Positions 1 to 64,000 of a stretch of DNA of 64,000 nt are shown here, piece by piece; positions within the stretch are counted from its first letter, which is position 1; the number at the start of each line of letters is the position of its first letter. The stretch spans positions 153,937 through 217,936 of the forward strand of contig JAHEGU010000001.1 of assembly GCA_024644945.1 (NCBI GenBank). Reading direction: 5' to 3'. The notes below the pieces were generated by a model. The model did no database searches and was not told where the DNA came from. It saw nothing but the letters and a program-made list of their open reading frames with translations. A program made the translations under genes and the position numbers. The stretch is from Gammaproteobacteria bacterium. Its GTDB lineage: Bacteria; Pseudomonadota; Gammaproteobacteria; Arenicellales; Poriferihabitantaceae.

Positions 1-1
1 A

Positions 2-139
2 ACTCCGCCATTCCAGCTCAAAAGTAGAGACAGGCGTGCAATATTCGGCTGTTGCTCCCTGCTCTAACGCCTTACAGACTTGCTCAAGGCAGAAGTGATT
101 GGCGTTTAGTGAAGCTAAGATGCTGGATTGAGAATCCAA
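2..139 (-). CDS. Unidentified ORF, cut by the left edge
   Basis: An open frame of 46 codons runs leftward off the window with no stop. It overlaps the last 25 bases of the tspO gene and has a possible TTG start at 139; no in-frame ATG is visible in the overlap. The translation is soluble-looking, with residues such as NANHFCLEQVCKALEQG and a tryptophan near the edge. I do not recognise the family. Its position directly after tspO, in the same direction, would make it the next gene of that operon. The start is uncertain and the frame could be chance, since only 46 codons are visible. Confidence 0.3.
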   Translation of the reverse strand, partial: MDSQSSILASLNANHFCLEQVCKALEQGATAEYCTPVSTFELEWRS

Positions 140-624
140 AGTGATGCATTCAGCAGTGTCGCAAAAGATACCCAAGCAATATAGGGCAGCATCAGCATAC
201 CGGCAAATCGATCAATGCGCCAAAATAAAACTGTCGTGACTAAAATTGCTAGCAACAGCAATACAATTTCCGCTAGGGCAAATCCAATTTGATGCATACC
301 AAAAAATACAAGTGACCAGCCAAGATTGAGGATCAGCTGAAACCAGAACATATTCAGAGCTTTTGTCTTTTCCTTATCATTGCCTTTTAACCAGATTCGC
401 CAGGCGCCAACGCCCATCATCAGGTATAGTAAAGTCCAAACCGGCGCGAATACGGAATCCGGTGGATTGAACCAGGGCTTCTGCAGAGTGGGATACCAGG
501 TACTTACGCTGGTGCTGGTCGTAATCCCTCCGATCGCGCCAATCCCAACACAAGCCAGACAGAACAGCGCAAGAATCAGATATTGCCTTGGGGTAATTCG
601 TAATTGCATTTGTCCAGCGAACAT
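115..624 (-). CDS. tspO: TspO/MBR family membrane protein
   Basis: A 169-residue protein of the TspO/MBR (CrtK, peripheral benzodiazepine receptor) family, integral membrane proteins that bind porphyrins and related ligands; in photosynthetic bacteria TspO modulates pigment gene expression. The diagnostic tryptophan-rich stretch is present after the first helix: STWYPTLQKPWFNPP (near residues 41-55), followed by VWTLLYLMMGVGAWRIW. Five hydrophobic segments are visible, the normal number, and the length is usual. A second possible ATG lies five codons in. It follows the histidine phosphatase by 27 bases in the same direction and belongs to the leftward block that begins at folX. TspO beside DUF3429 and SDR genes recalls the light-responsive photolyase neighbourhoods of marine gammaproteobacteria; that comparison is from memory, and no photolyase is inside the window. 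Confidence 0.9.
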   Translation of the reverse strand: MFAGQMQLRITPRQYLILALFCLACVGIGAIGGITTSTSVSTWYPTLQKPWFNPPDSVFAPVWTLLYLMMGVGAWRIWLKGNDKEKTKALNMFWFQLILNLGWSLVFFGMHQIGFALAEIVLLLLAILVTTVLFWRIDRFAGMLMLPYIAWVSFATLLNASLWILNPAS

Positions 625-651
625 TTCAGGACCAGGGGTATCATGATTAAG

Positions 652-1245
652 TCAGTCAGACTGAAGCGTGCCGACAACTTCTAACGGCGCACCTTCGGGC
701 ACTCTAACAACAATCAGTTCACCGGAGTCGGCAAAACTTCCAGTCAGAGCCGTGATGTTTACCTGATGTGTGATCAGAACAATCGGCTCCTTGAGCGTTC
801 GTGACCTGATCCATTTTTCAAGCGAAGCGGTCTGCCCTTCTCTTCGTTCAAAATCCTGAAAAAAGGAGTTGATCGCTTCGAGCGGCTTTACTGTGCCCAG
901 ACCCAGTAGAGCAGCAGTATCGAGACAACGGCACCATTGACTGGAATACACTTCGGCAGCCGCTATGCCGTTTTCACGAAAGCGGTCACCAATCTGTTTT
1001 GCCTGGGCCCTGCCCCCGTCAGACAGATTGCGCTGCGTGGTGCAATCATCCAGTTGAAACGCCGGCGGATCCCCGATACCAGGAGCAAGCGCATGACGAA
1101 GCAGCGCAATGTGACCATCGGTTTTTAATGCTTCCCAAACTTGACTATCGTCAGACCATGCAGCGGCAGTGATGGGTAAACTCAATATAGCCGCGGTGAT
1201 CCTGGCCATTAAAAGCCAAGTACAAACAATATTTAGTCTCTTCAT
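652..1245 (-). CDS. Exported histidine phosphatase family protein
   Basis: A 197-residue protein with an N-terminal hydrophobic export signal (about residues 9-30, ending near ITAAAWS), then a branch-2-like small histidine phosphatase domain. The phosphohistidine motif is LLRHALAPG (RHA rather than the usual RHG), the arginine of the second motif is in VYSSQWCRCLDTA, and the second catalytic histidine is in LITHQVNITAL. Family members remove phosphate from small molecules or proteins; the substrate here cannot be told. It lies 38 bases downstream of the DUF3429 gene and 27 bases upstream of tspO, all leftward, so co-transcription is likely. A periplasmic location is inferred from the signal. 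Confidence 0.8.
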   Translation of the reverse strand: MKRLNIVCTWLLMARITAAILSLPITAAAWSDDSQVWEALKTDGHIALLRHALAPGIGDPPAFQLDDCTTQRNLSDGGRAQAKQIGDRFRENGIAAAEVYSSQWCRCLDTAALLGLGTVKPLEAINSFFQDFERREGQTASLEKWIRSRTLKEPIVLITHQVNITALTGSFADSGELIVVRVPEGAPLEVVGTLQSD

Positions 1246-1283
1246 TCGCTTATCATGTGATTAAACTGTAATCGCCTCTAGAT

Positions 1284-1748
1284 CTAAAAAAGGGCGCCGA
1301 CAATGAGTGAACTCATTACCACAAGGGTGAGCGGCCATCTTAAACTTGGATACCAGGGAGGCGTTTCGCTTTGTTTGCTCGCAGTCACGTCTATCCACAA
1401 CATCAGTGCAAAAGCCGCTGTCATGAGCAACAAACCGGGCACCGAGGGCATCATCAAGGCAGTCCAACCTATCAATGACGGTACGACACTGATCAGCAGT
1501 CTTCGCCAAGGTTTCCGGTCTAGTCGGGTGCCGTACTCGGCTATTGCCAGGCCCCAGTGAATGCCACCAAGAAAAGACAGAATTACCGCCCCATAAGCGA
1601 CCAAAGCAAATAAAGCCTGGGCCTGCAACAGCCCATCAAACATGATGCTTGAGGTGGCGAACACAATGAAAGGGATAGCGCCGAGCGCACCTAACCACTT
1701 TGCGGCTTGCGGTACGGCTTTCATTGATGCTGGGACACGTTCATTCAT
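1284..1748 (-). CDS. DUF3429 family inner membrane protein
   Basis: A 154-residue hydrophobic protein that I recognise as DUF3429: it carries the family core AVILSFLGGIHWGLA followed by a second half with paired helices (SVVPSLIGWTALMMP and ALMLWIDVTAS). Four to five membrane segments are visible. The function is unknown. The gene starts 3 bases after the upstream SDR gene ends, so the two are almost certainly translated from one message. DUF3429 genes are often found beside SDR, TspO and photolyase genes in gammaproteobacteria; the SDR and TspO neighbours are seen here. The same bases carry several long shadow frames on both strands, none with a credible product. Confidence 0.82.
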   Translation of the reverse strand: MNERVPASMKAVPQAAKWLGALGAIPFIVFATSSIMFDGLLQAQALFALVAYGAVILSFLGGIHWGLAIAEYGTRLDRKPWRRLLISVVPSLIGWTALMMPSVPGLLLMTAAFALMLWIDVTASKQSETPPWYPSLRWPLTLVVMSSLIVGALF

Positions 1749-1751
1749 TTT

Positions 1752-2480
1752 TTACCACTGTATTGGTTTACCGTTCCAGTCAATAAATTCGAGACCGCTT
1801 GTTGGATTAACCCGCCCCACTATTTCAAGCAATTGAGCTGCCACGAAATCAGGTGTAAATAGTTTTTCGTCGGGCACGGAACCTTGAAACGGCTTCGACA
1901 GAGGTGTATCGGTGGTGCCAGGATGAAATGCAATCAATTTGACGTTGGCCGCTCTGCGGGCATATTCGATAGACGCTGTTTTGAGCAACATATTGAGAGC
2001 GGCCTTGGAAGCGCGATAGCTATACCAGCCGCCGAGTCTGTTATCGTTAATGCTGCCTACGCGCGCGCTGAAAACTGACAATATGCATTTATGTTTTCCT
2101 GCCAGCACTGGTAGTAGCGACTTAATCCACATGATGGGAATTACAGCATTGATCTTATAAACTTGAAGCATCGCCTCGGATTCGAGTGACTCAATACGTT
2201 TCTCTGGTAAATAGTTAGCGCCATGAAGCGTGCCGTTGCAGATAGTCACTGTGCTTATCGGACACGCCAGTTGCTTAAGCTTCGCACAGATCTGGTCAAT
2301 TGACTCTTCCGAGTAATCACACTGCCACCAGTCCAGTCGCCCATCAGTGATTTTGTTTGAACAACGGCTAATCGCGAACACCCTGCCGATATCTTGCTCA
2401 AGTAACCTGTCAACCACGGCGCGGCCTAGCGCGCCACCGGCGCCGATCACTAAGGCGGTTTTTGCTTCCAATTTTTCCAT
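1752..2480 (-). CDS. Short-chain dehydrogenase/reductase (SDR)
   Basis: A 242-residue classical SDR. The N-terminal nucleotide-binding turn reads VIGAGGALGRAVVDRL (residues about 11-26), an acidic-loop region follows, and the catalytic Tyr-x3-Lys is in WYSYRASKAALN (about 152-163), with the usual downstream HPGTTDTPLS segment. It resembles the C-factor/YciK-like branch of SDRs of unknown substrate. It sits between folM (202 bases upstream) and DUF3429 (3 bases downstream), all leftward. SDR genes of this kind accompany TspO and DUF3429 in related bacteria; a pterin or flavin substrate would fit the neighbours, but nothing in the sequence proves it. Confidence 0.8.
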   Translation of the reverse strand: MEKLEAKTALVIGAGGALGRAVVDRLLEQDIGRVFAISRCSNKITDGRLDWWQCDYSEESIDQICAKLKQLACPISTVTICNGTLHGANYLPEKRIESLESEAMLQVYKINAVIPIMWIKSLLPVLAGKHKCILSVFSARVGSINDNRLGGWYSYRASKAALNMLLKTASIEYARRAANVKLIAFHPGTTDTPLSKPFQGSVPDEKLFTPDFVAAQLLEIVGRVNPTSGLEFIDWNGKPIQW

Positions 2481-2682
2481 GATTATCGAGAGTTCAATTG
2501 TGCGTGCAGCTCACCTGCCATAACCGAAAATCAAGACTCTAAGATCGCTACAAGCGTTTAGCTACCCTATCGCCCTTGAAATAAAAAACGAATTATTACC
2601 AAGCTAGGCATCCTCGGCCTGCGATAAAACAGTTGCGAGAAAGGGGGCGACGCTTGGTCTAAACAGCGAACACCTTCACGCT

Positions 2683-3399
2683 TTACTGAACCAGGTGACG
2701 TCCGCCGTCCAGGGGCAGCACTCGACCTGTCACGAAACTACTGTCGAGAAGATAATCTATGGCGTGGCTGAATTCATCCAGCCCCGCTTCTCTCTTCATC
2801 AGGCTTTTGTTCAACGTTTTCTCTCGATAGACATCGCTATCGTTTTCGTTAAACATGATGAGTGCTGGGGCGACGCTGTTTACCTTAACCTTTGGACTGA
2901 GCTTGGCGGAGAAAGACATGGTCAAACAGTCCTGAGCGGCTTTACTTGCGGCGTAAGCGATGTGTTTTTTGCTGCCCCTGCTACTGACGAAATCGCCAAC
3001 GTGCACAATATCAGCGTGTTCATGCTGCGTTGCCTGTAACAGTGGCGCAAATGCCAGGTTCAACTGATAAGGGACGCTCACATGGATCTGCATCATGCGC
3101 TGCAGTATCTCGGGTGCTGGAATTTCAGCGTCATCGGGAAGCCAGTCAGACGCATTGTGGATCACGGCACGAAGACTTCCATGCTTGAGTTTAACCTTGT
3201 CGATAAAAAGATCCACCTGCTGTTCATCGTTAAAGTCGCAACTGTAAAGTTCTGCACCCTGCTGTTTGAGAACCTTAAGACCGGGCCGCTCGGTTCGATA
3301 TGTACCAATCACCGCCAGGCCACGATCCAGAAAGGTGCGCGCAAGGTGCAAGCCGATCCGTTTTCCGACGCCGGTAATTAATATCGGCTCTGCGTTCAT
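2683..3399 (-). CDS. folM: Dihydromonapterin reductase FolM
   Basis: A 238-residue SDR closely resembling FolM, which reduces dihydromonapterin (and, less well, dihydrofolate) with NADPH to make tetrahydromonapterin. The cofactor loop is [13 protein letters not shown] (residues 7-19), followed by [13 protein letters not shown], where an arginine suits NADPH. The catalytic Tyr-Lys pair is in [12 protein letters not shown]. The C-terminal [13 protein letters not shown] is typical of the family. The start codon overlaps the folE stop by 4 bases (ATGA), so translation is coupled. The order folX-folE-folM matches the Pseudomonas aeruginosa PA3439-PA3437 cluster, recalled from the literature, and strongly supports the assignment over a generic SDR. 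Confidence 0.9.
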
Positions 3400-4076
3400 G
3401 GATTTAAAAACTCAGCTCGAGTATGAATGTTTTCTCTAAAGCACCCTCCTAACGCAGTGGTGCTGGTTTGGGAATTAGTGTCCATCACGCCCCGCGATTT
3501 CACGCAGTGGTGAGTTGCATCGACGCTAACCGCGACGTCATCTGTTTCTAGCAGAGTTTGCAGGGCGACAAGAATCTGGCGTGTCAGGCGCTCCTGCACC
3601 TGGGGTCGTTGCCCAAAGAACCGAACAATTCGGTTGATCTTTGATAAACCGATGATCTTGCTTTTTGGGATGTAAGCCACTTTCGCTACACCATCTATGG
3701 TCACGAAATGATGTTCGCAGGTGCTAGTGAGATCAATATCACGGATCTTAACCATCTCGTCCGCACCCATTTTGTTGTCGATGACCGAGATTCTGGGGAA
3801 ATGACTATAATCCAAACCCGCAAATACCTCGTGCACATACATTTTAGCGATGCGATGGGGTGTTTCAGCGAGACTGTCATCGGATAGATCGAGTCCGAGT
3901 GTGCTGACCACATCACCCATCAACTTTCTGATTCGTTCGTATTTTTGTTGAGGATTTAGACCGGTTTCTATCATGGGGGTTTCCAAGCCCTGCTCGATTA
4001 ATTTGTTCCTGACCATGATCGCTTCTGTGCTCAGCTCCGCATGGTCTGCCAGGAATACGGTATTCGTTTTCATCAT
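3396..4076 (-). CDS. folE: GTP cyclohydrolase I
   Basis: A 226-residue FolE, the zinc enzyme that opens GTP to give 7,8-dihydroneopterin triphosphate, first step of pterin and folate synthesis. It is nearly collinear with the E. coli enzyme: [21 protein letters not shown], then the zinc and catalytic residues Cys120, His122 and His123 in LTSTCEHHF, the motif [27 protein letters not shown], and the third zinc ligand Cys191 in [10 protein letters not shown]. The first ATG (MMKTN) is used; a shorter start is possible but the lengths fit. It begins 8 bases after folX ends and overlaps folM by 4 bases, so the three form a tight operon. Confidence 0.96.
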
Positions 4077-4084
4077 AATTAATT

Positions 4085-4540
4085 CTACTGAGAGTTACTT
4101 TTATTGTTTACGTAGGACATCGACAAGGATACTGAATCGGCGAATCGCAATGCGTGCGGTTTATCAATGGTTACACGGGCCCGCTCGACACTCGGATGCT
4201 CGCTGCAGATACCAAGAACATCTGATACCAGCTTCTCTAGCAGCAAGAAGCTACCGTTTTCAACGAACTCGATCACTTTCTTGGTAATTGATTTGTAATT
4301 CAGTGCTTCAGACACATCGTCATCGAGGACAGACGAACTTAAGCGGTAGTCGACCTCGATATTGATAACCACGTCTTGTCGCTTAATCTTCTCTTCGGGA
4401 TTGAACCCGATTAAGGTTCTGAGTCGCAGATTTTTTACGTGAATAGATGCAGACGAACGCTCACAGGTATCCGCGGAATGGCGGGTGCTGCGGGCTTTTT
4501 CTGAGACAGAGTGGAGGCGTAATGACATCGATGTTTTCAC
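4085..4540 (-). CDS. folX: Dihydroneopterin triphosphate 2'-epimerase FolX
   Basis: A 151-residue protein of the FolB/FolX fold. The body from residue 32 is collinear with E. coli Fol[15 protein letters not shown], then [31 protein letters not shown] and [12 protein letters not shown]. FolX epimerises dihydroneopterin triphosphate to dihydromonapterin triphosphate. FolX is preferred to the aldolase FolB because of this resemblance and because folE and folM follow directly. The N-terminal 30 residues are an extension rich in Ser and Arg that E. coli FolX lacks. An internal ATG at 4528 is an alternative start, but the extension would remain. It is the first gene of the leftward operon, so its promoter should lie within 4541-4900. 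Confidence 0.88.
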
Positions 4541-5215
4541 TAGAGATACTTTTGATATTTATAGATATTACGAATCTAATAGCTGCTAAGTGAATCTAAC
4601 ATCAACTGAACTTCACCCTGGGTGCAATCAAATAGTATTCTGGCAGGCCCCACCGCTCCGTTTTATCGACGCCATTTGATAGAAGATCGCGCCTCAGAAA
4701 AAAATCTAACGCTACTTGTACAGGTTTTTAAAAGTACGAAGAGGTCGACGAAATGAAAGTCTGATCAAAAAGACAATTTCACTCAGACTCCTTAATAACT
4801 GAATTTATTTGGCGGGTGCACTATCGAAACGAAATTCTTGCCGGGGCCCCTTGCCATTATTGATTGATTTTAACCGCTGTGAAAAAAAGACCGCGGATAG
4901 CGGTCTAATGGTCACAGAGAGGAATGGAAGCACCAGTCGATATAACAGCGACGGAAGGTGATACTGGATTTTCCACTGGCAACATAAAACGATTGTGAAG
5001 TGAGTTTGGTCCTATGCACTATTATTCATTTCCGCTCATGGCGGCGGCTGAATTACCCTAAGTAATGAAGATGATTTTTAATCCGCAAGTTGCTATTCAC
5101 TTTTACTTCATTTTTAACTCACAACTCCCTCACAAAGCCGATGAAATACTCCGTCCATCGCAGTACTTATGCGTATTTAATTTTTTTTTCACTTCACTAC
5201 ATCAAGAGGTTTGTT
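4541..5215. other. 675-base non-coding stretch between folX and the fasciclin gene
   Basis: No credible gene on either strand. It must hold the promoter of the leftward folX operon and that of the rightward fasciclin gene. I see a minus-strand terminator-like hairpin at 4882-4906 (listed separately) with no minus-strand gene feeding it, and a partial dyad at about 4718-4737 with GTAC at both ends around a TTTTTAAAA centre. AT-rich blocks precede both genes. No promoter can be assigned with confidence. Confidence 0.6.
4882..4906 (-). terminator. Rho-independent terminator, minus strand
   Basis: Read on the minus strand, AGACCGC, loop TATCC, GCGGTCT forms a perfect 7-bp GC-rich stem followed at once by a run of seven or more T. 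It faces leftward, but no leftward gene lies between it and the fasciclin gene at 5216. It either ends an unannotated small RNA starting near 4950-5090 or stops antisense or read-through transcription before the folX promoter. Confidence 0.6.
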
Positions 5216-5731
5216 ATGAGTTTAGCAATATCTAGTTTTTCAAATTCGATTCGTAAAATTATGGCTTTAGCGTCAGGTGCATTCATGGCACTGTTTATCG
5301 TCTTTGCCTCTCACGCAGGGTCCATGTCAAAAGACATCGTAGATACTGCTGTATCTGCTGGATCATTCAACACGCTTGCGACTGCGCTCACTGAAGCGGG
5401 CCTGATCGACACGCTGAAAGGAGAAGGTCCGTTCACAGTATTTGCTCCGACCGACGAAGCCTTTGCCAAATTGCCGGAAGACCAGCTTGCTGCTATCCTG
5501 GCTGATAAGGAACTGTTGACTTCAATTCTGACCTACCACGTTGTGGCGGGAAAAGTGATGGCTGCGGACGTCGCGGCGCTCGAGTCGGCAGCGACCGTGC
5601 AGGGCCAATCAGTCAGCATTAACACCGATTCCGGCGTAATGGTAGATTCGGCCAAAGTGATCCAGACTGATATCGTTGCCAGCAATGGCGTCATCCACGT
5701 GATCGATACCGTATTGGTTCCGAAAAGCTAA
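5216..5731 (+). CDS. Secreted fasciclin (FAS1) domain protein
   Basis: A 171-residue exported protein: signal peptide at residues 1-35 (hydrophobic [20 protein letters not shown]), then one complete FAS1 domain. The family motifs are present: [15 protein letters not shown] (FAS1 H1 region) and [11 protein letters not shown] at the end (H2), with [10 protein letters not shown] between. FAS1 domains mediate cell-surface adhesion; single-domain secreted versions are common in marine bacteria, role unknown. The frame is open back to 5090, but the ATG at 5216 is preferred because AGAGG lies 8 bases before it and the signal peptide then has normal proportions. Transcription ends at the hairpin just downstream, so the gene is probably monocistronic. 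Confidence 0.88.
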
Positions 5732-5774
5732 AATTAACTGAAATGCCTGATGCTTAACAGGCATCGACTGTGAA

Positions 5775-5801
5775 ACGCCGGCAATTGTGCCGGCGTTTTT
5801 T
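5775..5801 (+). terminator. Rho-independent terminator of the fasciclin gene
   Basis: A 9-bp perfect stem, ACGCCGGCA / TGCCGGCGT, with loop ATTG, followed by six T. It begins 43 bases after the fasciclin stop codon. A weaker hairpin (ATGCCTG...CAGGCAT, 5743-5764) lies just upstream. Confidence 0.9.
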
Positions 5802-5889
5802 ATTATTCACGAATGGCCAGGAGTTGTTCGTCTTGGAAAAGCAGTGAGTTTTAACTTCCTGCGATCGTTTAGATAGATGTCATATAACC

Positions 5890-6094
5890 GTCATTCCCAC
5901 GCATAATTACTGTCATATTTTAAGGTCAGGATAGCGGGCCCCGGTTCGTGGCATGCTACCGCTGGGGAATCGCTCGGTGTGGATTTCCGGTGTGTATCTC
6001 GGTACCCGAGGATGCAAAGTTGCCTCTCTTTTGAGTTTTATCCAGAACACCGAGACTGTTTTAGGTGTGAGCAATTCGCTCACTCCTTTTTTTT
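5890..6094 (+). ncRNA. Candidate leader RNA or small RNA ending in a terminator
   Basis: The non-coding DNA between the fasciclin terminator and the decayed gap gene is rich in inverted repeats: CTCGG TAC CCGAG near 5998-6010, GAGG...CCTC just after, and ACACC (about 6048) which can pair with GGTGT (6064). That last pairing would exclude the terminator hairpin at 6064-6094. This arrangement is what a transcription attenuator or riboswitch looks like. I could not match it to a known riboswitch class by eye (glycine, SAH, TPP and cobalamin considered). The 5' end is not defined. A free-standing small RNA is the alternative. Confidence 0.35.
6064..6094 (+). terminator. Rho-independent terminator upstream of the decayed gap gene
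   Basis: GGTGTGAGC, loop AATTC, GCTCACTCC forms a 9-bp stem with one T-T mismatch, followed by eight T. It lies 67 bases before the ATG of the gap remnant and after a separate terminator that already ends the fasciclin transcript. So it must end a transcript that starts between about 5802 and 6050. Confidence 0.75.
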
Positions 6095-6161
6095 GGTCTA
6101 AGGAATTCCTGCAAACGCCCGTAAAGCGACTGTCCTCTGAAATCCTGCACTTGAATCTGAT

Positions 6162-6600
6162 ATGACAATCCGCGTTGGCATTAATGGCTTTGGTCGAATG
6201 GGAAAACTCGGCCTTCGTCTGGCCTTCGATTTGGCAGACAACGGGCACAGCTATGAAATTGTCCATATCAATGAGCCTGACGGAGACCCGACCTGCCATG
6301 CTCACTTACTCGAATTCGACTCAGTACACGGTCGATGGAACCGTGACGTGGAAGTGGCGGAAGATGCCCTTATCATGGGCGAGAACATAATCACCTTCAG
6401 TGCGGAAACCGGACCTACCGAGACGCCCTGGAGCGACACAGTGTTGACCTAGTAATCGAGTGCAGTGGCAGGTTCAAGGCTGAATATGCGCTCGCGCCAT
6501 ATTTCGATCAAGGTGTGAAAAAACTGCAGGTATCGGCACCCTGTCCGGACCCGGCTCTGAATCTGGTGATGGGAGTCAATCATCGTTTTTCCTGTTCGGT
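6162..6600 (+). pseudogene. Decayed glyceraldehyde-3-phosphate dehydrogenase, ArsJ-associated type
   Basis: The first 96 codons read as the N-terminus of a GAPDH: MTIRVGINGFGRMGKLGLR, then VHINEPDGDPTCHAHLLEF and DSVHGRW. The frame then stops at 6452. The sequence continues in another frame as VDLVIECSGRF and GVKKLQVSAP...LNLVMGVNH, the expected next part, so there is a frameshift near 6440. Identity is lost after about 6590: the catalytic SCTTN segment and the rest of the roughly 335-residue enzyme are missing. The HINE...AHLLEFDSVHGRW signature is that of GAPDHs encoded beside arsJ, which make 1-arseno-3-phosphoglycerate for export. No arsJ or arsR is near. Frameshift plus truncation make this a remnant. 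Confidence 0.85.
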
Positions 6601-6794
6601 GCGCGTGACGTCTGGTTCGTTGTTGCCGCGCCGGTATTTCTGGCCCGATTCGTTCACATTCAGCAGTGTTGCACATAGTTGCCCTATGAGCGGCAACAAC
6701 AAACAAATCTGTATGAACAAACTAGGCAGTGCTGCAAAGCGGATGGGGAGATTATTGATTGATCCCGTTGAAGCATTCTGACTTTCGTTGAGGC

Positions 6795-7700
6795 TCAGTT
6801 CTCGGGGAGCGGTATGAACTCAGTTTCACCCGGTACCGTGTCGAAGCGATTTTCGCGCCAGTCGGCTTTGGCTTGCTCGATTCTCTGTTTTGAACTTGAT
6901 ACGTAGTTCCACCAGATATAACGCTTGCCAAGACTTGTACCGCCGATCACCATGACGTGGCAATTGCTGTTTGCCTCGAGATGTAAAGCTCTACCGCCGC
7001 AGCCTACGGCCATCAATCCACTAGAGAAAACGCAATCGTCGATGCGGATATCACCCGAAACCACGTAAGCGGCTACTTCGTCATAATCGTTCGGCAGCGT
7101 CAGCGTCGCACCGGCAGGAAATCGGCATTCCAGATAAAGCGTGGGAGCGTATTGCGTGACCGGCGATTCGTGTCCGAATGCCGCACCCATAATGACGCGA
7201 ATCCCTACGCCATCGTGCTCGAAATCGGGCAACTCAGCTGCCGGGTAATGCACGAAATCCGGGTCGCGTTCCTCCTGCTCAGCCGGCAGCGCCATCCAGG
7301 ACTGTATGCCGTGCAGGCGCGAGGTACTGTGCAAATCTTCTCCAGCGCGCTCGGAATGTACGATGCCACGTCCGGCGGTCATCAGATTGACTGCCCCTGC
7401 CCGTATCGGTTGCACGCAACCGATACTATCGCGATGCAGGATTTCGCCTTCGAACAGGTAGGTAACCGTGGAAAGTCCGATATGGGGATGGGGACGCACT
7501 TCGATGCCCTTGCCCGGTGGAAATTCTGCGGGCCCCATATGATCGAAAAAGATGAATGGCCCGACCATACGGCGCTGATGCGAGGGCAGTACCCTGCGCA
7601 CGCTGAATCCCCCGAGGTCCTTGGCATTAGCCTCGATGACTAGCTCGACCGAGCCCTCGGATTTGGTACAGGTCGGTTGGTTCGCACTCTGGTCGCTCAT
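6795..7700 (-). CDS. Pirin family protein (bicupin)
   Basis: A 301-residue protein with the pirin N-terminal cupin: GFSVRRVLPSHQRRMVGPF, FFDHMGPAEF, then the metal ligands in RPHPHIGLSTVTYLFEGE and LHRDSIG, and the marker SERAGEDLH. A glutamate near QSWMALPAEQEERDP also fits. The C-terminal half is the second pirin cupin. Pirins are iron-binding proteins; some bacterial members are quercetinases, others modulate enzymes. Function here is unknown. The gene stands alone, leftward, converging on the gap remnant and with about 375 bases of non-coding DNA upstream. Length is normal for the family. Confidence 0.9.
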   Translation of the reverse strand: MSDQSANQPTCTKSEGSVELVIEANAKDLGGFSVRRVLPSHQRRMVGPFIFFDHMGPAEFPPGKGIEVRPHPHIGLSTVTYLFEGEILHRDSIGCVQPIRAGAVNLMTAGRGIVHSERAGEDLHSTSRLHGIQSWMALPAEQEERDPDFVHYPAAELPDFEHDGVGIRVIMGAAFGHESPVTQYAPTLYLECRFPAGATLTLPNDYDEVAAYVVSGDIRIDDCVFSSGLMAVGCGGRALHLEANSNCHVMVIGGTSLGKRYIWWNYVSSSKQRIEQAKADWRENRFDTVPGETEFIPLPEN

Positions 7701-8075
7701 GTTCTGTCCTCAATTTTGCTGCTGTCTGATTAGAGACCTCCCGCGGTCCCAAACTGGATCGATCTTGACCGGTAATTTAAATGGCGGGCGTGGGCTTCGG
7801 CAAACTGAAATGAAGCAACAGGTATTACTTTAGGCGACTCCTGGCTCAAGAAGTCGAGCGTCACGGCTTTAGTCTACATATTCTGGCGCTAAATTTTCTT
7901 GGCTTGCAGCCAAGAATAAACTCGCCCACCCTCCCTTTTTTGGACATAGTTGGGGATAACTTTCGAATTTAAAAGCTAGAGCCCTTGGCCGCTTGAATAA
8001 ACGCTGTAACCTGGCAACTGCCATCCTGGAAATGCGCTTGATACAGACGCAAGAACCATCAAAAATATCTCTCTA
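7701..8075. other. 375-base non-coding stretch upstream of the pirin gene
   Basis: No credible gene on either strand; the short open frames here have no domain-like features or ribosome-binding sites. It contains the promoter region of the leftward pirin gene and the 3' end of the leftward START-domain transcript. I see no clear terminator or repeat. Confidence 0.5.
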
Positions 8076-8708
8076 TCATTTCTTAGTTGAATTCAAGAGC
8101 TGTCGCAGTTTAATCAGTGACAAGAGAGGAACGTCCATTGCAAAATTATTGACAAGCCACAGAGGTATTCTGCCACCGGGTTCCATGTGCATCTGATAGC
8201 GGACGCTGCTGGCGTTATCTGATACTGGTCGAATTAACCATTCTGCTTCTAATTTTGGGATGCGAATATACTGATCCGTGACTGGCAACTGATTTTTGAC
8301 GCTGGTCAGCGTAATGCTTATGTGACTTTTGGCTTCATCAATCCGCAGACTCACTTTACAGACCGCATCCCGAGCGTGGATCGGCCATGGCGGAGTGTTA
8401 ATGATATGCACGTAAGCATTGGTCATGTCGATCATGTCCAACACGGTTACTTGCTTTGTGCGATAGTGCCATTCGGAGATTTTTTCCAGATCTTGAAGCA
8501 GCCGCACAACACGATCGGGTTTGGCATTAACAACAATCTCTCCTTGATACTGTCTAAACCGCGATTCTTCAGGGTAGCGATAGTAGATCTGTACGCCTTG
8601 TTGTTCCTTTATCGGGCGCCAATCATTGGCTTGAGCGAAACCACAGGCGAGAAAAATCTCTATAAAAATGTAGGCGGCGATATGATGTATAGTGGTTCTA
8701 AAGGACAT
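8076..8708 (-). CDS. START domain lipid-binding-type exported protein
   Basis: A 210-residue protein: signal peptide (residues 1-27, hydrophobic core IAAYIFIEIFLACGFAQA) followed by a START/polyketide-cyclase-like domain. Typical features are NDWRPIKEQQGVQIYYR at its beginning, the VVRLLQDLEKISEWHY segment, and a closing helix WLVNNFAMDVPLLSLIKLRQL. Bacterial START proteins bind lipids or other hydrophobic ligands; the ligand is unknown. The open frame extends 74 codons further upstream, but that part matches a protease end, not this protein. So the ATG at 8708, at the head of the signal peptide, is the start. Confidence 0.82.
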   Translation of the reverse strand: MSFRTTIHHIAAYIFIEIFLACGFAQANDWRPIKEQQGVQIYYRYPEESRFRQYQGEIVVNAKPDRVVRLLQDLEKISEWHYRTKQVTVLDMIDMTNAYVHIINTPPWPIHARDAVCKVSLRIDEAKSHISITLTSVKNQLPVTDQYIRIPKLEAEWLIRPVSDNASSVRYQMHMEPGGRIPLWLVNNFAMDVPLLSLIKLRQLLNSTKK

Positions 8709-8930
8709 AATGCTATAACTTCTGGTTCGTGCTCTTAGAGTAATTCCCGCTTCATCCAAAAGCTGTCGAACAAACTTAGCCGGTACCCCAAGATTGGAGC
8801 CGCTGTAGTCGGGGACAATCGCGGCATTGACGGCAATTACTTTTCCATCGGCATCAAGAACAGAGTCACCGATTCTCCTGTGGGTAGTATCGGCATCATC
8901 CTGGTATTCTTGTGTTGTTCCTATGCCCAT
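8709..8930 (-). pseudogene. C-terminal remnant of a trypsin-like serine protease
   Basis: In the frame leading into the START gene, the 74 upstream codons read GDSVLDADGKVIAVNAAIVP, then YSGSNLGVPAKFVRQLLDEAG. This is the end of a trypsin-like/DegP-like protease domain: after the catalytic GNSGSP motif such proteins run SPVLDADGKVIGVN...GVP..FV..LL. Here the GNSGSP itself is damaged (HRRIGDSVLD). No remainder of the protease is found upstream, where the DUF1272 gene lies on the other strand. So this is a fragment left after a deletion or rearrangement, happening to remain open and in frame with the next gene. Confidence 0.7.
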
Positions 8931-9034
8931 CGATCCATCTCAGGTGTGGTAATCGGTTTGACTATAGATTAGCTTATAGGTTCGGACCGTCAAACAGCCG
9001 ATCTAAACTTATATGCGAGTATGAGGAACCGCCA

Positions 9035-9343
9035 ATGCTTCAACTGAGGCCGACATGCGAACATTGTAATAGGGATCTACCGCCTGATTCCTCTGATGCG
9101 ATGATATGCAGCTATGAGTGCACATTCTGCAAAGATTGCGTCAGTATAGTTCTAGAGAATGTATGTCCAAATTGTGGAGGTGGGTTTTGTCAGCGTCCAG
9201 TGCGACCGAGCAGAAATATAAAGAACGGGAACTACCTTGGTAACCAACCTGCTTCAACCAGGGTTGTGTATCGACCTGTTGAAATTGAAACCCATAGGAA
9301 GTTTGCGAAAAATATCAAACTGATTCCGCATGACGAACGTTGA
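9035..9343 (+). CDS. DUF1272 zinc-ribbon-like protein
   Basis: A 102-residue protein whose first 55 residues are the DUF1272 domain: LRPTCEHCNRDLPPDS, then ICSYECTFCKDC and NVCPNCGGGFCQRPVRP. Eight cysteines in CxxC pairs must bind zinc. Function unknown. The frame is open back to 8912, but the ATG at 9035 follows GAGG at a good distance and begins exactly at the domain. The C-terminal 45 residues are a basic, poorly conserved tail ending IKLIPHDER. It is divergent from the START gene. Single-gene unit; the next gene is 164 bases away. Confidence 0.85.
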   Translation: MLQLRPTCEHCNRDLPPDSSDAMICSYECTFCKDCVSIVLENVCPNCGGGFCQRPVRPSRNIKNGNYLGNQPASTRVVYRPVEIETHRKFAKNIKLIPHDER

Positions 9344-9507
9344 TCACGTAAAGTTTGGATCATGCGCAAATTCGGATGTGTAGACCACACCGGGGTTAGA
9401 ATTAGTGAAAAGTCCAGATAAATCGCTTGTTATCAGCATCTTGGGATTGAACTGCATGGTGATATTGGGTTCGTACAGGGTCATTCAACAATAGTGCGAC
9501 AATCGAA

Positions 9508-9951
9508 ATGGATTTATTAGACGAAGCAAAGAGAATATTTGATATTGCTAAACCGGGGCACTTTACTAATTACACCCATTGTGCCGAATGCCTGGAACAC
9601 GACGAAACACTCCGAAATAATGATATCGAGACTATTGGATTAGAAGAACTTGGTAATCCTGGATGGGATCCGATTTGTTTTATAAACGCACAGGGATTTA
9701 AATACTATTTGCCTGCCTTGGTACGACTGTGTATCGAGAGCACGGAAAAAGATTACTATATCGATCAGTTCCTTTTCCATATCAGCTATGGAGCAATGGA
9801 AAAGAATTTTCTTGCTGAGTTCGACGATGCTGAACGAGATTTCGTCGCCAAGCTGCTCAACCATCTATTAGACAATAAATCAGAGATAATCGATAAAAAT
9901 CTTGATACTGATTCACTTTTGAGTGCTTTAGAGGTTTGGAACAATGAATGA
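9508..9951 (+). CDS. Uncharacterised soluble protein with a CAEC motif
   Basis: A 147-residue acidic, soluble protein. Near residues 18-36 it carries HFTNYTHCAECLEHDETL, a CxxC with flanking histidines that could bind a metal, followed by LEELGNPGWDPICFIN and FKYYLPALVRLCIES. The rest is helical. I recognise the general look of a small bacterial family (PGWDP and YYLPAL are the memorable parts) but not its function. ATG start; no strong ribosome-binding site. Base composition is more AT-rich than the neighbouring genes, which may mark recent acquisition. No partner gene is evident: the next gene, a membrane protein, starts 86 bases on. Confidence 0.65.
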   Translation: MDLLDEAKRIFDIAKPGHFTNYTHCAECLEHDETLRNNDIETIGLEELGNPGWDPICFINAQGFKYYLPALVRLCIESTEKDYYIDQFLFHISYGAMEKNFLAEFDDAERDFVAKLLNHLLDNKSEIIDKNLDTDSLLSALEVWNNE

Positions 9952-10037
9952 ACAATGAGTTTATTGGAACTGGAATTGAACCCCACATTCTTTCGCCAAA
10001 TTAATTAGTAAAAACTGCGTGGGAGTAGAGATTTACC

Positions 10038-10547
10038 GTGAAAAAGAGATACCTGTACATGTTGATATTTGCTGTGCCGGCATTGTTTGCTTCAGGTATT
10101 GTCTCTATAGCGCTGTTTGGCATTTTTTCAGGCGCGCTTTGGCTATTTGTACTTGGCGATAATCCTTGGCCAGAAGCAGTCGGAACCGGGCTGGTGTCGA
10201 TATTAGCGCTTGTTTTTCTGGCTTCATGGGGTGGGCTCCTGGCGCTTGCATATCGGGCAGGACAAAGACAAGAATCATACCCGTCTTTGAATCGGGTGCA
10301 TCTCGCGTTATCGGCAGCCGCTACGCTGCTACTTCTGCTTCTTGTGGTCATACACCAGTTCAGCGTCGGGAATCTTGGAATACCCACGGATAGCGTATTG
10401 TGTTCGAACGCATGTCGGGAAAAGGGATTTACGAGCAGTGGAGTGCCGCCTAAAGACACAGGAAAATTAACTTGTAGGTGCTTCGATGCGCAAGGTAACG
10501 AAGCATTAAAGTTTTCTGTCGAACGCCTGCGCGCGAAGACAAACTAA
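10038..10547 (+). CDS. Hypothetical inner membrane protein
   Basis: A 169-residue protein with a GTG start preceded by GGAGTAGAG. Four hydrophobic segments fill residues 6-28, 33-47, 53-74 and 93-112. A C-terminal tail outside the membrane carries cysteines in VLCSNACREKGFTSSG and KLTCRCFDAQGN, four in all, which would suit disulphides if periplasmic. I do not recognise a family. It lies between the unknown protein at 9508 and the GFA enzyme, same direction, with gaps of 86 and 66 bases; co-transcription is possible but not shown. Confidence 0.6.
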   Translation: MKKRYLYMLIFAVPALFASGIVSIALFGIFSGALWLFVLGDNPWPEAVGTGLVSILALVFLASWGGLLALAYRAGQRQESYPSLNRVHLALSAAATLLLLLLVVIHQFSVGNLGIPTDSVLCSNACREKGFTSSGVPPKDTGKLTCRCFDAQGNEALKFSVERLRAKTN

Positions 10548-10613
10548 AATGTTTGTCGCTGCTTTGCGTTACGCTGACTTTGTCAATCAATACTTAATCT
10601 GGGATAGATCAAG

Positions 10614-11027
10614 ATGAAGACGGGAGGTTGCCTCTGCGGCGCCGTGCGCTATGAAGTCACCGGGCCGCTCCGAAATGTGGTCAATTGTCATTGCAGTATG
10701 TGTCAGCGTATGCATGGAAACTTTGGACCACATTCTAAAGCGCTAAAGACGGATTTGAACATTGTTAACGACCAAGGGCTCTCTTGGTATGAGACTTCGA
10801 GCATCGCACGGCGAGGATTCTGCCGCGAGTGTGGCTCCAGTTTGTTCTGGGAGCCTTTCGATCAGGATGCTACGGGCATTGTTGCGGGGTCAATCGATTC
10901 ACCGACAGGTCTGCAGACCATAGGCCATATCTTTGTCGAGGAGAAAAGTGATTTTTACGCGATCAATGATGATTTGCCTCAGTTTGAGAAATCCTCAGAA
11001 GGTAGTCTTCCCGACGACTATAAGTAG
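10614..11027 (+). CDS. GFA (CENP-V) family zinc enzyme
   Basis: A 137-residue protein of the glutathione-dependent formaldehyde-activating enzyme family. The zinc-binding cysteines are all in place: GGCLCGAVRYEV (residues 4-15), NCHCSMCQRMHG (28-39) and GFCRECGSSLFWEP (67-82). The name comes from the Paracoccus Gfa protein, which was proposed to speed addition of formaldehyde to glutathione; most family members are untested and the name should not be read as a function here. Normal length. A clear ATG follows GGGATAGATCAAG. The next gene starts 18 bases downstream in the same direction. Confidence 0.88.
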   Translation: MKTGGCLCGAVRYEVTGPLRNVVNCHCSMCQRMHGNFGPHSKALKTDLNIVNDQGLSWYETSSIARRGFCRECGSSLFWEPFDQDATGIVAGSIDSPTGLQTIGHIFVEEKSDFYAINDDLPQFEKSSEGSLPDDYK

Positions 11028-11045
11028 CCGACAGAGGGCGTTGAC

Positions 11046-11450
11046 TTGAAAACTGTATTGCGTGGTGTGGTCTACTTTGTGCTCGTGTTTGGAGCAGGAT
11101 TTATTTTGGGCCCAATCCGTGTGCTGTGGCTGGTACCTTGGGTAGGAGAGCGATTGGCCGAAATGATTGAAGCGCCGATCATGCTGGCTGTTATTTTACT
11201 TTCAGCACGTCTGATTGTGCGACGCTTTCCTGCTGCGCTGCGCACGCAATACCTTTACTCTGGTGCGATTGCGCTAGGCTTGTTGTTAGTCGCTGAAATG
11301 ATCCTGGTGCTGTTTCTGAGAGGATTGACCATCAGCGAGTATATAAATGGCAGAGACCCGGTGACTGGTGCGCTGTATCTGGTCATGCTGCTGGTGTTCG
11401 CAGGCATGCCGTGGATCGTTGGGGGTCGTCGATCTTATAAGTGGAGATAA
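11046..11450 (+). CDS. Hypothetical four-helix membrane protein
   Basis: A 134-residue integral membrane protein with four hydrophobic segments (about 5-25, 41-57, 68-91 and 108-125). It includes GFILGPIRVLWLVPWVGERLAE, a pattern I have seen in small uncharacterised membrane proteins. The start is a TTG at 11046; no ATG lies near the N-terminus. The gene follows the GFA gene by 18 bases. Its last 16 bases overlap the end of the leftward lipoprotein gene, so the two are convergent. Function unknown. Confidence 0.65.
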   Translation: MKTVLRGVVYFVLVFGAGFILGPIRVLWLVPWVGERLAEMIEAPIMLAVILLSARLIVRRFPAALRTQYLYSGAIALGLLLVAEMILVLFLRGLTISEYINGRDPVTGALYLVMLLVFAGMPWIVGGRRSYKWR

Positions 11451-12481
11451 TTTTCTAGTATAAGGTCACGCTCGGCCTTGCTTTTTTTTGAAAGCGCTTT
11501 AGCAGATTCAAAAAAGGCTTGAAGGTCGCCCCCTTCCTGATAGATCATGTTGCTAAACGCCGGGACCAGCCTGAAGTAGGTGGATACTGTTAGCAGATAA
11601 GCATTGTTCAGTGGCTGGGAGAACCACCAGTCATAGTAACGCGTGCCCTCTCCCTGTGATTGAATTTCAGCATAGCGTCGTTTCATCTCTTCAAACAGGC
11701 GGGCTTTATCCTGAGCCGGCTGTTCACCAAGGTACGCCGTGTTTAGCTGTTCGCGAAAGTCGAGAATGAGCTCAGTAATGCGGCCGTGCCGAAGACGCCG
11801 ATTGGTAATCTGTTGGATCCGGTCATCATCCCCCTGACTGCGAAGCCAGCTTTCCAGCATTGCATGCTCTACCGCAGTGGCAAAGGCTTCGTTAAATTCA
11901 GAATCGTCTTTGATGTAAAGCACCTGGTGCGACAGCTCGTGAAAAATCAGTGCTGCCAGTTCAGTATCGGCATAGTGGATGAATGTATTCAGTAATGGAT
12001 CGTCAAACCAGCCCAGGGTGGAATAGGCGGAAACCCCATATACTAAGACATCATTACCCTCACCGCGTAATTTGTCCTGTTCGCGCAGCGCTATGTCTTG
12101 TTCAAAGAATCCTTTGTAGGCAACACAGCCCGCGATTGGAAAACACCAGGTCCGAGGTTCGATGGAGAATTCCGGCGCCGCGACCACATTCCACACCGCG
12201 TGGGTACGACCGAGATCAGCATACTGGGTGAAACCGCGGTGATCCCTTAGCCCCATGTGTTCAACCGCGAAGCGTCTGATATTCTGGGATTTAGTAAGCT
12301 GTTGTTTTAGTTTCGATGGCGTTGACGGGTCCGCCAGCAGATCCTCGACCGGTTGACGTTTATTCAGCAGCTGAGTTTGTCCCTTCGCAGCCTGATAGTA
12401 ATAACCGAGCTGTGAACATCCAGACAGGGTAATACAGATCGACAATGACAGCAGCAATTTTGCGATTCGTGGCATGACCAA
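11435..12481 (-). CDS. Lipoprotein zinc aminopeptidase-type protein (PF10023)
   Basis: A 348-residue lipoprotein: signal peptide ending in the lipobox LSGCSQ (Cys22), then a domain matching the putative aminopeptidase family PF10023. The zinc-metallopeptidase motif HELSHQ is in LAALIFHELSHQVLYI (near residue 180), and the third-ligand glutamate in NEAFATAVEHAML is where it should be. VVAAPEFSIEPRTWCFPIAG and GVSAYSTLGWFDDPLL are family markers. It should be a membrane-anchored peptidase acting in the periplasm; substrate unknown. Single gene, leftward; the divergent cca starts 90 bases beyond its start codon. Confidence 0.85.
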   Translation of the reverse strand: MVMPRIAKLLLSLSICITLSGCSQLGYYYQAAKGQTQLLNKRQPVEDLLADPSTPSKLKQQLTKSQNIRRFAVEHMGLRDHRGFTQYADLGRTHAVWNVVAAPEFSIEPRTWCFPIAGCVAYKGFFEQDIALREQDKLRGEGNDVLVYGVSAYSTLGWFDDPLLNTFIHYADTELAALIFHELSHQVLYIKDDSEFNEAFATAVEHAMLESWLRSQGDDDRIQQITNRRLRHGRITELILDFREQLNTAYLGEQPAQDKARLFEEMKRRYAEIQSQGEGTRYYDWWFSQPLNNAYLLTVSTYFRLVPAFSNMIYQEGGDLQAFFESAKALSKKSKAERDLILENYLHL

Positions 12482-12571
12482 TTATTGGGATCTTCTACGG
12501 CGCAATATTAACCTCTGCATGGTGAAACAAGCCAAAGCAAAAACTAGTGTAAAACCAGTCATAATCGTGGC

Positions 12572-13849
12572 ATGAATTCCGTAACCGAAAATCTGTCGAT
12601 TTACCTGGTGGGCGGCGCGGTGCGCGACCAGCTCATGGGGCTTGAGGTCAAGGACCGCGACTGGGTGGTGACTGGTGTAACACCGGCGCAGATGATCGAG
12701 CGAGGATTCCGACCGGTTGGCAAGGATTTCCCGGTATTTCTGCATCCCGAAACCCATGAAGAATATGCCTTGGCGCGTACTGAACGCAAAACCGCGCCAG
12801 GCTATCATGGATTTGCGTTTATCAGTGACCCTAGCGTGACCCTGGAGCAGGATCTGATGCGGCGAGATTTGACGATCAATGCCATGGCCCGGGATCAAGA
12901 GGGAAACCTGATCGATCCATGGGGTGGTCAGACGGATATAGAAAATCGTGTGCTGCGTCATGTCTCATCTGCCTTTGCTGAAGATCCAGTCCGCGTTCTG
13001 CGTTTGGCCAGATTTGCCGCGCGCTTCGCGCAACAGGATTTCAAGGTGGCGGAAGATACCCTGATAGTGATGCAAGAGATGGCCATTTCCGGCGAAGTGG
13101 ATGCGCTGGTAGCGGAGCGCGTGTGGCGGGAGCTGGACGCTGCACTTGGCTATGCTGGATTCAGACGTTTCGTCGAAGTACTTCGGGATGCCGATGCCCT
13201 TGCCGTGATCTTGCCTGAGGTCGAGGCGCTGTTCGGGGTGCCGCAGACCGCAAAATATCATCCCGAAATTGATAGTGGCCTCCACACATTGATGGTTCTG
13301 GATGCGGCCGCCAGAGCCAATGCCAACCGAAAAGAGATGTTTGCGGCATTGGTGCATGATCTCGGTAAAGCGCTGACGCCACGCAATCAATTACCGTCCC
13401 ACCGTGGGCATGAACAGCGTGGTAAGGCACCCGTAGAAGCGCTTTGTGATCGACTTCGCGTACCAGCCGCTTACCGCCAACTTGCACTCAAAGTATGCGA
13501 ACATCATTTGTTGATGCATCGTATGAATGAGTTAAGACCGGCGACCGTGTTGAAACTGCTGGAAGCGCTAGATTGTTTTCGAAAACCGGATGAGGTGCGT
13601 GCATTCGTGACTTGTTGCGCGGCAGATATGCGTGGCCGACTCGGCAGTGAGGACGATCCGTACCCTCAGGGTGAAATGCTGCTCGAATATTATGCCGCTG
13701 CGGCGTTGGTGGACAGCGGTAAGATCGCGGGCAGTTTTAATGATGGAGGAAGTGGTGAGCAGATCAAGCATGCGGTGCGACAAGCCCGCATCGATGCAAT
13801 CAAAGACGCGGGTCGAGGACGCGAAAGCCGCTTAGCTGAAAAAACTTGA
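12572..13849 (+). CDS. cca: CCA-adding enzyme (tRNA nucleotidyltransferase)
   Basis: A 425-residue class II CCA-adding enzyme, which builds or repairs the 3' CCA of tRNAs. The nucleotidyltransferase head carries IYLVGGAVRDQLMG and the catalytic carboxylates in VKDRDWVVTG, then RRDLTINAMARD and the tRNA-recognition EDPVRVLRLARFAAR. The C-terminal half is an HD domain: LDAAARA...ALVHDLGKALT, HRGHEQRGKAPVEAL and VCEHHLLMHR, as in the E. coli enzyme, where it has phosphohydrolase activity. Length is normal. It stands alone between divergent and convergent neighbours. Confidence 0.95.
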   Translation: MNSVTENLSIYLVGGAVRDQLMGLEVKDRDWVVTGVTPAQMIERGFRPVGKDFPVFLHPETHEEYALARTERKTAPGYHGFAFISDPSVTLEQDLMRRDLTINAMARDQEGNLIDPWGGQTDIENRVLRHVSSAFAEDPVRVLRLARFAARFAQQDFKVAEDTLIVMQEMAISGEVDALVAERVWRELDAALGYAGFRRFVEVLRDADALAVILPEVEALFGVPQTAKYHPEIDSGLHTLMVLDAAARANANRKEMFAALVHDLGKALTPRNQLPSHRGHEQRGKAPVEALCDRLRVPAAYRQLALKVCEHHLLMHRMNELRPATVLKLLEALDCFRKPDEVRAFVTCCAADMRGRLGSEDDPYPQGEMLLEYYAAAALVDSGKIAGSFNDGGSGEQIKHAVRQARIDAIKDAGRGRESRLAEKT

Positions 13850-13877
13850 ATTTCAATTGAATAAAACAGACTTGAGA

Positions 13878-15857
13878 TCAAGCTGATTTGCTGGTCGCTG
13901 CAGGGGGGTGCAGATTGATAACATTCCGTGGATAGCGGGTATTGAGTTCGCCGCATTCTGATAATCTGCGCAAGAAATGTTCCATAGTGGTGAGTCGCTG
14001 GCGATACTGCTGCAGCTGAGCTTCGAGATCGCTAATTTCGTCCTGTAACTTGGAATCTTTGTTGTAGACCCGCTCAAGACTGGCGTGCCGGCGTTTAATC
14101 TCGTTGGCACGGTCTTTCAGTTCCAGCTCCAGAGGCACCAATACCGTTCGGCACCAGCGATCGACATCGTCCCGGGTCTGTTTATAAAGATTTCGAATTC
14201 TGCTCATAACAGCACCGTGATAACGGTCTCGAAGGATATGCTGTTCGGTCATGATCATGCCGAGCCCGGTGCTGTGCTCGTTGTGGCTTGCCTGAAACTT
14301 TTTCAAAGAGTCGATGTAGATCTCCGGATCGATCTTGCGCACGGTAAGTCCATCGACGCCCAGAGTTTTTTCAACCTCCTTAAAGGTGTGACCGATCTTT
14401 TTCTCCAGCCGAATCATGTACGAAAGGGCCTTCTTGAACCGCTCAATGGCCGACACGTGAAAATCATTCATTTCCCGTTGCAGTCCCGGCGTGGTTAACT
14501 GATTGCTGATTTCATATCGATAAGAGGCAATCATTCGGTCGAGATAAACCAGGTCCAGGCGACGCACGAAGCGCGTATAGCCTTCGCGTAGCTGCAGCTT
14601 TAGAGCGGTAATACGTTTCCGAGCTCTATTATGTTTTCTAACATCGCGCTTTACTTTCTCCAGGCTGACCTGGGCCACGCTGATCTGGTTTTCGTGGATA
14701 CCCTGCAGCTCCTCAATATAGGCCCCGGTATCATTGATTCGTCGCTTCAGCACGTTTCGGATCGCGCCCAACGTGGGCGATAGCTCATCAACGGCGCGAC
14801 TCACGATTCTGCGCTGATTGGTGAAATTGATCGTGTCCGCTAGCGCCTGCTCGTAACGTTGAATGCCGCTGGCCTTGATCAGTTTCTGGTCGTCCCGTGC
14901 ACGGCCAAGCATCGCTTTTTGGGCTGAAACGGGAAATATCTGTTCTTTCGGGATGCCCAGAATTCTCGAAACATCCAGAATTTGTTTTTTGACGTCCTGA
15001 TCTATTTCCACCCGGCTCTTGAGTTCATCCCACAAGAGATCGACCTTATTGAGCACAATAATTATATTTTCCTTGTCTCCTTCACGGACGTAATCCCGCC
15101 ACAATTCGAGTTCAGAGCGGGTTACTCCGGTATCCGCGGAGAGCACGAATACAATGGCATGGGCACTTTCGAGAGCCTGCAAAGTAAGCTCCGGTTCCAC
15201 GCCCAGTGCGTTGAGTCCCGGCGTATCGATGATACGAAGGCCCTGTTTAAGCAGGGAGTGCGGATAATTGATAATGGCATGGCGCCATTTCGGAATAGGT
15301 ATCTGGCCATTGATCACGTCGACCAGCCCTTCGTCTTCAATATCGTCGACGAACCCCAATGATCGGGCGATATCCGAAGAAACCAATTCAGCTTCTGAAA
15401 TTTGCTTAAACGCTTGGGCTGCCTGGGCCTTATCGCTCAATGAGAACAGGGTGCTATGCCAAGCGGTTTCGTCTTTGAGCAGCATTGAAACCGGCATGCT
15501 TTCGCGGCCCTCTGAGGCACGAGTTGGCAGAAGCTTGATCGACGGTAGCGCCCCCTGCTCATACTGCAGGACCGTAGTACACCGCGTGGTGCGCCCTGGA
15601 GAAGAAGGCAGCAACCGGGTGCCCTGGTCGCCGAAGATGGTGGCGTTGATCAGTTCGGATTTGCCGCGAGAAAATTCAGCAAGGAACAGCACATTGCGAT
15701 GCTTGTCATCCAGACTGGTGCGCACATGCTCAAATCGCTCCGCGGTTCTCTGGCTTTGGAACCGATTCTTTTCCATCCAGCCAAAGATGCTTTCGATCAG
15801 CTGACGCAGTTCGCGCAGGCTTTGATCTGCGTTTAATTGTTCTTCAAAGTAGCTCAT
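13878..15857 (-). CDS. Bacterial dynamin-like GTPase
   Basis: A 659-residue protein with an N-terminal dynamin-type GTPase domain and a long helical C-terminal half. The P-loop is AEFSRGKSELINA (residues 60-72), where dynamins usually have GEFKAGKSTLINA. G2 is in GRTTRCTTVL, G3 is RIIDTPGLNALG, G4 is IIVLNKVDLL. The rest is predicted coiled coil (for example residues 360-440 and 585-630). Bacterial dynamins remodel or protect membranes. No second dynamin gene lies beside it, so it would act alone. No clear hydrophobic paddle is visible in the C-terminal half. It converges on cca with 28 bases between. Confidence 0.85.
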   Translation of the reverse strand: MSYFEEQLNADQSLRELRQLIESIFGWMEKNRFQSQRTAERFEHVRTSLDDKHRNVLFLAEFSRGKSELINATIFGDQGTRLLPSSPGRTTRCTTVLQYEQGALPSIKLLPTRASEGRESMPVSMLLKDETAWHSTLFSLSDKAQAAQAFKQISEAELVSSDIARSLGFVDDIEDEGLVDVINGQIPIPKWRHAIINYPHSLLKQGLRIIDTPGLNALGVEPELTLQALESAHAIVFVLSADTGVTRSELELWRDYVREGDKENIIIVLNKVDLLWDELKSRVEIDQDVKKQILDVSRILGIPKEQIFPVSAQKAMLGRARDDQKLIKASGIQRYEQALADTINFTNQRRIVSRAVDELSPTLGAIRNVLKRRINDTGAYIEELQGIHENQISVAQVSLEKVKRDVRKHNRARKRITALKLQLREGYTRFVRRLDLVYLDRMIASYRYEISNQLTTPGLQREMNDFHVSAIERFKKALSYMIRLEKKIGHTFKEVEKTLGVDGLTVRKIDPEIYIDSLKKFQASHNEHSTGLGMIMTEQHILRDRYHGAVMSRIRNLYKQTRDDVDRWCRTVLVPLELELKDRANEIKRRHASLERVYNKDSKLQDEISDLEAQLQQYRQRLTTMEHFLRRLSECGELNTRYPRNVINLHPPAATSKSA

Positions 15858-16085
15858 AGCCCCCGAAATTCCCTCAAATTCACCTCATTTATTGTATTCA
15901 GGACCTCCCCCGATAGGGCTATTTTATACAAGTTTTCGTTAATTTTTAACAATTTGCAGCGAATAATGGTAATTTTGCGTCGAATTTCTCCAGGCATGGA
16001 TAATACCTTAAGGATAATTTCTCAGTCAGGGCATGATTATTGACCGTTCAGCTTGGGTAACAGCTTAATAAATAAGACAAATTTT

Positions 16086-16526
16086 GTGAAAATCGATTAT
16101 GAAACTATCTCGGCCGATGATTTCGGCCGCAAACTAAGCGGATTTGGAATCAATTTGCTGGTCAGGGACGTGTCGACCATTAGCGAATTTCTGCGTCAGG
16201 TACTGCAGTTCGACGTGCTGAGACAGTCAGCGGATTATGCGATCCTGCGCCATGGTCAGATGTTGCTGCAACTGCATGCAGACCACACCTACTCAAACAA
16301 CCCGCTTCCCTCTTTGTTGCCGGAAAACGGACCAAGAGGCGCTGGCATTGAACTACGGTTGTATGATGTTGATCCTGACCAAGCGGAAGCCCGTGCAATG
16401 GCTGCAGGATATGTCGTGCTGCAAACCACCACGGATAAGCCACACGGACTTAGAGAGTGCATCCTTCTGGATCCGGATGGTTATTGCTGGGTACCGTCGG
16501 TGGCGAAACAAGGTGGCGGCGAGTGA
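16086..16526 (+). CDS. VOC (glyoxalase/bleomycin resistance) superfamily protein
   Basis: A protein of about 146 residues with one vicinal-oxygen-chelate fold: INLLVRDVSTISEFLRQVLQF at the beginning of the first module, ILRHGQMLLQLHADHTY, then GIELRLYDVDPDQAEARA and the closing RECILLDPDGYCWVPS. His and Glu in the usual metal positions are partly present. Substrate unknown. The frame is open to a TTG at 16053, but the GTG at 16086 gives the more usual length. The stop codon overlaps the GTG start of the HAD phosphatase (GTGA), so the two are translated together. Confidence 0.72.
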   Translation: MKIDYETISADDFGRKLSGFGINLLVRDVSTISEFLRQVLQFDVLRQSADYAILRHGQMLLQLHADHTYSNNPLPSLLPENGPRGAGIELRLYDVDPDQAEARAMAAGYVVLQTTTDKPHGLRECILLDPDGYCWVPSVAKQGGGE

Positions 16527-17242
16527 TCACAGTGACTATTAAGGCCATTTTGTTTGATAAAGATGGCACCTTACTTGATTTCAATCGAACCTGGTTGCCA
16601 CCTTATCGTGCAGCGGCGGTTCAAATTGCCGAGAAATCCAACGGTCGGCTCAGTGCTGATGCACTGCTCGCCCATGGTGGTTACATCGCTGAATCTGAGA
16701 CCTGGAAGCCCGATTCCGTTCTTGCCGCGGGGAGTAACCGACAGATTATCCAAAGCTGGAATGAATTGCTCGGCTTTTCCTTAAGCGAGACAGAAACCAC
16801 TGAAATCATGCGCGCATTTAAACTGAACGCCAGCCAATATATTCCCGCCACGGACTCTCTGCGACCCTGCCTTCAGGAACTAAAGAAACAAGGATATGCG
16901 CTAGGAGTTGCCACCATGGATGACGAGCGCCAGGCACGTAGTATGGCGAAAGGACTTGGTATTGTAGATTTATTTGATTTTATTTGCGGTGCCGACAGTG
17001 GGCATGGGGTCAAGCCAGAACCGGGAATGGTGCTGGCGTTTGCAGACAGCCTGGGTGTTGAGCCGAATACGGTAGCGATGGTGGGAGACAGCCCGCGCGA
17101 CATCCATATGGGATTGAACGCTGGAGCTGGATTGTCCATAGGTGTTCTTACCGGCGCCCACAATCAGCAGGAACTGGCTAAGCATACGCCCCATGTACTG
17201 TCTGATATCAGTGAGCTGCATGCCTATCTAGGAAACGGATAG
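16523..17242 (+). CDS. HAD family hydrolase, phosphoglycolate-phosphatase-like
   Basis: A 239-residue HAD hydrolase. Motif I is ILFDKDGTLLDF, with nucleophile Asp12 and acid Asp14 counted from the GTG at 16523. Motif II is GVATMDD, motif III Lys lies in GVKPEPGM, and motif IV is MVGDSPRDI. A helical cap of about 110 residues lies between motifs I and II, as in the Gph/phosphoglycolate phosphatase group. The frame is open to 16457, but the upstream part overlaps the VOC gene. The GTG at 16523 shares bases with that gene's stop, so it is preferred. GTG at 16532 is a second option. Pairing with a VOC protein hints at a shared substrate; unproven. Confidence 0.82.
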   Translation: MITVTIKAILFDKDGTLLDFNRTWLPPYRAAAVQIAEKSNGRLSADALLAHGGYIAESETWKPDSVLAAGSNRQIIQSWNELLGFSLSETETTEIMRAFKLNASQYIPATDSLRPCLQELKKQGYALGVATMDDERQARSMAKGLGIVDLFDFICGADSGHGVKPEPGMVLAFADSLGVEPNTVAMVGDSPRDIHMGLNAGAGLSIGVLTGAHNQQELAKHTPHVLSDISELHAYLGNG

Positions 17243-17350
17243 CGTGAACTTAAACCTCCAGTCAGGGTCCTAAGCTGGTGATTAGAAACTGGAGAGCAAG
17301 ACGGAATTAGTTTAGCGTCCGGGCACTGTTAACTACTGCATGTTACATTA

Positions 17351-17809
17351 ATGACAACCGAAGAAAAAACACGCTACATCAGACCCGATGACGCATCGAT
17401 TCGGGACAAGCTGTCGGATATTCAATATCAGGTCACCCAGCGCGAGGGCACTGAACGGCCCTTTGAAAACGAATATAACGACAACAAGCAAGAAGGCATC
17501 TACGTGGATATCGTAAGTGGAGAGCCCTTGTTTTCCTCCATCGACAAATTTGACTCGGGTACAGGCTGGCCAAGTTTTACCCAGCCGATCGATGGGCATT
17601 ACGTGAAAACTCGAACAGATTTCAAACTGATCCTGCCGCGTACCGAAGTGCGCAGTAAGGTGGCGGACTCGCACCTTGGGCACGTGTTTAAAGATGGCCC
17701 TGGGCCGACGGGTCTTAGATACTGCATGAACTCCGCTGCGATGCGATTCATTCCCAAACAGGAGATGGAGCAACAAGGGTATGGTGAATACCTTGACTTA
17801 TTCAATTAA
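17351..17809 (+). CDS. msrB: Peptide-methionine (R)-S-oxide reductase
   Basis: A 152-residue MsrB, which reduces methionine R-sulfoxide in proteins. The domain runs [45 protein letters not shown] and the catalytic cysteine in [12 protein letters not shown] (Cys125). The four zinc cysteines of the E. coli form are absent, as in the Bacillus and Neisseria type. The resolving cysteine of those forms (SGCGWPSF) is replaced by Thr71, so recycling must use another thiol. No export signal. The last 29 bases overlap the start of the DUF1223 gene. The partner msrA is elsewhere in the window at 32746. Confidence 0.93.
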
Positions 17810-18593
17810 ACGGCTTGCTGTTATCGCACTGACTGCGGTGATCACCGCAGCGATACAGCTACCGGCTTTTGCCGGAAAGGTAACTGTGACCAGTGGTGTG
17901 TATCGGACTCCGGTAGTAGAGCTTTACACTTCGGAAGGCTGCAGCAGCTGCCCATCGGCAGATGAATGGGTCAGCAAGCTTGGTGATGCCCTCGGCGGTG
18001 AATTCCATGCGGTGCCTCTCGCCTTCCATGTGGATTACTGGAATTATCTCGGGTGGGAGGATCCGTTTTCGCGCTCCGAATTTACTGAACGCCAGCGCAA
18101 CCTGGCGGCGATCAATAAGCAGCGCAGCATATACACGCCTCAATTCGCGGTCAGTGGTCGCGAAACACGCGGGACTTCAGCGGTGGTGCAGGCGATCCAG
18201 AGCGCAAACGCCGAAATCGCAGCAGTTACGATCGAGATGGATCTGGACGCCAGTGCGGACGGACAGGTTTTGGCTGCGTTTAATATTGAAAATACTGCCG
18301 AAGGCGCAGAGCTCTACATAGCGGTGTACGAAAACGACATCACTCGACCCATTGGTGGGGGGGAAAACAGCGGGAAAACGCTGCACCACGATTTTGTCGT
18401 GCGTCATTGGGTTCGCGCCGCGGCGTTACCGACGGGTCCCTATCAAGGTGATCATGTTCTCAATCTGGAACAGGACTGGCAGTTGCAGAATCTTGGTCTG
18501 GCCGCGGTGGTACTCGATCGTCCTAGCGGTAAAACTCTGCAGGCTATCAATACTTCGCTCGACCAAGTATTTATTGGGACTGAAGGGAGTTGA
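17781..18593 (+). CDS. DUF1223 exported thioredoxin-fold protein
   Basis: A 270-residue protein of family DUF1223. An N-terminal signal peptide (hydrophobic [19 protein letters not shown]) precedes [19 protein letters not shown], the family's CxxC on a thioredoxin-like fold, and [18 protein letters not shown]. The exact redox function is unknown. The ATG at 17781 lies inside the end of msrB. This overlap suggests co-translation and perhaps a shared role in thiol or oxidative-stress repair, though one protein is cytosolic and the other exported. Length is normal for the family. Confidence 0.87.
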
Positions 18594-18706
18594 TCCGCGG
18601 CTGGCTTTGTCGCAGCTGGGCGGTGTATCGGCTCCAGGCAGCGCAATGGTATTAGGCATAAGAATCTTCTGAAAGGAATGAAGAGAGGGGCCCGCCCTTC
18701 AGATAA

Positions 18707-19876
18707 TCAATCTCGCCGCAGTTTTTCATCGGCGGCAATTGGCGTTGGGTAGCGCAATACGATAAACCATGCCGAGACGATAAAGCTCAGTAGTGTGGCG
18801 ATCTGCACCAGATAGGCGGCATCTTTGGATATGACGCCGTTGGTCAGGGCAACGAATACGATTAGTAATGAAAACTCGCTGAGTTGTCCTAGTCGCACCC
18901 CGGTCTCCCAAGCCAGCCGATTTGACTCTGATTGATTCACCAAGGCCACTCTGAACACCGCCGGTTTCAACAACAATAATCCGACACCAATGATAACTGC
19001 CGGCACCAAGACGCTACCCGCAGCGGCGGGGTCGAAGCCCGCTCCCAGTCCGAAGAAAAACATCACCAGGAAAAAATCCCGCAAGGGTTTGAGGCTCTCT
19101 GCGATATGCAGCGCTACCGGGCTGGTGGCAATGGCGATACCTGCAATAAAAGCGCCAATTTCATAGGAAAGCCCGGCAGTTTGAGCCAGCTGTGCGATGC
19201 CAAGACACCAACCGATAGAAAGCAGGAAAATATACTCCTGAATCCGGTCGAATCGCAGAAACAGGGGCAGTAAAAGCCATTTTTGCCCATACCACGCTAC
19301 CGCACACACGCCCGGCAATACCACCAGTAGCAGGGCAATTTCGGCGAATGGAACACCACCCTTGCCCAGTCCTTGGATAACCAGCATGGTGACGATGGCG
19401 ATCAGATCCTGCAAAAGCAGTACGCTTATGATCACTTCGCCGGTGTGACGGTGGTGCAGCACCGTAGTAGGCAGCAGTTTAAGCCCGATAATGGTGCTGG
19501 AAAATGAAGCTGCCACCCCGATAATCAGGATATCCATGAGGCTGAAGCCAAACATCCACGCCACCGCTCCCGCGGCGCCACTGAATACCAGGCTGCAAAA
19601 CACCGTAACCAGCGTGGTTTCACGCAGCAGGTGCAGCAATTTTCTTGGCGAAAGGTTCAGTCCCAGCAGGAATAGCAGAAAGATAATGCCGATTTCGGCG
19701 ATATCCTGAATCAGCGCCGCGTCGGTAACCAATTTGAGGCCCCATGGTCCCAAAATCGCCCCCAGAAACAGATAGGCGATCAGCATTGCCTGACGCAGGT
19801 AAAGCGCAACAGTCGCCAATAGCGCGGCGCCGGAAAAAATCAGAAAGATGGAGAAAACAATGGAATGATCTTGCAT
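18707..19876 (-). CDS. Kef-type cation/proton antiporter (CPA2), membrane part only
   Basis: A 389-residue integral membrane protein of the monovalent cation:proton antiporter-2 family. About eleven to twelve hydrophobic segments fill the whole protein. Family features include FLLFLLGLNLSPRKLL, AASFSSTIIGLKLL, VLLLQDLIAIVTML (the charged residue of the transport core) and SYEIGAFIAGIAIATS. KefB/KefC carry a cytosolic NAD-binding RCK domain after the membrane part; here it is absent, so ligand gating through that domain is not possible. Ions carried, K+ or Na+, cannot be told. Single gene, leftward, divergent from moaC. Confidence 0.88.
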   Translation of the reverse strand: MQDHSIVFSIFLIFSGAALLATVALYLRQAMLIAYLFLGAILGPWGLKLVTDAALIQDIAEIGIIFLLFLLGLNLSPRKLLHLLRETTLVTVFCSLVFSGAAGAVAWMFGFSLMDILIIGVAASFSSTIIGLKLLPTTVLHHRHTGEVIISVLLLQDLIAIVTMLVIQGLGKGGVPFAEIALLLVVLPGVCAVAWYGQKWLLLPLFLRFDRIQEYIFLLSIGWCLGIAQLAQTAGLSYEIGAFIAGIAIATSPVALHIAESLKPLRDFFLVMFFFGLGAGFDPAAAGSVLVPAVIIGVGLLLLKPAVFRVALVNQSESNRLAWETGVRLGQLSEFSLLIVFVALTNGVISKDAAYLVQIATLLSFIVSAWFIVLRYPTPIAADEKLRRD

Positions 19877-19978
19877 GAGAAACGCAAGCGACCCGGCAAT
19901 AACCCGCCTGCCCTTTGATGCCCAGTGAAGAAATTCATCTTACAATAACACGCTTATACAAACTTGTATTCACCGACG

Positions 19979-20467
19979 ATGAATGATGATCACAAACTCA
20001 CCCATTTTAACGAACAAGGAGAAGTTCATATGGTAGATGTAGGTGATAAGGCTGTGAGCAAACGTAAAGCAATAGCCGAGGGCTGGATCACTATGCAGCC
20101 TGAAACCCTAGAGATGATCCGCCAGGGCAATCACAAGAAAGGAGATGTACTGTCAGTTGCCCGGGTGGCAGGCATCATGGCTGCTAAGAAAACAGCCGAA
20201 CTGATACCGCTATGTCATCCGATCATGCTGACCCGGATCACTATTGATATGGAGCTGGATGCAGACTACAGTGCGGTGCGCTGCGAGGTCTGTACCGAGA
20301 CATCTGAGCGAACCGGCGTGGAAATGGAGGCATTGGCCGGATTGCAGGTAGCGCTGCTGACTATTTACGACATGTGCAAGGCAATCGACCGGGGTATGGA
20401 AATGCGGGACATCAGGCTGGTGCATAAATCCGGTGGTAAGACCGGTGACTGGAACCGCGCCGTCTGA
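19979..20467 (+). CDS. moaC: Cyclic pyranopterin monophosphate synthase
   Basis: A 162-residue MoaC, which turns 3',8-cyclo-GTP made by MoaA into cyclic pyranopterin monophosphate in molybdenum cofactor synthesis. Diagnostic stretches are [19 protein letters not shown], the catalytic [13 protein letters not shown], and [20 protein letters not shown] with [23 protein letters not shown]. The ATG at 19979 is chosen over a TTG five codons earlier. moeA starts 65 bases downstream, same strand. moaA, moaD, moaE and moaB are not in the window. Confidence 0.96.
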
Positions 20468-20532
20468 TCAAATCACGACTATGGTCAATGACACTAATCG
20501 TCCAATAGAGATACCGAGCATGAGAATTCCGC

Positions 20533-21804
20533 ATGAATATTGAAAGCCAGCCACTGCCGGCCCAAGGACCGAGCTGTGACTTCGATCCGAAATCGATAAG
20601 CGCGGATGCGGCAACCCAGCGCATTCTTGAGCTGGTAGCACCGGTCAGCCAGGTTGAAACCATTGCGCTGCGTACCGCCCTGGGACGGGTGACTGCTGAA
20701 GATGTACTTAGCCGAGTGCAAGTACCCAATCACACAAATTCTGCGATGGATGGTTACGCGCTGATGGGCAGCGAGTTGCCTGACGACGATCCGGTGATGT
20801 TTGAGGTTGCGGGGACTTCATTTGCGGGCAAGCCATTTACAAAGCAGATACGGCCTGGTCAGTGCGTAAGGATCATGACCGGGGCAGTGATGCCGGAAGG
20901 CAGTGATACAGTGGTCATACAAGAGCGCGTGCAGCGCGCGGGTGAACAAATCACGATAAATCCAGGGGAAAAACCAGGGAGTAATGTGCGTCAGGCTGGC
21001 GAGGACCTCCAAGTTGGTGACGTGGCTATTGCCCGCGGTACGCGAATTGGTCCAGCACACTTGGGGCTTGCGGCGTCTCTGGGATTTTCCGAGCTGCCAT
21101 GCTATCGAAAACCACGGGTCGCTTTCTTCTCTAATGGTGACGAGCTGCGTTCAGTGGGTCAACCGTTGGAGATTGGCGAGCTTTACGACTCCAATCGGTA
21201 TACCTTGTTTGCGATGCTCACTGAGGCAGGCGTTGAGCTGGTGGATCTCGGGATCGTGCCCGACGATCAAAAAGCGATTGCTCAAGCGTTTAGTGATGCG
21301 TCCGCCTGCGCGGATATTGTGCTGACCTCTGCCGGGGCGTCGGTTGGAGATGCCGATTATGTTAAGCAGACCTTGGATCAAATGGGCGCCGTCAGTTTCT
21401 GGAAGGTGGCGATTAAACCTGGCCGGCCACTTGCATTTGGTAAGGTGGGTGAGAGTCTGTTCTTCGGTCTTCCTGGAAATCCTGTATCGGTGATGGTGAC
21501 GTTTCAGATCTTTGTTCGCGAAGCGATTAGAAAACTTTCAGGGGAACTGAATATCGCTTCCCTGAAGATGAAGGTGCCCTTGACCTCTACTCTGAAAAAA
21601 CGGGCTGGACGGGTTGAATACCAGCGCGGCATTTTGAGTACAACACCTGATGGACAGACCGTTGTCAGTTCTACTGGCGAACAAGGATCCGGAATCCTGC
21701 ACTCCATGAGCGTAGCTAACTGTTTTATTATCCTGCCTTCGGACTCTGAAGGCGCATCGCCAGGGGATCAGGTCGAGATTCAACCATTTAGCCAGAAGCT
21801 CTAG
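20533..21804 (+). CDS. moeA: Molybdopterin molybdenumtransferase
   Basis: A 423-residue MoeA, which inserts molybdate into adenylylated molybdopterin. Domain order is normal: an N-terminal subdomain with NHTNSAMDGYAL, a beta-rich domain with PGQCVRIMTGAVMPEGSDTVV, the molybdopterin-binding domain with VAFFSNGDELRSVGQPL, LTSAGASVGDADYV and FFGLPGNPVSVMVTFQ, and a C-terminal beta domain. It follows moaC by 65 bases and is likely co-transcribed. No gephyrin-type MogA fusion is present. Length agrees with E. coli MoeA (411). Confidence 0.95.
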   Translation: MNIESQPLPAQGPSCDFDPKSISADAATQRILELVAPVSQVETIALRTALGRVTAEDVLSRVQVPNHTNSAMDGYALMGSELPDDDPVMFEVAGTSFAGKPFTKQIRPGQCVRIMTGAVMPEGSDTVVIQERVQRAGEQITINPGEKPGSNVRQAGEDLQVGDVAIARGTRIGPAHLGLAASLGFSELPCYRKPRVAFFSNGDELRSVGQPLEIGELYDSNRYTLFAMLTEAGVELVDLGIVPDDQKAIAQAFSDASACADIVLTSAGASVGDADYVKQTLDQMGAVSFWKVAIKPGRPLAFGKVGESLFFGLPGNPVSVMVTFQIFVREAIRKLSGELNIASLKMKVPLTSTLKKRAGRVEYQRGILSTTPDGQTVVSSTGEQGSGILHSMSVANCFIILPSDSEGASPGDQVEIQPFSQKL

Positions 21805-21815
21805 GCATCTGGCTA

Positions 21816-21832
21816 ATGCCACCGTGTGGCAT
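21816..21832 (+). other. Perfect small hairpin between moeA and the methyltransferase
   Basis: ATGCCAC, loop CGT, GTGGCAT: a perfect 7-bp stem in the short gap after moeA. There is no T run after it, so it is not a classic terminator; it could stabilise the upstream message or dampen read-through to the next gene. Confidence 0.4.
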
Positions 21833-21843
21833 AAGTGATAACG

Positions 21844-22392
21844 ATGCACGCAGACACTGAGCGCTGGAACCGAAAGTATCTTGAGGGCGATGGGATCGTC
21901 GTATTAAAGGGCGAGCCGGAACTGGTTAAGAATAGTCAGGCCTTGTCGAGTTCCGGTCTTGCCATCGAGCTTGCCTGCGGCAAAGGGGCTAACGCCCTCT
22001 ATCTTTGCTCACTGGGGTATGACGTCGTGGCCGCCGATGCATCAATCGAGGGCCTGAAGATTTGTTTGCGTGAAGCGAATAATCTGAAATTTCGGCTACT
22101 CCCCGCGGTCATGGATCTTGATCACTATCCGCTGCCGGCTAACAGTTTCGACCTGATATCAGTGGTCCGGTATCTGAACAGGGCGCTATTCGATGATCTG
22201 GTCTCAGCGCTCAAGCCGGGAGGGATTCTGTTCTATAAAACCTTCAATCCCAAGCACCTGGAATCACATCCAGGCTTCAATCCGGCGTTCGTGGTGGATT
22301 ACGGAGAACTTAGCAAGGTATTTACAGAACTGGAGATCATTGACCATGATGAGCAAGGATCAAGCAGTTTTGTGCTTGGCCGAAAGGTGTGA
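21844..22392 (+). CDS. SAM-dependent methyltransferase
   Basis: A 182-residue class I methyltransferase. Motif I, the SAM-binding glycine-rich loop, is AIELACGKGANALYLC, followed by the acidic motif YDVVAADASIEGLK; motif IV region is FDLISVVRYLNRALFD, and LKPGGILFYKTFNPKHL is the post-IV strand. It resembles the small TehB/thiopurine-type methyltransferases of proteobacteria. The substrate is unknown. A GTG nine bases earlier is an alternative start. It lies 39 bases after moeA in the same direction but with a hairpin between; a link with molybdopterin is not implied. Confidence 0.8.
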   Translation: MHADTERWNRKYLEGDGIVVLKGEPELVKNSQALSSSGLAIELACGKGANALYLCSLGYDVVAADASIEGLKICLREANNLKFRLLPAVMDLDHYPLPANSFDLISVVRYLNRALFDDLVSALKPGGILFYKTFNPKHLESHPGFNPAFVVDYGELSKVFTELEIIDHDEQGSSSFVLGRKV

Positions 22393-22401
22393 TGGTTTGG
22401 G

Positions 22402-22845
22402 TCAATTGGCTTGTGATGTATCCGTGTTTCGTTCGGTTACTGGAACATCGTCCTGGGGCTCGCTGTTAAACGTGTCGGAGATGGCCTCGCCGGCCTGATT
22501 GGTTTTCTTTACGGTGTAGTCTACCGCTTTGCTACTGGCTTCCTTGGTAGCATCCCAGGCTTTCTTTGATCCTGTAACGACGGCATCAGTGCCCTTGGCC
22601 AGACCTTCTTTGCTGCTGTCGAGTATTCGTGTGCCTTCGACTTTAAAATATTCCGCGGCCTCACCGGTCTTCTGTTTGGTCTGATCCCATAGATCCTCGG
22701 CCTGGTTTTCGTTGGAGGGCTGGTTCAAATCGATTTCCTCGATCTCAACTGCAGAATCTTGTGGGTACGACACGGAGGGAATTCCCAGCCACAGCGCGAT
22801 GCTACAAACTGATACAAATTGTTTAATTGCTTTGTTCACATTCAT
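22402..22845 (-). CDS. Exported helical protein, function unknown
   Basis: A 147-residue protein with a signal peptide (about residues 1-29, ending near SYPQDS). The mature part has an acidic start, then a charged amphipathic helix with a repeating pattern in which Lys, Ala, Ser and Thr recur about every 11 residues (GTDAVVTGSKKAWDATKEAS, SKAVDYTVKKTNQAGEAI). This resembles the LEA-like or YtxH-like low-complexity helices seen in many periplasmic proteins. I cannot assign a family. It converges on the methyltransferase with 9 bases between, and is divergent from the SDR at 22913. Confidence 0.65.
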   Translation of the reverse strand: MNVNKAIKQFVSVCSIALWLGIPSVSYPQDSAVEIEEIDLNQPSNENQAEDLWDQTKQKTGEAAEYFKVEGTRILDSSKEGLAKGTDAVVTGSKKAWDATKEASSKAVDYTVKKTNQAGEAISDTFNSEPQDDVPVTERNTDTSQAN

Positions 22846-22912
22846 GAATTACAAATGATATAAGTACAGTATTAATTGTTGCAGTGTCGCATGAACAGCG
22901 GATGAATGAGAG

Positions 22913-23683
22913 GTGAACAAAAAACGGGAGTCGGACAGGGCGCCTGTCCTTATTGTAACCGGTGGCAGTCGCGGAATAGGCGCCGCAGTGTGCCGGGAAG
23001 CGGCGCAAAATGGCTATTTGGTAGTGCTCAACTACCTTTCCAATAGCGCTAGAGCGGAAAATGTGGCTGAGGAGGTTCGACAGCAGGGCGGACACATCAT
23101 CGCGAAACAGGCAGATATATCCAAAGAGCGCGAGGTGACTAAACTATTCGATCACGCGAGCTCACTCCAGGGCCCAATATCCGGGTTGGTGAACAATGCC
23201 GGCATTCTCGAGGACCAGATGGATGTGGTGGATATGACAGCAGAGCGAATAGACCGAATATTCGCAACCAATGTTCGCGGCAGCTTCCTGTGCGCGCGGG
23301 AAGCCGTGCGGCATATGGCAAAGAGCCGGGGTGGTCAGGGTGGCGCGATCGTAAACATCTCATCTGCTGCAGCCAGACTCGGGTCACCCCATGAATATGT
23401 TGACTACGCTGCGTCGAAAGGGGCTATTGATTCCATGACCGTTGGTCTGTCGAAGGAAGTAGCGGCTGAAGGCATTCGGGTGAATGCTGTTCGTCCCGGA
23501 TTTATTGATACCGAAATGCATGCCAGCGGGGGGGAGCCTGGGCGACTGGAGCGAGTGCGATCAAGCATACCGCTCGGTCGGGGTGGGCGTGCAGAAGAAG
23601 TGGCCAGCGCTGTGGCGTGGTTGCTGTCCGAAAAGGCTTCGTACTGTACCGGAGCTATAATTGACGTAAGCGGAGGACGATGA
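22913..23683 (+). CDS. SDR family oxidoreductase
   Basis: A 256-residue classical SDR. The cofactor motif is VTGGSRGIGAAVCREA, LVNNAGILED follows at the right place, then IVNISSAAARLGSP and the catalytic YVDYAASKGAIDSM; the family GG motif near the end is RPGFIDTEMHASGG. It resembles the YgfF/glucose-1-dehydrogenase-like group found in many proteobacteria; substrate unknown. The start is GTG at 22913; it overlaps the upstream divergent region, with GAGAG before it. The DsbA-family gene starts only 9 bases after its stop, so the pair is an operon. Confidence 0.85.
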   Translation: MNKKRESDRAPVLIVTGGSRGIGAAVCREAAQNGYLVVLNYLSNSARAENVAEEVRQQGGHIIAKQADISKEREVTKLFDHASSLQGPISGLVNNAGILEDQMDVVDMTAERIDRIFATNVRGSFLCAREAVRHMAKSRGGQGGAIVNISSAAARLGSPHEYVDYAASKGAIDSMTVGLSKEVAAEGIRVNAVRPGFIDTEMHASGGEPGRLERVRSSIPLGRGGRAEEVASAVAWLLSEKASYCTGAIIDVSGGR

Positions 23684-23692
23684 GAGGTGAAT

Positions 23693-24370
23693 ATGAATGC
23701 AAATAACGCTACATCAGCGGGCAGTGGGGCTACTCTCTACTATGCCCACGATCCAATGTGCAGCTGGTGCTGGGGATTTGCCCCGACATGGGAGATTCTC
23801 AAACGTGCCCTGATTAAAGATTATTCTGACGCGCTTCGCGTGCAGCCGCTTCTTGGTGGTTTAGCGTCGGATTCGGATGAACCGATGCCGGAAGATATGC
23901 AGAAAACCCTTCAGAAAACCTGGGCCACCATTCAAAAACGAGTGCCTGGGACCCGTTTCAACTTCGATTTCTGGGAAAGGTGCGCACCGCGACGGTCGAC
24001 CTGGCGTGCTTGTCGAGCAGTTATTGCGGCGAGAAACCAGGATCTTAAGTTTGAGCCAGCCATGATCAAAGCGATTCAGGAAGCGTACTATCTGTATGCT
24101 CGCAACCCTTCAAATTTCAGCACCCTGGCGGCCATTGCCGAAGAGATCGGTGTTGATAGAAGTCGGTTTTCAGATGAGCTGGACGCTCCAGAGACCCATG
24201 AAGCGCATCAAAACGAGATGCAGCAGGTACGTCAACTTGGTATTCAGGGGTTTCCCTCGCTGGTAATGGTGAGAGACAGCACAGCATATGGCGTTCTGCT
24301 TGATTACTCTGGCCCCGCGAAGACGCTGGGACATATCCATCGGTTGATGGAAACGGCTTCCGCCGCCTGA
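23693..24370 (+). CDS. DsbA-family thioredoxin-fold protein
   Basis: A protein of about 225 residues with a DsbA-like fold and no signal peptide. The active site is YAHDPMCSWCWGFAPTWE (CSWC), with LQPLLGGLASDSDEPMPED, FCERC-like segment FNFDFWERCAPRRSTW, and the cis-Pro region LGIQGFPSLVMV. This is the FrnE/protein-disulfide-isomerase-like cytosolic branch, not periplasmic DsbA. It may act as a thiol oxidoreductase or on an organic disulfide. An alternative GTG start two codons earlier exists. It follows the SDR closely, so both probably act on a common small molecule or stress; not shown. Confidence 0.83.
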   Translation: MNANNATSAGSGATLYYAHDPMCSWCWGFAPTWEILKRALIKDYSDALRVQPLLGGLASDSDEPMPEDMQKTLQKTWATIQKRVPGTRFNFDFWERCAPRRSTWRACRAVIAARNQDLKFEPAMIKAIQEAYYLYARNPSNFSTLAAIAEEIGVDRSRFSDELDAPETHEAHQNEMQQVRQLGIQGFPSLVMVRDSTAYGVLLDYSGPAKTLGHIHRLMETASAA

Positions 24371-24477
24371 GAAGGTCGAATTAGTCTAAAGCCGACCAAA
24401 TAGATCGGTATCACGCAGATGTGGGCAGATGTGCCATTAAATGGCGCGCGGAACATGTCTCAGTCACCCTTTGGGTA

Positions 24478-25092
24478 TTAATCGGGACGCTTGGCTTCGA
24501 GTATGTCGCCAAAAGCAACATATTCACCCGCACCGAGACGAGCTAGTGGCTTGATTCTGTCAGCGTAAATCTTGAGACGTCCTTTGTCGGTGATCTCTGC
24601 GCATCCATCTTCCACATAGATCGATTTTATTTGTCCAAAAATCAGAGACTGCTTTCGGTTGCCGATGGTCTGGATATGATAGCGTTCACACATCATCGCC
24701 AATTTACAGTCAGCTACCCGGGGCATACTGAAACCCTCTACCTCGGCAAGCTCGATCTGTCCGGCGTCAATCTCCGAACTGCCGTAGGGAAGTGTCGCTG
24801 AAGTCTGATTTAACACGGCTAGCTGATCGACGCTGGCTATATTCACCACAAACTCTGGACGTTGTTCAATATTGGTCAGTGTATCTTTATCGCTACCGTC
24901 TGGTTGCAGTCCCACTGAAAACATGATCAATGGCGGATCGCTGGCCACGGCGTTGAAATAAGAAAAAGGTGCCAGGTTAAAACTACTATCCTGGTTTGCG
25001 CTGAGCGCCCAGCATATTGGTCTGGGCAGAACAGCCTGGGTCAGAGTGAAATATGCGTCCGGCGGACTCATTTCACCTATGTTGATCATCAT
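24478..25092 (-). CDS. Flavin reductase (DIM6/NTAB) family protein
   Basis: A 204-residue FMN-binding protein of the flavin reductase-like family. The N-terminal half has the FMN-site pattern LPRPICWALSANQDSSFNLAPFSYFNAVASDPP (given here in parts: LPRPICWALSA, NLAPFSYFN, VASDPPLIMFSVG), then TLTNIEQRPEFVVNIA. Members reduce flavins for two-component monooxygenases, or act as flavoproteins of unknown role. It is a single leftward gene converging on the DsbA-family gene. No monooxygenase partner is adjacent. Confidence 0.82.
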   Translation of the reverse strand: MMINIGEMSPPDAYFTLTQAVLPRPICWALSANQDSSFNLAPFSYFNAVASDPPLIMFSVGLQPDGSDKDTLTNIEQRPEFVVNIASVDQLAVLNQTSATLPYGSSEIDAGQIELAEVEGFSMPRVADCKLAMMCERYHIQTIGNRKQSLIFGQIKSIYVEDGCAEITDKGRLKIYADRIKPLARLGAGEYVAFGDILEAKRPD

Positions 25093-25299
25093 AAGTGGGT
25101 GTTAGTAGTAAGGATAAAGGACAATGCGAAAATGATAATTGCTGTTACAACAAGCAATTCATTGGTTAAGTAATTCAGGCTAGACGCGAATATTAAGTCT
25201 CTAAGCCCAGTGCGGCATGATGCCGCAAGCTGATCCTGACCCGGTGGTTATCGAAACGACTACCAGGTGAGCTCAAACGACTCCTTGTGCAGAATATAC

Positions 25300-25323
25300 C
25301 CGGCCGCCGTCTCCGGCGGCCGG
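25300..25323 (-). terminator. Hairpin downstream of the cold-shock gene
   Basis: CCGGCCGCCG, loop TCTC, CGGCGGCCGG forms a perfect 10-bp stem 13 bases after the csp stop. There is no T run on the minus strand (GTATATTC follows), so it may terminate weakly or protect the 3' end. A second hairpin, TGCGGCA...TGCCGCA, lies at 25211-25227. Confidence 0.55.
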
Positions 25324-25336
25324 TAACCTGACTGGA

Positions 25337-25549
25337 TTACAGTCCGGTAACGTTTTCGGCTTGAGGGCCCTTGGGGCTCTCTGTTACCTCGAATGTCACC
25401 TGTTGGCCATCGCGCAATGTTTTGCGGCCTTGACCATTAATTGCACGATAGTGGACAAACACATCTGCGCCACCTTCCCTCTCAATGAATCCAAACCCTT
25501 TTGAGTCGTTAAACCACTTTACGGTTCCGGTTATCAACTCACCTGACAT
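25337..25549 (-). CDS. Cold-shock domain protein
   Basis: A 70-residue CspA-family protein. RNP1 is KGFGFIER and RNP2 is DVFVHYRAI, preceded by GTVKWFNDS; the end is [13 protein letters not shown]. These bind single-stranded RNA and DNA and help translation in the cold or under stress. The ribosome-binding site AGAGGT lies 8 bases before ATG. The gene is downstream of proS and overlaps the end of a small open frame between them. Cold-shock genes often have a long structured 5' leader, which would have to be inside that region. Confidence 0.95.
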
Positions 25550-25751
25550 ACTCTAGTACCTCTTTGTTGCAAACTTTTTCCGCAAGCGGGCGGAAATTCA
25601 TTAGGTCGAAATTCCAATCTGGAGTTGGAGTTTCGTCCCACGAAAACAGAAGATTACCCCCTGTTGTGCACGAATATAGCATCTTTTTATCGCCGTAATC
25701 GAAACGAGCTTGAAAGTTGTTTAACAGAAATCTAATGACTTCGGATCTCAT
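25539..25751 (-). CDS. Possible small protein between proS and the cold-shock gene
   Basis: A 70-codon open frame starting with ATG at 25751. It overlaps the last 20 bases of proS and the first 11 bases of the cold-shock gene. The product ([40 protein letters not shown]) looks like a normal soluble protein, with none of the low-complexity look of chance frames. I do not recognise it. The upstream ribosome-binding site is weak. It may be translationally coupled to proS. The alternative is that this stretch is the long leader of the cold-shock mRNA and the frame is chance. Confidence 0.4.
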
Positions 25752-27447
25752 GTAAAACTTCGAGCAGCTGTTCAACCTGGATCTCCCGTTCGTGTCCACT
25801 CGCGCGGTGGCGATACTCCACCACCCCTTTGTCCAATCCGCGCTCGCCCACAACCAGTCGGTGCGGAATCCCGATTAACTCCATGTCGGCAAACATGACA
25901 CCGGGTCGCTCGTTTCTATCGTCGAGCAATACAGAAAAACCAGCGTCCTCTAGTTGTTGTTGCAGATCTCCCGCTTCCGCTCGTACGCGCTCCGATTTGG
26001 TGTAAGCGATTGGTACGATGGCAACATCAAATGGAGCAATTGATTCGGGCCAGATAATGCCTTTGTCGTCATGATTCTGCTCAATGGCAGCGGCCACTAC
26101 ACGGGTGACACCGATTCCATAGCATCCCATGAACATGGGAACGCTTTTACCGTTCTCATCAAGAACTGCAGCGTCCATGGCATCGCTGTACATGGTGCCG
26201 AGCTGAAATATGTGTCCGACCTCTATACCTCGGGCGAGAGTCAGCTTTCCTCGGCCGTCGGGGCTCGGGTCGCCCTCCAAAATGTTCCGTATATCGGCGA
26301 CCTGTCCGAGTTTCACGTCGCGCTCCCAGTTAATGCCGAAGTAATGTTTATCTTCGATATTGGCACCTGCCGCGAAATCGCTCATAGCAGACACATGGTG
26401 ATCGACAATAACCGGTATTGGCATATTGACTGGTCCGAGGGAGCCCGGGCCCGCGCCGATTGCGGCGCGGATTTCGCTTTCTTCGGCCATGCGCAGTGGT
26501 TCGGCTACCGTTTCCAGCCTTGCGGCTTTAACCGTGTTCAACTCATGATCGCCACGCACCAGCAATGCCACTAACTCATGCTCGCAATCTTCTGCGGCAT
26601 GCACTACCAGTGTCTTGATAGTTTTCTCGATAGGTAAGTCAAAACCTTCCACCAACGCTTTGATAGTTTTAGTGTTGGGCGTGTCCACTAGCCGCAGGTC
26701 TTCTAACGGAGCCGGCCGATGCTCCGGCGGTGGCGAGGTCGCTTTCTCCATATTGGCGGCATAGGGCCCGTCGTCAGAAAATACGACAGCGTCTTCACCA
26801 GATTCCGCGAGCACATGGAACTCATGGGATCCTTCACCGCCTATGCTGCCGTTATCTGCCACCACGGCGCGATAGTCGAGGCCGATTCGATTGAAAATTG
26901 CGACATAGGTGTCGTACATGACGTCATAGGTTTCAAGCAGCGATGGCAGATCGACATGAAATGAGTAGGCATCTTTCATGATGAACTCGCGTCCACGCAT
27001 GATGCCGAACCGGGGGCGTATCTCGTCTCGAAACTTGGTCTGAATCTGATAAAAGTTCATTGGTAGCTGGCGATAGCTGCGCACTTCGTTTCGAACCAGT
27101 GCGGTAATGACTTCTTCGTGGGTCGGGCTGAGACAGAAATCCCTTTCATGGCGGTCTTTAATTCGCAGCAGTTCCGGGCCGTACTTGTCCCAGCGTCCGG
27201 ATTGTTGCCATAATTCCGCCGGGTGGACGCCAGGCAGCAAGACTTCCTGGGCACCGGACCGGTCCATTTCTTCCCTTACAATCGTTTCGACCTTGCGCAG
27301 GACTCGCATGCCGAGCGGCAACCAATTGTATATACCGGCAGCAACTCGCCGAATTAAGCCGGCACGCAGCATCAACTGGTGGCTGATGATTTCCGCGTCC
27401 GCAGGAATTTCCTTAAGCGTGGCGAGCAGAATCTGAGAGGTGCGCAT
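25732..27447 (-). CDS. proS: Prolyl-tRNA synthetase
   Basis: A 571-residue bacterial-type ProRS. It has the class II core: [19 protein letters not shown] (motif 1 region), [20 protein letters not shown] and [21 protein letters not shown] (motif 2), and [17 protein letters not shown] (motif 3). The INS editing domain, which removes mischarged alanine, lies at about 225-400 ([13 protein letters not shown] and the [17 protein letters not shown] part). The C-terminal anticodon-binding domain ends the protein. Start and length match E. coli ProS (572). Upstream, the divergent acetyltransferase begins 118 bases away. Confidence 0.97.
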
Positions 27448-27565
27448 AGAGGTTATGGTTTAACTATCGGTGTTTCGAAGGAGCGCTAAGTCTACCAATA
27501 TCTGGCAGTCCAGGGCACCGTGAAGGGCTATTTCCGGAGGCTGACGTGTTAGAATTTTTGCTATC

Positions 27566-28000
27566 ATGGTTGAGATACTCACAACAGAAAAGCTTGAACA
27601 ATTGCGACAATTGTTGGACCAGTTTGGCCTCCCCAGCAGCGATCTCGAGACTGCCACTTGGTTCAAGCTGCTGGGCATTAGCGATGCAGGACGGTTAGTG
27701 TCTGCGGCAGGTCTAGAACACTGTGATGGATCATTACTGTTGCGTTCGGTTGTAACCGATCCGGCATTTCAGGGTAAAGGCATGGCCGCAGAGCTCGTTT
27801 CTACTTTGAATCTTGCCGCCAAGGAAGCCGGGTATGATGAAATCTGGCTGTTAACCATCGACGCTGATCGCTATTTCTCCCGCCACCAGGATTTTCAGTT
27901 TGTTGAGCGGTCCGAAGCCCCAGAGGGTATCCGATGCAGCGCCCAGTTCAGAGGGCTTTGTCCGACTGACGCGTTCTTGATGCGTAAACGGGTTACTTGA
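27566..28000 (+). CDS. GNAT acetyltransferase, ArsN2-like
   Basis: A 144-residue GNAT protein. The acetyl-CoA motif is LRSVVTDPAFQGKGMAAELV, preceded by LVSAAGLEHCDGSLL and followed by EIWLLTIDADRYFSRHQDF. The C-terminal APEGIRCSAQFRGLCPTDAF with MRKR closely resembles the ending of ArsN2-type N-acetyltransferases often found in arsenic resistance operons. There is no ars operon here, so the arsenic role is only family resemblance; other members acetylate unknown amines. Single gene between divergent proS and rightward asparaginase (63 bases). Confidence 0.78.
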   Translation: MVEILTTEKLEQLRQLLDQFGLPSSDLETATWFKLLGISDAGRLVSAAGLEHCDGSLLLRSVVTDPAFQGKGMAAELVSTLNLAAKEAGYDEIWLLTIDADRYFSRHQDFQFVERSEAPEGIRCSAQFRGLCPTDAFLMRKRVT

Positions 28001-28063
28001 GCGCTCACCAATTTTTCGCAAGCAACATGACACCTAAAGCTTACGCAATTCTTCGATAATTCA

Positions 28064-29083
28064 ATGAACTCTAATTCTCTGCAGCCTAACCCGGTACTGG
28101 TCAATGTGATGCGACGCGGTAAGGTAGAGTCCTGTCATCGCGGTAGCGCGGTGGTGGTAGATAGTGAAGGTAAAACCGTGTTTTCAATTGGGCAAGCGGA
28201 GCGCATGATCTATCCGCGTTCGTCGATCAAGCTCCTTCAGGCCATCCCGCTGGTTGAATCGGGCGCAGCGGATCATTTTGCTCTCGATAACAGAGAGATT
28301 GCGCTCGCATGTGCCTCCCATAGTGCGGAATCTTTTCATACCGAGACCGTGACCAGCTGGTTGACCAAACTTGGGCTCGATCCTGACGCGCTCGAATGTG
28401 GCGCGACTCGACCAGGTTCAGAAGATGCTTTTCGGACACTCGTTGCGCGCGGTGAAGTGCCGTCAAGAGTGCATCAGAACTGCTCTGGCAAGCATAGCGG
28501 CATGTTGACCCTGGCCAGGTTTATGGGTGTCGAAACCAAGGGCTACAGTGAGTATCAACACCCTACTCAGGCGGCCTGGATGAAAGTTTTCGGCGAGCTG
28601 AGCGGGCTCGATGTTTTTTCACTGCACTGGGAACGAGACGGGTGCGGCCTACCAGCGATTTACATGCCTATGAATAAGCTGGCAGTCGCCTTTTCCCGCT
28701 ATGCAAACATCGACCAGGTCGGTGGTGATCGCGGGGCGGCCATGACGCGAATTCTCGAGGCGGTGAGGCAACATCCTGAGATGGTCGCAGGCACAGGGCA
28801 ATGCTGCACCGGCGTGATAAAGCATAGCGCCGGTAGTGCGGTCGTGAAGACTGGGGCCGAGGGGGTTTATGGCGGATGCGTGCCGGAGCAAGGGCTTGGA
28901 TTTGCGCTGAAAGTTGATGACGGTGCGACCCGGGGCAGTGAGGTCATGCTGGGCGCATTGCTCGATAAACTGGATGTCATCGATAGCGACATGGCTTCAC
29001 AACTGGCGCAGTGGTTTGAACCTGAAGTCAGAAACAGTCAGGGTAAAGTAACCGGGCAGGTTGTCCCTTCAGCAGCGTGGTGA
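28064..29083 (+). CDS. Asparaginase II family protein
   Basis: A 339-residue protein of the asparaginase II family (PF06089), typified by the Rhizobium etli thermolabile enzyme, unrelated in sequence to E. coli AnsB. Features include VNVMRRGKVESCHRGSAVVV, MIYPRSSIKLLQAIPLVES, ALACASHSAESFHTE and the conserved NCSGKHSGML, followed by WERDGCGLPAIYMPM. It should hydrolyse L-asparagine to aspartate and ammonia. No signal peptide. A normal-length gene; convergent with the threonine aldolase, with 36 bases between. Confidence 0.9.
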   Translation: MNSNSLQPNPVLVNVMRRGKVESCHRGSAVVVDSEGKTVFSIGQAERMIYPRSSIKLLQAIPLVESGAADHFALDNREIALACASHSAESFHTETVTSWLTKLGLDPDALECGATRPGSEDAFRTLVARGEVPSRVHQNCSGKHSGMLTLARFMGVETKGYSEYQHPTQAAWMKVFGELSGLDVFSLHWERDGCGLPAIYMPMNKLAVAFSRYANIDQVGGDRGAAMTRILEAVRQHPEMVAGTGQCCTGVIKHSAGSAVVKTGAEGVYGGCVPEQGLGFALKVDDGATRGSEVMLGALLDKLDVIDSDMASQLAQWFEPEVRNSQGKVTGQVVPSAAW

Positions 29084-29119
29084 TCGTAAGCGGGTTAGAG
29101 GAGGTCGGGGCACCACTGA

Positions 29120-30145
29120 CTAATTTGCTTCGAAATACGCCTTAATCAACTGGACCGCGCGGTCTACTTGTTTTTGGTCGATCTGCTTGTGCACCACCAG
29201 TCGAACTGGATCACGTCCACCAAACTTTAGTCCTCGCTGGGCGCACCACTGATAAAACCCCTCGATGTCGCCGCCAACATCTGCGAGGTAGACCATGTTG
29301 GTGCTGGCGCTGTTATCTCGAACCTTTAGTCCGTCGATATCGGTGAGTTGTGATGCCAGAGACTGTGCGAGGGCATGATCATCGACCAGTCTCTCAACAT
29401 TATGCTCCAGCGCGTAAAGTCCTGCTGCGGCCAATATTCCAACTTGGCGCATGCCACCGCCCACCATTTTGCGCCAGCGCCTGGCCTGTTCAATCAGCTC
29501 CTGATTTGAAACCAGCACCGACCCAACCGGCGCCCCGAGTCCCTTGGAAAGACAGATAGATACTGAATCAAACTGGCTCGTAACTGCATCCAGAGGCAGA
29601 CCTTGTCCTACCGCTGCATTAAATACCCGGGCCCCATCAAGATGAAATCCTAAGCCATGCTGACGCGCCAATGCGCCGGCGCTGGCGATATAGTCTTGAG
29701 AAATTATTCGCCCGCCAATTGTGTTTTCTAAAGCCAGCAGGCGGGTATGGGCGAAGTGAAAATCGTCAGCTTTGATTGTGGCGTGGATTTTTTCCAGTGG
29801 AATCGTGCCATCCGCTGCGTGTTCGATGGGTTGAGGTTGAATGCTGCCCAGCACAGCAGCACCACCGCCTTCATATTTGTAAGTATGTGCCTCCTGGCCC
29901 ACTATATATTCATCGCCACGTTGACAGTGTGACAGCAGCGCGACCAGGTTGCTTTGCGTGCCGCTGGGGAAAAACAGCCCGGCCTGGTGACCGGACATCT
30001 CGGCTAGCTTTGCTTCGAGCTTCTTAACCGTCGGATCCTCGTCATAAACGTCGTCACCAACCGGTGCCGATGCCATTGCCTGGCGCATAGCGGAACAGGG
30101 AACGGTCACCGTGTCGCTTCGAAGGTCTATTGTCTGTTGGGTCAT
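29120..30145 (-). CDS. ltaE: Low-specificity L-threonine aldolase
   Basis: A 341-residue PLP enzyme of the beta-eliminating lyase/threonine aldolase family. It splits L-threonine and L-allo-threonine to glycine and acetaldehyde. IDLRSDTVTVPCSAMRQAM at the start and YDEDPTVKKLE are family markers; the PLP aspartate is in GFHLDGARVFNA and the PLP lysine is Lys201 in ICLSKGLGAPVGS. Length is close to E. coli LtaE (333). Divergent from the Rieske oxygenase (126 bases). Together with the aminotransferase at 31448 and the reductase at 34617 it suggests glycine/serine/glyoxylate metabolism. Confidence 0.93.
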   Translation of the reverse strand: MTQQTIDLRSDTVTVPCSAMRQAMASAPVGDDVYDEDPTVKKLEAKLAEMSGHQAGLFFPSGTQSNLVALLSHCQRGDEYIVGQEAHTYKYEGGGAAVLGSIQPQPIEHAADGTIPLEKIHATIKADDFHFAHTRLLALENTIGGRIISQDYIASAGALARQHGLGFHLDGARVFNAAVGQGLPLDAVTSQFDSVSICLSKGLGAPVGSVLVSNQELIEQARRWRKMVGGGMRQVGILAAAGLYALEHNVERLVDDHALAQSLASQLTDIDGLKVRDNSASTNMVYLADVGGDIEGFYQWCAQRGLKFGGRDPVRLVVHKQIDQKQVDRAVQLIKAYFEAN

Positions 30146-30271
30146 TAGGGAAATTAAACGGCCTTAAATTGGGGCTAGGAGGGGGTGCCGACTGTAGATA
30201 AACTCCGGGAAGCGGCCTCGCAAGGCGCAAACTATAACCGAGCACGAATGTGATTACACCTGGATTGACCC

Positions 30272-31420
30272 ATGCAGCGAGACAATATAATTGAAATTAT
30301 TGAGGAGCTTGCCCAGGTAATTCCTCCGGCGCCGAGCGCCATGACATTGCCACCCAGGTGTTACTCTGATGCGGCCTGGTTGGAGCGCGAGCGGGAACTG
30401 ATTTTTCAGGACAGCTGGGTGACGGTGGGCAGGAAAGAGCGTTGGCAAAAAACCGGAGACTTCGTGGCCCTGGACATCGCCGGAGTGCCCACCGTGATGA
30501 TTCGAGATAAAAGTGGGGCTGTGCGTGCCTATGCGAACAGCTGCCGTCATCGAGGTATGAAACTGCTGCAGGGTCAGGGTCGATGTAAGGTCGTTGTGTG
30601 TCCATTTCACGGTTGGACATATGACCTTGAAGGCGCCCTGATTTCGGCACCCCGAATGGAAACCTGTGAGCAACTAGATACAGAAAGACTAGGTCTGGTA
30701 GAGTTTCGACTGGAGACGCACGATGGTTTTGTATTTGTATGTATGGACCCAGATCAGGTGTCGCTCGAGGAGTGGCTTGGAGATTTTTCTGATTTACATG
30801 CGCCGTGGATGCTGGAAAAGTTAGTGTCCACCAGAGTCAGGGAATTTGAAGTGGGCTGTAACTGGAAGTCGTTTATCGAAGTTTTCAACGAGTATTACCA
30901 TTTACCCTATGTTCATCCGGATTCGATCACCGGCTATTATCGAGAGCCAGACGCCGCAGATATCGTTATCGGGGAATACACGACGCAGTTTGGCGTCACC
31001 GACGGTACGGCGGCACTGCTCGAAGATAGCAGACAGCACGCGTTGCCTGCTGCACCCGGTCTGACAGGACGTAATGCGACCGGCACGCGTTATACCTGGA
31101 TATATCCAAACCTCACATTTGCCGCATGCTTCGACTCGCTTTGGATGTACCAAGCCTATCCAGTCACTGTGGACCGATGTCACGTGGTGCAGACTATTTG
31201 CTTTCCCCAAGCTTCTCTCGAAATGCCGAATTTTGAGGCCCGTGCTGAGGCCTACTGCCAGCGAATCGATACAGCACTCGAGGAGGATCTGCCATTTTTA
31301 GAGGCGCAGCAACAAGGACTGGCTTCTCCGTTTGCACGCCAGGGTCGGTTTTCGGCGCTTGAGCCCAGCGTCGCTAATTTTGCCTGCTGGTATGCAGATA
31401 AAATGAGTACGAGCGAATAG
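30272..31420 (+). CDS. Rieske oxygenase alpha subunit, quaternary-amine type
   Basis: A 382-residue Rieske non-haem iron oxygenase. The [2Fe-2S] ligands are Cys91, His93, Cys110 and His113 (CRHRGM...CPFHGW, with 16 residues between). The mononuclear iron histidines are His210 and His215 in NEYYHLPYVHPDS. The bridging acid, normally Asp in aromatic-ring dioxygenases, is Glu207, as in CntA/YeaW and GbcA, which attack carnitine and glycine betaine. This suggests a methylated amine rather than an aromatic substrate. No reductase gene is adjacent. The product stops shortly after the iron-site aspartate region, within the usual length. Confidence 0.85.
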   Translation: MQRDNIIEIIEELAQVIPPAPSAMTLPPRCYSDAAWLERERELIFQDSWVTVGRKERWQKTGDFVALDIAGVPTVMIRDKSGAVRAYANSCRHRGMKLLQGQGRCKVVVCPFHGWTYDLEGALISAPRMETCEQLDTERLGLVEFRLETHDGFVFVCMDPDQVSLEEWLGDFSDLHAPWMLEKLVSTRVREFEVGCNWKSFIEVFNEYYHLPYVHPDSITGYYREPDAADIVIGEYTTQFGVTDGTAALLEDSRQHALPAAPGLTGRNATGTRYTWIYPNLTFAACFDSLWMYQAYPVTVDRCHVVQTICFPQASLEMPNFEARAEAYCQRIDTALEEDLPFLEAQQQGLASPFARQGRFSALEPSVANFACWYADKMSTSE

Positions 31421-31447
31421 AGTGGTACCAGTTCGCTTTGCTTGACC

Positions 31448-32650
31448 TCAATCGTTTGCGGCCTTTTTAAGGCTGGCGACTGCGGGTGTTCTTCCGCATA
31501 GAGAATCCATGGCAGCCATTATTCCACCTGGTCGATACGGTATGGCAGCCAGTTCAAAGCCCATTTCAACCCCCGAGAGGGTGCCCATTAACATCAGTGT
31601 GTTGAAGTCACCGAGGTGACCAATACGGAAGACCCGACCTGAAAGTTTTGCCAGGCCATTGCCTAACGACATATTGAAATGCTCGAGTACAACCTGTCGA
31701 AAGTGATCTGCATCGTGACCTTGTGGCAAACGCACTGCGGTGAGTGAGTCAGAGTAGTGATGTGGGTTGCTGCACAATACTTCTAGTCCCCAGGTATTCA
31801 CTGCGGCGCGCGTTGCCGCCGACAGTTTTCGATGGCGGGCAAATACATTGTCGAGGCCTTCTTCATGCAGCATATCTATGGCCTCCGCCAGGCCGTAAAG
31901 GAGGTTAGTTGCCGGCGTATAAGGAAACAGTCCGGAGTGATTTGGCCCTGTCATTGCGTCCCAGGCCCAATAAGACTTCGCGCTGGTAGCCGATTTCGCC
32001 GCGGCCAGCGCTTTTTCGCTGACTGCGTTAAATGAAAGACCCGGGGGTAGCATTAGTCCCTTCTGACTGCCGGCAACGGAGACGTCGACTCCCCACTCGT
32101 CGTGTCGGTAGTCAATGGAACCCAATGAAGAGATGGTGTCCACCATAAGCAGGGCCGGGTGACTCGCCTGGTCCATAGCGGCGCGTATTTCATCAATGCG
32201 ACTGGTGCAACCGGTTGAGGTTTCATTGTGGACAACACACACCGCTTTGATCAGGTGCTTGGAATCCTGTTTGAGGCGGGCGCAAATTGCGTCTGGCTCT
32301 GCACCCTGTCGCCAGTCACCGCTGATAAATTCAGGTTCAAAACCGAGTCGGGTGGCGAGCTCCATCCATAATGAAGCGAAATGCCCCGTCTCGTACATTA
32401 ATACTCGATCTCCCGGTGACAAAGTATTGACCAGCGCAGCCTCCCAGGCGCCGGTGCCAGACGCCGGGTAGATAAACACAGGTCCTTGTGTTTTGAAAAT
32501 TGTTTGCATGCCATCGAGAACTTTTCTTCCTAGCCGGGCAAATTCCGGCCCTCGGTGGTCGATCGTAGGCAGATCCATCGCTCGCAGTACACGATCAGGG
32601 ACGTTGGTGGGTCCAGGTATTTGTAGAAAATGTCTTCCCGATGGGCGCAT
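31448..32650 (-). CDS. Serine-glyoxylate-type aminotransferase
   Basis: A 400-residue class V PLP aminotransferase. The N-terminal FLQIPGPTNVPDRVLRAM and DHRGPEFARL are typical of serine-glyoxylate/alanine-glyoxylate aminotransferases; the PLP lysine is Lys197 in SVAGSQKGLMLPPGLSF, and MVDTISSLGSIDYRHDEWG precedes it. Closest by eye to the methylotroph SgaA group (about 400 residues), which makes hydroxypyruvate and glycine from serine and glyoxylate. A GhrA-type reductase for hydroxypyruvate is 2 kb to the right. It converges with the Rieske gene (28 bases). Confidence 0.87.
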   Translation of the reverse strand: MRPSGRHFLQIPGPTNVPDRVLRAMDLPTIDHRGPEFARLGRKVLDGMQTIFKTQGPVFIYPASGTGAWEAALVNTLSPGDRVLMYETGHFASLWMELATRLGFEPEFISGDWRQGAEPDAICARLKQDSKHLIKAVCVVHNETSTGCTSRIDEIRAAMDQASHPALLMVDTISSLGSIDYRHDEWGVDVSVAGSQKGLMLPPGLSFNAVSEKALAAAKSATSAKSYWAWDAMTGPNHSGLFPYTPATNLLYGLAEAIDMLHEEGLDNVFARHRKLSAATRAAVNTWGLEVLCSNPHHYSDSLTAVRLPQGHDADHFRQVVLEHFNMSLGNGLAKLSGRVFRIGHLGDFNTLMLMGTLSGVEMGFELAAIPYRPGGIMAAMDSLCGRTPAVASLKKAAND

Positions 32651-32745
32651 AGAGATGTTGTGTTAGGTTGCGGATGCCCGGCTTTAAGGCCAGGAAATAC
32701 GAATCTTTATCTTATGTCCCTGATCTTATGTACTTGAGTGAGGCG

Positions 32746-33387
32746 CTAAGACATTAGAGAACAAGCAACACCTGTCCCACCCAGTCCGCAGTAACCCATT
32801 GGGTTTTTTGCCAAATACTGTTGATGCCCGTCTTCAGCATAATAGAAACTTTCTGCGGGTTTGATTTCGGTAGTGATTGCTTTATATCCGGCCTGCTTCA
32901 GTTTCTTTTGATATTGATTTTTGGACTCTTGTGCGATGGTCAACTGATGCTTGGAATAGGTGTAGATAGCCGAGCGATATTGCGTACCACGATCATTACC
33001 CTGCGCCATTCCCTGGGTCGGGTCATGAGACTCCCAGAATACCGTTAAGAGTTCCTGGTAACTTATTTTGCCGGGGTCGAAGACAATCAGAACCACCTCG
33101 GTGTGTCCGGTCATGCCGCTGCAAACCTCGTGGTAATTTGCGTTTGGGGTCGAGCCCCCGGCATATCCCACCGCAGTGGTATAAACTCCTTCCAGCACCC
33201 AGAATTTGCGTTCCGCGCCCCAGAAGCAGCCCATGCCAAACACCGCGGTTTCAAGGCCTTCCGGAAACGGCGCCTTGATCGGATTACCATTAACGTAATG
33301 GTGGTTTGAGACCTGCATCTCATTCGCTCGACCCGGTAGAGATTTGTCCGGGCTGGGAATAGTGTCGGATTTAGTGCTGAAAAACAT
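32746..33387 (-). CDS. msrA: Peptide-methionine (S)-S-oxide reductase
   Basis: A 213-residue MsrA. The catalytic motif is [14 protein letters not shown] (Cys54), with [42 protein letters not shown] and the C-terminal [13 protein letters not shown], which carries the resolving cysteines. It reduces methionine S-sulfoxide in proteins. The N-terminus up to residue 35 has no clear signal. It complements the msrB at 17351. It follows the DksA/TraR gene by 39 bases in the same leftward direction. Confidence 0.95.
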
Positions 33388-33425
33388 AATTGCTTCTTCA
33401 AATTAGTTGAACTGCGTGCTCAGGA

Positions 33426-33767
33426 TTAAGTTTCTTTTTGAGCAGCACAGGATATACACAGGGTGGCGACCAGGTCAATCTCAAGCCGCTTGGGGTTTAT
33501 TTCTTTCCCACACTCGAAACACTCACCATACTCTCCATTCTCTACGCGTTTTAGAGCATGCTGCAATGCAATAAGTTCCTGCTGCTGGCGGCGCGACAGC
33601 GCCAGTTCCATTTGCTGCATCTGCAATGCGTCCATTCTCGACAATCGTCCGACCCGCGTTTGATCCAGTTCGACCGAGTTGGTGCTTTTGTTATCCCTTT
33701 TATGGCTAGGCAAAAGCATATCAATTCGCTTTTGTATTAGGTCACGAAGGCGGTCAGGATCGATCAA
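33426..33767 (-). CDS. DksA/TraR C4 zinc-finger protein
   Basis: A 113-residue protein of the DksA/TraR family. The C4 zinc finger is CFECGKEINPKRLEIDLVATLCISCA, written here by its ends (CFEC and CISC). The N-terminal 80 residues are helical, with EQMELALSRRQQQELIALQ-like coiled-coil pattern. Full DksA is about 150 residues with Asp-x2-Asp at the tip; here the coil is shorter, so it is more like the short TraR/YbiI-type. It could bind RNA polymerase through the secondary channel. Regulon unknown. Confidence 0.85.
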   Translation of the reverse strand: MIDPDRLRDLIQKRIDMLLPSHKRDNKSTNSVELDQTRVGRLSRMDALQMQQMELALSRRQQQELIALQHALKRVENGEYGECFECGKEINPKRLEIDLVATLCISCAAQKET

Positions 33768-33799
33768 ATTACCGGCCCTAAGTTGACCATTTCACCAGG

Positions 33800-33829
33800 A
33801 AACCGCTGCGGCTCTTGCCGCAGCGGTTT
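33800..33829 (-). terminator. Strong hairpin between the PuuD-like gene and the DksA-like gene
   Basis: AAACCGCTGCGGC, loop TCTT, GCCGCAGCGGTTT: a perfect 13-bp stem. The T run after it on the minus strand is only three bases. It sits 56 bases after the PuuD-like stop codon (33886) and before the next leftward gene, so it most likely ends that transcript. Confidence 0.7.
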
Positions 33830-33885
33830 AATTCATTGTTAACAACTCTTCGGCACCAGAGCATCGCCTGGTAACAAATTGTTCG

Positions 33886-34464
33886 CTATATGACGATACC
33901 GTGGCCGTGACCGACCATACACAGCAGCATTGGAATCGAAAGCACGGTGTTAGTGCGGGAAGCTAAAAGTGCGACGTTCTTTGCTTTTGCAACCTCATCC
34001 TCTGAAGCGCTGACCATTCCCAAAACCTTTTTCTGGTTCGGCCATATTAGGACCCAAACATTGAACAACATGATTGTTCCCAGCCAAGCGCCGATACCAA
34101 TAATTGTTATACCGCTGGTCGCGAAAAAATTTGCGGCAAATCCTCCTACGTAAGAGAGCGCCCCTGCGCCCGTCAACCAAGTCGCTAGTGCCCCCCATCG
34201 AAACCAAAAAAGTGCTTTTGGCGCGACGTACTTGGATATGCCGGCTCCGCCAGGTCCACCGGTATCCGCTGCAGCCTCTGCGAGTGCCGGCACCTGAACG
34301 AAATTAAAATAGTAAAGCAAACCGATCCAGATCACGCCAGCGATTACATGCAGCCAGACGATAATGGACCAGCTTGGAGCGCCCAGATTAGCGAGCAGCA
34401 GCAATATGGCCGCCAGGACAAATCCGGAAATAATAGTGCCTGATACGCTTCTTAAAGGGTTCAT
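33886..34464 (-). CDS. PuuD-like membrane protein (urate hydroxylase N-terminal domain family)
   Basis: A 192-residue integral membrane protein with five hydrophobic segments. WSIIVWLHVIAGVIWIGLLYYFNFVQVPAL and WFRWGALATWLTGAGAL, IGIGAWLGTIMLFNVWVLIWPNQKKVLG resemble the N-terminal membrane part of PuuD urate oxidase (given here as fragments: HVIAGVIWIGLLYYFNFVQ, FNVWVLIWPNQKKVLG). The cytochrome c domain of true PuuD is absent. Conserved histidines HVIAG and CMVGHGHG could bind haem. Function unknown; uric acid use is not supported by other genes nearby. Confidence 0.75.
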   Translation of the reverse strand: MNPLRSVSGTIISGFVLAAILLLLANLGAPSWSIIVWLHVIAGVIWIGLLYYFNFVQVPALAEAAADTGGPGGAGISKYVAPKALFWFRWGALATWLTGAGALSYVGGFAANFFATSGITIIGIGAWLGTIMLFNVWVLIWPNQKKVLGMVSASEDEVAKAKNVALLASRTNTVLSIPMLLCMVGHGHGIVI

Positions 34465-34616
34465 GATGTTGTTGGTTCTCCTGGAAACGGTTTGATTGGA
34501 GGGATCTGAAATAACCCCTGAAATAATGCAAATGTAACGGAATGTCTCCGCGGGTTCGTTGAAAGAATAAGGGTGGAGGTTGAAGATTGCAATACTTGGC
34601 GTGGACTCGATTGCCC

Positions 34617-35549
34617 TTAATATCCTCTTGATAGATCCGCTAAATGGGTCAGAGGCTTGCCCTCACGGTGCCTCTGGATATTATCGGCAACATGACGGGT
34701 ACTCGTCGCCGGTAAGGTGATGCTGGCCACATGGGGGGTTATAGTGACTGCTGGATGTTTCCAGTATGGGCTTTCAGTCGGAAGCGGTTCTTGGTTGAAC
34801 ACATCCAGTGCGGCGCCTGCGATCTGACCCTGATCGAGTGCCGCCAGCAGGTCCTCGTCGACCACCAGGGGACCACGTCCGGCATTGATGACATATGCGC
34901 CGCGAGGTAGTTTGTTGAGAAAATCACGGTTAACAATGCCGCCAGTGTCTTCGGTTAAAGGCAGAAGAATCACTAAAAACTCGGTTTGCTCTAGAAATGG
35001 TTCGAGTTGATCTTGACCGAAGTATGAGGTGACTTCCGGTACCTGCTTCGGGTTGCGACTCCAGCCGATCACATTGAACTGTAGTCTGTGCAGAGCGACT
35101 GCTGCAGCACTTCCGAGTACGCCGAGCCCTAGTATGCCTGCGGTGCGATCCCAGGCGGACTGCTGGACACGTGGTTTCCAGATCCGATTAGTTTGGTCGC
35201 GTTCGTATACCGGCATTTCGCGGTGAAATCTCAGAACGTTGTAGACGATGTACTCGACCATCCCAGCGGTAAGTGAGTCTTCAACCATACGTACTACTGG
35301 AATACCGGCAGGAACCAGGCCTTCGCCCTTAAGGTGGTCGATACCCGCAGCTACCGAAAAAATGACCTCAAGATTTGGCAAACTTGCCAGTGCCCCGGGC
35401 TCCGGCTGCCAGACCAAGGCATACTTCACGGTCTCACGATGTCGGGCCATGTCATCCCAGGGGACGGCCAGAATATCGTGTTTGCGAAATTCGTCTGCCC
35501 ATTCGCTGAATCGGTCAAAATCAGATTTGACCAGAATAACATTTGACAT
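34617..35549 (-). CDS. Glyoxylate/hydroxypyruvate reductase A type dehydrogenase
   Basis: A 310-residue D-2-hydroxyacid dehydrogenase. The NAD(P) fold has GILGLGVLGSAAAVALHRL, then GWSRNPKQVPEV, which suits NADPH; the catalytic Arg is in INAGRGPLVVDEDLL, Glu in DVFNQEPLP and His in ITPHVASITLP. The N-terminal part contains VWQPEPGALASLPNLEVIF, typical of GhrA (YcdW). It reduces glyoxylate or hydroxypyruvate. It fits the serine-glyoxylate aminotransferase 2 kb away. Single leftward gene, divergent from the DUF2244 gene. Confidence 0.87.
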   Translation of the reverse strand: MSNVILVKSDFDRFSEWADEFRKHDILAVPWDDMARHRETVKYALVWQPEPGALASLPNLEVIFSVAAGIDHLKGEGLVPAGIPVVRMVEDSLTAGMVEYIVYNVLRFHREMPVYERDQTNRIWKPRVQQSAWDRTAGILGLGVLGSAAAVALHRLQFNVIGWSRNPKQVPEVTSYFGQDQLEPFLEQTEFLVILLPLTEDTGGIVNRDFLNKLPRGAYVINAGRGPLVVDEDLLAALDQGQIAGAALDVFNQEPLPTESPYWKHPAVTITPHVASITLPATSTRHVADNIQRHREGKPLTHLADLSRGY

Positions 35550-35731
35550 AAGGATATTCGGTAAACGGGTATTTGATTTCAGGTATTGTAGTGTGGACCC
35601 GTGGTGCGGCTCAATTTGTTAAACTTACCTTAGGTGCTGGCGTAATCTCCTAATCAAATTGATAAACTCCCGGTCCGCCGGCAGCCGGCTCGACCAGTGC
35701 TCTCTTGAGTTCTCTATATTCACCCTAACCA

Positions 35732-36217
35732 ATGAAACAAAACAGCACCGAATTCAATATTAAACCGAACGCAGGATTTAATCGCAGCAACTGGAAATGG
35801 TTGCTGGCTATTCTGATCATCGTCAGCATGACCATCGCACTCAGGTTTGCCTGGCTCGGATTCTGGATGATTCTTCCGTTTACTTTATTGGAGCTTGGAA
35901 TCCTGATCACATTGATGGAGTTGGTAAAGCGGCGAGGGAGTTATATTGAGCGAGTTCGGATCAATGAGGGCGCGGTAGAAATCTTCCACATACAACCCGG
36001 TAAAAATAAAGACTGGGTATTTCCAATTTACTGGGCCCGGGTAGATTTAAAAAAACCCACCCATCAATGGTATCCGCACAAACTCCTGCTCGGTGCCTCA
36101 GGGGTATGGGTCGAAATCGGACACTGTCTGACTGAAGAAGAGCGGTTGGGCCTGGCCGGAGCGATAAGTAAAGAAATCGACAGATTCAAGGCGATGGCGG
36201 GGCCACAAAATGCTTGA
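35732..36217 (+). CDS. DUF2244 membrane protein
   Basis: A 161-residue protein of DUF2244. Two membrane segments at about 22-38 and 45-62 (WLLAILIIVSMTIALRFAW and FWMILPFTLLELGILITLM) are followed by a C-terminal soluble part with VRINEGAVEIFHIQPGKN, KPTHQWYPHKLLLGASGVWVE and CLTEEERLGLAGAIS. DUF2244 genes are often near cytochrome oxidase genes, as here. Overlaps the start of ctaB by 8 bases, so the two are co-translated. Function unknown; an assembly role is inferred. Confidence 0.87.
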   Translation: MKQNSTEFNIKPNAGFNRSNWKWLLAILIIVSMTIALRFAWLGFWMILPFTLLELGILITLMELVKRRGSYIERVRINEGAVEIFHIQPGKNKDWVFPIYWARVDLKKPTHQWYPHKLLLGASGVWVEIGHCLTEEERLGLAGAISKEIDRFKAMAGPQNA

Positions 36218-37118
36218 GTTAGCGGCGACACCAATCAACTGGCGTGATTATCTCGAGCTGTGCAAACCCAAGGTGGTCGCATTGATTCTGTTTACCGCGG
36301 CGGTGGGGATGTTTTTATCAACAGAAGGATGGGTCCCGTTTAACGCCTGGTTCTGGGGTCTGATTGGAATAGGCTTGGCGGCTTCGGCCGGGGCGGCGTT
36401 GAACCATTGGGTGGATCAGGAAATCGATGCCAGAATGGAGCGCACTTACGCTAGACCGCTGCCACAGGGCAATATTGGCGGTCGCAACGCGGTGGTGTTT
36501 GCCCTCTGTCTGGCAGCCCTGTCGATGTTGATTCTGGTGGCCTTTGTGAATACGCTGACCGCTGCCCTTACCTTGGCTTCGATGGTCGGTTACGCGGTGA
36601 TCTACACCATGTTTCTCAAGCGCACCACACCGCAGAATATTGTGCTCGGTGGGGCGGCTGGCGCCGCACCACCGGTGCTGGGGTGGACCGCAGTGACCGG
36701 TGAACTGCACAGCGAAGCGCTGCTGTTGTTTTTGATCATCTTTATATGGACGCCCCCACACTTCTGGGCCCTGGCAATCAAGCGCCGGGACGACTATGCT
36801 CGAGCCGAAGTGCCGATGTTGCCGGTGACTCATGGTATAGCGCTGACCAAGCTGCATGTGCTGCTCTACACTATACTTCTGGTGATTATCACCATGATGC
36901 CTTTTCTGGTCAGAATGAGTGGCACCATATACCTTGCAGGGGCCATCGCGCTGGGCATAGGGTTTGTCTACTATGCCCTCAAACTCTACCGCGCAAAAGG
37001 CGATCAGTTTGCCATGAAGACCTTTGGCTATTCGATCTTCTATCTGAGTGCTTTATTTGCATTCCTGCTGTTGGATCACTATGCAAGAATTGCGATTCGC
37101 GCCTGGTTTTTAAATTAA
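36210..37118 (+). CDS. ctaB: Protohaem IX farnesyltransferase (haem O synthase)
   Basis: A 302-residue UbiA-family prenyltransferase that farnesylates haem B to haem O for the terminal oxidase. About nine hydrophobic segments. Signature: LELCKPKVVALILFTAAVGM, NHWVDQEIDARMERTYARPL (the Mg-prenyl-PP-binding NxxxDxxxD motif), LGGAAGAAPPVLGWTAVTG and TPPHFWALAIKRRDDYARA. Length matches CyoE/CtaB. It sits upstream of coxB but in a separate unit with DUF2244 and DUF2970. Haem A also needs ctaA, not seen here. Confidence 0.95.
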   Translation: MLELAATPINWRDYLELCKPKVVALILFTAAVGMFLSTEGWVPFNAWFWGLIGIGLAASAGAALNHWVDQEIDARMERTYARPLPQGNIGGRNAVVFALCLAALSMLILVAFVNTLTAALTLASMVGYAVIYTMFLKRTTPQNIVLGGAAGAAPPVLGWTAVTGELHSEALLLFLIIFIWTPPHFWALAIKRRDDYARAEVPMLPVTHGIALTKLHVLLYTILLVIITMMPFLVRMSGTIYLAGAIALGIGFVYYALKLYRAKGDQFAMKTFGYSIFYLSALFAFLLLDHYARIAIRAWFLN

Positions 37119-37129
37119 ATCAATGAGAT

Positions 37130-37399
37130 ATGGGTGATAACATCAAACCCGGGGAAGACGGCCTTGGGGATCAGAGCGACCCTGAACAAGGTCCCGAGCG
37201 GACGGTGACTCTTTTGACTGTGATGGCTAGCGTATTTGCTTCGTTTTTCGGGGTGCAAAAGGATAAAAACCGTCGGCGCGACTTCGAAAGTGGGAAATTC
37301 TGGCATTTCTTCGCAGCGGGACTGCTGTTTGTACTGGTTTTTCTGCTCGCTGTTTGGGGTGCAGTAAAATACATGCTGGCCACTACCCCGACCGGCTAG
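37130..37399 (+). CDS. DUF2970 small membrane protein
   Basis: An 89-residue protein of DUF2970: the C-terminal part VMASVFASFFGVQKDKNRRR, FESGKFWHFFAAG and one membrane helix LLFVLVFLLAVWGAVKYML are the family core. The N-terminal 30 residues are acidic. Function unknown. DUF2970 genes often lie near cox or ctaB genes. It starts 11 bases after ctaB. Confidence 0.8.
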   Translation: MGDNIKPGEDGLGDQSDPEQGPERTVTLLTVMASVFASFFGVQKDKNRRRDFESGKFWHFFAAGLLFVLVFLLAVWGAVKYMLATTPTG

Positions 37400-37702
37400 C
37401 AGACTATGGCGTGGGGTGTATCAGAAGTCCTGGCGATAAGGAGGTTCGGTATAAAGATGCACCAATAGACAAAATTAATCAGTTACGCCCGATGTCTTAT
37501 GTATTGATGAGATTATTGTCGCTATAATCTGCCACTGACTGATTTCGCCGGAATAAAATCACCAAAAACCAGGGTGATCGGCCCACGAATGGCCGCTGTG
37601 GAGCGGTGACGAGATTAAAGAGTCTGCTGCATAACTTCTACCACAGCAAGTCCAGCGGATTCATACAGATTTAGAATTCTATTTTCAGAGGTTGTTTTTT
37701 AG
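37400..37702. other. 303-base upstream region of the cytochrome oxidase operon
   Basis: No gene. It holds the best -10 hexamer seen here (TATAAT at 37523-37528) and then about 175 bases before coxB. The leader contains no obvious terminator. The coxB ribosome-binding site is CAGAGG, 13 bases before ATG. Confidence 0.5.
37523..37528 (+). promoter_or_regulatory. Candidate -10 element of the cox operon
   Basis: TATAAT is a perfect sigma-70 -10 hexamer. No good -35 at 16-18 bases is visible (TGTATT at 17), so an activator may be needed, as is usual for oxidase operons. Coordinates mark the -10 only. Confidence 0.4.
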
Positions 37703-38584
37703 ATGAGTATAAGTAAACGTTTTTCAGCCGCTGTCTTTGTAATAGCGTCGTTGACGTCGATACCGGCGCTGGCCGACTGGGCGCTGAATATGCCCAGGGG
37801 CGTGACAGACATCAGTCACAAGGTCTTTGACATGCATATGCTTGCGTTCTGGATTATGTGCGTTGTGGCGGTCGTCGTCTTTGGTGCGATGTTCATCAGT
37901 ATTCTGAATCACCGCAAGTCCAAGGGCGCCAAAGCCGCTGATTTCCATGAGAGCGTGGCGGTAGAGGTAGTGTGGACGATCATCCCTTTTATCATTCTGA
38001 TCGTTCTGGCTTTGCCTGCCGCGCGCACCTTGATTGCTCAAGAGGATGACAGTAATGCGGAGCTGACGGTTAAGATCACGGGTTATCAGTGGAAGTGGCA
38101 ATACGAATACCCCGAATCGGGTGTCAGCTTTTTCAGCAGCCTGGCCGAAGAGAGTCGGAATGCCCGGCGTTTAGATTCCGGCATTGATCCAAACACGATA
38201 GAAAATTATCTGCTTGATGTGGACAAGCCATTGGTGATCCCAGTGGATACCAAAGTAAGGCTGCTGCTAACAGCAAACGACGTTATTCATTCCTGGTGGA
38301 TGCCTGAATTTGCGATTAAGAAAGACGCGATTCCAGGATTTATCAATACCATGTGGACCAAGGTAAACGAGACCGGTACCTACCGTGGACAATGCACGGA
38401 ATTGTGCGGGCGCGACCATGGTTTTATGCCGGTGGTAGTAAAAGTGGTTGAAAAAGCCGAATTCAACCAGTGGTTAGCAGCCCAGGTTGAATCGCAGGAC
38501 GTGCAAAAACAACTTGCCGAAGCCCCCCAGGATACAGTCGAAGACGCTGAAAAAGCCTCCGCAAAAGTGATAGCGGCCAATTGA
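37703..38584 (+). CDS. coxB: Cytochrome c oxidase subunit II
   Basis: A 293-residue subunit II of an aa3-type oxidase. Signal peptide (SAAVFVIASLTSIPALADW) is followed by two membrane helices (about 47-70 and 90-110) and a periplasmic cupredoxin domain. The CuA ligands are in HSWWMPEFAI and RGQCTELCGRDHGFMPVVV (Cys, Glu, Cys, His, Met). The YQWKWQYEYPESG segment is where cytochrome c docks. The last 40 residues are an alanine/glutamate-rich tail. First gene of the operon coxB-coxA-small peptide-ctaG-coxC. Confidence 0.96.
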   Translation: MSISKRFSAAVFVIASLTSIPALADWALNMPRGVTDISHKVFDMHMLAFWIMCVVAVVVFGAMFISILNHRKSKGAKAADFHESVAVEVVWTIIPFIILIVLALPAARTLIAQEDDSNAELTVKITGYQWKWQYEYPESGVSFFSSLAEESRNARRLDSGIDPNTIENYLLDVDKPLVIPVDTKVRLLLTANDVIHSWWMPEFAIKKDAIPGFINTMWTKVNETGTYRGQCTELCGRDHGFMPVVVKVVEKAEFNQWLAAQVESQDVQKQLAEAPQDTVEDAEKASAKVIAAN

Positions 38585-38636
38585 TCCAGCCCACTGATCT
38601 GAACAGATAAACTATTTTTATTTTGAGGAAAAAAAG

Positions 38637-40214
38637 ATGAACGCAGCTGTAGCAGAAACCGATCATCACGACCACGGCCCGGCTCCCGGATTAATGCGCT
38701 GGGTCACTACCACTAACCACAAAGATATTGGAACTCTCTATTTGTGGTTTGCATTGATCATGTTTTTCATTGGCGGCGCCATGGCGCTTGTGATCCGCTC
38801 TGAATTATTTCAACCCGGGCTGCAAATCGTCGATCCACAGTTCTTCAACTCGATGACCACCATGCACGCTCTGGTGATGATATTCGGTGTGGTCATGCCG
38901 GCATTCGTAGGCCTCGCCAACTGGATGTTACCGATGATGGTTGGTGCTCCGGATATGGCGCTGCCTAGAATGAACAACTGGAGTTTCTGGATCCTGCCTT
39001 TTGGATTCGGCATGATGCTTGCAACACTGTTTATGCCGGGTGGGGCTCCTGCTTCAGGCTGGACGCTTTACCCGCCTCTGTCGCTGCAGGGTGGCATGGC
39101 GTTTCCGTTCCTGATCTTTTCCATCCACTTGCTTGGAATTTCTTCGATAATGGGCGCGATTAATATTGTCGCCACGATTCAGAACTTGCGGGCGCCAGGC
39201 ATGACATTCATGAAAATGCCGCTGTTTGTCTGGACCTGGTTCATCACCGCTTATTTGTTGGTCGCGGTAATGCCAGTTTTGGCCGGGGCCGTGACCATGT
39301 TACTTACCGACAAATTTTTTGGTACCGCCTTCTTCACCGCAGGTGGTGGTGGCGACCCCGTCATGTACCAGCATATTTTTTGGTTTTTTGGCCACCCCGA
39401 GGTCTATATCCTGATTCTGCCGTCGTTTGGTGTGGTCTCCGAAATTATTCCGACCTTCGCGCGTAAACGTCTGTTCGGATATTCCTCCATGGTTTACGCC
39501 ACGGCCTCAATCGCCTTCCTGTCATTCATCGTGTGGGCGCACCATATGTTTACCGTCGGTATGCCACTGTCCGGAGCGCTGTTCTTTATGTTTGCAACAA
39601 TGTTGATCGCTATACCGACTGGGGTCAAAGTGTTTAACTGGGTTGCGACGATGTGGCGTGGCGCCATGACTTTTGAAACGCCGATGCTGTTTGCTATTGG
39701 TTTCGTAGTGATGTTCTCCATAGGGGGCTTCTCTGGCGTCATGTTGGCACTGGCACCGGTGGATTTCCAATACCATGACACTTACTTCGTTGTGGCTCAC
39801 TTCCATTATGTGCTGGTTCCGGGCTCTATATTTGCCATTATGGCAGCGGTGTATTACTGGCTGCCTAAGTGGACAGGTAATATGTATGACGAGAAGTGGG
39901 GCAAGATCCATTTCTGGGTATCCACCATTTTCGTCAACCTTTTATTTTTCCCGATGCACTTTGTCGGCCTTGCCGGGATGCCACGACGGATCCCCGATTA
40001 CGCAGTGCAATTTGCAGACTTTAACGCGATTGCGACAATCGGAGCATTCGGCTTTGGTTTTGCCCAGCTGATATTCGTCTATGTGGTGTTTAAGTGCTTG
40101 CGTGGCGGTGAGAAGGCCACCGATCAGGTATGGGAAGGTGCGCATGGCCTTGAGTGGACTCTGAGTTCACCGCCGCCGTACCATACTTTTACTGACCAGC
40201 CGATTATCAAGTAG
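38637..40214 (+). CDS. coxA: Cytochrome c oxidase subunit I
   Basis: A 525-residue subunit I with twelve membrane helices. Haem a and haem a3 ligands and CuB are in TTMHALVMIFGVV, WFFGHPEVYILILPSFG (His and the cross-linked Tyr; E of the HPEV makes it type A1), IVWAHHMFTVGM and HDTYFVVAHFHYVL. The proton-pump K and D channel residues fall in the expected positions, for example N in ANWMLPMMVGAPDMALPRMNN. Length is usual. It lies 52 bases after coxB with GAGG before ATG. Confidence 0.97.
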   Translation: MNAAVAETDHHDHGPAPGLMRWVTTTNHKDIGTLYLWFALIMFFIGGAMALVIRSELFQPGLQIVDPQFFNSMTTMHALVMIFGVVMPAFVGLANWMLPMMVGAPDMALPRMNNWSFWILPFGFGMMLATLFMPGGAPASGWTLYPPLSLQGGMAFPFLIFSIHLLGISSIMGAINIVATIQNLRAPGMTFMKMPLFVWTWFITAYLLVAVMPVLAGAVTMLLTDKFFGTAFFTAGGGGDPVMYQHIFWFFGHPEVYILILPSFGVVSEIIPTFARKRLFGYSSMVYATASIAFLSFIVWAHHMFTVGMPLSGALFFMFATMLIAIPTGVKVFNWVATMWRGAMTFETPMLFAIGFVVMFSIGGFSGVMLALAPVDFQYHDTYFVVAHFHYVLVPGSIFAIMAAVYYWLPKWTGNMYDEKWGKIHFWVSTIFVNLLFFPMHFVGLAGMPRRIPDYAVQFADFNAIATIGAFGFGFAQLIFVYVVFKCLRGGEKATDQVWEGAHGLEWTLSSPPPYHTFTDQPIIK

Positions 40215-40274
40215 TGAAAATGCGGGACCTGAATTTAAACATCGGTCCCGCGCACTATTGAAAGCAAAATTCGA

Positions 40275-40373
40275 ATGCAACGGGGCGTAAAAATTACCGC
40301 AGTGATCTTGGTGACCGTGGCTATAGCGATTTATTTCGGTTTTATTTATCTGGTGGGTAACGCCGGCGGATGA
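40275..40373 (+). CDS. Tiny single-helix peptide in the cox operon
   Basis: A 32-residue peptide: MQRGVKITAVILVTVAIAIY then FGFIYLVGNAGG. Two basic residues are followed by one membrane helix. It sits between coxA and ctaG, with the ctaG start (ATGA at 40370) overlapping its stop. Cox operons of many proteobacteria carry such a cytochrome oxidase small assembly protein. Function is unproven here. Ribosome-binding site is weak (AAAGCAAAATTCGA). Confidence 0.7.
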   Translation: MQRGVKITAVILVTVAIAIYFGFIYLVGNAGG

Positions 40374-40918
40374 TAGGTGGAATGAATCTCCAGAGCGGAA
40401 AAATCACATTGCCGGTGCTGTTTCTGGTGCCGCTGTTGATGTTCGGCTTCGGCTATCTCATGGTACCGATTTATAATGTGTTGTGTGATATTACCGGTCT
40501 CAATGGTAAGACAGGCGCAATCAGTATCAGCGAAGCTTCGCAGTTGACCATGGACGAGGAGCGTCTGGTCAAGGTTGAATTTACCGGTAGCCTAAACATG
40601 TATGCGCCGTGGCAATTTAGACCTGAAGTGACTAGTATGATGGTGCATCCTGGTAAACAGTACAGCACCAGTTACGTTGCCACCAACAAGCTCGAAAAGC
40701 CTTTGATCGGCCAGGCGGTACCGAGCGTTTCGCCTGGACGCGCAGCGAGATACTTTAATAAGACAGAGTGTTTCTGCTTTGTACAACAGTCGTTTGAGGC
40801 GAAGGAAACCCTCGATATGCCGCTGGTATTTATAGTGGACCCCGAGCTGCCCAAGGATGTGGATACGATAACGTTGTCCTACACCTTTTTTGATGTCACC
40901 GATAAGCAGATCAATTAG
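40370..40918 (+). CDS. ctaG: Cytochrome c oxidase assembly protein CtaG/Cox11
   Basis: A 182-residue Cox11-type protein that delivers copper to CuB in subunit I. One N-terminal membrane helix (LPVLFLVPLLMFGFGYLMVP) is followed by a periplasmic domain with VPIYNVLCDITGLNGKTG, and the copper-binding NKTECFCFVQQ (Cys-Phe-Cys), then LDMPLVFIVDPELP. An ATG at 40382, after AGGTGG, is an alternative start. This CtaG is the Cox11 type and not the Bacillus type. Operon position is standard. Confidence 0.95.
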   Translation: MIGGMNLQSGKITLPVLFLVPLLMFGFGYLMVPIYNVLCDITGLNGKTGAISISEASQLTMDEERLVKVEFTGSLNMYAPWQFRPEVTSMMVHPGKQYSTSYVATNKLEKPLIGQAVPSVSPGRAARYFNKTECFCFVQQSFEAKETLDMPLVFIVDPELPKDVDTITLSYTFFDVTDKQIN

Positions 40919-40954
40919 AACATAACTTAATTTTTAAAATCAGAGGTTAAATAG

Positions 40955-41821
40955 ATGGCAAGTACTGCTGATAACCATTATTTCGTGCCACACGGTGCCT
41001 ACTGGCCGCTGGTGGGCTCGATAGGTCTGGCGACGACCACGGGAGGCCTCGCCGTTTATCTTAACGGCACATCCGCCGGGATGACGATCATGTTTGCCGG
41101 TGTGGCAATACTGATTGTCATGATGTTTGGCTGGTTTGGTACCGTGATCAAGGAAAGTGAACGCGGTCAATACTCGGCCTGGGAAGATAAATCTTTTCGC
41201 CTCGGTATGAGCTGGTTCATATTTTCAGAGGTCATGTTCTTCGCCGCCTTTTTCGGTGCGCTGTTCTACGCCCGTTTTTTCTCTGTCCCGTGGTTGCTGG
41301 GGGAGGGTTCCGGTGCCAGCACACATAGCGTTCTGTGGGGTACTTACAGTGAGATCTGGCCGACTAACGGCCCCGCCGATATGGGCGGCAGCGACTTCCA
41401 TATGGGTTGGTGGCCGCTACCCTTCATCAACACCGTTATCCTCCTTACATCGGGTCTGACCGTAACCATTGCGCATCACGCCGTGATTAAAAATAACAGG
41501 ACGCGATTCATTTGGGGATTGGCGGCAACCGTGGCGCTTGGATTCTTCTTTGTGTATCTGCAAGCGGTAGAATATCAGCATGCCTATCATGAAGGCATGA
41601 CAATGAAGAGCGGTATTTACGGCTCGACCTTTTTCATGCTTACTGGATTCCATGGATTCCATGTGACCATGGGCGCCATTATTCTATTGGTGGTCCTGAT
41701 TCGAGCCATAGCTGGCCACTTCACGCCTGACCGTCATTTCGCCTTTGAGGCAGCCGCCTGGTATTGGCATTTTGTTGACGTGGTGTGGCTGGGGTTGTTT
41801 ATATTTGTTTATATTTTATAA
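40955..41821 (+). CDS. coxC: Cytochrome c oxidase subunit III
   Basis: A 288-residue subunit III with seven hydrophobic segments. Family features: HYFVPHGAYWPLVGSIGLA, MSWFIFSEVMFFAAFFGALFYARF, the WPLPFINTVILLTSG area and YWHFVDVVWLGLFIFVYIL at the end. The helix-3 glutamate EVMFFAAFF and the GFHGFHVTMGA His motif are there. It follows ctaG by 36 bases. The transcript ends at the hairpin directly after. It lies in the same operon as coxB. Confidence 0.96.
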   Translation: MASTADNHYFVPHGAYWPLVGSIGLATTTGGLAVYLNGTSAGMTIMFAGVAILIVMMFGWFGTVIKESERGQYSAWEDKSFRLGMSWFIFSEVMFFAAFFGALFYARFFSVPWLLGEGSGASTHSVLWGTYSEIWPTNGPADMGGSDFHMGWWPLPFINTVILLTSGLTVTIAHHAVIKNNRTRFIWGLAATVALGFFFVYLQAVEYQHAYHEGMTMKSGIYGSTFFMLTGFHGFHVTMGAIILLVVLIRAIAGHFTPDRHFAFEAAAWYWHFVDVVWLGLFIFVYIL

Positions 41822-41848
41822 GTCAGGGTAAAAAGCCGGCGCTTCTTT

Positions 41849-41876
41849 AAAACGCTGCCTTTGGCAGCGTTTTTTT
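41849..41876 (+). terminator. Rho-independent terminator of the cox operon
   Basis: AACGCTGCC, loop TTT, GGCAGCGTT with a T7 run directly after; the stem extends by A-T pairs into the T run. It starts 28 bases after the coxC stop. Confidence 0.92.
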
Positions 41877-41906
41877 ATTCCCAGCCGTCGTTGTTCAAGA
41901 GCATGC

Positions 41907-42119
41907 TTATTGCCCGAAGCCATGGGGTTCAATGATTCCGAGCTTGGATCCTACAAATATCATTATGATCAGGAACAATGAGAGTCCGATCCTCAGCGAC
42001 AGTGATTTCACCACTGTGGCAGAGTTGTCAGGACTTTTAATAAGATAATAAAGCGCCGTGAACAGGCTGCCCACAATAAAGATCAGTAAGATGACAATGA
42101 GTAGTTTGAATAGCAACAT
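41907..42119 (-). CDS. DUF2909 twin-transmembrane protein
   Basis: A 70-residue membrane protein with two helices, LLFKLLIVILLIFIVGSLFTALYYLI and LSLRIGLSLFLIIMIFVGSKLGIIEPHG, given here in parts (LLFKLLIVILLIFIVG; LFLIIMIFVGSKLGI). It is the DUF2909 family, found between subunit III and SURF1 genes in the opposite direction, as here. Function unknown; an assembly role is inferred from place. Confidence 0.85.
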   Translation of the reverse strand: MLLFKLLIVILLIFIVGSLFTALYYLIKSPDNSATVVKSLSLRIGLSLFLIIMIFVGSKLGIIEPHGFGQ

Positions 42120-42190
42120 CAGAAGGATTATGTTGTTAACAGTATGGGCCCGATTGGCTTCAGATTATTGACGGATCAGGCACACGCAGT

Positions 42191-42895
42191 ATGGCCATTA
42201 TAAGTGCAAAACGTTTGAGTTACGGACTGTTTATGACCGGACTGGCTTTATTGTTCAGCCTCGGTGCGTGGCAGTTAAAAAGAGGTTTCGAAAAAGCAGA
42301 GATTACAGCACTCTCCGAGACTGGAGAAAATAGCGTTATTGAATTGACGCGCGCGCCAGCCAACTGGCAGGACTTAAACTTTCAGTCTGTAATACTCAAG
42401 GGCCAATGGTTAACGGGGAAGACGTTCCTGATTGATAATCGACTGAATCAGGGTCAGCCGGGGTATGAGGTGCTCACGCCTTTTCAATTGTCTGAGGATA
42501 AAACCGTGTTGCTGGTAAACCGCGGCTGGATAGCTAAACCAAAGAACCAAAATTTAGCGATACCACCACCCCAGATCGTGCAACCGTTATCAGGGCAACT
42601 TTATCTGCCACAGAAGGGTTTTACGCTGGGACAGACCTTCACCGGTGAGATCGAGTGGCCCCTGGTGATCTTGTATTATGATTTTGCAGTGCTATCTGAT
42701 GCTCTTGAAAGGTCTTTGCCGCCGGTTGTGGTGGTAGTCGATGACCAACATCCTGACAGCTTTACCAGGATCTGGCGACCCGCGATTATTCCGGCCTCTC
42801 GCCACTACGGCTATGCAGTGCAGTGGTGGGGACTGGCGCTGACCCTGCTGATTTTTGGACTTATCTGGCGTCGCAGAGCCAGGTGTATTGACTGA
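42191..42895 (+). CDS. SURF1 family oxidase assembly protein
   Basis: A 234-residue SURF1 protein, needed for haem a insertion into subunit I. Two membrane helices at the ends (about 9-27 and 212-228) flank a periplasmic domain. Features: LALLFSLGAWQLKRG, FLIDNRLNQGQPGYEVLTPF, LVNRGWIA, and the final RHYGYAVQWWGLALTLLIFG. Length is usual. It is followed after 6 bases by the next gene, so they form an assembly operon on the right of DUF2909. Confidence 0.92.
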   Translation: MAIISAKRLSYGLFMTGLALLFSLGAWQLKRGFEKAEITALSETGENSVIELTRAPANWQDLNFQSVILKGQWLTGKTFLIDNRLNQGQPGYEVLTPFQLSEDKTVLLVNRGWIAKPKNQNLAIPPPQIVQPLSGQLYLPQKGFTLGQTFTGEIEWPLVILYYDFAVLSDALERSLPPVVVVVDDQHPDSFTRIWRPAIIPASRHYGYAVQWWGLALTLLIFGLIWRRRARCID

Positions 42896-42901
42896 AGTAA
42901 A

Positions 42902-43498
42902 ATGAAACAAGCCATCAAGCGTAGTCGTATCAAACTGCTTATCGTATTTGGACTTTTTCTGGGTCCGCTTTTCTTTGCCTTGATCTGGTACTACGGATTA
43001 GGCGCTGTGTTTCTGCCAAGGGCGGCGACAAACCATGCCCCGCTTGTTCAACCCGTGGTAATTTTGCAGCCTTTTACCAACCTGCAGCTCGACCAGACGG
43101 AAATCGATCTCTCAACCCTAAAGGGTAAGTGGACGGTGGTGCATCGACTGGGAGTCCGGTGCGGTGAGGCCTGCGAAAAATCTCTTTACAACACGAGGCA
43201 GACACGACTTGCCCTGGGTAAAGATGCGAATCGAGTACAGCGTTTTGTGCTCGGCAGCAGTGTCAATCAACTGGAGATTGTTGGTGCTGACCATGCTGAT
43301 CTCGGTCTGATGTTGCGAATAACTGGTGGCCTCGAAACGCAGCTGATGCCCCTGGTTGAATCTATGTCACTGGAGCAAGACGATGCGCTGTTGGTCGATC
43401 CCCTAGGCAATGTAATGATGGTGATCCCGTTTGACCTTAATCCTTCACATCTGCTTAAAGATTTGAAGAAGCTGCTTAAGTTATCCAAGATTGGCTAG
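42902..43498 (+). CDS. Membrane-anchored thioredoxin-like protein of cox clusters
   Basis: A 198-residue protein with an N-terminal membrane helix (LLIVFGLFLGPLFFALIWYYG) and a periplasmic domain resembling the thioredoxin/SCO fold, with HRLGVRCGEACEKSLYNTRQ (CxxxC) in the position of the SCO copper motif. It corresponds by position to the protein after SURF1 in the Pseudomonas aeruginosa cox cluster (PA0111). Likely copper or thiol handling for CuA; inference only. It overlaps the sirtuin start by 8 bases. Confidence 0.75.
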   Translation: MKQAIKRSRIKLLIVFGLFLGPLFFALIWYYGLGAVFLPRAATNHAPLVQPVVILQPFTNLQLDQTEIDLSTLKGKWTVVHRLGVRCGEACEKSLYNTRQTRLALGKDANRVQRFVLGSSVNQLEIVGADHADLGLMLRITGGLETQLMPLVESMSLEQDDALLVDPLGNVMMVIPFDLNPSHLLKDLKKLLKLSKIG

Positions 43499-44348
43499 CC
43501 CAGTTAATATTTTATCGCGAAGTAAAGTCGCAATCGAGTCACTGGCGGCGTTCGTTGAACAGCACCCGCGACTCATGGTGCTTACCGGCGCAGGCATTAG
43601 CGCAGCATCGGGGATTCCTACCTATCGCGATCATGGTGGACGCTGGCAACGAAATGAACCAATTCAGCACGGTGACTTTATCCGGGACCCTGATAAAAGG
43701 CGGCGCTATTGGGCGAGAAGCGCCGCAGGCTGGCCGGCGGTTGCAGCGGCGCAGCCAAATGCTGCGCATCGAGCGCTAGTAAAGCTCGAACGTGCTGGAC
43801 GTATCCCGTTGCTGGTTACTCAGAATGTGGATCGGTTGCACCAACGGGCCGGCCACCAACAAGTAGTCGATTTGCATGGGCGCCTTGATCAGGCGGCTTG
43901 TTTGCGGTGCGGTAACACCGAATCCAGAGACCAGTTACAGCTTCGCTTATTTGAATCAAATCCGCATTTAGAGCAATTTACAACCGATTTGGCACCAGAT
44001 GGGGATGCTCATGTCGAAGATCGTTTGACAGATATATTAAAAGAGCCGACGTGTCTGGATTGCGGCGGAGTGTTAATGCCCAAAGTGGTTTTTTTTGGTG
44101 GTACCGTGCCACGAACGCGAGTGGAAGCAGTAAGCCATGCACTTGAACAGGCTGATGCGATGTTAATCGTCGGTTCATCATTAATGGTTTACTCTGGTTT
44201 TCGATTCTGTAAGATCGCATCCCGGCGCAATATTCCAATTGCCGCTATCAATCAAGGTCAGACCAGGGCTGACGAGATGTTTGCGCTCAAGCTCAAACAA
44301 GACTGCCAGAATAGTCTTGAGGCACTAGCTGATCATCTGGGGTTATGA
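43491..44348 (+). CDS. SIR2 family NAD-dependent protein deacylase
   Basis: A 285-residue sirtuin. NAD-binding LTGAGISAASGIPTYRD, TQNVDRLHQRAGHQQ, the catalytic His129 in VDLHGRLDQ, and paired CxxC zinc motifs (CLRCG at 137-141 and CLDCGGVLMPKVVFFGG later). The YRDHGGRW segment differs from the succinyl-lysine type. It should remove acetyl groups from lysines. The start is a TTG overlapping the end of the preceding gene; no ATG fits. Its stop overlaps the ATG of the next gene (ATGA). Confidence 0.88.
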   Translation: MASPVNILSRSKVAIESLAAFVEQHPRLMVLTGAGISAASGIPTYRDHGGRWQRNEPIQHGDFIRDPDKRRRYWARSAAGWPAVAAAQPNAAHRALVKLERAGRIPLLVTQNVDRLHQRAGHQQVVDLHGRLDQAACLRCGNTESRDQLQLRLFESNPHLEQFTTDLAPDGDAHVEDRLTDILKEPTCLDCGGVLMPKVVFFGGTVPRTRVEAVSHALEQADAMLIVGSSLMVYSGFRFCKIASRRNIPIAAINQGQTRADEMFALKLKQDCQNSLEALADHLGL

Positions 44349-44617
44349 CCGATATGAAGACAGATAATAACCGCCTGACTCTGTACATCCGAGATTACTG
44401 TATGTACTGCAATAGGGTATTGCATGTAGCTCAGCTGTTGGGTCTCGAACTGGAGATCCGCAATATCTGGCAGGATCGCAGCTACGAACAGGAGCTGGTC
44501 GAGGCAACTGGCAGGCGAATGGTGCCAGTGCTGGTGATCGAGAAAGGAGAGGGCGGTCAAACCTGGATGCCGGAATCCAGGGATATTATTCGTTATCTCG
44601 AGAGTAAATCAAAATAG
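44345..44617 (+). CDS. Glutaredoxin-like protein
   Basis: A 90-residue protein with a glutaredoxin/GST N-terminal fold. Active site YIRDYCMYCNRVLH (CMYC), cis-Pro in RRMVPVLVI, and the C-terminal MPESRDIIRYLES typical of glutathione-binding. It could reduce glutathione mixed disulfides; CxxC type. Overlaps the sirtuin by 4 bases, so translation is coupled. The coupling suggests work in one process, unknown. It ends the assembly transcript; no clear terminator follows. Confidence 0.82.
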   Translation: MTDMKTDNNRLTLYIRDYCMYCNRVLHVAQLLGLELEIRNIWQDRSYEQELVEATGRRMVPVLVIEKGEGGQTWMPESRDIIRYLESKSK

Positions 44618-44684
44618 GATAAATCGCCGCCCACCACGAGGCATGTACCAGATAGAGGGGTCAGAATTCCTGTTCGAACATTAA

Positions 44685-45416
44685 TCATTCCGTAGATCGG
44701 TTCTTGAGCCAGCTTCGAATCACGGGGGTTTGGCGTCGACTGATCTCGACGTGGTCAGGGATGCCACGGAAAAACACGCACCAATGCCCATCTTCGTTTT
44801 TCTCCAGACCTTCCAGATGGCCGGTAGAGATCAGCGCATTGCGGTGTACGCGAATGAAAGTATCCCCTAACTCTTGCTCGAGGTTATTGAGCGTATCGTT
44901 CATCAAGTATTCTTCTTTGGCGGTTTTTACCACCACGTACTTATTTTCGGCTTTCAGGTAGCATATGCTTTGAATTGGCACTAACTTAATCTTGCCTTTC
45001 TGGCTGATTGAGATGTGCATGCTGCGCGTCGCTTTTTTAAGGGACTCCGATTGAACCTTAGTGATTGGGTCCGCTTTTTGCAGCGCCCTTTTTAAGCGGT
45101 CGATCTGGACGGGTTTCAGCAGGTAATCAATGGCATTGGCGTCGAATGCTTCCAGTGCATACTCGCTATATGCGGTGGTAAAGATGACGGCTGGAGAATA
45201 ATCCAATCCCGAAAGGTGATATACCAGCTCGATCCCGCTGATGCCTGGCATCCTAATATCTACCAAGGCCGTGTCGGGACGTTCGGACTCGCAAAGATCA
45301 AGAGCCTGCTGGCCGTTTTCAGCTTCTAAGACCTCTGCTTTAGGGTCCAGTCGCAGCAGTAGCTCTTTCAGTCTGGCCCGAGCCAGGAACTCGTCATCAA
45401 TAATTAAATATTTCAT
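44685..45416 (-). CDS. LytTR response regulator (AlgR-like)
   Basis: A 243-residue response regulator. Receiver domain at residues 1-120 with acidic Asp7-Asp8 and phosphoacceptor Asp53 (LVDIRMPG), Thr in FTTAYSEYALEAF and Lys in DYLLKPVQ. The LytTR DNA-binding domain fills about 140-240 (CYLKAENKYVVVKTAKEEYL, IRVHRNALIST). AlgR is of this kind. It follows the sensor gene by 51 bases in the same direction, and both are near argH, as in Pseudomonas. Targets unknown. Confidence 0.9.
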   Translation of the reverse strand: MKYLIIDDEFLARARLKELLLRLDPKAEVLEAENGQQALDLCESERPDTALVDIRMPGISGIELVYHLSGLDYSPAVIFTTAYSEYALEAFDANAIDYLLKPVQIDRLKRALQKADPITKVQSESLKKATRSMHISISQKGKIKLVPIQSICYLKAENKYVVVKTAKEEYLMNDTLNNLEQELGDTFIRVHRNALISTGHLEGLEKNEDGHWCVFFRGIPDHVEISRRQTPVIRSWLKNRSTE

Positions 45417-45467
45417 ATACTTAAATCTAGTTTAAATACTCACACGATACAGAGCGAATTTCCATTC

Positions 45468-46505
45468 TTATAGAGGTAGACGGATAGTCACGGTGTACTG
45501 ATCTTCCGCCTCATGAGCGTCGAATGTTCCACGGGCACCGAATGTCCTATAGATCCTGTCTCGCAGGTTTTCCTGGGCGACCTTGTTTCCCGTGCTGCGC
45601 TTGATACTGCCCTCTGGCAATGGATTAGTGATTTGAATAATCAGCTGCTTATCAACAACCTGGACGCTAAGATTAATTGCGCCTCCTTTAAATCGAGTTT
45701 CTATGCCATGGTACACCGAATTTTCCAGTAATGGCTGTAACATCAGTACCGGAACCTGAATACCCAAGGCATCCGGATCAATCCGACTGTTGACCTGTAA
45801 GCGCTCCCCCAATCGAGTTTTTTCCAGATATAGATACTTGTCAGCCAGTTCGAGTTCTGCCTTCATCGGCACTAACTCGCGCTTGTCTGCCATTACAACT
45901 CTAAATACGTCAGCGAGATTATATAGAGCTTTTTCTGCCCTCGCCGGATGAAGACTGATCAAGTGGGCGACACTGTTTAAAGTATTAAACAGGAAGTGTG
46001 GACGAATACGAAATCCAAGATTGGAAAACTGCGTCATTTCAGACTCTTTGACCAGCGCACGGGTGGAATACACTTCCTTCTCTACCCAGAAAAGCGGCAA
46101 TCCAAGTACTATCACCATCATCACCATCATGCTGGCGGACTGCGTATTGATATCTCCTAGATAGGGTATTTGCCAGTTGTTGCCAAACTGACCCCCTGCG
46201 AGGCTAATTATCAGATAAATAATTCCCGCTACCATGACTACAACGGCCCAACAAAAAAACACCCCCAGGTTGGCGCGCATCTGCATGACTATATCGCTAA
46301 AAAGTCGCAGTAATAGGAGTGAAAACAGCACAAATACACTCACTAGCACAAGATGACTCAAGATTTGTTCAAAACTGATCGGTGAAAAAAGATCAGCCCC
46401 ACGATTGGAAGCCCACACCAACAGGAGGCCGATCAGCGATGCGATGACAAATCGGATCGGGAAACCGGCATTTCTAAATTCCAGCTGAAGATAGTTTTGT
46501 TGCAC
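45468..46505 (-). CDS. LytS/AlgZ-type sensor histidine kinase
   Basis: A 345-residue membrane histidine kinase. Four membrane helices fill residues about 15-140; then the His_kinase domain begins with FRIRPHFLFNTLNSVAHL (His170), and the N box is PLLENSVYHGIE. ATPase G motif is weak, as in AlgZ/FimS. Adjacent to its regulator and divergent from argH, as in Pseudomonas algZ-argH. No periplasmic sensor domain is apparent, so the signal probably lies in the membrane. Confidence 0.88.
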   Translation of the reverse strand: MQQNYLQLEFRNAGFPIRFVIASLIGLLLVWASNRGADLFSPISFEQILSHLVLVSVFVLFSLLLLRLFSDIVMQMRANLGVFFCWAVVVMVAGIIYLIISLAGGQFGNNWQIPYLGDINTQSASMMVMMVIVLGLPLFWVEKEVYSTRALVKESEMTQFSNLGFRIRPHFLFNTLNSVAHLISLHPARAEKALYNLADVFRVVMADKRELVPMKAELELADKYLYLEKTRLGERLQVNSRIDPDALGIQVPVLMLQPLLENSVYHGIETRFKGGAINLSVQVVDKQLIIQITNPLPEGSIKRSTGNKVAQENLRDRIYRTFGARGTFDAHEAEDQYTVTIRLPL

Positions 46506-46683
46506 GAATAGAAGAGTATTTTTATCGCACTATTTTAACCGACTAGGGCGTCGCTTTGGTTATAAGTAAACCAGTACCTGGGCGCTAAACACTTCGGATG
46601 AGCGATGTCCTTTCGGGAAATCGAGGTAAGACGCTGAATCTGACAGTCGCCGACTCTAGTAGGGGGTATTAAATCAAAAAGAG

Positions 46684-46708
46684 TACTCCCCTGCACAGCA
46701 GGGGAGTA
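46684..46708. terminator. Perfect 11-bp hairpin, terminator-like
   Basis: TACTCCCCTGC, loop ACA, GCAGGGGAGTA. On the plus strand it is followed by TAATAATTTT; on the minus strand by CTCTTTTTGA. It could act either way, but it lies in a divergent region where no known transcript should end. Confidence 0.6.
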
Positions 46709-46868
46709 TAATAATTTTGATCGGGTCGAACAGAATGGGGGTTCTGCTGAAGGGGGTAAAGACCCGACTAGCGGGTGGTTCGTCCTACCCGCGACGTAAG
46801 TAGACTACTTTGAGCGGTGTTCGTCAAATAATTCAGATAAATGGTAGGTTTTTGCCGACCAGCTGCAA

Positions 46869-46897
46869 TTGTTTCCGGCAATTTTGCCCATTATCTA
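46869..46897 (+). promoter_or_regulatory. Candidate argH promoter
   Basis: TTGTTT and TATCTA spaced by 17 bases. The start of transcription would be near 46904, giving a leader of about 22 bases; this leaves the hairpins upstream outside the argH message. Confidence 0.4.
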
Positions 46898-46925
46898 AGC
46901 GATTTACTCGATTTTTAGTCCAAAT

Positions 46926-48317
46926 ATGAATCAAAAGAAACTATGGGGCGGGCGCTTCAGCGGCTCGACCGACGCGCTCATGGAAGCGTTTTCTCAGTCT
47001 GTTAGCTTTGACTGGCGACTTTATCGTCAGGATATTCGGGGCTCAATCGCTCACGCTCGTATGTTGCAAGCCACGGGTGTGTTGAGCGAGCAGGATTTTG
47101 CTGACATCGAGGCGGGCCTAAAGAACATACAGAGTGAGATTGAAAACGATAAGTTTGACTGGTCTGAAGCGCTGGAAGACGTGCATATGAATATTGAGGC
47201 CGTACTCACTGAGCGAATTGGAGATGCAGGAAAGCGGCTGCATACCGGCAGATCGCGTAATGATCAGATTGCAACCGATATGCGACTTTTCCTGCGCGAC
47301 GGTCTGGACGCAGTGTGTCAGGCCTTAACCGAGCTGCAACTAACTCTGGTGGTATTGGCCAAGCAACAGGCAGCTGTAATCATGCCCGGCTACACACATA
47401 TGCAAAGTGCCCAGCCGGTTACCCTGGGGCATCACTTACTCGCCTGGAATGAAATGCTCCAGCGGGACTACGAACGGCTCACTGATTGTCGAAAGCGGAT
47501 TAACGTCAGTCCCCTCGGCGCCGCCGCTCTGGCCGGCACCAGCTATCCTATTGACCGCGAGATGACAGCCAAAGAACTTGGATTTGACCGGATTGCGGTG
47601 AATAGTTTGGATGCGGTATCGGATCGGGACTTCATTATCGAATTTAATGCCCATGCGGCGTTAATGATGGTGCACTTGTCACGGATTGCCGAAGAGCTTG
47701 TCTTATGGTCTAGTGAGGGATTCGGTTACGTCGATATGGGCGATGCCTTTTGCACTGGATCGAGCATCATGCCGCAGAAGAAGAATCCCGACGTGGCGGA
47801 ACTCACGCGCGGTAAATGTGGTCGTGTGAACGGAAACCTGATGGCACTGTTGATGCTGATGAAAAGCCAGCCACTCGCTTACAACCGCGATAACCAGGAA
47901 GATAAAGAGCCGATGTTCGACTCTCTGGATACTTCAATCATGTGTCTAGAGGTGTTTGCCGCCATGTTTGCACAGGTAAAGTTCAATCAGGAGGCGATGT
48001 ATCGCGCAGCCGCAAGAGGCTATTCTACGGCTACGGACCTGGCAGACTATCTGGTGCGCAAAGGAGTGCCTTTTCGCGATGCCCACGAGGTAGTGGGCAA
48101 GGTGGTAGGACTGGCGGCGTCGGATCGCATCGAACTGGAGCAGGTTCCTCTATCCCAGTTACAGCGATTTAGTGATGTCATTGACTCGGATGTTTATGAG
48201 GTACTGACCCTGGAAGGCTCCGTTAATGCGCGAAATCATATTGGTGGAACCGCCCCGGAGCAGGTTAAAATCGCCGCAGAGAAAGCCGAACGGCTACTTG
48301 CGGCGCGTGCGGAGTAA
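46926..48317 (+). CDS. argH: Argininosuccinate lyase
   Basis: A 463-residue ArgH, which splits argininosuccinate to arginine and fumarate. [20 protein letters not shown] at the start, [33 protein letters not shown], the family signature [13 protein letters not shown] (catalytic Ser), and TPA-like [19 protein letters not shown] are all present. Length 463 is normal. lptM and lysA follow, as in Pseudomonas. Confidence 0.97.
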
Positions 48318-48369
48318 TCTTCGAGGCTTCAATGCATGGCGCACGGCAATAACTTGATGAATAGATTTG

Positions 48370-48543
48370 ATGAAAAAAATTGAAATACTGTTAGTTGCAC
48401 TCGTGGCGAGTCTGTTGTTAAGCGCATGTGGTCAAAAAGGCCCACTTTATCTTCCGCAGGAACAGCCCGCCGAGGCGGCGCAAGGGAATGATGCGGAGTC
48501 TGAAGATGAAGACAAGGAAGAAACAAGCAATACTGCCGAATAG
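48370..48543 (+). CDS. lptM: LptM (YifL) small lipoprotein
   Basis: A 57-residue lipoprotein: MKKIEILLVALVASLLLSAC is the signal peptide with lipobox LSAC (Cys20), then GQKGPLYLPQ, the LptM signature. The tail is acidic (DAESEDEDKEE). LptM helps the LptD/E lipopolysaccharide translocon to fold. Located between argH and lysA exactly as in many gammaproteobacteria. Start ATG at 48370, 53 bases after argH. Confidence 0.92.
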   Translation: MKKIEILLVALVASLLLSACGQKGPLYLPQEQPAEAAQGNDAESEDEDKEETSNTAE

Positions 48544-48589
48544 TCCGATTACCCCGTTTAACACCGGGTAATCTGCCCGGTCCCACACT

Positions 48590-49846
48590 ATGGATCACTT
48601 CCAGTATCAGGACGGACAACTGTTCGCCGAGCAGGTTTCCCTTGAGCATATCGCTGATCAGGTCGGTACGCCCTGTTATGTGTACTCGAGGGCGACTCTG
48701 GAACGTCATTGGCATGCCTTTGATAGCGCCTTCGGCGACTATCCGCATTTGGTCTGCTATGCAGTGAAGGCCAATGGCAATCTGGCGATTCTGAACCTGT
48801 TGGCGCGGCTGGGTTCCGGTTTTGATATCGTTTCCGGTGGTGAGCTCAGACGCGTGATCGCCGCGGGCGGGGACCCGGCCAGAACAGTATTTTCGGGAGT
48901 TTGTAAGCAGGACTGGGAGCTTAAGGAAGCGCTGGAAGCCGGAGTCAGGTGTTTTAATATTGAGTCCGAGGGAGAGCTAGAGAATTTAAGTGTGGTGGCG
49001 GCACGCATGGGCAAGGTCGCACCCATATCGGTGCGTATCAATCCGGATGTGGATGCAAAAACTCATCCCTATATTTCAACCGGTCTGCATAACAATAAAT
49101 TTGGACTGCCGGTCGAGACCGCTATGGCGGTTTACCGTAACGCTAGTGAGGACCCCAATATCGAGATCAGTGGAGTGGCTTGCCACATCGGTTCACAGCT
49201 GACGGAGCTTGGGCCTTACAATGATGCATTGGGGCGCGTACTTGATTTTATCTTAGCGCTTGAATCCATCGGCATCACTATCGATCATATAGATTTCGGC
49301 GGTGGCCTCGGTGTGCGCTACCACGATGAGACCCCGCCGAGTCCTGCGGAGTACTGGGAAATTCTGAACCAGCAGTTGTCATCGAGGGGAATAACGTTGC
49401 CTATTACCATAGAGCCCGGGCGCGCCATTGTCGGAAATGCAGGTATTCTGTTGACTCAGGTGAATTTCCTCAAGCTTTCAGCTTCAACTCGTTTCTGTAT
49501 TGTCGATGCCGGCATGAATGATCTGATTCGGCCGGCGTTGTATCAGGCATACCAGGAAATCGTACCGATCAAGCAGAATTCTGATGCTAAGCCGGACCGA
49601 TACGATGTTGTGGGCCCGATTTGTGAGAGCGGTGATTTCCTCGGCAAAGACCGCCTGCTGCGGGTGGCAAAAAATGATCTTCTGGCGGTCAGAACCGCCG
49701 GGGCCTATGCGGCGGTGATGGCATCAAATTACAATGCGCGTCCCCGACCGGCGGAAGTCATGGTCGATGGTGAGCACTTCCATATTGTGCGTGAGCGAGA
49801 GTCTCTACAACAACTCTACCAGGGAGAGCAGCTTATTCCCGGATAA
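48590..49846 (+). CDS. lysA: Diaminopimelate decarboxylase
   Basis: A 418-residue fold-III PLP enzyme that makes lysine from meso-diaminopimelate. PLP lysine is Lys60 in LVCYAVKANGNLAIL; HIGSQLTELGPY and DFGGGLGVRYHDE are PLP-phosphate parts; the active-site cysteine is in VVGPICESGDFLGKDR. Tyr in AGAYAAVMASNYN. Starts 46 bases after lptM. dapF does not follow, unlike in Pseudomonas. Confidence 0.97.
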   Translation: MDHFQYQDGQLFAEQVSLEHIADQVGTPCYVYSRATLERHWHAFDSAFGDYPHLVCYAVKANGNLAILNLLARLGSGFDIVSGGELRRVIAAGGDPARTVFSGVCKQDWELKEALEAGVRCFNIESEGELENLSVVAARMGKVAPISVRINPDVDAKTHPYISTGLHNNKFGLPVETAMAVYRNASEDPNIEISGVACHIGSQLTELGPYNDALGRVLDFILALESIGITIDHIDFGGGLGVRYHDETPPSPAEYWEILNQQLSSRGITLPITIEPGRAIVGNAGILLTQVNFLKLSASTRFCIVDAGMNDLIRPALYQAYQEIVPIKQNSDAKPDRYDVVGPICESGDFLGKDRLLRVAKNDLLAVRTAGAYAAVMASNYNARPRPAEVMVDGEHFHIVRERESLQQLYQGEQLIPG

Positions 49847-49892
49847 GGAGGGCCGTTGTAGGCTGCAATGCATTCATTTCAATTGGCAGCAA

Positions 49893-50786
49893 TCAGCGGT
49901 TACTGACCCCATGGGGGACGTGACCAGTCGGGACATACTGCCTTGCCGAATCGCAATGGCCGCTCTGGTCGTCAAAGAAAATATCGGCACCGAAGGTTTT
50001 AAGAAATTCCCCTTTATCCATCCCGCCTAGAAAATAACTCTCGTCAATCCTGATGTCCCAGGCTCTTAATGTTCGAATCACCCGCTCGTGAGCCGGCGCC
50101 GCACGGGCGGTGATCAGGGCTGTTCGAATCGGAGACTGATCTGATGGATAGGCTTCCTGAATGCCGTGCAAAGCTGCGAGAACCGGCTTAAACGGGCCAC
50201 CGGGCAGGGGCTGATTTGCCGCTTTTTTCTCGGTTTCGCTGAAGCGCTCAAGTCCGTGGGTTTGGTAGACTTTCTCCGCCACATCGGAAAAAAGCACTGC
50301 ATCGCCATCGAAGGCGATCTTCAACCGATTGTATTCAGAGCTTTCAACTCTGGATGGCAGTATCGTAGCGGCGGCAATACCATTATCGAGTGCTTTGCGC
50401 ACGTCTTCCGGATCTGCGCTCAAAAACAGCTCGGCGCCAAACGGATGAACGTAGCGGTATGGTGACTCGCCTCCGGTAAATGCCGCGCGACTGATCGAGA
50501 GGTCGTAATGTTCAATCGAATTAAAGACTCTAAGTCCGGTATCGGCGCTATTACGCGAAATCAGGACGATTTCGACCTGTTGTTTCTGGGCATCATTCAG
50601 GGCCAGAAATTTCTTTACCATCGAGAACGCAACACCGGGTTCGAGCGCCTCGCTCTCGTGTTCAATCTGATAGTGACAGTAGGCTTCTATGCCGTGCTCG
50701 ACGAATATGCGATGCCCTTCTTCCATATTGAAAAGCGCACGCGAGGAGATCGCGATCACCAGAGTATTGTCAAATGTCTTTGCCAT
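49893..50786 (-). CDS. 5'-nucleotidase (PF06189 family)
   Basis: A 297-residue protein of the 5'-nucleotidase family PF06189, related to vertebrate cytosolic 5'-nucleotidase I. Features: LVIAISSRALFNMEEGHRIF, VEIVLISRNSADTGLRVFNS (HAD-like Ser), ISRAAFTGGESPYRYVHPF, IAFDGDAVLFSD (acid Asp pair), and ADIFFDDQSGHCDSARQYVPTGHVPHG, written in parts (FFDDQSGHCDSARQ). It should remove 5'-phosphate from AMP or IMP. Starts 9 bases after aroE, same direction, convergent with lysA. Confidence 0.85.
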   Translation of the reverse strand: MAKTFDNTLVIAISSRALFNMEEGHRIFVEHGIEAYCHYQIEHESEALEPGVAFSMVKKFLALNDAQKQQVEIVLISRNSADTGLRVFNSIEHYDLSISRAAFTGGESPYRYVHPFGAELFLSADPEDVRKALDNGIAAATILPSRVESSEYNRLKIAFDGDAVLFSDVAEKVYQTHGLERFSETEKKAANQPLPGGPFKPVLAALHGIQEAYPSDQSPIRTALITARAAPAHERVIRTLRAWDIRIDESYFLGGMDKGEFLKTFGADIFFDDQSGHCDSARQYVPTGHVPHGVSNR

Positions 50787-50795
50787 CTATCCTGA

Positions 50796-51656
50796 TCAGT
50801 ATTTTTTAAGAAAACTGATGACCGAGGCGGTATCAGGTTCAAGGCCATGCCAGATTCGAAAGGATTCAGCCGCCTGTTCAACCAGCATACCAAGGCCGTC
50901 CGCGGCTTTTTCGGCACCCTTATCGAGTGCCCATTTCATAAATAATGTGGGTTCATCGCCGTACATCATATCGTAAGCCAGGGTGTGAGAGCTGATACAA
51001 CCCGGATCAATTTCTGGTAGCTCGCCTCCGAGGCTCGCGGCTGTTCCGTTAATTATTAGATCAAACTGGCCTGTTATCCGGTCCAGGGAACCGCCCGTAA
51101 TACAATCAAATCCCGTTTGATTAAATCGATGCGCCAGCGTGACTGCCTTTTCTGCTGTGCGATTAACAACGTGGAGCCGTTCAGGACCGCATTCAAGTAA
51201 TGGTCCTAGCACACCTCTTACTGCACCCCCTGCGCCTACTATAAGGATTCGTTTTTGCACCAGCGAGAGTTGCAGGTTCTGCTCGATATCTCGAGCAATG
51301 CCGACGCCGTCGGTATTGTCTCCTTGCACTAATCCTTCATCGCAAAACTTGAGGGTGTTGACGGCCTCCGCTAATTCGGCGCGTGCCGTTAGACTATTGG
51401 AATCCCGTCGACACATATTCCATGCCTCGACCTTGAACGGCACCGTAATGTTGAGCCCAGCACCATCGTGCGCAGCAAAATGGCTTACCGCTTGATCGAA
51501 GCCGCCAATATCCACCTGTATTCGTTGATAATCCATCAATACCCCACATTGACGGGCAAACAGATCGTGGATCATCGGAGATTTACTGTGTGCCACTGGA
51601 TTTCCCATTACCGCGTAGTGGTTCTTTTGGGCTTTGAAGTCGAATAAATCGCTCAC
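50796..51656 (-). CDS. aroE: Shikimate dehydrogenase
   Basis: A 286-residue AroE, which reduces 3-dehydroshikimate with NADPH. Shikimate site: VMGNPVAHSKSPMIHDLF, NITVPFKVEAW (catalytic Lys), GDNTDGVGIARDIEQ (catalytic Asp). NADPH: ILIVGAGGAVRGVLGPLLE then VVNRTAEKAV. The C-terminal DGLGMLVEQAAESFRIWHG is typical. Length is normal. It lies between the TPK-like gene (26 bases) and the 5'-nucleotidase (9 bases), likely one leftward operon. Confidence 0.95.
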   Translation of the reverse strand: MSDLFDFKAQKNHYAVMGNPVAHSKSPMIHDLFARQCGVLMDYQRIQVDIGGFDQAVSHFAAHDGAGLNITVPFKVEAWNMCRRDSNSLTARAELAEAVNTLKFCDEGLVQGDNTDGVGIARDIEQNLQLSLVQKRILIVGAGGAVRGVLGPLLECGPERLHVVNRTAEKAVTLAHRFNQTGFDCITGGSLDRITGQFDLIINGTAASLGGELPEIDPGCISSHTLAYDMMYGDEPTLFMKWALDKGAEKAADGLGMLVEQAAESFRIWHGLEPDTASVISFLKKY

Positions 51657-51682
51657 TGTCGGTTAACTTCCCTTAGGACGGT

Positions 51683-52294
51683 TCACGCTTCTTTGTTCCT
51701 AAAAAGGAACAGCGGGGAACTGGTCTTGATGGTGATTACGCCATAACCTTCGTTACTCAGCCCGAAAGAGCTCACGGGAGCGATTCGGGTGCCGTCTGGA
51801 ATCTGGTATTTGCATCGGCCTGAAAGGGTAACCGTCGTGGCTTCAAATGCGACCAGGCTAAAAGTGCCGTGTACCTCAACCTGCCAAGAGCCCTCACTAA
51901 AAGCATCCACGGAGCGATCGATCAGAGCCGTGGCCGGTCGCGTACGTCGGGTGAGAAAGTGAAACACTTCACCGAGGTTCAGCAGTTCATGGTCGCGTCG
52001 GCCACCGAGAAAGCCGTGCATCTCAATATTATGAAACCCGTGACTGAGCAGACTGAGGGCAAATGCGAGGTCCGAAAAATCTTTTTCAGTGTCCAGTATG
52101 TGATCAAGTTCTCCAGCAAATGAATCTCCGTCACCTACAGAGAGACCGATATTGTGTTTACGACGGTTTGATCCGCCATCAACGAAAATGACCGGCTCAA
52201 TAATTTCCAGCTTAGCGTCTGCCAGAGGACCTACCAGCATAATACTTCCGCTATCACTGAAGCGCTCGAGGTATTCTGATGGTTTGTTCTGCAC
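51683..52294 (-). CDS. Thiamine pyrophosphokinase-like protein
   Basis: A 203-residue protein resembling the catalytic domain of thiamine pyrophosphokinase: VIFVDGGSNRRK, LSVGDGDSFAGELD, KDFSDLAFALSLL and GFLGGRRDHELLNLGEVF correspond to the TPK metal and ATP-site motifs (DGG, GDxDS, D-x-D, GGRxDH). The C-terminal half is beta-rich as in TPK. No thiamine genes are near. It might phosphorylate thiamine or another heterocycle; TPK itself is usually about 210 residues. First gene of the leftward operon with aroE. Confidence 0.7.
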   Translation of the reverse strand: MQNKPSEYLERFSDSGSIMLVGPLADAKLEIIEPVIFVDGGSNRRKHNIGLSVGDGDSFAGELDHILDTEKDFSDLAFALSLLSHGFHNIEMHGFLGGRRDHELLNLGEVFHFLTRRTRPATALIDRSVDAFSEGSWQVEVHGTFSLVAFEATTVTLSGRCKYQIPDGTRIAPVSSFGLSNEGYGVITIKTSSPLFLFRNKEA

Positions 52295-52454
52295 AGGGGA
52301 TTCCCGACTATATAATTATGTTAAAAACGCGTGATCTTTATTGTGTAAAGAATTCGTAAACATTTGAAAAAACCGATGAACTTCAGTTCGGTGAATGTTT
52401 GAACAACATATAATGTAAAGCCAAAAGCTGCAATCACCATATCTGTCCATCAAT

Positions 52455-53699
52455 ATGAAAGTCCTAAAGTTTCTGTTGCCGGTTCTGGTATTAGCTTTTG
52501 GTGTGGGAGGATTCCTATATTTCAAGGCTAATAAGACAAAACCGGAACCGATAAAGACTGCAGCCAGGGCTCCGGTTGTATCGGTTCAGGTAGTAGAAAA
52601 GACTTCCGCGTCCCCTGGCCTTACCCTGTTTGGGCAGATCGAAGCCCCCAGCAACAGTGTGTTGACAGCGGCCATCTCGGCTGATGTGCTGGAGGTGCTG
52701 GTCCTGGAAGGCAGCCGAGTGAAAGCAGGAGAAAGCCTGGTAAGGCTCGATAACACAGACGTCGCCCTGGAAATCCTTCAGCGAAAAGCGGAAATCGTCG
52801 AATTAGAAGCTCAACTGGAGAGTGATATCAAGCGTCATCAGGCGGATAAAGCGTCGCTTGCCAGGGAGCAGGCGCTATTGAATCTGAGTCGCAAGGATGT
52901 TGAGCGTTCGCGCACACTGGTACGTTCGAGCGCTGGTACCGAAGCTAATCTGGATGCCGCGCTTCGACAGGAGGAACAGCAGCTCTTAGCGATAACCCAA
53001 CGTAGGCTTTCGATAGATGATTTTGAGTCACGGCAAAAGTTATGGCGCGCAAGGCTGGAGAAAGCCGAAGCCGCGCTAAAAAGATCGGAACTTGATCTCG
53101 CACGAACAGAGATCAAGGCGCCTTACGCAGGTCGCGTGATAAAAGTTATGGTTTCCGCCGGTGATCGCACCACCACTGGTGCACAGCTAGTCCAACTTTA
53201 CGACGATACCGGGGTGGAGGTTAGAGTCCAAGTGCCCAGTCGTTATCTGCCGTCATTGCAAATGGTTATCGACAGCGCGGGTACGTTAAAGGCGACAATG
53301 GAAAACAATGGTCACGAGGTCAACCTTGAGCTTGACAGACTGTCAGCGAGTGTTACACCAGGTCAAGGTGGAGTGGACGCATTCTTCAGGACCAAAGAAG
53401 GTGCTTTGCCGACTCTTGGTACGACAGTTGGTATCAGCGTGGATCTTCCTGCAATTGATCAGGTGGTGATGTTGTCGACGGATGCGCTGTACGGTGCCAA
53501 CCGGGTTTATCGAGTGCAGGACAATACGCTTAGAGTGGTGAATGTAGTTCGTCTCGGGCAACGACAGGACGAGTATGGCAGGCAGCTGATGATTCTTGAT
53601 GGGACACCATTTGATTCGGGAGATATGGTACTTAGTTCACGCCTGCCTCAGGCCATCGATGGGCTGATTGTGGAACCTCTTCAGGCTGATGTCGACTGA
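52455..53699 (+). CDS. RND efflux pump periplasmic adaptor (membrane fusion protein)
   Basis: A 414-residue adaptor of the HlyD/AcrA type: N-terminal anchor (KFLLPVLVLAFGVGGFLYF), lipoyl half (SADVLEVLVLEGSRVKAGESL), a long helical hairpin at about 115-215, the second lipoyl half (RTEIKAPYAGRVIKVMVSAG) and beta-barrel region. No lipobox cysteine, so it is held by its helix. It links the inner-membrane pump to an outer-membrane channel; no channel gene is near. Its end overlaps the pump gene by 11 bases. Confidence 0.9.
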   Translation: MKVLKFLLPVLVLAFGVGGFLYFKANKTKPEPIKTAARAPVVSVQVVEKTSASPGLTLFGQIEAPSNSVLTAAISADVLEVLVLEGSRVKAGESLVRLDNTDVALEILQRKAEIVELEAQLESDIKRHQADKASLAREQALLNLSRKDVERSRTLVRSSAGTEANLDAALRQEEQQLLAITQRRLSIDDFESRQKLWRARLEKAEAALKRSELDLARTEIKAPYAGRVIKVMVSAGDRTTTGAQLVQLYDDTGVEVRVQVPSRYLPSLQMVIDSAGTLKATMENNGHEVNLELDRLSASVTPGQGGVDAFFRTKEGALPTLGTTVGISVDLPAIDQVVMLSTDALYGANRVYRVQDNTLRVVNVVRLGQRQDEYGRQLMILDGTPFDSGDMVLSSRLPQAIDGLIVEPLQADVD

Positions 53700-56600
53700 A
53701 GCAAACCCAATGACATCCGGCTCGTCTCGTGGAGGCATGATCGGTATGTTTAGCAACCATCCTGTGGCCGCTAATTTACTGATGGTGATGATGTTGCTTG
53801 CCGGAGTTTGGGCAGTGCGGCAACTCAATACCCAATTTTTCCCAAGCTTTGAAATCGACTATGCCAGCGTGCAGGTCGTCTGGAGTGGTGCCAGCGCTGA
53901 GGATGTAGAAGAATTGATTACCGTGTCGCTGGAGCAGGCCTTGCGGGATGTAGATTTTGTCAAAGAGATGACTTCCACTTCCGCTGAGGGGGTATCTTCC
54001 GTGACCCTTGAATTCGAGGAAGGCACTGACATGAGCCTGGCGGTGGATCAGGTTAAACAAAGGATCGATCAGGTGCAGAATCTGCCCGATGGGGCGGAAA
54101 CACCGCTTGTCAGCCAGGTGGTCAGGTATGAAGGTGTTGCGCGGGTTCTGGTTACCGGTGACAACGACATCAGTGAACTCAGACCCCTAGTCAATCGCTT
54201 CGAGCAGGAATTGCTGGACCGCGGTATTGCCAAGATATTTATTAATGGCCTCCCTGAAGAGCAGATTGCGATCGAAATTCCATCGCGGAATCTGCGGGAG
54301 CTCGGTTTGTCTTTAGATGATGTGGGGCGCCGGGTGGCGGCATGGTCTCGGGATGTGCCAGTGGGGATAATCGGCCGTGGAGAAATTTCCAGACAACTCA
54401 GGTTTCAGGAGAGGCGTGAAACCGGGCTTGGCTTCGAAACCATACCGGTTGTGGCTGCGGAGCAGGGTCGACGAATTACATTAGGCGACATCGCCAGCAT
54501 CGAGCGCAAACCGAAAGACAGCCAGGTCTCAATTTTCTATCGCGGTAAGCCTGCGGTGGAGCTCCGCCTGAATAGGACCGAAAACAGCGACGGCCTCGAA
54601 GCAGCCAGAATTCTGCATCGCTGGCTCGAAGATACCCGACCGACCTTGCCCCCTGGGATTGAAATCGTACCTTTCGACGAACGCTGGGAATATTTACAGG
54701 GGAGAATCAGTTTACTGATTAAAAACGGTGTCGGTGGGTTGGCATTGGTTCTTGTGATTCTTTACCTGTTCCTGCAGGGGAGGGTGGCTTTCTGGGTCGC
54801 GGTTGGAATACCGGTGTCGTTCATGGCTTCTCTCGCGGTGCTTTACTTAATCGGCGGCTCCATCAATATGATCAGCTTGTTCGGATTAATCATGGCACTC
54901 GGTATTATCGTTGATGATGCGATTGTGGTGGGAGAGGAGGCTATGAGTCACTATGCCGCGGGAGACGACCGGCAAAATGCCTCTGAAAATGCCGCCCGGC
55001 GTATGATGGGACCGGTTTTTTCGTCTTCTTTGACTACTATTGCGGCTTTCTTTCCGCTGTTACTGATCGGCGGCATTATCGGCTCGATACTAAAGGCCAT
55101 TCCAGTGGTGGTGATCTGTGTCATTTTGGCTTCATTAGTAGAGTGTTTTCTAATTCTGCCGGGACACCTGACTCATTCGTTTCGGCGCATGGGAGATCGG
55201 CCCGTGGGATCGTTTCGACGCCGTCTCGACAATGGTTTCAATCGTTTCCGAGACGGTGTTTTTCGACCTGCAGTGAGTCTGGCTATCGAATTCAGATGGA
55301 CCACTATCGCTGTTGCCTTGACGTTGCTGATGCTTTCATTTGGATGGTTCATCGCTGGGCGAATCGGATTTCAGTTTTTTCCCACTGCAGAAGCAGACCG
55401 GTTATACGCCAACGTTGGATTTGTCTCAGGCACCTCGGCCGAGAAGGTGCGGGACTATATGTCCAAAGTCGAGCAGGCGCTGTACGAAGTTGAGCAGGAG
55501 CTTGGGCCGCCGTTGATTAACCTGGTGATCACTCGATTAGGTACGGAAGAAGGAGAGAGCCGTGCTACGGGAGACCATTTTGGTGGAGTGCGGGTGGAGC
55601 TGGTTGATCCGGATCTGCGCACTGTGCGCAACCGTGACATTATTAGAGCCTGGCGTGAAAAACTACCGGCAATTCCAGGCCGGGAGCGTCTCAGTATTGT
55701 GGAGCCGAGAGCGGGGCCTCCTGGGAGTGATATCGATCTGCGGATCGTCGGTAATGATATCCGCCAGGTCAAACTGGTGGCAGAGGAAATCGCGGCGGTA
55801 CTGCAGGAAATTGCGGGTGTGACCGGGATTGAAGACGATGCGCCATATGGCAGAGAACAAATGGTACTTCAGCTCACGCCTACCGCTGAGGTCCTCGGCC
55901 TCAGCATTGAGAAAGTGTCAGGCCAGCTGCGTGCTGCTTATGATGGTTACGTGGTGCAGGAGCTGTCGGATGGCTACGATGAGATCGAAGTTCGCCTGTC
56001 GTTGCCAGAAAGCGAGCGCAACACGGTCGCTGGTCTCGACGAGCTCGATATTGTGCTGCCGAATGGAAATACTGAACCAATTGGTAACCTTGCCACGATC
56101 AGCCTGGATCGCGGATTTGAAACGATCAGGCACTCAGATGGCAATTTGGCAGTAACGATCAGGGGTAGCGTCGATCCATCGGTCAACAATGCCAACGATA
56201 TTCGCGCTGAAATTGAACAAGATCTGCTTCCGGACCTGGCTAGTCGATATGGCGTCACATTCAGTTTCGAAGGACGCCAGGCAGATCAGAGAGAAACCCT
56301 GGGTGATATGCGCTTAGGGCTGTTGCTCGCATTGAGCATGATATATCTGGTTCTGTCCTGGGTCTTTGGGTCCTATGGCTGGCCATTGATCGTCATGTTC
56401 ATTATTCCGTTTAGCCTGGTGGGGGCAATTTGGGGTCACGTTGTGATGGGTCTGGACCTGACGATTCTCTCGCTGTTCGGTATCTTTGGTCTGTCCGGAA
56501 TTGTGGTCAACGATTCGATCATTCTGGTGGTGTTCTACAAAGATCTGCGGGCTCGCGGGATGGGGGCGAATGAAGCGGTAATCGAAGCCGCTTGTCAACG

Positions 56601-56850
56601 TTTGCGGGCGGTCATTCTGACTTCTCTGACTACGGTGGCGGGCTTGACACCCCTTTTATTTGAAACCTCCTTACAGGCTCGTTTCCTGATCCCAATGGCG
56701 ACAAGCCTTGCATTTGGCCTGGCCTTTGCGACGCTGTTGGTATTGTTTCTGGTGCCTTCCCTGCTGTTGATATATGAAAACGCAGCGCTCCGGTTAAGTG
56801 GCGACAAGCAGGCCACAATGGCTGGCAAAGTTAATCGAGAAACAGCGTAA
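53689..56850 (+). CDS. RND family efflux transporter permease
   Basis: A 1053-residue HAE-type RND pump, AcrB-like. Twelve membrane helices in the 1+5+1+5 pattern, two periplasmic porter regions of about 300 residues. Helix-4 proton relay is ALGIIVDDAIVVGEEAM (two Asp), helix-10/11 has VVNDSIILVVFYKDL. N-terminal FSNHPVAANLLMVMMLLAG fits. The frame is open from GTG 53668, but ATG at 53689 is preferred. Substrates cannot be told. It is convergent with the nitroreductase, overlapping by 20 bases. Confidence 0.92.
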   Translation: MSTEANPMTSGSSRGGMIGMFSNHPVAANLLMVMMLLAGVWAVRQLNTQFFPSFEIDYASVQVVWSGASAEDVEELITVSLEQALRDVDFVKEMTSTSAEGVSSVTLEFEEGTDMSLAVDQVKQRIDQVQNLPDGAETPLVSQVVRYEGVARVLVTGDNDISELRPLVNRFEQELLDRGIAKIFINGLPEEQIAIEIPSRNLRELGLSLDDVGRRVAAWSRDVPVGIIGRGEISRQLRFQERRETGLGFETIPVVAAEQGRRITLGDIASIERKPKDSQVSIFYRGKPAVELRLNRTENSDGLEAARILHRWLEDTRPTLPPGIEIVPFDERWEYLQGRISLLIKNGVGGLALVLVILYLFLQGRVAFWVAVGIPVSFMASLAVLYLIGGSINMISLFGLIMALGIIVDDAIVVGEEAMSHYAAGDDRQNASENAARRMMGPVFSSSLTTIAAFFPLLLIGGIIGSILKAIPVVVICVILASLVECFLILPGHLTHSFRRMGDRPVGSFRRRLDNGFNRFRDGVFRPAVSLAIEFRWTTIAVALTLLMLSFGWFIAGRIGFQFFPTAEADRLYANVGFVSGTSAEKVRDYMSKVEQALYEVEQELGPPLINLVITRLGTEEGESRATGDHFGGVRVELVDPDLRTVRNRDIIRAWREKLPAIPGRERLSIVEPRAGPPGSDIDLRIVGNDIRQVKLVAEEIAAVLQEIAGVTGIEDDAPYGREQMVLQLTPTAEVLGLSIEKVSGQLRAAYDGYVVQELSDGYDEIEVRLSLPESERNTVAGLDELDIVLPNGNTEPIGNLATISLDRGFETIRHSDGNLAVTIRGSVDPSVNNANDIRAEIEQDLLPDLASRYGVTFSFEGRQADQRETLGDMRLGLLLALSMIYLVLSWVFGSYGWPLIVMFIIPFSLVGAIWGHVVMGLDLTILSLFGIFGLSGIVVNDSIILVVFYKDLRARGMGANEAVIEAACQRLRAVILTSLTTVAGLTPLLFETSLQARFLIPMATSLAFGLAFATLLVLFLVPSLLLIYENAALRLSGDKQATMAGKVNRETA

Positions 56851-57535
56851 ATTGCTCGGCACCAACGCGTTCGGTTACTAATGTGTTGACTACCGCATCC
56901 GGGTCCGCATACCCGATGGCCATACCACATACTACAATTTCGTCGTCACTGATGGGTAGCACTGATCGAATTACTTTGTGATAGTCCGCCCACGCCGCTT
57001 GAGGGCAGGTATGCAATCCCGCTTCCCTGGCCAGCAACATTATGTTTTGTAAAAACATGCCGTAGTCCAGCCAACTTCCAGTGGCTAGCTGGCGATGAAT
57101 TGTGAATATCATTCCTACCGGTGCACCAAAGAATAGAAAATTTCTCCGATGCTGATTATGTGTTTTCTGGCGATCACCTTTTTCAATTTCGAGCAATCCA
57201 TATAGATCCCACCCCACTTTGCGTCTGCGAGATATATATGGCTCGAACCACTTCTCCGGGTAATAACGCTTCTCGCTGTTATATTGCCCCCGTTGGTTGT
57301 CAAACGCCTCACATACGGCCTCGCTTAAAGCTTGTCTGGTATCGCCTGTTGTAACGTACAACTGCCAGGGTTGCATATTGGTCCCGCTAGGTGCGCGGGC
57401 AGCCTTATCCAGAATTTTTTGGAGGACTTCGTTCGAGACTGGCGTGGATAAGAAAGCACGCAATGATCGACGTGAGATCACAGCCTCGGTTACCGAATCG
57501 GCAACGGAATAATTAATAATATTCGGACTTTTCAA
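56831..57535 (-). CDS. Nitroreductase family protein
   Basis: A 234-residue FMN protein. SRRSLRAFLSTPVSNEVLQK and AARAPSGTNMQPWQLYVTTG form the FMN phosphate site. GMFLQNIMLLAREAGLHTCP and VVCGMAIGYADPDAVVN are C-terminal family parts. It reduces nitro compounds or quinones with NAD(P)H. The middle includes RYYPEKWFEPYISRRRKVGW, usual in this subgroup. Its end overlaps the RND pump end (convergent). Confidence 0.9.
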   Translation of the reverse strand: MKSPNIINYSVADSVTEAVISRRSLRAFLSTPVSNEVLQKILDKAARAPSGTNMQPWQLYVTTGDTRQALSEAVCEAFDNQRGQYNSEKRYYPEKWFEPYISRRRKVGWDLYGLLEIEKGDRQKTHNQHRRNFLFFGAPVGMIFTIHRQLATGSWLDYGMFLQNIMLLAREAGLHTCPQAAWADYHKVIRSVLPISDDEIVVCGMAIGYADPDAVVNTLVTERVGAEQFTLFLD

Positions 57536-57991
57536 TATGAAAAATTGATCTGACTAAGCCTGGTGAGCAATGTGGAGTTAAAGTGGTGCAAGTGCAACTT
57601 ACAATAACTTATAGCAGGGAGGTAAAAACTCATCTAATAAGTCGTTTCGATGGACATAGGCCTTAACAGTAGAGGACTCTTTTCTCCTCTTATTGCACTT
57701 TTCTGAACCAGATCCTGAGTATTTGATTAAAGGTTTTATCGAAGCTACTAGAACCCGCTCTAACTGCCGCTGATGTTGGACTTCCGGGGTCAGGACCGGG
57801 AGAATATGAGAGAAACACAATCGACCTTTTAGATGCTGGCGCATTTGATAGACGGGTTTGCATAAGATAGCATGTGCTTTATGCTACTCGTTGGTGGGGA
57901 ATCAGATCGTGCTTGCTCGTTCTAATTGGATCGAGCTCCTGACTATTCTACCATCGCTCGAGACACCTGATTTCATTTCGAGGTAAATCAA
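57536..57991. other. 456-base non-coding stretch
   Basis: Divergent region between the nitroreductase and the dehydrogenase at 57992. An 81-codon frame on the minus strand (57599-57844) has no recognisable features. AGGTAAATCAA precedes the dehydrogenase. No repeat or terminator is evident. Confidence 0.5.
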
Positions 57992-58912
57992 ATGTCACAA
58001 TTCTCCGACGTCTCGGTAATTGGTCTTGGCGCCATGGGATGGGGCGCTGCAATATCGCTGCTTAGGGACGGATTCAGTGTCTATGGCGTTGATATCCGTC
58101 AAGAAGTCCTGGAAAGGTTTAGCGCTGAGAAGGGTAATCCATGTCAATCCCCCGCGGAGGCCGCCAAACTAGCGTCAGTAGTCATGGTTTTCGTGGTCAC
58201 CGACAAACAGGTCGAACAGGTGTTGTTTGGACAAGACGGCGCTGTTGCCGCCGCTGAGCCAGGCACATTATTTATCAACTCCAGCACAATACAGCCCAGT
58301 TCAGCGGTCGAAATTGGAAAGCGACTGGAATCCGCGGGTATGCGTGTAATTGATGCGCCAGTATCAGGCGGCGCTGCCAGGGCTCTGCGGGGCGAGGTGA
58401 CGGTCATGGCATCTGGCAGTGGTGAGGCATTCAAAATTGCTGGCCCGATATTCGACGCAATTTCAGCGAAAGTTTTTAGGCTTGGCGCAGAGGTAGGCCA
58501 GGGTTCTAGAATTAAAATGATTAATCAACTCCTGTCAGACGTACATATTGCCGCTACCGCGGAGGCCATGACCCTGGCTTCAAACATTGGCGTTAATCTT
58601 GAAACCATGTACGAGGTGATCACTCAATCCACAGGAAATTCATGGATGTTTGAAGATCGCGGTGCGCATATTGTCAATGGTGACTATGCGCCAAGATCGC
58701 CAATAGATATCATTGTAAAGGATCTAGGTATTGTTAGTTTTGAAGCGGAGTCGGCGGGGGCCGCAGTACCGTTGACTAATGCGGCACTTGCATTGTTCTC
58801 GGAAGCGCGTGCTGAAGGATATGGCAGGGAAGATGGTTGCGCGGTGGCAAAATTACTAGGCAGAAAATCTGACACGGCCTTGCCCGGTGTAAAGGATCGA
58901 TCGCAAGAATAA
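57992..58912 (+). CDS. 3-hydroxyisobutyrate dehydrogenase family enzyme
   Basis: A 306-residue beta-hydroxyacid dehydrogenase. NAD fold: VSVIGLGAMGWGAAISLLRDGFSVYGVD (here GLGAMGWGAA), substrate-site VIDAPVSGGAARALRGEVTVMASG, catalytic Lys in GSRIKMINQLLSDVH, and NSWMFEDRG. The closest relatives by eye are the L-threonate dehydrogenase (LtnD) and tartronate semialdehyde reductase-like groups; substrate unknown. Single gene, rightward; the next starts 94 bases later. Confidence 0.88.
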   Translation: MSQFSDVSVIGLGAMGWGAAISLLRDGFSVYGVDIRQEVLERFSAEKGNPCQSPAEAAKLASVVMVFVVTDKQVEQVLFGQDGAVAAAEPGTLFINSSTIQPSSAVEIGKRLESAGMRVIDAPVSGGAARALRGEVTVMASGSGEAFKIAGPIFDAISAKVFRLGAEVGQGSRIKMINQLLSDVHIAATAEAMTLASNIGVNLETMYEVITQSTGNSWMFEDRGAHIVNGDYAPRSPIDIIVKDLGIVSFEAESAGAAVPLTNAALALFSEARAEGYGREDGCAVAKLLGRKSDTALPGVKDRSQE

Positions 58913-59006
58913 TGATAGCCGGTAAAGCTAGTCTGGTAAGACGCGGTTTGACAGCATCCAAACGGTGCTAGAATTTCCAGATTGATTAACAGTGGTTTTG
59001 AGAACA

Positions 59007-60398
59007 ATGATTAGACTGGGGAAATCAAAATTCAAACGAATCTTGCGACAAGGGCTGACCTGGGCTTTTGCCCTGATCGTCTCTGTGACAAGTGCTTCTG
59101 GCTGGGCTGAGTCAACGATCAACCACCTATCTTTTGACAATCAGCATCAGGACCAGGGAATCTGGTTTGAGTTTAAGCAACAGGATCGGAGGGACTGGTT
59201 GACTCAGTTTAGCGAGCCGAAAAAAGAGCTCGCGCGCTCTGCAATGCAATTGGATCAAGAGTTTCCAGACTACACAATTCATTGGGGTATGGCGACTTCC
59301 GAGCTGCAGGATATGAGTCATCTAGGAGTCTCTTTTTCGGATATTTCCATATATGGTTTCAGCGGAAACGGTGATACCAACAGCACCATCTTTCATCCCT
59401 TTGATGACGTTGACAAATACCATTTTCACGGTGGACTCAGACAAAATTACGATTATTCGGGATTTCGTTTTGACTACCGCTTAAGTCGATTTAACAAATT
59501 TACACTTACCCAGGCGACGATAAATGCGCAGGGGCTCAATAAACGAAGCGCCTATGAGTTGGGCTGGCAGGGAGAACACATCCAGCTGTCGATGATGCAG
59601 ATCGATGAAGACAAGTCCTATGCAGGAAGGGTGTATTCCATTGGCATGACATTGGGGCAGCACCATGTTTCGTTGAACCGTCTGAGTGCAGACAACAGGG
59701 CCGGGTATACCGGGATTTCATTTCTATCTCGCACCCGCAGTGGTAAAGATTGGGGTATCCATTTCGAGCGCCGAACGAATCCGCTTTATCAAGACGCCAA
59801 CGAAGATCGAATCACTTTTACCCTTGGGTTTCGTCTCAATACTGTGCCAAGGTTCCATGCCGATGAACCTGATGCGGATGACGAGGCGCAGACACAGCAG
59901 AAAAAAAAGACTAATGCAATGCTTGTGGGAGCAGGCGTTGTCGGGGCTGCGATTGCTCTAAGTTCCGGTGGTGGGGGTGGGAGTGACAATCGTGCCAGAT
60001 TTGGTTCGCAGCAGCAGGCGGCCAGGCAAGTGTTGAATGATGTCAATCCAACTTCGATTGCACAAAACAGGGAATGGGGTGGATACATCTATCGAAATGC
60101 AGATGGCAGCTTTTCAGCAACCAATGCGATACAGGGAACCGCCACCAGTGTTTTGCTTCCATCACCATCCAATGCTGCGCCCAGTGGTGCAGTCTCCACG
60201 GCCAGCTATCATACGCACGCGGCGTTCGATCCCCGCTACGATAATGAAAACTTTTCGCCCCAGGACATATTGTCAGATACACTGTTTGGAATCGACGGAT
60301 ATCTGGCAACCCCGAAAGGGCAGTTTAAGTACCACAATGTAGGCAACGATCGTGTCATTATCCTGGGGGGTCCCGGTACCCTTGCTACGGGCGGATGA
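59007..60398 (+). CDS. Exported beta-rich protein with C-terminal DUF4329 domain
   Basis: A 463-residue protein, counted from ATG 59007 (GTG at 58992 is possible). Signal peptide to about residue 35 (LTWAFALIVSVTSASGWAES). Residues 40-285 are beta-rich with alternating hydrophobics, resembling an outer-membrane barrel. Then an acidic/lysine linker, a glycine-alanine hydrophobic stretch (304-318), poly-glycine, and a DUF4329 domain (332-463). That domain carries Glu356 (REWGGYIYRN), His402-x-His404 (YHTHAAFDPRYDNENFSPQD), Ser417 and Asp420, a JAB/MPN-like metal pattern. DUF4329 occurs in polymorphic toxins; activity is unproven. The stop overlaps the next start (ATGA). Confidence 0.75.
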   Translation: MIRLGKSKFKRILRQGLTWAFALIVSVTSASGWAESTINHLSFDNQHQDQGIWFEFKQQDRRDWLTQFSEPKKELARSAMQLDQEFPDYTIHWGMATSELQDMSHLGVSFSDISIYGFSGNGDTNSTIFHPFDDVDKYHFHGGLRQNYDYSGFRFDYRLSRFNKFTLTQATINAQGLNKRSAYELGWQGEHIQLSMMQIDEDKSYAGRVYSIGMTLGQHHVSLNRLSADNRAGYTGISFLSRTRSGKDWGIHFERRTNPLYQDANEDRITFTLGFRLNTVPRFHADEPDADDEAQTQQKKKTNAMLVGAGVVGAAIALSSGGGGGSDNRARFGSQQQAARQVLNDVNPTSIAQNREWGGYIYRNADGSFSATNAIQGTATSVLLPSPSNAAPSGAVSTASYHTHAAFDPRYDNENFSPQDILSDTLFGIDGYLATPKGQFKYHNVGNDRVIILGGPGTLATGG

Positions 60399-60859
60399 AA
60401 CAGCCCGCGCTGACAACACTATTAATTTTACTGCTGATGCCGATGAACAGCCAGGGAGACGAAACCTACCGTGCAGCCAAACAGTATGCACTCGAGAGAG
60501 ATGGCTGTGGGCTCGATCATGGATATAATTGTGTACAACAGCAGGAGGATGATTTTATCGGCATCGAGTCCGATCAGCGAATGGTGCCGGGAAATTATCT
60601 TAAGGCCTGGCAGCTGGCAGTTGCAGACTTTTTAGAGATTGAAGATATAGAGCCGACACAGAAAGATCTCAAACACTATAAGTTCGGCTTCACCGAATCA
60701 GGCGATCACTATATCGTGCATTTTCAGGCATTGTTGCTGCCAGAGATTACCGAGGGTGAGGTTACGGCAACAATCCGGGGCACCTATGGTTTGACAATGC
60801 GCTACTGGATCAATAAACGCAGCATGGTGATCGATAAACGGCTTTTTTATAAGACCTGA
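60395..60859 (+). CDS. Small exported protein coupled to the DUF4329 gene
   Basis: A 154-residue protein with signal peptide (LTTLLILLLMPMNSQGDE). The mature part has CGLDHGYNC (two cysteines, likely a disulphide), LKAWQLAVADFLEIEDIEP, YKFGFTESGDHYIVHFQALL and GTYGLTMRYWINKRSMVI. I do not recognise it. The ATG overlaps the stop of the DUF4329 gene, so both are made together. It may be an immunity or accessory protein. Convergent with nagZ (4 bases). Confidence 0.72.
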   Translation: MKQPALTTLLILLLMPMNSQGDETYRAAKQYALERDGCGLDHGYNCVQQQEDDFIGIESDQRMVPGNYLKAWQLAVADFLEIEDIEPTQKDLKHYKFGFTESGDHYIVHFQALLLPEITEGEVTATIRGTYGLTMRYWINKRSMVIDKRLFYKT

Positions 60860-60863
60860 CTAC

Positions 60864-61898
60864 TTATACCGCTTTCCCATCTTCGACAAGGGGTAACAAA
60901 GAGCTCATAAGAGTTTCGAGCTCTTCTGGCGCTACATCACACGCACCTCCGACCATTGCATCAAGGCGACCTGGAGCAGGAGCAAATAGCCGACCGATAT
61001 GTTCGGAGGTTTGGCGCGCCGCTTCAGGTTCATTGCAGATTAACACTATATCGCAGCCCGCGCGCAATGCACGTTCAGCCCGTTCAGCGTGGCTGACTCC
61101 TCCCTCGGCACCCTTCATTGTTAGGTCGTCGCTAAAAATTAACCCTTCAAACCCAAGGTGATCACGTAAAACCTTTTTGAGCCAGAATCTGGAATAGGTT
61201 GGCAGTTCTTCCTGAATTGCAGAATATTGTACGTGAGCAGTCATGACCGCTCCGAGTAAAGGTGCCAGATTGCGGTAGGGTACTAGATCGCAGGACATCA
61301 GCATGTCGAGATCCCGGTAATCAACCGGAAGTTGAAGATGGGAATCGGTCAACACGCCGCCATGGCCGGGAAAGTGCTTTCCGGTTGCCTGCATCCCAGC
61401 GCTGTTCATACCATTGACATAGTGATACCCCAACTCCGCGATTATCAATGGGTCATTGTGAAATCCACGGTCACCGATCACTTGACTGTGCAAATCGGCA
61501 AGATCTAAAACCGGTGCGAAGCTGAAATCTACCCCCACCTGGCGAAGCTCCGCGGCCATCAGACATCCGGCATCAAAAGAAAGTCGGGTCGCTTGTTCAG
61601 GTTGCGAGTCATAAAGCTGGCCAATAGCAAAAAGGGGTGGCAGTTCAAAAAACCCTTGGCGAAACCGCTGTACCCGCCCGCCTTCCTGATCCACGGCCAC
61701 CAATAGTTCGGGATTGCGAAGAGACTTTATTTGAGAGATCAACGCACTAACCTGTTCGCGAGACTCGAAATTTCGATCGAACAGGATCACCGCACCTACA
61801 GCAGGTTGAATAAGAAACTCTCGCTCCTCGTTGGACAAGGACACTCCTGAAAGGTCCGCCATCAGCGGACCACGCGGAAGCTGGGCTACGTCACTCAT
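60864..61898 (-). CDS. nagZ: Beta-N-acetylhexosaminidase NagZ
   Basis: A 344-residue GH3 enzyme without signal peptide that removes GlcNAc from anhydro-muropeptides in the cytosol during peptidoglycan recycling. Motifs: LVAVDQEGGRVQRFR, GKHFPGHGGVLTDSH (Lys174, His175, His179), and the nucleophile in LIFSDDLTMKGA (Asp257 or 258). Length matches E. coli NagZ (341). It follows the YkuD gene with 8 bases overlap, in a leftward operon with the phosphatase and spoT. Confidence 0.96.
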   Translation of the reverse strand: MSDVAQLPRGPLMADLSGVSLSNEEREFLIQPAVGAVILFDRNFESREQVSALISQIKSLRNPELLVAVDQEGGRVQRFRQGFFELPPLFAIGQLYDSQPEQATRLSFDAGCLMAAELRQVGVDFSFAPVLDLADLHSQVIGDRGFHNDPLIIAELGYHYVNGMNSAGMQATGKHFPGHGGVLTDSHLQLPVDYRDLDMLMSCDLVPYRNLAPLLGAVMTAHVQYSAIQEELPTYSRFWLKKVLRDHLGFEGLIFSDDLTMKGAEGGVSHAERAERALRAGCDIVLICNEPEAARQTSEHIGRLFAPAPGRLDAMVGGACDVAPEELETLMSSLLPLVEDGKAV

Positions 61899-62379
61899 GA
61901 ATCATTACCGGTGTTCCAGTTATTACTAAGTCAAACAGCTCGATCACATCGGGGTTTCGCATTCGCACACAACCGTGAGATCCTGGTTGGCCCATTTTTA
62001 CATCATTCGGTGCGCCGTGAATATAGACGTATCTGCGCATAGTGTCGACGTCGCCAAGTCGGTTAAACCCGGGTTCGCAACCACTGAGCCAGAGAATTCT
62101 GGTGAGAATCCAGTCGCGGTCAGGATGCTTTTGCCGCAGTTCAGGGTGATAAATTTCGCCAGTCGCACGGCGTCCGACAAAAATTGTATTAGGTTCAGCG
62201 CCTGCACCAATACGGGCACGTATAGTATGTCGGCCTCTGGGAGTACAGTAACTACCGTTTTTCTCGCCAGCCCCATTGTCCGCAGTGGATACGGGGTATC
62301 GAAGTTGCTGACCGTCAATCCCGGTAAACAGTAATGTTTGCGAATCGATATAGATATCAATCCTTGGTAGATCGGTCAC
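61891..62379 (-). CDS. YkuD-domain protein without signal peptide (ElsL-like)
   Basis: A 162-residue YkuD (L,D-transpeptidase) protein. His121 in YIHGAPND and QPGSHGCVRMRNPDVIELF (His135, Cys137) form the catalytic site. There is no signal peptide; residues 1-20 are PRIDIYIDSQTLLFTG, a beta-strand start. So it should be cytosolic. The Acinetobacter baumannii enzyme ElsL is a cytosolic YkuD L,D-carboxypeptidase in peptidoglycan recycling. The overlap with nagZ (8 bases) and lmw phosphatase (4 bases) supports that role here. Confidence 0.85.
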   Translation of the reverse strand: MTDLPRIDIYIDSQTLLFTGIDGQQLRYPVSTADNGAGEKNGSYCTPRGRHTIRARIGAGAEPNTIFVGRRATGEIYHPELRQKHPDRDWILTRILWLSGCEPGFNRLGDVDTMRRYVYIHGAPNDVKMGQPGSHGCVRMRNPDVIELFDLVITGTPVMIHE

Positions 62380-62849
62380 TGCTTTAAGATGTGTGTTATC
62401 AAGCCTTCACTTGCTTCTTCAATCAGATCCAGAACCTGGTCAAAGCCCCGGTCGCCGCCATAGTAAGGGTCAGGTACTTCGTCAAGGCCAATAAACTCGG
62501 TGAATTCAAGCAACAGACGAACCTTATGGGCTTGTGCTTGGCCTGCAAGCGCCTCTAACTCACGCCGGTTGCCGTGGTCCATTGCGATTATGTAGTCGAA
62601 GCGCTGTATATCCGCATCACTAACCTGGCGCGCTCGGAGACTACTAATATCGATACCTCGCGCAGAAGCCGCAAGCTGAGCCCTTTTGTCTGGCGGGCTG
62701 CCGATATGCCAGTTGCCCGTTCCTGCTGAATCTACCTCGAATTGCTTGAGAAGATTCCGCTTGGAAAGAATTTGGCGACATACACCTTCGGCAGTTGGTG
62801 AACGACAGATATTGCCGAGACAGACAAATAGTATGGAGTGCGTGGACAT
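62376..62849 (-). CDS. Low-molecular-weight protein-tyrosine phosphatase
   Basis: A 157-residue LMW-PTP. P-loop FVCLGNICRSPTAEGVC (Cys10-x5-Arg16), and the acid loop EVPDPYYGGDRGF with Asp-Pro-Tyr-Tyr-Gly. It dephosphorylates tyrosine or arginine phosphate in proteins. Often linked to a tyrosine kinase; none is near. Its stop overlaps the YkuD start; spoT ends 17 bases upstream of its start. Confidence 0.93.
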   Translation of the reverse strand: MSTHSILFVCLGNICRSPTAEGVCRQILSKRNLLKQFEVDSAGTGNWHIGSPPDKRAQLAASARGIDISSLRARQVSDADIQRFDYIIAMDHGNRRELEALAGQAQAHKVRLLLEFTEFIGLDEVPDPYYGGDRGFDQVLDLIEEASEGLITHILKQ

Positions 62850-62866
62850 TTACTAAACAGGTAAAA

Positions 62867-64000
62867 CTATTTGGGTCGAACAACTCTGATGACTGAGTTG
62901 TTTAAGCGTAGCTCGCGCATAATATCAGCCAGCTGTTTTCGGTTACTGACTTCAATCACAAACGACATTCGTGAAATATTACCTGCCTGCTCCTCGACGT
63001 TCAATTTATTAATATTGGATTCATGGGAGGCAATGGTGTTAGTAATTTCCGATAAAACCCCCGGCTCATTACGGGCTTCCAGCTTTAACATTACATCAAA
63101 GAATCCACGCGTGCTGTCTGACCAGTTGAGATAGAAGAACTGATCGGGGTGTTTCATTATTCCGCGAGCATTTGGACACCGCAATCGGTGGATTACCAGC
63201 CCGCGGTCCGCGGTAGTGGTGCCAATAATTCGGTCGTTCGGTATCGGGTAGCAGCATTTGGCATAGTTGACCAGTAATCCTTCGGTGCCCTCTATGGTAA
63301 TGTTGCCCGGGTGTTTTCGATCTTTAGCTGGTCGCTTGGAAGTCACGGGTTTGGCGGTATCGATCACCTCATTGATCATTTGCTTGGCAACTACCGGTGC
63401 TAAGCGCTTACCAAATCCGATATCGGTCAACAGTTCCGGCCAATCCTTCAGGTCCAGTGCATTAAGCAACGCAATTTTGTGACTGCTTGGAATACGCAGA
63501 CGGTGATAGCCCTGGTCCCAGAGTGACTTTTTCAATAGCTTCTGACCGAGTTTAAGCGACTGTTTACCTTTTTGTTTATTTAAGTAATTTCGGATTGAGG
63601 TGCGAGCCTTTGAAGTCACCGCATAGTTCAACCAACCTGGCTCTGGACGTGATCGCATCGAGGTAATGACCTCTACGTGGTTACCATTGCGCAGCGTTTC
63701 ATATAGCGGAACGGCGCGTTGGTTGATACGGGCCCCTACGCACCGATTGCCAATATCCGAATGCACCGCATAGGCAAAATCCAGGGCAGTTGCTCCCCTC
63801 GGCAATCGCTTAATCTCCCCTTTAGGGGTAAATACGTACACTTCATCCGGATACAGGTCTGCCTTTAAATGTTCTATGAACTCGCCAGAATCCCCTGACA
63901 TCTGTTGTGACTCAAGGAAGCTGCTGAGCCATTTCTGAGCTAGTTGTTGAGGAGCACTATCATCGCCGGTCTCAGTCTTATAGCGCCAGTGGGAGGCGAC
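62867..64000 (-). CDS. spoT: (p)ppGpp synthetase/hydrolase SpoT, C-terminal part, cut by right edge
   Basis: The visible 377 codons (33 beyond the first ATG) are the end of a RelA/SpoT protein. VASHWRYKTETGDD near the edge belongs to the end of the synthetase domain. Then FIEHLKADLYPDEVYVFTPKG is the TGS domain (residues 380-440 of SpoT), a helical part, the conserved-cysteine domain (NYAKCCYPIPNDRIIGTTT), and a C-terminal ACT domain (ITNTIASHESNINKLNVEEQ). SpoT is preferred to RelA on the TGS/ACT wording and the VASHWRYK motif. The hydrolase part is outside the window. Confidence 0.9.
   Translation of the reverse strand, partial: VASHWRYKTETGDDSAPQQLAQKWLSSFLESQQMSGDSGEFIEHLKADLYPDEVYVFTPKGEIKRLPRGATALDFAYAVHSDIGNRCVGARINQRAVPLYETLRNGNHVEVITSMRSRPEPGWLNYAVTSKARTSIRNYLNKQKGKQSLKLGQKLLKKSLWDQGYHRLRIPSSHKIALLNALDLKDWPELLTDIGFGKRLAPVVAKQMINEVIDTAKPVTSKRPAKDRKHPGNITIEGTEGLLVNYAKCCYPIPNDRIIGTTTADRGLVIHRLRCPNARGIMKHPDQFFYLNWSDSTRGFFDVMLKLEARNEPGVLSEITNTIASHESNINKLNVEEQAGNISRMSFVIEVSNRKQLADIMRELRLNNSVIRVVRPK

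What the first reader, a model, noticed from the sequence alone, without database searches (positions are those of the whole stretch)
59007..60859. DUF4329 protein with a beta-rich N-terminal part, coupled to a small exported partner
Seen: a signal peptide, about 245 beta-rich residues, a glycine-alanine hydrophobic stretch and poly-Gly, then a DUF4329 domain with Glu356, His402-x-His404, Ser417 and Asp420. The stop overlaps the start of a 154-residue exported protein of unknown family. Known: DUF4329 occurs at the ends of polymorphic toxins. The Glu/HxH/S-x2-D pattern resembles JAB/MPN zinc peptidases, though the HxH-to-Ser spacing (12) is longer than usual. Inference: a surface-displayed enzyme or toxin with its immunity or accessory protein. 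I know of no described system of this make-up.
Basis: partly seen in the sequence, partly recalled or inferred. Interest (0 to 1): 0.6.

Follow-up and report, generated by a model that had tools for sequence, protein, structure and literature searches.

The report
Outer-membrane barrel carrying a JAMM-like domain
A marine-type gammaproteobacterium encodes a protein that is half outer-membrane pore and half zinc-hydrolase-like domain, co-translated with a small exported partner; it looks like a conserved cell-envelope enzyme, not the toxin that its domain name suggests.

Summary
The 463-aa protein (59007-60398) has a signal peptide, a beta-rich N-terminal part, a Gly/Ala hydrophobic stretch and a DUF4329 domain (E 1.5e-31). 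Its stop overlaps (ATGA) the start of a 154-aa exported partner. New here: the N-terminal part is modelled as an outer-membrane beta-barrel of about 14 strands. Glu356, His402, His404, Ser417 and Asp420 are invariant in 49 homologues and sit where a JAMM/MPN+ zinc site would. The partner contains a cystatin-like fold with a conserved Cys pair. The barrel+DUF4329 protein occurs in 54 of 109 genomes of its order but only 4 of about 273 other sampled Gammaproteobacteria. Of 29 partner genes in the order, 28 lie beside it; one is on another contig. The reverse fails: about half the carriers lack the partner, partner state changed at least 7 times, and the JAMM part stays under strong purifying selection (dN/dS about 0.05) without it. 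No Rhs or secretion context was seen. That argues against toxin-immunity. Best reading: an outer-membrane-anchored JAMM-like hydrolase, catalytic domain probably periplasmic, with an optional cystatin-fold modulator. Surface display by an inverse-autotransporter route is not excluded. No enzyme activity is shown.

The parts
59007..60398 (+). Main gene: 463-aa outer-membrane barrel + DUF4329/JAMM-like protein
59007..59114 (+). Sec signal peptide, residues 1-36 (KSKFKR n-region, hydrophobic core, GWA cleavage-like site)
   Evidence: read from the sequence; helix 6-28 in the model
59157..59831 (+). Beta-barrel domain, residues 51-275, 14 predicted strands; long loops all on the inferred outer side (60-74, 124-146, 258-265)
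   Evidence: AF2; Foldseek porins/OmpG E about 1e-4 to 1e-3; VIA Z 12.6-15.2 to BamA/OmpF/OmpC
59832..59915 (+). Disordered linker, residues 276-303, ending QKKKTN
   Evidence: pLDDT about 40
59916..59966 (+). Gly/Ala-rich hydrophobic segment, residues 304-320 (AMLVGAGVVGAAIALSS), then poly-Gly; a similar segment in 47 of 49 homologues
60015..60347 (+). DUF4329 (PF14220) JAMM-like domain, residues 337-447
60072..60074 (+). Glu356, in N-R-E-x-G-G, just before a predicted strand
   Evidence: invariant in 49
60210..60218 (+). His402-Thr-His404, at the end of predicted strand 396-403
   Evidence: both His invariant in 49
60255..60266 (+). Ser417-x-x-Asp420, at the start of predicted helix 418-427
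   Evidence: invariant in 49
60395..60398 (+). ATGA stop/start overlap between main gene and partner; the same 4-base overlap is seen in L041, L048, L049, L055, L064, L069, L084
   Evidence: coordinates
60395..60859 (+). Partner gene: 154-aa exported protein
60506..60532 (+). Partner Cys38...Cys46, inferred disulfide: both present or both absent in 30 of 30 sequences
60584..60856 (+). Partner cystatin-like domain, residues 64-154 (helix then antiparallel sheet)
   Evidence: AF2 pLDDT 90; VIA Z 8.9 designed cystatin fold, 7.4 YpeB, 7.4 cystatin D

Best explanation
The gene makes an outer-membrane-anchored JAMM-like (DUF4329/Tox-JAB-2) hydrolase. The signal peptide exports it, the roughly 14-strand barrel inserts in the outer membrane, and the barrel's last strand leaves the chain in the periplasm. 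After a flexible linker and a Gly/Ala-rich helix, the JAMM-like domain is held near the inner face of the outer membrane, in an OmpA-like layout with an enzyme in place of the peptidoglycan-binding domain. There Glu356/His402/His404/Asp420 would bind a zinc ion and water and Ser417 would support the site, cleaving an amide or isopeptide bond in an envelope substrate (unknown: peptidoglycan peptide or outer-membrane/periplasmic protein). The co-translated partner is a disulfide-bonded periplasmic protein with a cystatin-like fold that most likely binds and restrains, stabilises or directs the enzyme; it is optional. Shown here: exported gene pair, conserved architecture, conserved motif, purifying selection, partner adjacency. 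Predicted: barrel, JAMM-like fold, cystatin-like fold. Inferred: zinc, catalysis, periplasmic side, binding of the partner.
For: DUF4329 E 1.5e-31. Five motif residues invariant in 49 homologues, placed on predicted elements as in JAMM proteins: Glu before the first strand, HxH at a strand end, SxxD at a helix start. Zhang et al. 2012 class DUF4329 as Tox-JAB-2 with E, H[ST]H, S, D (PMC3482391). Barrel: AF2 pLDDT mostly 90+ in the strands, porin/OmpG/invasin-domain hits, Z 12.6-15.2; long loops fall on alternate turns. Barrel occurs with DUF4329 in essentially all hits in the order. dN/dS 0.09-0.28 for the whole protein, 0.05-0.10 for the JAMM part, also without partner. All but one of 29 partner genes lie beside a main gene. 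Cys pair present or absent together. Partner cystatin-like.
Against: No sequence-profile link to RadC or Prok-JAB could be shown or to PDB JAMM sequences, and the JAMM part was not searched alone against solved folds. HxH-to-Ser spacing is 12, not the usual 7. No enzyme activity of DUF4329 is published in what I could read; Zhang et al. suggest a nuclease and other papers call it an RNase. The Gly/Ala segment could be a membrane or pore-spanning helix. Strand alternation is only weakly above shuffles (404 of 10,000 reach it). Physical contact with the partner was not modelled.
Confidence: 0.5

Rival explanations
1. Inverse-autotransporter-like display: the N-terminal barrel exports its own C-terminal JAMM-like domain, with the Gly/Ala helix lying in the pore, so that the enzyme acts outside the cell.
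For: Order of parts (signal, barrel, short linker, small helix, C-terminal domain) is that of intimin/invasin (PMC3467248). The Gly/Ala helix has about the length of a barrel pore and is conserved in 47 of 49; invasin and intimin barrels appear among the Foldseek hits. Flank charges differ across the helix (mean +1.0 before, -1.3 after).
Against: The barrel is predicted with about 14 strands, not 12. No LysM or Ig-like domains. The helix is hydrophobic, unlike most pore linkers. An exported co-translated partner would more naturally meet the domain in the periplasm. Barrel hits are generic.
Confidence: 0.25
2. Toxin-immunity pair: DUF4329 is a toxin tip and the 154-aa protein its periplasmic immunity protein.
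For: DUF4329 is found at Rhs C-termini (PMC3482391); cystatin/NTF2-like folds occur in immunity proteins, and Tox-JAB-2 of E. coli is paired with an NTF2-fold immunity protein.
Against: Enzyme kept without partner in about half of carrier genomes, with at least 7 changes of partner state on the tree; intact motif and JAMM dN/dS about 0.05 in those lineages; no delivery module, no cassette array, no tip polymorphism; not on phages, one distant DUF4329 match on plasmids.
Confidence: 0.08
3. The barrel is the main player (a channel or receptor), and the JAMM-like domain processes or gates what comes through, or is only a structural plug; it need not be a peptidase.
For: A conserved F-H-G-G loop at residues 140-143 between strands 5 and 6 (F 0.83, H 0.89, G 0.85) could be a pore constriction or ligand site; the barrel is always present with the domain in the order.
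Against: The barrel is far less conserved (mean 0.35) than the JAMM domain (0.67), so most constraint is on the enzyme-like part. The invariant metal-site pattern suggests catalysis.
Confidence: 0.12

Closest known systems
Tox-JAB-2 / DUF4329 (PF14220) of polymorphic toxins (Zhang et al. 2012, PMC3482391)
   Same: Same domain family, same E / H[ST]H / S / D pattern, C-terminal position, neighbouring small gene
   Different: Fused to an outer-membrane barrel instead of Rhs repeats; not polymorphic; kept without its neighbour; neighbour has no Pfam family and is exported
JAMM/MPN+ zinc peptidases (RadC-like, Prok-JAB)
   Same: E, HxH, SxxD pattern and predicted order of secondary-structure elements
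   Different: 12 instead of 7 residues between HxH and Ser; exported; no significant profile match
OmpA-type proteins
   Same: N-terminal outer-membrane barrel, flexible hinge, C-terminal domain expected in the periplasm (general knowledge)
   Different: About 14 strands rather than 8; enzyme-like domain instead of a peptidoglycan-binding one
Inverse autotransporters (intimin/invasin, T5e; PMC3467248)
   Same: N-terminal barrel, then linker, then C-terminal domain
   Different: Strand number, no Ig-like passenger, hydrophobic Gly/Ala helix; surface location untested
SleB-YpeB pair of Bacillus (PMC13393411, PMC6660665)
   Same: An exported lytic enzyme with a partner holding a PepSY/cystatin-like fold; YpeB is among the closest folds to this partner
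   Different: Enzyme unrelated; no evidence of descent

Membership tests
DUF4329 (PF14220) | Profile score above the curated cut-off | tested here: met
   109.2 bits against 28.6; 49 of 49 homologues match
JAMM/MPN+ metallopeptidase | Glu, HxH, Ser and Asp metal-site residues conserved | tested here: met
   E356, H402, H404, S417, D420 invariant in 49 sequences
JAMM/MPN+ metallopeptidase | H-x-H-x7-S-x2-D spacing | tested here: not met
   12 residues between H404 and S417; typical of the DUF4329 branch, so membership is claimed only as 'JAMM-like'
JAMM/MPN+ metallopeptidase | JAMM fold | tested here: inconclusive
   Element order fits; viral JAB hit weak, prob 0.80; PDB lists were filled by the barrel; profiles not significant
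JAMM/MPN+ metallopeptidase | Zinc binding and peptidase activity | not testable with these tools
   needs purified protein
Outer-membrane beta-barrel protein | Signal peptide and closed transmembrane beta-barrel | tested here: met
   Model with 14 strands, porin/OmpG/OmpF/BamA matches; closure judged from fold matches, coordinates not inspected
Polymorphic toxin with immunity gene | Variable toxin tip on a delivery module (Rhs, CdiA, T6SS, etc.) | tested here: not met
   Barrel and JAMM domain always together; no delivery module seen in the neighbourhood clusters
Polymorphic toxin with immunity gene | Obligatory linked immunity gene | tested here: not met
   Partner absent in 28 of 54 carrier genomes; at least 7 changes
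Inverse autotransporter (T5e) | C-terminal passenger on the cell surface | not testable with these tools
   needs protease shaving or surface labelling
Inverse autotransporter (T5e) | 12-strand intimin-type barrel | tested here: inconclusive
   14 strands predicted; 4e1t and 4e1s among lower Foldseek hits
Cystatin-like fold (partner) | Long helix packed on an antiparallel sheet | tested here: met
   VIA Z 8.9 over 71 residues, rmsd 2.8; Foldseek gave no E below 1e-3, so fold level only, no kinship

The most novel reading that the evidence does not exclude
A new envelope system: a JAMM-type zinc enzyme built into an outer-membrane barrel, either facing the periplasm or self-displayed through a 14-strand inverse autotransporter, controlled by a dedicated cystatin-fold periplasmic inhibitor. 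It would be the first non-toxin role for the Tox-JAB-2 branch and a JAMM enzyme working outside the cytoplasm.
Probability: 0.25. Interest if true: 0.75.

Novelty: new variant of a known kind. Interest (0 to 1): 0.5.

Why it matters
DUF4329 is treated as a toxin domain, and in 2012 all previously identified prokaryotic JAB proteins were described as intracellular (PMC3482391). Here the domain is a strongly constrained, mostly syntenic part of an outer-membrane protein in about half the genomes of a gammaproteobacterial order. That offers a non-toxin system in which the unknown chemistry of Tox-JAB-2 (peptidase or nuclease) can be tested: an exported JAMM domain anchored at the outer membrane makes a cytoplasmic nucleic-acid substrate unlikely.

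Tried and rejected
Toxin-immunity (see rivals). Mobile origin: no relative in viral contigs, none in phages and one distant DUF4329 match in plasmids; partner none in plasmids. Profile links of DUF4329 to RadC and Prok-JAB gave no significance, although the best local match with Prok-JAB puts ASYHTH on AIYHSH. Sequence search of solved structures found nothing meaningful for the main protein, the partner or DUF4329 alone. Partner as a known immunity family: no Pfam family shared by members. Gly/Ala segment as an inner-membrane stop-transfer: considered and thought unlikely, because charges before it are on average positive and after it negative, and the linker is too short to reach from outer to inner membrane; not disproved. 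Columns specific to partner-bearing lineages are few and follow one clade, so no interface was inferred. No JAMM structure appeared in the PDB fold lists, which the barrel filled.

Full report
What is in the sequence. The main gene runs from 59007 to 60398 and codes for 463 residues; the partner runs from 60395 to 60859 and codes for 154. The stop of the first and the start of the second share ATGA. Pfam gives one match, DUF4329, at residues 337-447 with E 1.5e-31; NCBIfam gives none. The partner has no family in either library, nor is any Pfam family shared among its 30 homologues.

Relatives. Among 60 relatives, 26 genomes carry the main protein and 16 the partner. In the whole order (109 genomes held) 54 carry the main protein and 26 the partner, 29 partner copies in all. 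I compared the coordinates: 28 copies lie directly beside a main gene on the same strand. The last (G347) lies on another contig; its main gene appears to end at a contig edge (compare L045, a 6,111-base contig), so a break in the assembly is likely. Outside the order the family is rare: 5 of 274 genomes sampled in the class, the window's own included. Named loci are gammaproteobacterial MAGs labelled Arenicellales, Acidiferrobacterales, Thioglobus and similar, plus Spiribacter. More distant DUF4329 matches are Rhs C-termini (L093, L095, L096, L099, L100) and short stand-alone secreted proteins (L097, L098).

N-terminal part. AlphaFold2 on 49 homologues gives mean pLDDT 81, pTM 0.73, with 14 strands between residues 51 and 275, mostly above 90 from residue 81 on. 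Foldseek finds Rhodopseudomonas porin (E about 1e-4), OmpG, OmpU and, lower, the invasin and intimin barrels; VIA-align gives Z 12.6-15.2 to BamA, OmpF and OmpC. The three long loops all follow odd-numbered strands, so with a periplasmic N-terminus they are outside and the chain after strand 14 is in the periplasm. This is inference from general barrel rules; I could not inspect model coordinates. Hydrophobic alternation in the strands is only slightly better than shuffles. In the order, the barrel profile finds no convincing protein without DUF4329 (one hit at E 0.005 apart), so the fusion is fixed.

C-terminal part. The predicted order helix 335-353, strand 357-363, strand 369-371, strand 396-403, helix 418-427, strands 430-434, 440-444, 449-454 places Glu356 before the first strand, His402/His404 at a strand end and Ser417/Asp420 at a helix start, as in JAMM/MPN+ proteins (general knowledge). 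All five are invariant in 49 barrel homologues and in the Rhs-type and stand-alone relatives aligned. Zhang et al. describe DUF4329 as Tox-JAB-2 with E, H[ST]H, S, D, and suggest that toxin JABs may be nucleases (PMC3482391); later papers label DUF4329 an RNase without showing data in the passages read (PMC7216683, PMC10469887). I could not confirm kinship to RadC or Prok-JAB by profile.

Linker. Forty-seven of 49 homologues have a hydrophobic Gly/Ala-rich stretch of about 17 residues before the JAMM-like domain, mean hydropathy about 2, usually followed by or ending in Ser-Ser-Gly. Its flanks are on average positive before and negative after. It may pack in the pore, in the membrane or with itself; the data do not decide.

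Partner. Its model is confident (pLDDT 90). Residues 64-154 have a cystatin-like fold: Z 8.9 to a designed cystatin fold, 7.4 to YpeB of Bacillus and to human cystatin D. Foldseek alone found nothing below E 1e-3, so this is a fold statement only. Cys38 and Cys46 are both present in 27 and both absent in 3 of 30 sequences, which fits a disulfide and an oxidising compartment.

Is it a toxin pair? On the protein tree, partner presence needs at least 7 changes. In the clade of L059-L083 the main gene sits between the same neighbours as in L060, which has the partner, so loss is likely there. In these partner-less lineages dN/dS is 0.09-0.14 for the whole protein and 0.05-0.07 for the JAMM-like part; in partner-bearing pairs JAMM is about 0.10 and partner 0.11-0.14. 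No Rhs, CDI or secretion genes recur nearby; the partner is the only widely shared neighbour. A self-toxic enzyme should not survive repeated loss of its immunity gene. I therefore give the toxin reading 0.08.

Most likely working. An outer-membrane-anchored JAMM-like hydrolase acting on an envelope substrate, with an optional cystatin-fold modulator. The SleB-YpeB pair, where a PepSY/cystatin-like partner stabilises or holds back an exported lytic enzyme (PMC6660665, PMC13393411), shows that such an arrangement exists, without implying descent. Substrate, side of the membrane and contact with the partner remain to be tested.

Noticed in passing
L084:2-2711 and L091:1-2116: Operon main - partner - second barrel+DUF4329 copy, joined by ATGA-type overlaps; the second copy keeps the E, HxH, S and D residues.
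   Followed up: partly
window 60864-62849 (-): Genes that read like NagZ, an L,D-transpeptidase and a low-molecular-weight phosphatase follow the pair; the same block lies near the pair in another family (L067, L092), possibly a peptidoglycan link or just conserved order.
   Followed up: partly
L097:5935-6468, L098:5950-6483: Rhodobacterales carry a stand-alone, signal-peptide-bearing DUF4329 protein of about 178 aa without a barrel: another non-Rhs exported form.
   Followed up: no
window 59424-59435 (residues 140-143): A Phe-His-Gly-Gly loop in the barrel is among the best conserved parts of the otherwise variable N-terminal domain; it may be a pore or ligand loop.
   Followed up: no
L093, L095, L096, L099, L100: Rhs proteins from Acidobacteria, Pseudoduganella, Kiritimatiellae and Symbiothrix end in the same DUF4329 domain.
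   Followed up: partly
window 56831-58912: In the window two genes lie between the RND-type transporter and the pair; in L039 and L040 the transporter is directly upstream of the pair.
   Followed up: no
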